Shown: positions 1-23,306 of the stretch, one piece after another
Layout: the number at the start of each line of letters is the position of its first letter
How positions within the stretch are numbered: position 1 is the stretch's first letter
IMG/VR virus record: IMGVR_UViG_3300031251_000107
Span: 1 to 23,306 of that record
Strand: one strand, 5' to 3'
Origin: a virus
Length of the DNA: 23,306 nucleotides
Translations under genes and position numbers: made by a program
Notes under the pieces: model-generated
Seen by the model: the letters and a program-made list of their open reading frames with translations, nothing else
Told to the model about the DNA's origin: nothing
Databases searched by the model: none

Positions 1-190
1 GCCGATCCAGTAGAGCCGGTCGCTCCAGCCGGGCCAGTAGGGCCAGTAGGGCCGGTCGCGCCGGTCGCACCAGCAGAGCCAGTAGAGCCGGTCGCTCCAG
101 CCGGGCCAGTAGGGCCGGTCGCGCCGGTCGCACCAGCCGATCCAGTAGGGCCGATCGCTCCAGCCGGGCCAGTAGGGCCAGCCGGTCCGG
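1..190 (-). repeat. Tandem Gly-X-Y coding repeats
   Basis: Imperfect direct repeats built on 9-bp units encode the collagen-like triplets. A larger unit starting AGTAG(A/G)G recurs at about 9, 81 and 144, so the periods are 72 and 63 bp and differ by exactly one 9-bp triplet-of-codons unit. Changes by multiples of 9 keep the frame and alter stalk length only. Confidence 0.85.
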
Positions 191-464
191 TCGCGCCCGC
201 GCCACCGCCACCTCCCATCAGCGCGACGCCGCTTCCCCACGCCCCCCCCGCTTTGGGGCCGAACAGATTCCCGGTGGTCCGGTTGAGCACGGCCATGCCG
301 ATCCAGCCAAAATCATCGGGCGGGTCGGAGTCCCGCAGATAGACCGGATAGTACGCGTAAGAATGGCCTGGATTTAACCCGCCATTGCTATTGGGCGTAA
401 AACCGTCCGCGATAGGATCGTAAGTGACCGATCCGCCCGCGCCTGGAGTTGAAGTGTTGGTCAT
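1..464 (-). CDS. Collagen-like repeat protein, probable tail fibre or virion surface protein (partial, runs off the window)
   Basis: The frame opens at ATG 464 (AAGG lies about 9 bases upstream) and stays open to position 1, so at least 154 codons are present and the C-terminus is missing. The first ~90 residues are a non-repetitive Gly/Pro/Tyr-rich head ([17 protein letters not shown]...). After a short glycine run it becomes Gly-X-Y triplets such as GPT, GAT, GPA and GST. Collagen-like triplets are known in phage tail fibres and other virion proteins, where they form trimeric stalks; the tail-fibre role is inferred from that and from its place at the end of the head-tail joining genes. It is the last late gene visible. 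A host-interaction or decoration protein is equally possible. Confidence 0.75.
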
Positions 465-516
465 TGTCTATGCCTTAAAAAATTAGAATGCTTCATCTGC
501 CGACAGCTCCAGGCCA

Positions 517-939
517 TCACGTCGAGCGCAGATAATGTTCAGTAGTAAAATCGTCTTTCCACAGCAACAGCCCATCCTTTGAATATACCAGGCCGCCGCC
601 GACAAATTCGACCGGCGTGCAACCCTCGGATGGCACCCAATTGAGCAGGGCCGCGTTCACCGCCAGGCGCACAGCGTCCATCGCTGCCGAATTGTCCACG
701 CCCTCCAGATCATCTTGGTCGCTCACAGCCGTGATCACGGAAAACCGCCCGGTGACTTTTTGCGAGACGGCGTTGACCAGCGTGTTCGGGTCAGCCTTTT
801 CCATTGGCATGACCACATAGCCGCAGGGCCACTCGCTCATATCGGATAGGATGAACTCTATCGACAGCGCCAATTTCACTCGCCTGGCAAACGGCGTCAC
901 TTCATCCTTCAATCGGCTGATGAGCGGCGAAATCAGCAT
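517..939 (-). CDS. Probable tail terminator / head-tail joining protein
   Basis: 140 residues from ATG 939, one base after the upstream TGA and preceded by a G-rich stretch; a TTG at 954 would add five residues. The size (about 140 aa), the position directly after a head-tail connector and an HK97 gp10-like protein, and the mixed alpha/beta sequence fit the tail terminator family (Mu gp37/lambda U-like), which caps the tail tube and binds the head. I see no diagnostic motif, so the call rests mainly on position and size. A tail-completion protein of another family is possible. Confidence 0.5.
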   Translation of the reverse strand: MLISPLISRLKDEVTPFARRVKLALSIEFILSDMSEWPCGYVVMPMEKADPNTLVNAVSQKVTGRFSVITAVSDQDDLEGVDNSAAMDAVRLAVNAALLNWVPSEGCTPVEFVGGGLVYSKDGLLLWKDDFTTEHYLRST

Positions 940-940
940 G

Positions 941-1381
941 TCAGCCCCGCCCAATCATGATCGAACCCAGTCCGCTGCCCGTGCCTGGTGTGGAACTGCC
1001 TGGCGGTACCAGACCCAACGACACATGGGTGACGCGCTGCTCGATGCGCTTAGCCTGGGCCGCGTAGGCCAGCGACTTTTCCTGTAGCAGCGTGTTGGTC
1101 GTATTAGCCTTTTTCATCGCCACATCCTCCGACGCGTAAGCGACCGCCAATTGCGTCAACAACGGCGGGACGAGGCTAAACGACGACGTGTTCCCGCTCA
1201 AATTGCCAATCCCAAGCGACGGCTCAATCGTGACAGTGTTGAGCGCCGCGATGTCTGCGCGGGTAATGCCTTTAACCGCCAAATGCGCGTCGACTAACAC
1301 GTCAGCCGCCAGCAGATCCTGTTCAGCCACTCGAAACGACGGATCGGTGTAATCGGAGAGTTGCGAGTAATAAGCCATCAT
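941..1381 (-). CDS. Probable head-tail connector (neck) protein
   Basis: 146 residues. The start ATG at 1381 overlaps the upstream stop as ATGA, so the two genes are translationally coupled. The middle is helical (VAEQDLLAADVLVDAHL..., then TQLAVAYASEDVAMKKANTT), followed by a glycine/serine-rich C-terminal tail. Head-tail adaptors that bind the portal are typically helical proteins of this size and are encoded between the major capsid gene and the tail terminator, as here. No family motif was recognised; function is inferred from position. Confidence 0.45.
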   Translation of the reverse strand: MMAYYSQLSDYTDPSFRVAEQDLLAADVLVDAHLAVKGITRADIAALNTVTIEPSLGIGNLSGNTSSFSLVPPLLTQLAVAYASEDVAMKKANTTNTLLQEKSLAYAAQAKRIEQRVTHVSLGLVPPGSSTPGTGSGLGSIMIGRG

Positions 1382-1863
1382 GCGCCTGCGAATTTTCTTA
1401 ATATCAATTGGATGACCGCCTGTTCCATATGCGCTTGGCGCGTGGCTAGGTCGGCGAAAAAGTACGGCTTGGGCTTGGAGCCCGGATGCACCACCTTACG
1501 GCGGATTGAGTAGCCGCCAGGCCCGCCCGAAATCTTCAACGCCGTGCGCCCCGGCTTTGGCTCAATGACCCAGGGCTCATGGCCGGCCGGGATGCCCGTG
1601 CCTTGCTCGACGTAGCCCGCATAGTCCTTGTTGGCATAGATCATTGATGACCCGCCGCCCGCTGGCTTCCATGAAATCGCCCCTTCCAGTCCCGCCCCGC
1701 CGTTGCGTGGCGTGAACGCCTCGCCCGCGGCGATCCAGTCCAGGATGTCCTGGACATAAGCTTCCGCCGCCACGTTAGCCGCCTGCTGTTCGGTCTGGCC
1801 GTCCAGCAGCCGGGCCAACGCGGCTTCGGCCTCGGCGAAGTCCTTTACAACATTAACCTGCAC
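1378..1863 (-). CDS. HK97 gp10-like tail completion / neck protein
   Basis: 161 residues from GTG 1863, with AGG about 9 bases upstream. The pattern near residues 78-145, YAGYVEQGTG then VHPGSKPKPYFF, is characteristic of the HK97 gp10-like/minor tail protein family (an aromatic-x-x-E-x-GT segment followed by a P-x-P-[YF] segment). These proteins connect the head to a long non-contractile or contractile tail and act during virion assembly. It lies between the small acidic protein and the connector, the usual place. The family call is fairly firm; the exact structural role is inferred. Confidence 0.7.
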   Translation of the reverse strand: MQVNVVKDFAEAEAALARLLDGQTEQQAANVAAEAYVQDILDWIAAGEAFTPRNGGAGLEGAISWKPAGGGSSMIYANKDYAGYVEQGTGIPAGHEPWVIEPKPGRTALKISGGPGGYSIRRKVVHPGSKPKPYFFADLATRQAHMEQAVIQLILRKFAGA

Positions 1864-1889
1864 GTTTATCGACCTGATCCAGAATTAGA

Positions 1890-1952
1890 TCAGCACTTTT
1901 TGGGGGGCTTGGGGGAGGGTTTCCCCCCGCCGCCTTTGCCTTTACTGGCCAT
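1890..1952 (-). CDS. Tiny Lys/Gly/Pro-rich open frame, possible alternative tail of the upstream gene
   Basis: ATG 1952 opens 20 codons (MASKGKGGGGKPSPKPPKKC). It lies in another frame and overlaps the last codons of the 84-residue gene at a run of eight A (minus strand). It could be a mini-gene, a product of slippage at that run that gives the upstream protein a basic Cys-ended tail, or chance. There is no good separate Shine-Dalgarno site. Confidence 0.2.
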   Translation of the reverse strand: MASKGKGGGGKPSPKPPKKC

Positions 1953-2196
1953 TTTTTTTGCCTCGCTTAGTGGTTGATAATTGGGACGCCGCGTCCTGCG
2001 CCGCCCCGTCGTTCTCTACGTGCGCATCCTGCACCGGTTCTCCAACCGGGTGTCCATGACCTTCTTGGGTATTCGTCGGCGCGATCCGCCAGCCCTGCTC
2101 CGCCCAGCTCTCGACCTCGTCGGGATGCACCTGCGCCTCCACCGGCCCGCCCGGTTGGGCGGGCTCGTCGCGAATCATTTCAATGAGTTCATCCAT
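1942..2196 (-). CDS. Small acidic phage protein of unknown function
   Basis: 84 residues from ATG 2196, with GGGATAAG upstream, starting six bases after the capsid stop. It is rich in Asp/Glu, Gln and Pro. The segment VHPDEVESWAEQGWRI (about residues 23-38) resembles short phage proteins encoded beside capsid genes, but I cannot name the family with confidence. The rest is low complexity and probably disordered, ending TTKRGKKNGQ on an A8 run that is a potential slippage site. Its place after the capsid gene suggests a head accessory role. Confidence 0.5.
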   Translation of the reverse strand: MDELIEMIRDEPAQPGGPVEAQVHPDEVESWAEQGWRIAPTNTQEGHGHPVGEPVQDAHVENDGAAQDAASQLSTTKRGKKNGQ

Positions 2197-2201
2197 GACA
2201 C

Positions 2202-3341
2202 TTATCCCAGCAAGGTGCAGGTGTGTTCGGGCTTGAAGTTCTGCACGCCCCAGGCGATGGCCACTTCGTAGTAGACCTGCCGGTATTGCAGATACATGCT
2301 CACTTCAAACGTGATTCCGGACACCGGATCGGTGATCATCGTCCGATCAACGGCCTGGTCGCCCTCTTCCGGCAGGGCCGGGGCGCGGGTGGCAAGGTGG
2401 ATGGCAGACTTGGAGAACGCCAGGTTCGCGGCATAGCTGTTGCCGACCGTCGCCACCACATTGTCGGCCAGCGTGGCCTGCAATCCGGGCGCGCCAATCG
2501 TCAGCGCACCCGCCGACAAGGCGGATGCCACCACATATTTATTGGCGTCGCCGGTGAATGTGACCACGTCGCCCGCCAGAACCGTGCCGGTACCGGTGTC
2601 CAGGGCCAGGGCCGTTTCGCCCACGGCATACCCGGCCAGCAGGTTGGTCTGGTAGCTGGCGCCAGTGCCCTTGGTGTGGCTGACCACCTTCGCCGACTCG
2701 CGAATAATGAAACCGTGGATGTCCAGCAATAGCCCGCGCCGCAGCATCGAATCGTTGCCCGCCTCATTGGCTTTGTTGAGCTGCGCCAGCGAGCGCATCT
2801 TCGCGGCGGCGGTAGTGTTGATGACCAACTGCCGGTCGCCGGTCGGCGCGCCATTGTCGTTGAGGATCTTGACGAGGTTGGCCGGGTCGCTCAGATCGCT
2901 GGCGAACGGCGTGGTGCCCGCCGCGCCAAAGGCGCGGGAGCTGGTCTTGTAGAGCAGAGCCAGATCCAATTCGATTTCATTGACCAGGGTGCGCATCGCC
3001 TGGGTGAATTGGTCGCGCAGCAGAATGGCGCGGCGTGGCCCGTTGTTGTTCAGCCCCAAAGTTTGCTCGCCATTCCAGCGCACCGGCACTTTCCGCGCCT
3101 TGGTGATGATGATCGACTTGTTGCCAAAAGACTGGTCGCCGGTATCGGGCGGCGTGACGCCCGGCGTGATGTCAGAGGCTGGCGCGCCTTGGGAGGCGGC
3201 AGACACCACTTTCTGGCCCACAGCCGCGCGGGCGCAATCGGGGTCAAGTGTCACGGCGGGGATGAAGCCGACCATCTCGCGGCTCACCGTGTCGGCGGCG
3301 CAATAGAGATCCGGGATTAAACCGCTCAAATCATTTGCCAT
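2202..3341 (-). CDS. Major capsid protein, P22 coat-like
   Basis: 379 residues from ATG 3341. The N-terminus (MANDLSGLIPDLYCAADTVS) and the helical middle match the P22 coat family: an HK97-like shell fold carrying an inserted beta-rich I-domain. Here the insertion is visible at about residues 225-305, with alternating beta/turn sequence (GETALALDTGTG, GDVVTFTGD, LTIGAPG), after which the core fold resumes (NLAFSKSAIHLATRAP). P22 coat needs a scaffold, and a scaffold-like gene lies just upstream. This differs from Mu, whose capsid comes with a protease/scaffold gene. No prohead protease is visible here. Length is close to the family norm. Confidence 0.85.
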   Translation of the reverse strand: MANDLSGLIPDLYCAADTVSREMVGFIPAVTLDPDCARAAVGQKVVSAASQGAPASDITPGVTPPDTGDQSFGNKSIIITKARKVPVRWNGEQTLGLNNNGPRRAILLRDQFTQAMRTLVNEIELDLALLYKTSSRAFGAAGTTPFASDLSDPANLVKILNDNGAPTGDRQLVINTTAAAKMRSLAQLNKANEAGNDSMLRRGLLLDIHGFIIRESAKVVSHTKGTGASYQTNLLAGYAVGETALALDTGTGTVLAGDVVTFTGDANKYVVASALSAGALTIGAPGLQATLADNVVATVGNSYAANLAFSKSAIHLATRAPALPEEGDQAVDRTMITDPVSGITFEVSMYLQYRQVYYEVAIAWGVQNFKPEHTCTLLG

Positions 3342-3377
3342 TGCAATCTACTCGATTAGATAAAAATTGAGCGGCGC

Positions 3378-4085
3378 TTAACCGACGAGCTTGCCGCCGG
3401 CCAGCGAAAACTTTTGCCGTTGCGCCGGGGACAATTGGTCGAACGCGGCGCGACTGAGGGTGTTCGTAGTGTCTCCTGCCTGCTGCTCCGCGCCGGAACC
3501 CTGGCCGCCACTGGCTTTGGCGAGATACGGCTTATCCTTCAACAGCGCCGCGACGGCCTCAGCGGGCGGCTTGCCGTTGATCGTCACCACGCCGTTCTCC
3601 ACTTTACCCTGGCCGGCCAGGAGCTGCTGCACGACAGAGGGATCGACCGCGCCGGAGGCCGCGCCCAGGATCGCCGTGTTGACGCGCTCCCGATCCAATT
3701 CGGAATGGGCCTTGGCAAGATCGGCAGTGCGCTGGTCGAGCAGCTTGTCGGTCTCGCCTTTGCGCCGTGCCTCCGACTCCTGGAATGCGGACAGCGACTC
3801 ATGCCCGGTCGCCGACTTGAACTGCTGATTCCATTCTTTCTGCTGCATGGCCAGCGCCTTCGCAACCTCCGCCTGCACATCGACCGCCGCCGCGCCGGGC
3901 TGTCCACCCTGGCCCGCGCCCGCGCCGGTTTTCGCGCCAGGATTGCCACTCGGCGAACCGCCTCCCGCCGCGCCCGCTGCGCCCGCCGCTCCACCCTCGC
4001 CTTCGGTCACGGCGAACAGCGGCAGGAATGGAAAGAACACATAGCCGATCAGGCCGAGGAAATGAAGAACGTACAGTCGCCGCAT
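3378..4085 (-). CDS. Probable capsid scaffold protein with an N-terminal hydrophobic segment
   Basis: 235 residues from ATG 4085, chosen for the well-placed GGAGA; a longer frame begins at 4184 but lacks a ribosome site. Residues 4-25 are strongly hydrophobic, like a membrane anchor. A Gly/Ala/Ser linker follows (about 27-66), then a charged helical region with coiled-coil character (about 70-145), and the C-terminus ends LSPAQRQKFSLAGGKLVG. The position before the capsid gene, the low-complexity linker and the charged helices fit a phage scaffold. The hydrophobic N-terminus is unusual. No GTG/ATG with a ribosome site after it would remove it: GTG 4010 has none. Confidence 0.6.
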   Translation of the reverse strand: MRRLYVLHFLGLIGYVFFPFLPLFAVTEGEGGAAGAAGAAGGGSPSGNPGAKTGAGAGQGGQPGAAAVDVQAEVAKALAMQQKEWNQQFKSATGHESLSAFQESEARRKGETDKLLDQRTADLAKAHSELDRERVNTAILGAASGAVDPSVVQQLLAGQGKVENGVVTINGKPPAEAVAALLKDKPYLAKASGGQGSGAEQQAGDTTNTLSRAAFDQLSPAQRQKFSLAGGKLVG

Positions 4086-4313
4086 GGCAGTCTCCGAAAA
4101 TGAATGAGGGGAAATCTCAACGCGGCCACAGCATAACCCGGCCCGCGCCAGCCGCTGCCGCGCCAGCCTATGGGGGAAAAACAATCAAGCGGGGAATTTT
4201 CAGCCAACCGCCTGTCAGACGATTTAAGACGCTCTCAAAAGCCAAGGGCGGCAAGGACATGGAAATGGCCGTTGCGTGGCAGGAAGCCTTTTGCGCAACG
4301 GCGGAAATGGCAC
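4086..4313 (-). other. Intergenic gap with a stem-loop between the MuF and scaffold genes
   Basis: This 228-bp gap is the only sizeable one inside the head module. Near its upstream end is a 9-bp perfect inverted repeat (GCCGTTGCG at 4268-4276, CGCAACGGC at 4294-4302). It is flanked by a direct repeat GGAAATGGC at 4261-4269 and 4303-4311. No T run follows, so it is not a plain intrinsic terminator. RNA processing or partial attenuation is possible. No convincing promoter was found. Confidence 0.55.
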
Positions 4314-5375
4314 TCAAGCAGCAGACTGGAAAACGAAGTCGCGCACGTCGGGCGGAATGCGCGCCAGCAGGTCGGAAAACGGCACCTCGCCCTGGCGGCG
4401 GGTGTTGGGCGTCACGCGGGGGATGATCAGGCACAGGCAATGCGGATGCGCCTTGGCAGTGGGTACGCTGTCCTTGGTGAACACGCCCGCGCCCAGGCCC
4501 ATATCGACCGAGGCATAGGCATCGCAGATGTCGGGCTTCGGATGCGAGCCGGAAAGCCGCCACTGGTAGCCGATGATGTTGTCATCTTGAATCGTCGATT
4601 TAATGATGGCCAGGTGCCCGGCATTGGCCATCTCGGTGCGGGCGATGCGTTTGAGGTTGTAAAGCTGCTGGTCGTAAATCCACCAGTTCACCGCCCGGCC
4701 CACCAGGTCTTCATTGCCTGCCTTGACCGCCCTGGCGATCTGCGACAACACCCGCTCGGCGGCATGGCGCGTGCCGCCTTCGGCCAGTTGATTGACGTGC
4801 TGGCGGATGTCTCCCACCGTCCGTACCCACTGCGAGCGCGCGGTGGGATCGTGGATCAGCTCAAGGGCTGACCGGGACAGATCCGTCACCCAGTCCTCAC
4901 GATACGTCTGCACCAGCTTGAACAACTCCCCGCCGCTGGCCTTTTCAATCGTGCGCTGCATGTCGTACAGCACGGCGTTCACGCCTTTCATCTGCCGTAC
5001 GCCGTCACGCAATGCCAGCTCGATGCCGCTTTTGGCATCGCCGCGAAAGCTCCACAGCCGCTGTGACAGGTTGATGCCGTTGGGCCAGCGCCGGGAATAG
5101 ACCTCAGCCGCCAGGTCGGCCATGGCCTGGTCAGTCATAGACCCGGCCCCGGCGCCGATGGCGATGGCCGAATGGATAGCCGTGCGGATGGCGCTTGACA
5201 TAGAGGTCAGCCAGGCCGTCAGCTCGGCCTGGGCGTCGGGCGGAATAGTGTCGGACTGGAGGTCAAGAGAGCGCAAGAAACGGGCAACGAAGGACGCGCT
5301 GCCCTGGTCTAGCCGAGCGTCTTCTTTCAGAATGGCCTGGGCGAGGCGCTTGTGGAGCTGCTCATAATCGGCCAC
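4314..5375 (-). CDS. Phage head morphogenesis protein, MuF / SPP1 gp7 family
   Basis: 353 residues from GTG 5375, two bases after the portal TGA with GGGAGG upstream; an in-frame upstream start at 5477 would lie wholly inside the portal gene. The C-terminal domain (about residues 244-319) has the MuF pattern: ARTEMANAGH, then SGSHPKPDICD with paired Asp/Cys, then KAHPHCLC. The N-terminal two thirds is mostly helical. MuF proteins are minor head proteins that enter the procapsid with the portal and help DNA packaging or ejection. Its place directly after the portal gene is standard. It has no fused toxin domain, unlike some MuF proteins. Confidence 0.85.
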   Translation of the reverse strand: MADYEQLHKRLAQAILKEDARLDQGSASFVARFLRSLDLQSDTIPPDAQAELTAWLTSMSSAIRTAIHSAIAIGAGAGSMTDQAMADLAAEVYSRRWPNGINLSQRLWSFRGDAKSGIELALRDGVRQMKGVNAVLYDMQRTIEKASGGELFKLVQTYREDWVTDLSRSALELIHDPTARSQWVRTVGDIRQHVNQLAEGGTRHAAERVLSQIARAVKAGNEDLVGRAVNWWIYDQQLYNLKRIARTEMANAGHLAIIKSTIQDDNIIGYQWRLSGSHPKPDICDAYASVDMGLGAGVFTKDSVPTAKAHPHCLCLIIPRVTPNTRRQGEVPFSDLLARIPPDVRDFVFQSAA

Positions 5376-5376
5376 T

Positions 5377-6768
5377 TCACGCGCCTCCCGCCTGCTGCTG
5401 CATGCGGTCGCCATACGGGTCGGTGGCCTGGTCAATCTCGCTGTCGATGATGCCCATCGTCGCCGCCGGCACGCCATGCCCCAGCACCTGCCGGGCTGTG
5501 CGCTTCTTCAATTCCTTCTCGAATGTCGGCGATATTTTCAGCGTCGTGGCGGTCAGCGCGGTTTGCAAATCGGTCGACAGGTCGGTCAGATTGAAATCTC
5601 TGGGGTAGCTAATGGTGCCCGTCTGCTCGCCCTCCCAGGCGGCGACGATCTGCGCGATCTCGCGCTCGGCGGCTTCGCACTGCGCCGCGACCAGGCCCAT
5701 GGAGGAATTCGCCTTCTGGAACTGGAACGACATGGCGACGGCGGACGCATGCACCCCGGCGATGAATTCCAGGTTGGCCGCTTTATAGATGCCGGTGATC
5801 GTCGCATCGACCTCCTTCTGATACTGGTCAATCGGATCGGCAGGCGGGGCGATGTAGCCCGGCTTGCCGCCGCCGGTTGGATTGTAGGTCAGCGCGTTGT
5901 CGGTGCCGAGCGTCAAATCTTTCAGTTTCTCGGCCTCGTCGCCGTCCACGATTGGAATCGTCAAAATCGAGAATGTCTGCTTGCGGAACAGCGTGCGTTT
6001 CTCGCTCTCCAGGTTGTACAAACTCCAATTTAGCTGCGAGATGCCGAACGCCCACGGGTCGGCGCGGAGCTGTCCCGGCAACAATGGCACGGTCGAGTTC
6101 AACCGCACCACCGGCACCCGGCCCAGCTTATGCTCGCCTTGCGCGGTGACCAGATAACCCGCCTCGTCCAGGCTGATTTTCCAGCCGGTGCGGGTGAAGG
6201 TGCGGTAGCGCATCGCGCCGAGGCCGACCAGCGAGGCCAGCGATTGCAGCATCCCCAGCCCGAACGATGGCGTGGTCTCGGCCCCATCCGCCACTTCGCG
6301 GAAAGTGATCGACTCCAACTGGCCGTTGGAGTCCAGCTTGTAGCGGGCCACCTGGCCGGGCAGCCGCATCGCCAGATACGGCGCGGGCTGCTGGGCGCGG
6401 GTCTGCGGAATCACCGGGGCGCGGTCGACGATCAGCCACACGCTGCCCAGCACCATGGCGATGAGCTGATCGGTTTGCAGCACGTAATCCAGCGAATGCC
6501 CGGCCCCGTCCGCGTTGAGCGTGAACGCGGCATAGCCGTCGCCGGATTCGCGGGCGGGCTGGCGTTTCCACAGATACCCGGAATAGGTGTCCACCACGTC
6601 CCGCACGTAATTCGGATAGACGCTGATCGCGGCTCGCTCTTCCAGGTCGTCCAGCGATTCGCGCTTGTGCGGCACCAGATAGCGTCCGGTCAAATAGCCG
6701 CCCCGGCCCATGTAGCAGTCCAGCAAAAAGCTGTCGCTGTAGCGGTCGACGGTTTTGTTGGTGGCCAT
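5377..6768 (-). CDS. Portal protein, DUF4055 type
   Basis: 463 residues from ATG 6768 with GAGGGG upstream, two bases after the endolysin stop. It lies between the terminase/endolysin genes and MuF, the portal position. The N-terminal region (LDDLEERAAISVYPNYVRDVVDTYSGYLWKR, about residues 38-69), the central segment after FRKQTFSILTIP and the late YKAANLEFIAGVHASAVAMSFQ match what I know of DUF4055 portals. Portals form the dodecameric DNA channel at one capsid vertex. Mu-type phages normally carry a DUF935 portal, so this gene indicates that the head module was exchanged. Length is normal for the family. Confidence 0.75.
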   Translation of the reverse strand: MATNKTVDRYSDSFLLDCYMGRGGYLTGRYLVPHKRESLDDLEERAAISVYPNYVRDVVDTYSGYLWKRQPARESGDGYAAFTLNADGAGHSLDYVLQTDQLIAMVLGSVWLIVDRAPVIPQTRAQQPAPYLAMRLPGQVARYKLDSNGQLESITFREVADGAETTPSFGLGMLQSLASLVGLGAMRYRTFTRTGWKISLDEAGYLVTAQGEHKLGRVPVVRLNSTVPLLPGQLRADPWAFGISQLNWSLYNLESEKRTLFRKQTFSILTIPIVDGDEAEKLKDLTLGTDNALTYNPTGGGKPGYIAPPADPIDQYQKEVDATITGIYKAANLEFIAGVHASAVAMSFQFQKANSSMGLVAAQCEAAEREIAQIVAAWEGEQTGTISYPRDFNLTDLSTDLQTALTATTLKISPTFEKELKKRTARQVLGHGVPAATMGIIDSEIDQATDPYGDRMQQQAGGA

Positions 6769-6769
6769 T

Positions 6770-7150
6770 TCAGCCCCTCAGATAGAGAGCGCTTTCCGCC
6801 TGGCGGCGTCGCGTCAATCCGGACAGCGACTTACCGCGATGGAACCGCAGCACCGAGGACGATTTGAACGCGCCTGCGCCGATGTTGTAGGCCAACGCGA
6901 CCATGGCGGAAAATTGATTGGGGCTGGTATCGACGCCGCCCAGGCATTTCGATAGGGTCTCTTCAAGCGAGGCTAGGTCTTGCCGCAGCAACTCTTCGGC
7001 GCGCTCGGCGCTGATCGTCATGCCCGCTTTCACGTCCGCGCCAGTATGGCCGTAGCCAATGGTCAAGACATTGGCCGGACACCGATAGGCTTTCAACTGG
7101 ACGCCCTCGAATTCTTTAATCAGATCGATTCCAGCTTGGTTGGTATTCAT
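6770..7150 (-). CDS. Endolysin, glycoside hydrolase family 24 lysozyme (apparently shortened)
   Basis: 126 residues from ATG 7150 with AAGGG upstream. The catalytic pattern E-x8-C-x5-T of this family is intact: E15 (in KEFEG), C24 and T30 (before IGYGHTG). It cleaves the peptidoglycan glycan strand at lysis. There is no signal sequence or SAR anchor, so a holin would be needed. The C-terminal part looks deleted: relatives have about 20 residues between the AF-SS-LLR segment and the GLVRRR segment, where here SSSVLR runs straight into FHRGKSLSGLTRRR. The usual length is about 145-150. It sits oddly between terminase and portal instead of with the spanin genes. Confidence 0.8.
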   Translation of the reverse strand: MNTNQAGIDLIKEFEGVQLKAYRCPANVLTIGYGHTGADVKAGMTISAERAEELLRQDLASLEETLSKCLGGVDTSPNQFSAMVALAYNIGAGAFKSSSVLRFHRGKSLSGLTRRRQAESALYLRG

Positions 7151-7151
7151 C

Positions 7152-8810
7152 TCAAAGCCCTTTCATGCGTAAGGATCGGTAAGTTCGTTTTTGGCCGCTG
7201 ACCGCCAGAGACCACAGCATTTCCAGCCCGTCCGGGCCGTCGTCATGGTCGGCTTTAGGCCAGTGGGTAAGCTGGTCAATCAATGTCACCAGGCGCGGAT
7301 GGACGCGGATCAGGCCGTTGGCGCAATGCGGCTGCAAGGATTCGATGCGCAAATCCTTGTCGCCACGCGAGACGATGCCTTTGGCGGGCACGGGAACCCC
7401 TAAAATCGCCGAGCGCTTGACCAGTTCGTCCTTCAGGAACTCCTGGAACTGGATGATCTCCACCGCCCACATCAGGCAGTGGTATTCGCGCTGGAACTCG
7501 ACGATGTCGGAGATGATCCGGTCGGGCTTGCGCTTCTTGATCTGCGCCTCGACCACGTCGAGAATGCCGGTAGCGCGGTTATAGCCGCCTACCAGGATCG
7601 CGGACGGATCATTACGGGCGGCGGTCTTGCCCATCGACGGGTCGCACGATCCATACATGATCCAATCCGCCAGCTTGTTCACCCAAAAGGTCAGGCAGCT
7701 CGCGAACGGCGCGTCTTCCGCGCTCAACGGGTCGTTTTGATACTCCGAGTCGAACGACGAATGGCCGTCCCGCGCCCGCAGCCACATCAGCTTGAACAGC
7801 GGACGGCCTTCCGGCCAGGATACCTCCGCGCCCGCGTCCATCTCGTCGCGGTGCGCCAGATAAAACTGGTAGGAGGGCAAGTCCTCGTCGGCGATCTCCT
7901 CGCCCGCGTCTTCAGCCTCCTGGACCAAGGGGAAGTCATCGTTGCGGACGATTTCCTCCCATTCATCCCACAGGCTCATGTTGTCCGGCCAGCGCAGGAT
8001 GGCCTTGAAGCTGCGCCGCCGCCAGAACGGATTTTTCAGCTTGCGCGCCAGCACGGAGTCGTAGTGCAGCACGGTGCCGATGAAGATCACGTCGAACTTG
8101 TCCGCCGCGCCGCCCAGCTTCATCACGCCCTTGTCCAGCCAGCTTTCCAGCTTGTCGCGCTGGGCCGGGTTGCCGACGTTCTCGTCGTTCTCGATATCGT
8201 CCAGCACGACCAGGTCGGGCCGGTGCGGCCCATGCCGGCGGCCGCGAATCTTCTTGCCGCTGCCGAACGCCTCCACCTTGACGTTGTTGCGGGTGACGAT
8301 CACCGCCGACTGCCACACCCGGCCCACGCCCGTCGCCTTGGGAAAGTCCATGATGAGGCGCTGGTTGAATTCCAGCTCCGCCTTGATCGCCTCCAACATC
8401 ACAGCGGCCTGGTCGAAGGCGTCCATGATGATGCAGGGGTAGTGCTTCCAGCCTTTGACCACGCACCAGATCACGAAGATTTGCGAAACGATGGTGGATT
8501 TGGCCTCGCCACGCGGCGCGGCGATGGCGTCTGACTGGCCCTTGGGGTTGCGCAGGATCGCGGGCAGGCGCTCATACAGCGCGTCGTGCAACTTGCTGTT
8601 CGGCAGCTTGATGTAGTGGGGGAAATAGGTGCGGGCGAAGAACTCAAAGCCTGCGCGGGTCTGCTGCGAAGCCTGGGCCAGGCGCTCGGCTTTGGCTTCC
8701 TCAGAGACGGCAAATCCGTCAACCTCCGCTTCGATCAGCTTCTGAAATGACTTCCTATCTTCGGAGACATCTTTCAGGAATCCTTTCTTGTCGGGCTTCC
8801 TAGCTGCCAT
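7152..8810 (-). CDS. Terminase large subunit
   Basis: 552 residues from ATG 8810, which overlaps the small-subunit stop by 11 bases; a start at 8834 would add eight residues. The packaging ATPase has a Walker A-like APRGEAKST (98-106) and a Walker B LVVLDDI (200-206). The C-terminal nuclease begins with YGSCDPSMG (aspartate 390), followed by ILVGGYN...DVVEAQ and conserved acidic residues near HDDGPDGLE (521-529). The two-domain arrangement and length are typical. The enzyme docks on the portal, drives DNA into the procapsid and cuts it, in Mu-like phages by headful packaging that includes host DNA. Confidence 0.9.
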   Translation of the reverse strand: MAARKPDKKGFLKDVSEDRKSFQKLIEAEVDGFAVSEEAKAERLAQASQQTRAGFEFFARTYFPHYIKLPNSKLHDALYERLPAILRNPKGQSDAIAAPRGEAKSTIVSQIFVIWCVVKGWKHYPCIIMDAFDQAAVMLEAIKAELEFNQRLIMDFPKATGVGRVWQSAVIVTRNNVKVEAFGSGKKIRGRRHGPHRPDLVVLDDIENDENVGNPAQRDKLESWLDKGVMKLGGAADKFDVIFIGTVLHYDSVLARKLKNPFWRRRSFKAILRWPDNMSLWDEWEEIVRNDDFPLVQEAEDAGEEIADEDLPSYQFYLAHRDEMDAGAEVSWPEGRPLFKLMWLRARDGHSSFDSEYQNDPLSAEDAPFASCLTFWVNKLADWIMYGSCDPSMGKTAARNDPSAILVGGYNRATGILDVVEAQIKKRKPDRIISDIVEFQREYHCLMWAVEIIQFQEFLKDELVKRSAILGVPVPAKGIVSRGDKDLRIESLQPHCANGLIRVHPRLVTLIDQLTHWPKADHDDGPDGLEMLWSLAVSGQKRTYRSLRMKGL

Positions 8811-9333
8811 ACAAATCCACCAGCCGCTCCGCAAACGGCTCCATCACTTCCAGGAAGGCGGAGATATGGTCGGGGTAAGCTTCGCGCACAAAGATGAACT
8901 GCTGCCGCAGCATGTCCTTCGCCAAGTCCAGCTTGGAAAGGCCCGCGCCGCTTTCGATCTTGTCCTGCAACTGCATGATGGTCTTGCACAGATTGGCATA
9001 GGCCGTGGTCGCGGCATTGTCCACGCTGCCAGCGCCTTCGATCTTTTCCAGATAGCGCTCGTAGCTGCCCTTGCGCGTAGTTAGGTCAGAGAGGATCTTC
9101 TCCCGTCCCATCAATTTGGCAATCTCGGACCGCTCCTCCTCGGCCTGCAACCGCGCCGCGCGCGCATTCCAGTCGTGCTGGCTGATCCAATCGAGCAAGG
9201 TTTGCCGGGTCAGGTTCGGCCAGGCGTACTCCTGCGCCAATTTGCGCACCGTCGCCGTCGCCGACTGGCCGCATTCGCGCCAGACCCGGAACGCCAGCTC
9301 GCGCTTTTCGGGGGGGTGGACGAGGCGGGCCAT
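8800..9333 (-). CDS. Terminase small subunit
   Basis: 177 residues. The start ATG 9333 shares one base with the preceding stop (TGATG). The N-terminal ~55 residues look like a helix-turn-helix (ATATVRKLAQEYAWPNLTRQTLLDWISQHDWNARA), suiting a DNA-recognition subunit; the remainder is helical and would oligomerise. Its position immediately before the large terminase and after the gp25/gp26-like genes matches the gp27 small terminase slot in Mu. Assignment is by position, size and the HTH. Confidence 0.75.
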   Translation of the reverse strand: MARLVHPPEKRELAFRVWRECGQSATATVRKLAQEYAWPNLTRQTLLDWISQHDWNARAARLQAEEERSEIAKLMGREKILSDLTTRKGSYERYLEKIEGAGSVDNAATTAYANLCKTIMQLQDKIESGAGLSKLDLAKDMLRQQFIFVREAYPDHISAFLEVMEPFAERLVDLYGS

Positions 9334-9656
9334 CAGCCGATCATGATGGTGTCGTCGGACACCAGGCCGTCCAACAGGCTGATGCCACGCTCGGTGATTT
9401 CCAGCAGCGTGGCCGAGACGCCTACCATGGCGACATTATTGATCTTGATGTATTTGCGGCCTTCCAGATACTCGGCCTGGTCGATCATATGATCCATCGA
9501 CTTGTGGATGCCGAATCGGGTCAGGATCGACTGGATCACCAGCAGGTCGACCGGCGCGGCGGGGCGGTGGCCGGCAATCTTCTTTTCCGCGCCCAGCACC
9601 TGGAGCATGATGCCCCGGCAGCGCTTGATGCGGGTCTCAATCAGCTCGTTAACCAT
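9333..9656 (-). CDS. Winged-helix phage protein, Mu gp26-like (VpaChn25_0724-like)
   Basis: 107 residues. It overlaps the previous gene by 8 bases and the next by 1, so translation is tightly coupled. The core reads as a small winged helix: LLVIQSILTRFGIHKSMDHMIDQAEYLEGRKYIKINN followed by ATLLEITERGISLLDGLV. This pattern (leucine-rich helices, an E-GRKYI beta hairpin, then LEITERG) is typical of the small protein encoded just before the small terminase in many Mu-like prophages. The function is not established; DNA binding in packaging or late regulation is inference. Confidence 0.7.
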   Translation of the reverse strand: MVNELIETRIKRCRGIMLQVLGAEKKIAGHRPAAPVDLLVIQSILTRFGIHKSMDHMIDQAEYLEGRKYIKINNVAMVGVSATLLEITERGISLLDGLVSDDTIMIG

Positions 9657-9915
9657 GGTGTTTTGAAATCTCGTCGAGGGTCATTTTGATGAGCAGGGTC
9701 TGCTCGGCGTGGGCCTGCTGCTGTTCGGCGCGGCCCTGCTCCAACTCGCGCAGGGTCTTGGTGAGGTCGAGGTTTGACGTGACGAGCTGCTCGGCCATCG
9801 CGGTGTTGCGTTCGACCATCATCCGCAACATCGCGACGAGCTGCCAGACCACGTAGCCCAGCAGAGCAAAGGTCGGCCCGGCCTGGGCGAGGGCTTTCAG
9901 CAGCGGCTCCTCCAT
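9649..9915 (-). CDS. Small membrane / coiled-coil protein, Mu gp25-like (DUF2730-like)
   Basis: 88 residues. ATG 9915 shares one base with the upstream lipoprotein stop (TGATG). Residues ~12-30 form one hydrophobic segment (TFALLGYVVWQLVAMLRMM); the rest is a charged coiled coil (ELEQGRAEQQQAHAEQ). Both the position in the gp25-gp26-terminase row and the architecture match the DUF2730 family of Mu-like phages. A single N-terminal membrane helix plus coiled coil is also the plan of an inner-membrane spanin (Rz), and the neighbour is a Rz1-like lipoprotein, so a lysis role is possible. Confidence 0.65.
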   Translation of the reverse strand: MEEPLLKALAQAGPTFALLGYVVWQLVAMLRMMVERNTAMAEQLVTSNLDLTKTLRELEQGRAEQQQAHAEQTLLIKMTLDEISKHHG

Positions 9916-10055
9916 CAGTCCGCCACCGGCTCGGCCAGGCAGGGCGCGTAGCCCCGGTTTTCAACCGGCTCGGCGAGGGCGGGCGTCTCGGCGGGCTGGC
10001 CGCAGGCCGCCAGCAGGCAGGCGGCGGCGAGGATGCCCAAGGTACGCGGAATCAT
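9915..10055 (-). CDS. Small lipoprotein, Rz1-like outer-membrane spanin candidate
   Basis: 46 residues from ATG 10055, with GGAGA seven bases upstream; a longer frame from 10133 would hide the signal peptide. A lipoprotein signal (MIPRTLGILAAACLLAAC) puts the lipid-bearing Cys at about 18, leaving a mature peptide of fewer than 30 residues rich in Pro/Ala/Glu. Tiny proline-rich lipoproteins next to lysis genes are typical Rz1 spanins, which fuse the outer to the inner membrane. An embedded Rz partner was not seen; the next gene may serve that role. Confidence 0.6.
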   Translation of the reverse strand: MIPRTLGILAAACLLAACGQPAETPALAEPVENRGYAPCLAEPVAD

Positions 10056-10243
10056 AAAGCGGGTCTCCGTTGCGCGGCGCGGCGCGCCACTTGCGCATAG
10101 CCTACCAGCCCCCGCGCCAGCAGGCTGGCGCACGGGGAGGCGTGGGAAAAAACGGGCGCAAAAAAGCCCCGGCGGGGCGGGGCTTGGGGCGGGCTCTTGC
10201 TCCCCTCCCCCGTGGGGGGGAGGGGCTGGGGGAGAGGGTTGGA
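10056..10243 (-). other. Intergenic region with a terminator-like stem and a GC-rich inverted repeat
   Basis: No gene is supported in this stretch. It holds the terminator at 10160-10185 and a very GC-rich inverted repeat around 10200-10240 (CCCCTCCCCC facing GGGGGGAGGGG), of a kind often scattered in intergenic DNA of proteobacterial chromosomes. If it is chromosomal in type, the lipoprotein region beside it may have been acquired from the host. Confidence 0.5.
10160..10185 (-). terminator. Probable intrinsic terminator
   Basis: On the minus strand, AAGCCCC pairs with GGGGCTT across a short GC-rich loop and is followed by a run of T. It lies after the lipoprotein gene and the startless frame, before the Rz1-like gene, so the late operon proper would need a promoter downstream of it or anti-termination. 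Confidence 0.65.
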
Positions 10244-10512
10244 TTAAGGATTGTTCGCCATCTTCACCGGCACAAAGGCGGGGTACTCATACCAAGAATT
10301 ATTGCCGCCGTCGATCAGGCAGGACACCAGGCACAAATCAATCATCAGGTCGATGGCGAGGTAGGCACCACGGAACTCGGGGGCGTATTGCGCCGAGCCT
10401 GTTTGCGTGGGGTTTTCACAGCGGATGTCCAGCGGGTTGCCGTCGCGGTGGATGCGGACGGCTTCGTCTTAATGGGCGGCTGGGAATGCGCCCTGGGCGC
10501 GGAACTGCTCAT
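10244..10512 (-). pseudogene. Frame-disrupted gene directly after the lipoprotein stop
   Basis: From the codon after the lipoprotein TAA (10469) down to TAA 10244, 74 codons read as natural protein in the same frame (DEAVRIHRDGNPLDIRC..., then YAPEFRGAYLAIDLMIDLC and WYEYPAFVP). No ATG, GTG or TTG occurs until codon 42. A second frame, from ATG 10512 inside the lipoprotein gene (MSSSAPRAHSQPP...), is open through 10345 and overlaps it, so one frameshift between 10468 and about 10345 would give a normal gene. Options are a broken gene, a sequencing indel, recoding, or readthrough of TAA that extends the lipoprotein. Function unknown. Confidence 0.5.
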
Positions 10513-11068
10513 ATAGCACATCCGCCAAATCATTGAAGGCATGATGCGAGCCCAGCCACGAAAACGGCACGGCTGGCAGAAACAAAATCTCCATGACCGT
10601 GGTGACGCCATTCTTGGCTTGGGCCTGGTAGTGCTTGCCGGTGCGGTTGTCGGCCAGGTCGGCCTTCAGGTCGTAAATCAGCGTCGTCGTGCTGGGCAGC
10701 AGCATCAAGGTGAATCCGCTCACCATCGCGCCCAGTATCGAACTGTCCTCGTTGCGGTTTCCCGACAGCGTGAAAGTATAGTCGGGCGGCATCTTCAGAT
10801 CACCCGGCGCGCCGTATTGCGCCACGATGTCCTTGGATTTCCAGCGGCCCATTAGCAGGGTGTTGACCTGGTTTGCCAGGCTGGTGTTGCCAAACACGCC
10901 GTCGTTTTTGCCCTCGCCGTTGCGCGACTGGGTGAACTCGCCGACGCGGGTCTCGACGACGACGGCCTTCGACAACGGCTGCACGGGCGGCACCCGCAGC
11001 ATGGACTCGTTCATCGTCACGCAGCCGCTGGCGAGTGCCGCCAGCGCGATCAGTGCAAGCTTTCTCAT
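10469..11068 (-). CDS. Lipoprotein of unknown function
   Basis: 199 residues from ATG 11068. The signal MRKLALIALAALASGC ends in a lipobox-type LASGC, so the mature protein would be acylated at about Cys 16. The rest is soluble with one hydrophobic stretch (SILGAMVSGFTLMLLPSTTTLIYDL, about residues 113-137) and a C-terminus rich in aromatics. I do not recognise it as a phage lysis protein; it resembles bacterial envelope lipoproteins and may be cargo affecting the lysogen. Ten consecutive G sit directly before the ATG, in the place of the Shine-Dalgarno sequence. An in-frame TTG at 11080 is a less likely start. Confidence 0.7.
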   Translation of the reverse strand: MRKLALIALAALASGCVTMNESMLRVPPVQPLSKAVVVETRVGEFTQSRNGEGKNDGVFGNTSLANQVNTLLMGRWKSKDIVAQYGAPGDLKMPPDYTFTLSGNRNEDSSILGAMVSGFTLMLLPSTTTLIYDLKADLADNRTGKHYQAQAKNGVTTVMEILFLPAVPFSWLGSHHAFNDLADVLYEQFRAQGAFPAAH

Positions 11069-11078
11069 CCCCCCCCCC
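11069..11078 (-). repeat. Poly-G (G10) tract at the ribosome-binding site
   Basis: Ten consecutive G immediately before ATG 11068. A G tract can itself act as Shine-Dalgarno sequence. Its length sets the spacing, and such homopolymers are prone to slipped-strand change. Confidence 0.9.
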
Positions 11079-11158
11079 AATTATGTCCGTCAGCCCAAAA
11101 GCGCAAATTTTTTGCAGTTTTTTTTATGCAAGTTATTGATTTTGTATAATCCGCCTCT

Positions 11159-11188
11159 GAAAAAAGCGCGCACCGTTTGCGCTTTTTC
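11159..11188 (-). terminator. Intrinsic terminator after the repressor operon (possibly bidirectional)
   Basis: GAAAAAGCGC and GCGCGCTTTTTTC form an AT-tailed GC stem with a loop of about 8-9 bases, four bases after the stop of the gene that follows the repressor. The T run is present in both orientations. It would end the repressor transcript and isolate it from the late genes. Confidence 0.8.
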
Positions 11189-11192
11189 AAAC

Positions 11193-11567
11193 TCAAGCCC
11201 CGTCCAGCCGCCGCAGCCAGCCTTCCAGGTAGGCTTTCACCCGGTCGAAGTCGCGCTTGGCGATGTCGCGGTGGTGGTCTGCGCCGACCAGGCCGTTGGC
11301 CTTCGTCCACGTCCGCGCGTCGCAGTAGGCGGCGTGCTTCAAGCGCTCGGCCTGGCCGATGCGGTACACCAGGGATTTTAGCAGCCGGGACTGCGCTTCG
11401 GAAATCGTTTCCGCCTCGGCGATCGTGCCGACATGGACGTGGTTGCCGATGACCACGGTGTGGGCGGTGATGGAGAGGCCGGCCTGCGCCTGCGGCATCG
11501 CCTGGACATGCAGCAGCGCGGCGTCCACCTGGGCCTGCGCCAATTGGGCGGGGTTGCGTTTCATCAT
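11193..11567 (-). CDS. Unknown protein co-transcribed with the repressor
   Basis: 124 residues. ATG 11567 comes directly after AGAGG and three bases after the repressor stop; the second ATG at 11564 has better spacing. It ends just before a terminator, so it shares the repressor transcript and should be made in the lysogen. The sequence is helical at both ends (PAQLAQAQVDAALLHVQAM; DFDRVKAYLEGWLRRL) with a His/Val-rich middle (HTVVIGNHVHVGTI). I recognise no family. Likely roles are lysogeny maintenance, superinfection exclusion or helping the repressor, all inferred from context. Confidence 0.7.
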   Translation of the reverse strand: MMKRNPAQLAQAQVDAALLHVQAMPQAQAGLSITAHTVVIGNHVHVGTIAEAETISEAQSRLLKSLVYRIGQAERLKHAAYCDARTWTKANGLVGADHHRDIAKRDFDRVKAYLEGWLRRLDGA

Positions 11568-11570
11568 CCT

Positions 11571-12026
11571 CTAGCTGGCCAGCTTCAAATAGCGCTCCAC
11601 GGCGGCGGGGCTGGGCTTGCCGGTGGCCTTGAAATAGTCGTACAGCGCCACGACCACCTGCGCCTTCTTGTCCGGTGCGAGCAGCAGCCGGCGGCTCGCC
11701 AGCGCCTTCTCCACGCCTTCGATCACCCCGGCCAGCGCCTCCGAATCCACGGCGGGCCGGTCAACCTCATACCCCTCCGCCTTTTCCGCCACGGGCGCGG
11801 CCTGGGCGGGCTTTTCCGCCCCGCCTGCCGAGCGCTGGCCGGTCAGGATGTACTGCACATCAACCCCAGCCCTAGAAATCGCAACCAAATACTCGGCGTC
11901 AGGCGAACGCTCGCCCGATTCATAATGTGATTGAGAACGTCTGGTTACATTGCCTTTCCCAGCAAAATCAGTCTGGTTTAGGCCCAATCGTTCCCTTTCT
12001 GCTTTCAGTCTTTCGCCAAGGGTCAC
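11571..12026 (-). CDS. Phage repressor, XRE-type helix-turn-helix
   Basis: 151 residues from GTG 12026, chosen for the GAGA upstream and a typical MTLGERLKAERERLGL start; TTG 12038 would add four residues. Residues ~5-62 are a XRE domain (LNQTDFAGKGNVTRRSQSHYESGERSPDAEYLVAISRAGVDVQYILTGQ). A Pro/Ala linker leads to a helical C-terminal domain (about 88-151) probably for oligomerisation. No S24/LexA-type protease motif is seen, so induction would not be by RecA-stimulated self-cleavage. It is transcribed away from the early operon and would hold that promoter shut. The 18-bp palindrome at 12064-12081 is its likely operator. Confidence 0.85.
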   Translation of the reverse strand: MTLGERLKAERERLGLNQTDFAGKGNVTRRSQSHYESGERSPDAEYLVAISRAGVDVQYILTGQRSAGGAEKPAQAAPVAEKAEGYEVDRPAVDSEALAGVIEGVEKALASRRLLLAPDKKAQVVVALYDYFKATGKPSPAAVERYLKLAS

Positions 12027-12056
12027 AAATATTCTCAAAAAAGTGCGTTTCGCCTA

Positions 12057-12085
12057 TTGACTGTGTGAACGAATGTTCACATAAT
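12057..12085 (+). promoter_or_regulatory. Early promoter
   Basis: TTGACT (12057-12062) and CATAAT (12080-12085) are separated by 17 bases, each matching the sigma-70 consensus in five of six positions. Transcription would start near 12092, leaving a leader of about 80 bases before the first early gene. Confidence 0.75.
12064..12081. promoter_or_regulatory. Operator palindrome inside the early promoter
   Basis: TGTGAACGAATGTTCACA is a perfect 7-bp inverted repeat around a 4-base centre. It fills the spacer between the -35 and -10 boxes, so a bound dimer would block polymerase. A related half site GTGAATATT lies at 12136-12144. A second small palindrome TTGCA-TCT-TGCAA sits at 12100-12112 in the leader. 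Confidence 0.75.
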
Positions 12086-12170
12086 TCAATCACGCCAACT
12101 TGCATCTTGCAATAAAACCGGCGTCAAGCGCAAGCGTGAATATTACCCACCCTTCAACGGAGACACGACC

Positions 12171-13217
12171 ATGGCCAAGCACCGCCACCCCCGCAACCGC
12201 CCCAACCCCGGCCAGCCGGAACCCCGGCCCAACCGCCTGACACTCGACTACGCCCACCAGGCCGTGCTGCTCGACGCCGCCGTGTCCGGTTATTTCAACG
12301 TGGTGCGCGAACTCGGCGACGACTTCCTGCTGAAGCTCGTCCAGCGCCCCCTGGCCAGCGAAGGCTCTGCCGCGCCCCGGCACGGCGACCGCCTGGTCGC
12401 CTATTCGTTTTGGGAGATGTTCTCGGGCTTTCAAGGCGGCGGCTATACCGTCGCCAAAGCCCCGAACGGCCACGACGCCCTGGATGCGTTCGCCCAGTTC
12501 TGCGATCCGGGCATCGACGGCTTGCCGCAGGGGGTTCCCGACCAGCTATGGGCCGACACGGCGCTGATCGCCCAGCTGGGCAGCTTCAAGGACATCGTCG
12601 GCGAGCTAGGCGTGGGCGTCTACAAGAGCTTTCCGGCCAGCGCGGGATTTCCCTACCAAAGCCGACAGGCGTTTGAGCGCGGCTTTTTCATGCAGGCGGT
12701 CAACCAGGACGCGAACGGGGAAATCACCCTTTCCGAACTCAACGCCCGCTATGCCGCCTACCTGGCCCGGATCAACGGCCACAAATCCCGCTGGAACCCG
12801 GCCCTGACCAAGCGCCGGGCGTGGCAACAATCTGCCGACGAGCGGGCCAGGCGGGGACACCCCGTCCGCCCCTGGCCCGACAACGCCCTGCAAACCCTGT
12901 GCAAAGCGGTGCGCCGCCGGGTTGACCGCCAAGGCTACACGCAGTTCGACGGCCAGGACGTCCATTGCGAAGGCGTCACGCCTCTTTCTTGGGTGGTGTT
13001 GTATTTCGACCCGTTTGAGCCGGCGCAACTGCGTTGGCGCTATCTAGAAGCTGGAACACCGCCTGGTACAGGGCCGTCGTGCATTTCTGCATTACCCGGC
13101 CTGCCTCGCACTGGGCGTCATATTGACCGTAGCCCGCACAGTAAAAGGCATTCGGACAGCGGGAATAGGCTTGGAAGTGCCTTTGGTCAAGCCGGGCCGG
13201 AAGCCGATCCTGGCTGA
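12171..13217 (+). CDS. Truncated transposase (MuA-like) paralogue lacking the catalytic glutamate
   Basis: 348 codons from ATG 12171 with GGAGA upstream. Residues ~23-295 align with the core of the full transposase at 17880: both have DYAHQAV, SGYF, YSFWE-FSG, GEITLSELNAR and RRAWQ/KLQAWQ blocks. Both start MAKH, but about 120 residues of N-terminal DNA-binding region are absent here. Two catalytic Asp are kept (35 and 129), but the Glu that follows 36 residues later in the full enzyme has no counterpart: the segment is six residues shorter and reads SAGFPYQSRQAFER. After about residue 295 the frame runs antisense to a Zn-finger gene and is probably not natural sequence. It occupies the first slot of the early operon, where Mu has ner. 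Possibly a regulator or dominant-negative subunit, or a decaying duplicate. Confidence 0.7.
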   Translation: MAKHRHPRNRPNPGQPEPRPNRLTLDYAHQAVLLDAAVSGYFNVVRELGDDFLLKLVQRPLASEGSAAPRHGDRLVAYSFWEMFSGFQGGGYTVAKAPNGHDALDAFAQFCDPGIDGLPQGVPDQLWADTALIAQLGSFKDIVGELGVGVYKSFPASAGFPYQSRQAFERGFFMQAVNQDANGEITLSELNARYAAYLARINGHKSRWNPALTKRRAWQQSADERARRGHPVRPWPDNALQTLCKAVRRRVDRQGYTQFDGQDVHCEGVTPLSWVVLYFDPFEPAQLRWRYLEAGTPPGTGPSCISALPGLPRTGRHIDRSPHSKRHSDSGNRLGSAFGQAGPEADPG

Positions 13218-13389
13218 TCGGCAGGGCAAACCGCCCGCAGGCCGGGCAGAGATGCTGGAAACCCATGCCAATCGGCATGACGGCCTCAGGATCGCGCAGC
13301 AACTCCGTCTCACCGGGAATTTCCGGGACAGCCACTGAAAACCGGTGGCGGCAAAACGGACAAACGTAGGTTTCATTGATTCTAGTCAT
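12976..13389 (-). CDS. Zinc-binding protein on the opposite strand of the early operon
   Basis: 137 residues from ATG 13389 with AGAGGA six bases upstream. Two CxxC pairs (C10/C13 in VCPFCRHRF; C48/C51 in LCPACGRF) form a likely zinc ribbon; four more Cys follow (78, 84, 94, 103). The C-terminal ~25 residues (VAPAQTGRNTTPPKKEA) lie antisense to the transposase paralogue and look unstructured. It runs against every neighbour, so it is probably expressed separately, for example in the lysogen. Upstream there is only a weak promoter candidate with an extended -10 (TGCTACGCT). Function unknown. Its transcript would be antisense to the end of the paralogue mRNA. Confidence 0.65.
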   Translation of the reverse strand: MTRINETYVCPFCRHRFSVAVPEIPGETELLRDPEAVMPIGMGFQHLCPACGRFALPISQDRLPARLDQRHFQAYSRCPNAFYCAGYGQYDAQCEAGRVMQKCTTALYQAVFQLLDSANAVAPAQTGRNTTPPKKEA

Positions 13390-13482
13390 GGCGGTTCCTC
13401 TTGTGCGGGTTGGTTGGTGTGGAAACCCCAGCGTAGCACGGGCCGGAGCCGCCGCCCATTACCCCTTAACCAGGAGATCGCC

Positions 13483-13761
13483 ATGTGCGACGAACCCAAA
13501 CTCGCCTCCGCCCTCGACGCGCTGAAAAGAAAGCAGGCCGTCGAGCCACCCTCCACCCCGCGCTTGGCCTTGGGCCTGACCCGCTTCAAGCAAGCCGTGC
13601 AGCTCCTCAACGAGGCGACGGCGGGCGCAGAGGACTGGGAGGATGTGACCTTCACGCTGGAGAACGCCTTCCAGCACCCGCTGTATGACACGAACCGCAC
13701 GACCTTCGCCCTGACCCTGGCCCAGGTGGTCGGCGACGGCATCGAGATCGCGCTGGAGTAG
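13483..13761 (+). CDS. Small early protein of unknown function
   Basis: 92 residues from ATG 13483 with AGGAG seven bases upstream; the frame is open further upstream, but that part overlaps the opposite-strand gene and lacks a ribosome site. Two helical stretches (LASALDALKRKQAVE; LTRFKQAVQLLNEATAGAEDWEDVTFTLENAFQ) and an acidic C-terminus are visible. No family recognised. It is followed after four bases by a small HTH-type gene, in the group of accessory genes usual near the start of early operons in Mu-like phages. Confidence 0.65.
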   Translation: MCDEPKLASALDALKRKQAVEPPSTPRLALGLTRFKQAVQLLNEATAGAEDWEDVTFTLENAFQHPLYDTNRTTFALTLAQVVGDGIEIALE

Positions 13762-13765
13762 CCTG

Positions 13766-14002
13766 ATGGACGTGGGGAAGGAGCTTTACCAGTTAGTGCG
13801 CTCCAGGCTAGTGATGCGGGAGACCTCGCTCAATGCCTGGAGCAAGGACTGCGGCTATACCCGCCAGTTTGTCGAGCAGGCGCTGCTGGGCAAGGCCAAG
13901 GGCCAAGCCGCCGAATCGCTGGTGCGGCATGTGTGCCAGGCGGCGGGCGTGGCGCTGGAAGGCTCCGACGCCACGCCCCGGCGGCGCAAAGACGACCACT
14001 AG
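13766..14002 (+). CDS. Small DNA-binding protein, possible Ner-like regulator
   Basis: 78 residues from ATG 13766, four bases after the previous stop. The central part (TSLNAWSKDCGYTRQFVEQALLGKAKGQAAESLVRHVCQAAG, about residues 20-61) reads as a helix-turn-helix, and the C-terminus is basic (TPRRRKDDH). Small HTH proteins early in the operon of Mu-like phages (Ner) dampen early and repressor transcription, and this is the best candidate here. The family call is from pattern only. Confidence 0.55.
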   Translation: MDVGKELYQLVRSRLVMRETSLNAWSKDCGYTRQFVEQALLGKAKGQAAESLVRHVCQAAGVALEGSDATPRRRKDDH

Positions 14003-14035
14003 TTTTTCAACCCTCACCTTCAAGAGGCAACTCCC

Positions 14036-14266
14036 ATGCAAGACCCCCGCGACAACTACCAATCCGGCCTGGCGCAAGTCCGCCATGCCGACAAGGCCGC
14101 CCGAGCCCTGCGCCGCGCCCTCAACCTGGGCGATGCGGGCAAGGGCCACGGCTGGAACCCCAAGCCCGGCAGCCGCTGGAAGCGCACCCGCGCCAAGGTC
14201 GGCCACCACCTCGCCAAGGTGCGCTTCCTGCGCAAGCTGGCGCTGAACGCCGCCCACATCCACTAA
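14036..14266 (+). CDS. Small basic protein of unknown function
   Basis: 76 residues from ATG 14036 with AGAGG seven bases upstream. Very rich in Arg, Lys and His (KAARALRRALNLG; GSRWKRTRAKVGHHLAKVRFLRKLAL), so nucleic-acid binding is plausible. No family recognised. Part of the run of closely spaced early genes. Confidence 0.6.
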   Translation: MQDPRDNYQSGLAQVRHADKAARALRRALNLGDAGKGHGWNPKPGSRWKRTRAKVGHHLAKVRFLRKLALNAAHIH

Positions 14267-14279
14267 AAGGAATCCAGAA

Positions 14280-14414
14280 ATGAAAAAACGAACGAAGCGA
14301 AGCCGAAAATTCAACCCGGTGTCGGCTGGCAAGCCGCAGCCGCTGTGGATGCCAGGCGATGGCCTGCCGTTTCCTAAAATCAAGCGCAAATCCAGCCTGC
14401 GGAGACAGCCATGA
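14280..14414 (+). CDS. 44-residue basic peptide
   Basis: From ATG 14280 with AAGGA seven bases upstream to TGA 14414; its stop overlaps the next start as ATGA. The product starts MKKRTKRSRKF and ends SSLRRQP, strongly basic at both ends. The good ribosome site and the coupled stop/start overlap support translation. Function unknown. Confidence 0.6.
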   Translation: MKKRTKRSRKFNPVSAGKPQPLWMPGDGLPFPKIKRKSSLRRQP

Positions 14415-14617
14415 GCCCGACGACCATTACCTTGACTGAACAGCCGGACGGCAGCGTGGAGGCGCATGTCAATTTCGGCGTGCCCGAGGGCCAGCCGTTT
14501 GAGATCACGCCGGCCCGCGCCCTGGCGATGATGATGCTGGCCTATTTCCGCGACTGCGAAATGGCGGGCCGCGCCCCGCTGCCGATCCTGCCTATCCAAC
14601 CCAACCATTTGAACTGA
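14411..14617 (+). CDS. Small early protein of unknown function
   Basis: 68 residues from ATG 14411, coupled by an ATGA overlap to the preceding small gene and preceded by GGAGA. It starts with beta-like sequence (TITLTEQPDGSVEAHVNFGV) and continues with a helix rich in Met/Ala (ARALAMMMLAYFRDCEMAG). No family recognised. Confidence 0.6.
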   Translation: MSPTTITLTEQPDGSVEAHVNFGVPEGQPFEITPARALAMMMLAYFRDCEMAGRAPLPILPIQPNHLN

Positions 14618-14625
14618 GGTGTGCC

Positions 14626-14973
14626 ATGTGCCGTTCGATCCGCCAACGCAAACTGCTCAACGCCCTGTTTCCGCTGCCCGCGCCCAAGTCCGCCCGCGCG
14701 CTGACGGTGTTCCAGGCCAGGGACAAGCGCCAAACCGCCATCCTCAAGCTGCGCCAGGGCGAACCGACGCCGCCGCCGAGGGGGCTGTGGGCGCACCTCA
14801 AGGCGCTCTGGCTGGCCCAGGCGCTGCGGTTTTGCGGGCCTGCCGCGCCCGCGCCGACGCCGTATCCCACTAGCCTGTGGGTGCCGAAATCCTTCGGCGA
14901 GCGCTGCCCGGTGTGCCACGACAACCCCAACATGGCCTGCGCCAATTGCGCCGGCAACGGCCTGGAGGATTAA
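14626..14973 (+). CDS. Small protein with a C-terminal zinc knuckle
   Basis: 115 residues from ATG 14626 with GAGG upstream. The N-terminal part is basic and helical. The C-terminus has CPVC (94-97) and CANCAGNG (105-112), similar to half of a DnaJ-type zinc centre with its CxxCxGxG signature. It may bind zinc and act as a small adaptor. No closer assignment is possible. Confidence 0.6.
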   Translation: MCRSIRQRKLLNALFPLPAPKSARALTVFQARDKRQTAILKLRQGEPTPPPRGLWAHLKALWLAQALRFCGPAAPAPTPYPTSLWVPKSFGERCPVCHDNPNMACANCAGNGLED

Positions 14974-14977
14974 GCCG

Positions 14978-15358
14978 ATGAAACCGAGCGAGCATAAAAA
15001 GGGCCGTCCCGTGTCAACAGGACAGCCCAAAACCACAGTCCCCGCCCTTCAACTCGGGAAATATCTGCGCCGACAGCATACCACACCGGCACGGGACGCG
15101 CAGGTCGCCGCGCTGGCCCGCGTGCTGGCGATCCTCAACCACTACCCCCACATCCGCGTGTTGGCCGTCCACCACGCGAAGGGCAACGCGCCGTTGATCG
15201 TGATCGAGTATGGCTTCTTCGCCTGGAGCCTGCCCGGCAAGCTGACGCGCATCCTCGGGCGCGGCGATGGCCGCGTGGAGCGCTACGAGGCGGCGGTGGA
15301 CGGCGTCCGCCTCGGCTGGGAGTTCAACCCGGCGCGGCACCCGCGCCATTTCAACTGA
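14978..15358 (+). CDS. Early protein of unknown function
   Basis: 126 residues from ATG 14978; GGAGG lies about ten bases upstream, inside the end of the previous gene. The N-terminus is basic; the middle (AQVAALARVLAILNHYPHIRVLAVHHAKGNAPLIVIEYGFF) looks like a helix followed by two strands, and the C-terminus ends HPRHFN. No family recognised. Confidence 0.6.
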   Translation: MKPSEHKKGRPVSTGQPKTTVPALQLGKYLRRQHTTPARDAQVAALARVLAILNHYPHIRVLAVHHAKGNAPLIVIEYGFFAWSLPGKLTRILGRGDGRVERYEAAVDGVRLGWEFNPARHPRHFN

Positions 15359-15365
15359 GGCCGAC

Positions 15366-15698
15366 ATGGGCTCGGGCAAGCGCAAGAATCCCGACTACGC
15401 CGCCCAGGTGTTGCGGATGCTGCGGGCGGGCGCTTGCACGTCCGAACAGATCAAGGCCCGCTACGGCCTGCACCGCAAAGTGCTGGATCGCCTGGAGCAG
15501 CAAGGGCTGCTGACCCGCGCGGCCAGCCCCCGGCAGACGCTGCATGCGATCACCCCGGCGGGCGTTGCCGCCTGCCCGCCGCGCAACCCGGCCTCGGCTG
15601 GACGCGCCCTGGCCGAGGCCCGGCAGGGCCAGGCCGTCAGCGGCCCCGGCGCCCTGCGCCAGGGCGGCTTCCATCCGGGCCGCGAACGTTTTGAATGA
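15366..15698 (+). CDS. Winged-helix protein
   Basis: 110 residues from ATG 15366 with GAGG upstream. Residues ~10-60 (YAAQVLRMLRAGACTSEQIKARYGLHRKVLDRLEQQGLLTR, then LHAITPAGVAA) form a clear winged helix of MarR/ArsR-like pattern, with the wing before ITPAG. The C-terminal third is Ala/Gly/Arg-rich and probably disordered. A DNA-binding regulator of early or middle genes is likely; the target is unknown. Confidence 0.6.
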   Translation: MGSGKRKNPDYAAQVLRMLRAGACTSEQIKARYGLHRKVLDRLEQQGLLTRAASPRQTLHAITPAGVAACPPRNPASAGRALAEARQGQAVSGPGALRQGGFHPGRERFE

Positions 15699-15746
15699 AC
15701 TACCGGGCGGCGACCGCCGCCCGGCCACCTTTAGAGGATCGCCACC

Positions 15747-16331
15747 ATGGCAAAGAAAGACAAAAAGAAGATCAAGACCCCGGCCGGCCCCCCGGCTCCA
15801 CAGAATCGCGAGGAGTGCGCGGTCGCCGTCGCCGACTATGGCCGAGTGCAGTCCGACCGCCAACGCGTGCTGGACGAGATGAACGAGAAGATCCGCGCGG
15901 TCTCCCAAGCCTACGAGGCCGAGCTGGCCGAGTACGACGACTCGCTGAAAGTGCGCCACCTCGCCATCCAGACCTGGTGCGAGGCCAACCGCGTCGGCCT
16001 GGCCGACGACAACGGCGTCAAATATATCCAATTGACGACAGGCAGAGTCGAGTGGCGCAAAGCCCCCGACAAGATCACCGCCCCGGCCAAGCCGGAGAAT
16101 CTGGCGACCGTGCTGGACATGTTGAAACAGCGCGGGCTGGGCCGGTTCATCCGCATTAAGGAAGAGATCAACAAGGAGGCGATGCTGGCCGAGAAAAACC
16201 CTATCGCGGAAGAGGGCAGCACACCCGCCAAACCAGGCTTGCTGGTGCTGATCCACGGCATCGCCGGACTCAACCTGGTGGCCGGCAAAGAGGAGTTCCA
16301 CGTCAAACCGCTGGAAGTCGACCCGTCATGA
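15747..16331 (+). CDS. gam: Host-nuclease inhibitor Gam
   Basis: 194 residues from ATG 15747 with AGAGGA upstream. It has the features of Mu Gam: a basic N-terminus, a long central coiled coil (about residues 25-90), a beta hairpin around YIQLTTGRVEWR with the usual preference for TGxxxWR, then helices ending the conserved core. Mu Gam binds double-strand DNA ends and blocks exonucleases such as RecBCD, protecting linear phage DNA after infection; it is related to eukaryotic Ku. An extension of about 25 residues follows the core. In this phage it lies upstream of the transposase, unlike Mu where it follows MuB. Confidence 0.85.
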   Translation: MAKKDKKKIKTPAGPPAPQNREECAVAVADYGRVQSDRQRVLDEMNEKIRAVSQAYEAELAEYDDSLKVRHLAIQTWCEANRVGLADDNGVKYIQLTTGRVEWRKAPDKITAPAKPENLATVLDMLKQRGLGRFIRIKEEINKEAMLAEKNPIAEEGSTPAKPGLLVLIHGIAGLNLVAGKEEFHVKPLEVDPS

Positions 16332-16654
16332 GCGCCGATCCTAAATCATTGGAATCAAAGCGGGTGGAAGCCAGCTATCTGAACAGCTCCCAGCAGTGCA
16401 TGGCCGCCTGCGTCGACGCGCTGTCGCGTTCGCTGCTGATCCCGCAGACCCTGGCCGACCTGGTCGCCGCGCTGCAACCGGACTACAACCGCGACACCGT
16501 GTTCCGCACCCTCTGGAACCTGGAAAAGTGCGGCTGGGTGGTGAAGCTGGGCGGCGGCTACCTGTTGTCCCCCGACCTGACGAAACTGAGCGACCGCTTG
16601 CGCTTGCAACTGATCGAAGTGGGCCGCGCCTATTTGGAGAATCCCCATGCGTGA
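16328..16654 (+). CDS. Small winged-helix regulator
   Basis: 108 residues. ATG 16328 overlaps the Gam stop as ATGA. The core (CMAACVDALSRSLLIPQTLADLVAALQPDYNRDTVFRTLWNLEKCGWVVKLGGGYLLSPDL) reads as an IclR-like winged helix with the wing at VVKLGGGYLLS. Coupled to Gam and to the following coiled-coil gene. It is likely DNA-binding, and its target is unknown. Confidence 0.6.
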   Translation: MSADPKSLESKRVEASYLNSSQQCMAACVDALSRSLLIPQTLADLVAALQPDYNRDTVFRTLWNLEKCGWVVKLGGGYLLSPDLTKLSDRLRLQLIEVGRAYLENPHA

Positions 16655-17609
16655 CCCGAACGACGACCAAATCCTCGACATCGAGGGCGATTTGACGATG
16701 GAGCAGGCGCGGAAAAAGCGGCTGGCCGGCCAGCCGGTTGGATTTTCCGCCCAATCCAGCCTGCCCGCCGCGCTCGACCCGGCCAACCTGGAGCGCCTGG
16801 TCGATGCCCGCCAGCAGGCCCAGGTGCGGTTTTCCGAGCAAGTCGGCCAGGTACGCGCTTTCGATTTCCAGCGCAAGGTGGGCTGGATCGCCACGCTGAA
16901 GATCCTCGCCGAGATCAAGGAGCAAAAGACCTACAAAGGCATGTCGCTGATAAATGCTGCTGGCGAAGTCATCAATTGCAAAACCTGGGAGGATTTATGC
17001 ACAGCGACCGGCTACACCCGGCAAAAAGTCGACGAGGACTTGCTGGCCTTGGACGTGTTGGGCGGTGAGTTCCTGGAAACGGCTCGGGCGATGAAGCTGG
17101 GCCAGCGCGACATCCAGAAGCTGCGCAAGCTGCCGGAAAACGACCGCGCCTTGGTGTTGGGCAATATCGAGGTGGATGTCGGTGATAAGTCGGCGATTAT
17201 CGACCTGATTGACGACCTCGCTGCCAAGCACGCCCGCGAAAAAGCCGAATTGCAGGCGCAGTTGGAGAAGGCCACTGCCCGCGTCGACGCCGTGGTGGCC
17301 GAGGAGACCAAGGGGCTGGTGAAGGAACGCGACGCGCTGGTGCAAGAGCGCGACCATTTGCAGTCGCTGCTGGAGGAGCCCGCCTGGAACAAGGCCCGCG
17401 ACCACGCCAAGCTGCTCGGCCAGTTGGCCGACGATCTGCGCGCGCAGATGGACACGTTTCTGCAAGTGATCCCGCTGAACCAGGAGCCGCCGGCCAATCT
17501 GGAAATACAGGTCGACGCCCATGTGTTCCGCGCCTTCTCAGCGGTCGAGACCGCGCAACGGCGCTGGGAGAACAAGAAAACCTGGAAATACCCGGAGCAG
17601 GAGGACTAG
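16647..17609 (+). CDS. Coiled-coil early protein of unknown function
   Basis: 320 residues from ATG 16647 with GGAGA upstream, overlapping the previous gene by 8 bases. Residues ~85-125 (KEQKTYKGMSLINAAGEVINCKTWEDLCTATGYTRQKVDEDL) suggest a small DNA-binding or adaptor fold; ~190-255 form a long charged coiled coil (AREKAELQAQLEKATARVDAVVAEETKG...). Proteins with this organisation occur in the early region of Mu-like prophages without known function. The segment near residue 135 (ALDVLGGEFLETARAMKLGQRDIQKLRKLP) resembles ParB-like or HTH spacing, but I would not press that. Confidence 0.55.
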   Translation: MRDPNDDQILDIEGDLTMEQARKKRLAGQPVGFSAQSSLPAALDPANLERLVDARQQAQVRFSEQVGQVRAFDFQRKVGWIATLKILAEIKEQKTYKGMSLINAAGEVINCKTWEDLCTATGYTRQKVDEDLLALDVLGGEFLETARAMKLGQRDIQKLRKLPENDRALVLGNIEVDVGDKSAIIDLIDDLAAKHAREKAELQAQLEKATARVDAVVAEETKGLVKERDALVQERDHLQSLLEEPAWNKARDHAKLLGQLADDLRAQMDTFLQVIPLNQEPPANLEIQVDAHVFRAFSAVETAQRRWENKKTWKYPEQED

Positions 17610-17611
17610 CC

Positions 17612-17869
17612 ATGAAAATCATCGGATTCGGCCTGCCGACTACATTTCCCGACTACCAGGTTCCGCTTGTGGTTGCCCAGTTCTGCGCCGAGATCGACGG
17701 CATGGAGTTTGCCGACGCGATCCGGCTGGCGCTGGAACGCGGCTACGAGCCCATCATCATGAAACTACACCAGCAGGGCGAACACGTTTGGGGATTTGGG
17801 CTGCTGGCCGAGGGGGTCAATGTGCCGCTGATGGTCACGGTCGACCAGGACGCCAGCACGACGCACTAG
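17612..17869 (+). CDS. Small early protein of unknown function
   Basis: 85 residues from ATG 17612 with GGAGGA about seven bases upstream, directly after the coiled-coil gene and 10 bases before the transposase. Mixed alpha/beta sequence (MEFADAIRLALERGYEPIIMKL; VNVPLMVTVDQD). No family recognised. Confidence 0.6.
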   Translation: MKIIGFGLPTTFPDYQVPLVVAQFCAEIDGMEFADAIRLALERGYEPIIMKLHQQGEHVWGFGLLAEGVNVPLMVTVDQDASTTH

Positions 17870-17879
17870 GAACCCGGCC

Positions 17880-19568
17880 ATGGCCAAGCACACCAAAATC
17901 CGGCCCAGCCTGCTGGCGAAGATGTATCACGAACTGCAGGCGCTCGGCCATGGCGACAAGACCGAGCAGGCAAAAAAAATGGCGGACTTGCACAAAATCT
18001 CGGTCGCCAAACTCTACCGGCAATTTTCTACCGCCGGACTGTCCGAGCGCACCCTGCGCAAGTCGGAGGCGGAAAAGCCCGAGTATCGGGAATGGGTGGC
18101 GATGGTGATGGCGCTGGCGCTGAAGACCCGCGACGGCAAGCCCGTCGCGATGGTCGACGCCCTCCCCGCCGCCGTGCAGGCCGGATTAGTCCCCCCTGAG
18201 GCGCTGAAGGTGAACATCAATACATTCCACCGCATCGCCCGCGAAATGGGGTTCCGCGACACCCAAGGCAAGGTCAACCGGCTGGCGGCGGACTACGCCC
18301 ACCAGGCGGTGTTGTTCGACGCCTCCACCTCTGGGTATTTCAGCGTGGTGAAGGAGCTGGAGGACGGCGACTACTTGCTCCGTTTGAACAAGCGCCCCCA
18401 TGCCGACTACAAGAATAAGCCGGTTGGCAAGGAGCGGCTGCGGGTCATCGTCTATTCGTTTTGGGAGATTTTCAGCGGCTACCAGTGGGCCACTTACACC
18501 GCCGCCAAAGGGGAAAACGGCTATGACGCGATGGCCGCGTTCATCCAGTTCTGTGAACCAAAGAACGATTCCCGCGATCCGGTGCAAGGCTTGCCTGAGC
18601 AGTTCTGGGCCGACCAAGGCCCGATTGCCAAACTGGGGGCCAGCGTCGACCTCATCACCCGCCTCGGTGTCGAGATCAACAAAGGCCGCCCCTACGAGAA
18701 GGAGCGCATGGGCGGCGTCGAACGCACTCACCGCAGCCGTTGGAGCTTTGAGCGCACCTTTTATATGGCGTTGCTCAACGCCCCCCCGGCGGCGGGCGAA
18801 GGCGAGGCGGAGCGGGCTTTGACCCCGGCCGAAAAAGGCGAAATCACCCTCTCCGAACTCAACGCCCGCTGCGCCGCGCACCGCGCCCGGCTGAACAGCT
18901 ACAAGGCGAGGTGGAATCCGACCAAGACCAAGCTGCAAGCCTGGCAATTGTCGGCCAGCGAACGCGCCCGGGCGGACAACCCGATCCGCCGCCTGCCGGA
19001 GAACGCCATCGAGACCATGGCGACCGAAGTGCGCCGGCGCGTGGGCCGCGATGGCGTGTTCACCTGGGACAACCAGTTCTACGAGGTCGCGGACGGCATC
19101 CATTCCCGTTGGGTCATGGCCCGCCGCAGTCTGGAAGAGCCGGGCAAAGTCGTGGTGGAGGACATCGAGACCGGCAAGCGCTTCCAGACCACGCCATTCC
19201 AGCCGCGCAAGCTGGGCGAGTACCGCGCATTCCCCAAGTCCATCGTCCAAGAGGCCAAGGAGATCGGCGCGGAATTGTCGGTGGCCTCGCCCTACGCCTC
19301 CGAGGCCGCGCCGAACGTGCTGGCCTTCCCACCGCGCACCGCCGAACCCGCCCACCTGCCCAACCCGCTGGAAGCGGGCAAGTACAACACGCTCGGCGAG
19401 GCGCTGCGGGCATTCATGGAATGGCACGGGATGCCGACCTTCGCCGCCGACTACCCGGAGGAATTCGACACCGCCGTCGAGCTGATCCAAGACAACGGCT
19501 TGAACAAAGAGTACGTCCGCACTTTGGCGCTTGACCTTCGTCAGGCGATGCGGGCCGGAAACCAATAG
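17880..19568 (+). CDS. A: Transposase, MuA-like DDE recombinase
   Basis: 562 residues from ATG 17880 with AGGA upstream. Residues 1-130 are helical and contain HTH-like DNA-binding segments (TEQAKKMADLHKISVAKLYRQF; NINTFHRIAREMGF). The RNase H-like catalytic core carries D147 (LFDAS), D245 (FWADQGP) and E281 (GVERTH), a DD35E spacing. A beta-rich region (about 395-440) and a C-terminal tail, likely the ATPase-contacting part, follow. The enzyme cuts the prophage ends and joins them to target DNA for integration and replicative transposition. It is followed by a small Zn protein and the AAA+ partner. Its nearest relative visible here is the truncated copy at 12171. Confidence 0.9.
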   Translation: MAKHTKIRPSLLAKMYHELQALGHGDKTEQAKKMADLHKISVAKLYRQFSTAGLSERTLRKSEAEKPEYREWVAMVMALALKTRDGKPVAMVDALPAAVQAGLVPPEALKVNINTFHRIAREMGFRDTQGKVNRLAADYAHQAVLFDASTSGYFSVVKELEDGDYLLRLNKRPHADYKNKPVGKERLRVIVYSFWEIFSGYQWATYTAAKGENGYDAMAAFIQFCEPKNDSRDPVQGLPEQFWADQGPIAKLGASVDLITRLGVEINKGRPYEKERMGGVERTHRSRWSFERTFYMALLNAPPAAGEGEAERALTPAEKGEITLSELNARCAAHRARLNSYKARWNPTKTKLQAWQLSASERARADNPIRRLPENAIETMATEVRRRVGRDGVFTWDNQFYEVADGIHSRWVMARRSLEEPGKVVVEDIETGKRFQTTPFQPRKLGEYRAFPKSIVQEAKEIGAELSVASPYASEAAPNVLAFPPRTAEPAHLPNPLEAGKYNTLGEALRAFMEWHGMPTFAADYPEEFDTAVELIQDNGLNKEYVRTLALDLRQAMRAGNQ

Positions 19569-19579
19569 GAGCCACCATC

Positions 19580-19762
19580 ATGAATGACCATGAAGAAGAT
19601 GATGACCTTTGCCCGGACTGCGGCCTCAATCCTTATGACTGTGAATGCCATATAGGCGATGAGTGTGGCCGCTGGAACAATGGAAAATTGATGCCTTATT
19701 GCGCCAAGGCAGGCTCCGAAGAATGCGAGTGGGAATGTCCCTTTCGCGCGACTCCTAATTAA
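19580..19762 (+). CDS. Cys-rich small zinc-ribbon protein
   Basis: 60 residues from ATG 19580 with TAGGAG upstream, 11 bases after the transposase. Eight cysteines (11, 14, 21, 23, 29, 41, 49, 53) and many acidic residues: CPDCGLNPYDCECH, then CGRW, YCAK and CEWECPF. It probably binds one or two zinc ions. Its place between transposase and ATPase suggests a link to transposition, but no homologue is known to me. Confidence 0.65.
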   Translation: MNDHEEDDDLCPDCGLNPYDCECHIGDECGRWNNGKLMPYCAKAGSEECEWECPFRATPN

Positions 19763-19781
19763 AATGACCAAGAGAAAAACC

Positions 19782-20792
19782 ATGTCCTACCTCACCCTTC
19801 ACCACTTCGGCCTCCCGCAAAACGTCTTCGCCCGCACCCTGGACACCGTTGACCAGGGCAATGTGGCGGTCAACGTCAAAGGAGCCATCCAGAACAACAA
19901 CTATGCCGTCGTCACCGGCCCGCGCGGCGCGGGCAAGTCCAGCGCGGTCGCCGCGGCTATCGCCAGCTTGCAGACCGAACTCGCCGAACAGGCCAAAGGC
20001 AAGTCCGCCAAGCCGCAAATCCAGCTCATTGAGCCGTTGACCCTCGACCGCGAGCGCATGCGCATCAATGCCATCGTCGATTCGATCATCTACGACCTGT
20101 CCAACGAATCGCTCAAGGCCACGGCGGAGGCGCGGATTCGCCAAATCCGCCCCATCCTCGGCGAGGCGGCGGGCAAAGGCCCGGTGGTGTTGAAACTGGA
20201 AGAGGCCCACCGTCTGCACCATTCGACGATCCGCGCGCTGAAATCGTTGATGGAGTTGAAATGGCTGGGGCGCGGGCCGCTGCTGTCGATCATCCTGGTC
20301 GGCCAGAAAGACCCGACCACCCACCCGACCATGGAAGAAGTCGGCAAGCGGGCCAAGGACGGGCGGATCAGGATGGCCGGCCTGTCCGAAGCGGAGGCCG
20401 CGGCCTACATCCAAGGCACCGTGGGCAGCGTCTGGACGGAGGAGGCCGTCGCCGCCATCGCGGCCACGCCGGCGGCGCGGAACTACTTGGATTTGCAAGA
20501 GGCGTTGATCGCGGCGATGGACCAGGCACTGGCCGAGGGCCGCAAGATCGTCGAACTGTCCGACGTGTTCGAGGCGACCGGCGCGGGGCTGGCGGAAATG
20601 GCGAAAAAGTTGAATGTGCCGCTGTCGGACATTGGCAAGGCCATCGGCAAATCGCCCAGCCAGGCGCTGCGGATCATGACGGGCGAGCGCGAAGATTTGG
20701 ATGCGAAAGCCCGGATTCAGGCGATGCTGGCCAAGCGCGCCAAGGGCGGAGAACCGGCGGAAGAGCCCGCTCAAAAAGTAGCCAACGGGTAG
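19782..20792 (+). CDS. B: AAA+ ATPase, MuB-like transposition target selector
   Basis: 336 residues from ATG 19782 (AGAGA upstream); an in-frame ATG at 19764 has no ribosome site. Walker A is GPRGAGKSS (46-54), Walker B lies within VVLKLEEAHRLH (135-146, with E140/E141), and sensor-1-like ILVGQKD is at 171-177. The overall plan (AAA+ core, then C-terminal helices with an HTH-like GLAEMAKKLNVPLSDIGKAIGK at about 270-292) fits the MuB/TniB group. MuB binds DNA with ATP, captures the target and activates MuA. Together with the preceding transposase it forms the A-B pair; a small Zn gene is inserted between them. Confidence 0.85.
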   Translation: MSYLTLHHFGLPQNVFARTLDTVDQGNVAVNVKGAIQNNNYAVVTGPRGAGKSSAVAAAIASLQTELAEQAKGKSAKPQIQLIEPLTLDRERMRINAIVDSIIYDLSNESLKATAEARIRQIRPILGEAAGKGPVVLKLEEAHRLHHSTIRALKSLMELKWLGRGPLLSIILVGQKDPTTHPTMEEVGKRAKDGRIRMAGLSEAEAAAYIQGTVGSVWTEEAVAAIAATPAARNYLDLQEALIAAMDQALAEGRKIVELSDVFEATGAGLAEMAKKLNVPLSDIGKAIGKSPSQALRIMTGEREDLDAKARIQAMLAKRAKGGEPAEEPAQKVANG

Positions 20793-20801
20793 GGCGCGGC
20801 C

Positions 20802-21296
20802 ATGAAAAAACCCGTCAAGAAGAAAACTTTCCCGCCCAATTGGAAAGGCACAGCGCACCTGCCGGCCACCAAGCCGCAACTCCAGACCCTCCACGGTCTG
20901 AAACGGTCGATGGGCATGGACGACGACGCCTATCGGATGCTGATTGTCCGCCATGGCAACGGCGTCGAGCATTCTAGTGAGCTGACCCGGCGGCAAGCCA
21001 GCCAGGTCATCAGCGAGATGATGCAAAAGTCCGGGGCCGCGCCTGCGGCCGCCCCGGCGCCCTCGAAGCCGAAGGCGAAAGCCGTCACTAGCCAGGGCAA
21101 CGTGGTGGCCTTGGCCACGCCGCCGCAAACCATTCTGATCGGCCATTTGGTTCAGGAAATCCGTTGGCATGAGCAGGGCTCCTATGAAGCCTGGCTGAAG
21201 AAAAACCTAGGGCTGGACAAGATAGTCACCAAGGAGCAGGCGCGCAATGCCATCGAAGGGCTGAAGGGCTTGAAGAGGCACGGCCATGGCCACTGA
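20802..21296 (+). CDS. Mu gp16-like regulatory protein (DUF1018)
   Basis: 164 residues from ATG 20802. The N-terminal section KPQLQTLHGLKRSMGMDDDAYRMLIVRHGNGVEHSSELTRRQASQVISEM is the hallmark of Mu gp16/DUF1018: helices followed by a DD-YR segment and a S-ELT--QA motif. An Ala/Pro/Lys linker (about 80-100) leads to a helical C-terminal part with LGLDKIVTKEQARNAIEGLK. Gp16-like proteins are encoded in the early/middle region of Mu-like prophages; their exact role is not settled. Overlaps the next gene by 11 bases. Confidence 0.8.
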   Translation: MKKPVKKKTFPPNWKGTAHLPATKPQLQTLHGLKRSMGMDDDAYRMLIVRHGNGVEHSSELTRRQASQVISEMMQKSGAAPAAAPAPSKPKAKAVTSQGNVVALATPPQTILIGHLVQEIRWHEQGSYEAWLKKNLGLDKIVTKEQARNAIEGLKGLKRHGHGH

Positions 21297-21546
21297 CCGG
21301 ACATTGACGCCTGCCGAATTGGAGGAGGCTGAGGAACGGTTCAAGAAGATGTTGGATGTGGCCGGATTGCCCGTGCGGAGCAGCTACGCGCCGCGCGAGG
21401 TGGCCGTATTGGTCGGAACCTCCCTGACCTCGGTCTACCGGATGGTCGCCTCGGGCGAGATCACAGCCATTTACCCACGCTCCCGGATACGGGTGGACTA
21501 TCCCAGCCTGTTGGCTTTTATCACCGAAGAAAAGGAGCTGCTGTGA
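21286..21546 (+). CDS. AlpA/MerR-like helix-turn-helix protein
   Basis: 86 residues from ATG 21286 with AGAGG upstream. The core SSYAPREVAVLVGTSLTSVYRMVASGEITAIYPRSRIRVDYPSLLAFI (about residues 32-78) is the excisionase/AlpA type of winged HTH, with the -SVYRMV- recognition helix and the R-RI-- wing. Likely a transcription activator or accessory DNA-binding protein (possibly for late genes). Coupled to the next gene by a GTGA overlap. Confidence 0.7.
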   Translation: MATDRTLTPAELEEAEERFKKMLDVAGLPVRSSYAPREVAVLVGTSLTSVYRMVASGEITAIYPRSRIRVDYPSLLAFITEEKELL

Positions 21547-22157
21547 GGCGGGAGGATTTCGTTTTGCAGATGGTGATCCGGCTGGCTCATGAGAAGCGGC
21601 CTATCAGTGAGCTGGTCGAATTCGCCCTCGCCGCATGGGCTGAACTGTGCCGCCTAGGCATTACCCGCGACAAGGGCGAGTCGAAGATGCGCAAGAGCGT
21701 GGACTACGTAGCCGCGTTGGAGCCCCATCAGCGGGCATGGTTCATGGCCGCGTGGAAGGCGTTCAACAAAGTCCCGCGGGAATTCAAGGTCGCAGACCGG
21801 AATGTGAGCGCCAGGGTTTGGGCCGAGCTGAAAGTGGATGCCGAGCTGGCTGCCCATATTTTGCGCGGGGCGGAGGCGGATGCCCGGAAGTGGCGGGAGT
21901 CGCAAAGCGGGGCCAGTCGCAAATGGTTCCAGGGCTGGCTGAATGAACGGCGCTGGGAGGCCTATGAGGAAGAAGCGCCAACCCAATCGTTTGGGGCTGC
22001 GCAAGCGGCTGTCGATCCAAAACTCGCGGCGATCCGCAAGCAAGAGGAGGCAGTCTCAGGCTGGGAAAAGATGTTGGCGTTTAAGCCCAGCGATCCTACT
22101 ATTTTGAATTCGCTCAACCAAGCAAGAGCCAAGCTGCAAGCGCTGAAAGACGCATAA
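21543..22157 (+). CDS. Early/middle protein of unknown function
   Basis: 204 residues from GTG 21543, overlapping the HTH gene stop (GTGA) with AAGGAG upstream. Mainly helical: residues ~50-115 (MRKSVDYVAALEPHQRAWFMAAWKAFNKVPREF... and ARVWAELKVDAELAAHILRGAEAD), then a Trp-rich piece (SRKWFQGWLNERRWEAYEEE), and a C-terminal coiled-coil-like end (KLAAIRKQEEAVSGWEKMLAF). The Trp-rich segment recalls replication-loader-type sequences, but no family is claimed. Confidence 0.6.
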   Translation: MRREDFVLQMVIRLAHEKRPISELVEFALAAWAELCRLGITRDKGESKMRKSVDYVAALEPHQRAWFMAAWKAFNKVPREFKVADRNVSARVWAELKVDAELAAHILRGAEADARKWRESQSGASRKWFQGWLNERRWEAYEEEAPTQSFGAAQAAVDPKLAAIRKQEEAVSGWEKMLAFKPSDPTILNSLNQARAKLQALKDA

Positions 22158-22347
22158 ACTTTTGCAGCCTTCCCCCGCCGTGCCATCCCTTGGAAGCGCA
22201 CCGGCTATCATCTGAAAGAAGGGAGCGACCTGGACGTGTTAGAAGCACGGCCAGGCCACCCAAACCCGCAGAACAACCCTGCGAGCCTAGACCAAGTCTC
22301 CCCGCCACGTCGACGCGGCAAGGGAAGCTTATCGTTTTCCAACGGGC
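22158..22347 (+). other. Intergenic leader before the methyltransferase
   Basis: The largest gap in the early operon. I see no protein-coding frame of substance and no full promoter; a TATCAT at 22206-22211 lacks a matching -35. It could be a leader controlling the methyltransferase. Confidence 0.4.
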
Positions 22348-23148
22348 TTGCACATTGTGAATATTCACCAAAAAAGCTTCATCTCATGGATCGGCGGGAA
22401 ATCTCGCCTGGCCGACCGCATCATCCCCCTGCTGGGCGAGCATCAATGCTACTGCGAAGTGTTTGCCGGCGGGGCATGGATGCTGTTCAAAAAAGAGCCA
22501 TCCCATGCGGAAGTCATCAATGACATCAATGTCGAGCTGGTTACGCTCTATCGGGTGGTCAAACTTCACCTCGACGAGTTCATCCGCTACTTTCGGTGGG
22601 TGTTGATAGCCAGGGATGAATTCGAGCGCTTCCGCGACAGCGCCCCGGAGACCTTGACGGACATCCAGCGCGCTGTTCGGTTTTACTATCTGATCAAGAC
22701 CAGCCACGGGGCTCGCATCCATCGCCCGACGTTTGGCACGTCAACGACGGGACGGCCCAGGCTTAACTTGATGCGGATCGAGGAGGAGCTTTCGGAGGCG
22801 CACCTGCGGCTTCAGCGGGTGCTTGTCGAATGGTTGCCGTACTCGGATTTCATCGACCGATATGACCGTCCGCACACACTGTTCTACCTCGACCCGCCGT
22901 ACTACGGCTGCGAGGACTACTACGGCAAGAACATCTTCAGCAGGGAGGACTTCGGGGCACTCAGTGAACAGCTCTCAAAGATCAACGGGAAGTTCATCCT
23001 GTCGATCAACGATGTTCCAGAGATCAGGGAGATTTTTGGCAACTTTGATTTGCATGAAGTGAAGACCAGCTACTCGGTTGGCGGCGGCAAAAAGCAAAAG
23101 CCAGCCAATGAGCTTCTCGTTATGAACTACAAGCCTCCACGCTTGTAA
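22348..23148 (+). CDS. DNA adenine methyltransferase, D12 (Dam) class
   Basis: 266 residues from TTG 22348, or 263 from GTG 22357; neither has a clear ribosome site. Motifs: FISWIGGKSRLADRII (11-26; the FxxWxGGKxR motif of the D12 class), EVFAGGAW (37-44, SAM-binding) and the catalytic LDPPYYG (181-187). The enzyme transfers a methyl group from SAM to N6 of adenine in a short target, perhaps GATC. Many phages use such enzymes to protect their DNA or to time packaging and gene expression. It is the last early gene. Length is standard and the frame intact, so it is probably active. Its start overlaps a palindrome (22357-22368). Confidence 0.85.
   Translation: MHIVNIHQKSFISWIGGKSRLADRIIPLLGEHQCYCEVFAGGAWMLFKKEPSHAEVINDINVELVTLYRVVKLHLDEFIRYFRWVLIARDEFERFRDSAPETLTDIQRAVRFYYLIKTSHGARIHRPTFGTSTTGRPRLNLMRIEEELSEAHLRLQRVLVEWLPYSDFIDRYDRPHTLFYLDPPYYGCEDYYGKNIFSREDFGALSEQLSKINGKFILSINDVPEIREIFGNFDLHEVKTSYSVGGGKKQKPANELLVMNYKPPRL
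22357..22368. promoter_or_regulatory. Operator-like palindrome at the methyltransferase start
   Basis: GTGAATATTCAC is a perfect 12-bp palindrome. It shares GTGAAT with the site at 12136 and GTGAA/TTCAC arms with the operator at 12064, though with tighter spacing. It could bind the same repressor, or form an RNA hairpin over the start codon. Confidence 0.4.
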
Positions 23149-23157
23149 CGGCCTTTC

Positions 23158-23182
23158 GCGGTGTTGGCTACGTCAACACCGC
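23158..23182. terminator. Stem-loop after the methyltransferase
   Basis: GCGGTGTTG pairs with CAACACCGC across a 7-base loop, nine bases after the stop. No clean T run follows, so it is a candidate terminator at best. Confidence 0.5.
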
Positions 23183-23187
23183 GTTGA

Positions 23188-23214
23188 CTGTCTTCTATCT
23201 GTCTCCCTTCTGTC
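23188..23214. repeat. Three CTGTC iterons spaced 11 bp
   Basis: CTGTC occurs at 23188, 23199 and 23210 (CTGTCTTCTAT, CTGTCTCCCTT, CTGTCCCGAAA), exactly one helical turn apart. Such face-aligned repeats suit a protein-binding array near the phage end. Confidence 0.5.
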
Positions 23215-23215
23215 C

Positions 23216-23238
23216 CGAAAAAAAAGCAACATTTTTCG
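23216..23238. other. Candidate transposase end-binding site
   Basis: CGAAAAA (23216-23222) and TTTTTCG (23232-23238) face each other. On the minus strand the right part reads TGAAAATGCGAAAAATG, like the CGAAAAA cores in Mu end sites as I remember them. This suggests the prophage end lies within about 20-40 bases to the right; the junction with host DNA cannot be fixed from this sequence. Confidence 0.4.
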
Positions 23239-23306
23239 CATTTTCAGCTACTTCCCTAACTCATTTCCCTAGTGAACCAGGCAATGCCCAAGGCCTGGGT
23301 CAGGGC

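Follow-up and report, generated by a model that had tools for sequence, protein, structure and literature searches.

A short, almost certainly dead transposase core behind the repressor of a B3-type transposable phage

P1, the opening early gene of a transposable phage of B3 architecture, is homologous to P2, the full-length transposase of the same phage, from which it differs by truncation at both ends, clear divergence, and loss of the catalytic Glu; it is almost certainly a dead transposase derivative. The reading tentatively preferred here, at somewhat less than an even chance, is that this long-diverged derivative went on coding for a protein after its inactivation and probably interferes with an active partner. 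The open-access literature searched yielded no description of a Mu- or B3-type phage with a dead transposase paralogue encoded separately. Insertion sequences are known to restrain their own transposition by means of truncated transposases. If functional, P1 would give the lysis-lysogeny or superinfection decision a further layer, one acting on the transposition machinery and not on transcription.

Genomic organization

The window, that is, the whole stretch of DNA analyzed here, is an IMG/VR viral record of 23,306 bases. Its minus strand carries the late genes and its plus strand the early genes, with an HTH repressor between them; this divergent layout is that of phages B3 and phiSHP3, and the two-arm arrangement flanking the regulators is typical of B3 (PMC8705779). 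The features of the regulatory and early regions are as follows.

11571..12038, minus strand: HTH (XRE-type) repressor, divergent from the early genes
12057..12085, plus strand: putative early promoter (sigma70-like), TTGACT-17-CATAAT, upstream of P1
12064-12081: operator-like perfect 7-bp palindrome, TGTGAAC-N4-GTTCACA, between the promoter hexamers
12171..13217, plus strand: P1, short B3-type transposase core, almost certainly catalytically dead; 348 codons, with native coding signal from 12171 to about 12980-13030
13766..14002, plus strand: Ner-like HTH gene, 34% identical over 47 amino acids to ORF17 of B3, which is the first of that phage's early genes
15747 (start), plus strand: Gam, early gene
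17880..19568, plus strand: P2, full-length B3-type DDE transposase, with D147, D245, and E281
19764..20792, plus strand: transposition ATPase (MuB/B3 TnpB type, AAA_22)
20802 (start), plus strand: GemA, early gene

The terminase is 59-62% identical to those of D3112-like phages, and the phage is a mosaic, with a D3112-like terminase (7152-8834, minus strand) versus a B3-type early region (17880-20792, plus strand). P2 shows just 22-30% identity to any relative found. A terminase relative at 86% is L003.

P1 is the first plus-strand gene beyond the divergent repressor and lies behind the putative promoter with its palindrome, so that the initial annotation, in which P1 opened the early operon, was right as to position. 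One sigma70-like promoter match was found, with 0.4 expected by chance. A palindrome of this size within 200 bases is not rare, and the case for repressor control is therefore one of position, from which such control of the P1 promoter appears likely. The early promoter of Fc02, a B3-like phage, is found upstream of ner, and nearby genes confer superinfection exclusion (PMC9936078).

Relationship between P1 and P2

The two proteins match by BLASTP with 232 bits (E 6e-76; 43% identity over 309 columns), and P1 is the sister of P2 in the tree, placing it in the family by descent. The initial annotation had described long blocks shared with the full transposase, a missing DNA-binding N-terminus and C-terminal tail, and clear divergence from the full copy; all of these were borne out, with a core of about 260 codons at 50% identity in a gene at its own locus. 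DNA similarity spans 12230 to about 12935. The P1 frame contains no internal stop or frameshift, and the six indels in the aligned core are all in frame. Ahead of the core, P1 has about 20 residues and P2 about 130, and both the N-terminal DNA-binding (HTH end-binding) region and the C-terminus are absent from P1. The 12-nt start encoding MAKH, ATGGCCAAG, is common to P1 and P2 and occurs nowhere else in the window, which supports the proposal that P1 arose by an internal deletion joining this start to the core. P1 itself had no match in the family libraries Pfam, PHROGs, NCBIfam, and PADLOC.

Extent of the P1 coding region

The initial annotation ended P1 at 13060, which did not hold, as the open reading frame stops at 13217. 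The 348-residue frame was in turn rejected as the native gene: GC content by codon position is 0.70/0.47/0.85 up to 12980, the same as in the live early genes, and 0.67/0.48/0.52 past that point, and the codon score along the frame reaches its maximum at 13031 and is negative beyond it. From the drop in GC3 and the codon score, P1 has lost its native 3′ end, the last 60 or so residues being read-through. Two features overlap here.

13032..13217, plus strand: read-through tail of the P1 frame, showing no coding signal and lying antisense to the Cys-rich ORF
12976..13389, minus strand: Cys-rich ORF (137 amino acids, CxxC pairs), antisense to and convergent with P1, with atypical codon use

The Cys-rich ORF separates P1 from the next early gene (13483), and its stop falls where the GC3 signal of P1 ends; no relatives of it were found in phages, plasmids, or viral contigs.

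The active site of P1

The alignment set P1 beside P2, B3, and prophage relatives recovered by searching genomes. P2 keeps the catalytic D, D, and E, as does each of the 22 distinct relatives covering the columns, and these columns correspond to the catalytic triad of MuA/TnsB-like enzymes. At these columns P1 has D35, D129, and G159, with Gly replacing the Glu of the P2 E281 column and a 6-residue deletion just before it, confirming the earlier claim that the catalytic Glu is missing. The positions concerned, all on the plus strand, are as follows.

12273..12275, plus strand: D35, first catalytic Asp, kept, in LLDAA (DAS/DPS in the family); the following Ser is lost
12555..12557, plus strand: D129, second catalytic Asp, kept, in DTA; the Gly of D-x-G is lost
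12621..12665, plus strand: remodelled active-site loop, with G159 for Glu, 6 residues deleted, and atypical codon use
12675..12677, plus strand: E169, aligned with P2 E291; ten residues past the catalytic column in the same helix

On this alignment, P1 is predicted to be unable to catalyze strand transfer. It is very improbable that P1 is still an active transposase with E169 or another acid standing in for the Glu. Both Asp residues are kept and a FER motif follows, as such a reading would have it, but the P2 E291 column with which E169 aligns holds another acid, one that is not catalytic and that most of the family shares; moreover, the Ser and Gly beside the two Asp residues are lost and the DNA-binding part is missing. 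AlphaFold2 models, used in support only because of their low confidence (pLDDT 55 and pTM 0.48 for P1; pLDDT 53 and pTM 0.36 for P2), place P2 E281 where a helix begins (model residues 150-166), and E169 some ten residues inside its P1 counterpart (model residues 141-160). Thus, E169, which the initial annotation had singled out as the residue whose placement in the active site by a structural model would undo the dead-enzyme claim, neither aligns nor models there, and was rejected as the catalytic Glu. In the same low-confidence P1 model, the RNase H-like/beta-barrel order is as expected and the barrel start is present, and the best Foldseek matches are IstA and TnsB strand-transfer complexes (E 1e-4 to 3e-4).

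Selection on P1

The dN/dS comparison proposed in the initial annotation gave dN 0.43 and dS 0.89 over 257 codons, a ratio of 0.48, which is not near 1. Active transposase pairs at 48-58% identity give 0.29-0.62; since 0.48 falls within this range, dN/dS is uninformative on P1 alone and was rejected as a test of relaxed selection. By branch length, P1 (0.60) has evolved about 2.5 times faster than P2 (0.24), and Tajima tests with 14 non-independent outgroups gave chi2 values from 0.04 to 6.1. In the active-site loop, P1 and P2 are identical at 4/17 positions, compared with 114/207 in the remainder (Fisher p 0.02); the loop retains 8-17 of 20 residues in active pairs whose overall identity is the same. 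When sites were ranked by conservation in a clade excluding P1 and P2, changes in P1 amounted to 41, 43, and 57% of the successive tertiles, so that conserved sites were hit almost as often as others, whereas active pairs show 10-36, 47-64, and 59-80%.

The excess P1 branch, about 0.37 amino acid changes per site, corresponds by our rough conversion to a neutral distance of about 0.17, at which the chance of an open P1 frame is below 0.001, given assumed indel:substitution ratios of 0.03-0.1. The start codon, a Shine-Dalgarno-like GGAG, and the promoter are also intact. The earlier argument that the open frame speaks for selection therefore stands in part: the frame has stayed open longer than neutral drift easily allows, but this by itself is no sign of selection on the short form, because the divergence may largely predate the truncation. 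The evidence on selection is thus mixed. We read it as long coding constraint with clearly relaxed enzymatic constraint; coding constraint after inactivation is supported but not proven, and present-day selection on the short form is not proven.

Distribution of short transposase copies

The initial annotation had suggested seeking the same short paralogue in other prophages, and no relative of P1 came to light in the viral, genome, or phage collections. Close relatives of P1 or P2 were absent from viral contigs scanned with each of the two proteins, with the alignment of both, and with part of that alignment, from genome contigs scanned with the alignment, and from phages searched by tblastn; a P1/P2 profile had no match in 369 genomes of one class. 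The B3/D3112-type relatives from the terminase scan do not carry a second copy resembling P1, and a short transposase copy is likewise missing from B3, phiSHP3, and nine further B3-like prophage regions.

A full-length transposase is present at 109 loci, of which just L074 (L188 being the same locus again) shows a clear second short core. A second partial transposase ORF in genome G960 (L211) spans an assembly gap and was rejected as a further case. At L127, a short ORF (3886-4158, minus strand) directly upstream of a full MuA-like transposase weakly resembles the D2-to-Glu segment of that transposase (E 0.003).

The L074 core belongs to a separate clade of B3-transposase-like cores of 211-234 amino acids (P0004/P0005), annotated merely as hypothetical, in which the proteins start at the core and all three catalytic residues are replaced. 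The loci are as follows.

L074, 6083-6724, plus strand: dead core
L198, 9018-9653, minus strand: dead core
L203, 6001-6642: dead core
L204, 6001-6639: dead core
L205, 5959-6663: dead core
L206/L207, near 6001-6687: dead core

Their hosts are the L074 phage, G115 (a chromosome or integrated element), and Leptospira and Cupriavidus plasmids, and a similar frame is found on Pseudomonas plasmids. The four aligned members group together with 100% support; in them, the first Asp is replaced by Val or Phe, the second always by Pro, and the Glu is also replaced, and the motifs HQL..S.S.H.Y and SGF..G are conserved. An HTH gene lies directly upstream of the dead core in G115 and L. weilii (loci L198 and L204), and in L074 an HTH-type repressor-like ORF lies three genes upstream; the L074 phage's own transposase is of another type. 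P1 falls outside this clade, grouping with P2, keeping both Asp residues, and missing the clade motifs; P1 was therefore inactivated independently.

Possible origin and function of P1

Under the preferred reading, P1 and P2 descend from a common B3-type DDE transposase ancestor. An internal deletion may have removed the N-terminal DNA-binding region of P1 while the MAKH start was kept; the catalytic Glu was also lost, as was, more recently, the native 3′ end, and P1 would have stayed protein-coding for a substantial time after inactivation. Occupying an accessory slot between the presumably repressor-controlled early promoter and the Ner-like gene, the core could be produced early after induction or infection and compete with P2, or with the transposase of a related incoming phage, for partners in the transposition complex or for DNA, which would dampen transposition. 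If P1 has a function, the likeliest is to interfere with the transposition machinery, by analogy with Tn5 Inh (PMC5101355). The chance that P1 is still a functional protein is about even. The missing relatives, the faster branch, the flatter substitution pattern, and the loss of the 3′ end and C-terminal region speak against the preferred reading, and dN/dS does not set P1 apart from active pairs.

Scarcely less likely is the account that P1 is left over from a second, related transposase that entered the early region through recombination, as an acquisition or a duplication, was cut short at both ends, only recently came free of selection, and now has no function. The open frame would then reflect selection on the full-length ancestor, and the P1-P2 divergence, being equal to that of active pairs (dN/dS 0.48), may mostly predate the truncation; the faster evolution, the ruined loop, the accidental 3′ tail, the missing relatives, and the absence of short copies from the B3-like phages and prophages surveyed agree with this. 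Against it, the state of the loop and the length of the excess branch point to numerous changes since P1 was inactivated, through which an intact frame could hardly have persisted under drift, except that the loop could have changed in one local event; the intact start codon, GGAG, and promoter likewise tell against a remnant. That P1 was instead recruited to a function apart from its own transposase, by binding DNA or a host factor or by blocking unrelated invaders, is improbable. The existence of a separate clade of short dead cores on phage, chromosome, and plasmids, some directly behind an HTH gene, lends it some credit, as does the matching slot in a B3-like relative, which bears exclusion genes (PMC9936078), but P1 is no member of that clade and lacks its motifs. 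A broader proposal, that the phage turned a diverged transposase copy into a repressor-controlled dead regulator or superinfection blocker and that dead cores are a recurring control module, is rather unlikely.

Comparison with known systems

The TnpA of phage B3 (ORF12, NC_006548) and the transposases of beetreviruses and Leptospira transposable prophages are of the same DDE type as P2, and D245 and E281 of P2 are as far apart as D269 and E305 in the published WETA1 transposase (PMC8705779). What sets P1 apart from B3 TnpA-type enzymes is the absence of the Glu, of the N-terminal end-binding region, and of the C-terminus, and none of the B3-like loci checked has a second copy such as P1.

Inh of Tn5/IS50 is the transposase minus its first 55 residues and forms non-productive complexes (PMC5101355). 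Like Inh, P1 is a short transposase relative without the N-terminal DNA-binding part, carried on the same element. Inh comes from the same gene as its transposase and acts via C-terminal dimerization, whereas P1 is a diverged, separate locus, almost certainly catalytically dead, and without the C-terminus; because P1 lacks the region that Inh uses, the analogy is one of function only. The C-terminal part of MuA-type enzymes, which contacts the ATPase, is likewise missing from P1.

In the beetreviruses Fc02 and Ps56, exclusion genes (gene 10, olg1) lie in the repressor/ner region (PMC9936078), the same genomic slot as P1, near the repressor and early promoter; the proteins are small and are not described in that paper as transposase relatives. 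The dead-core clade resembles P1 in that both are short, start at the core, and lack catalytic residues, with the whole D/D/E triad replaced in the clade only.
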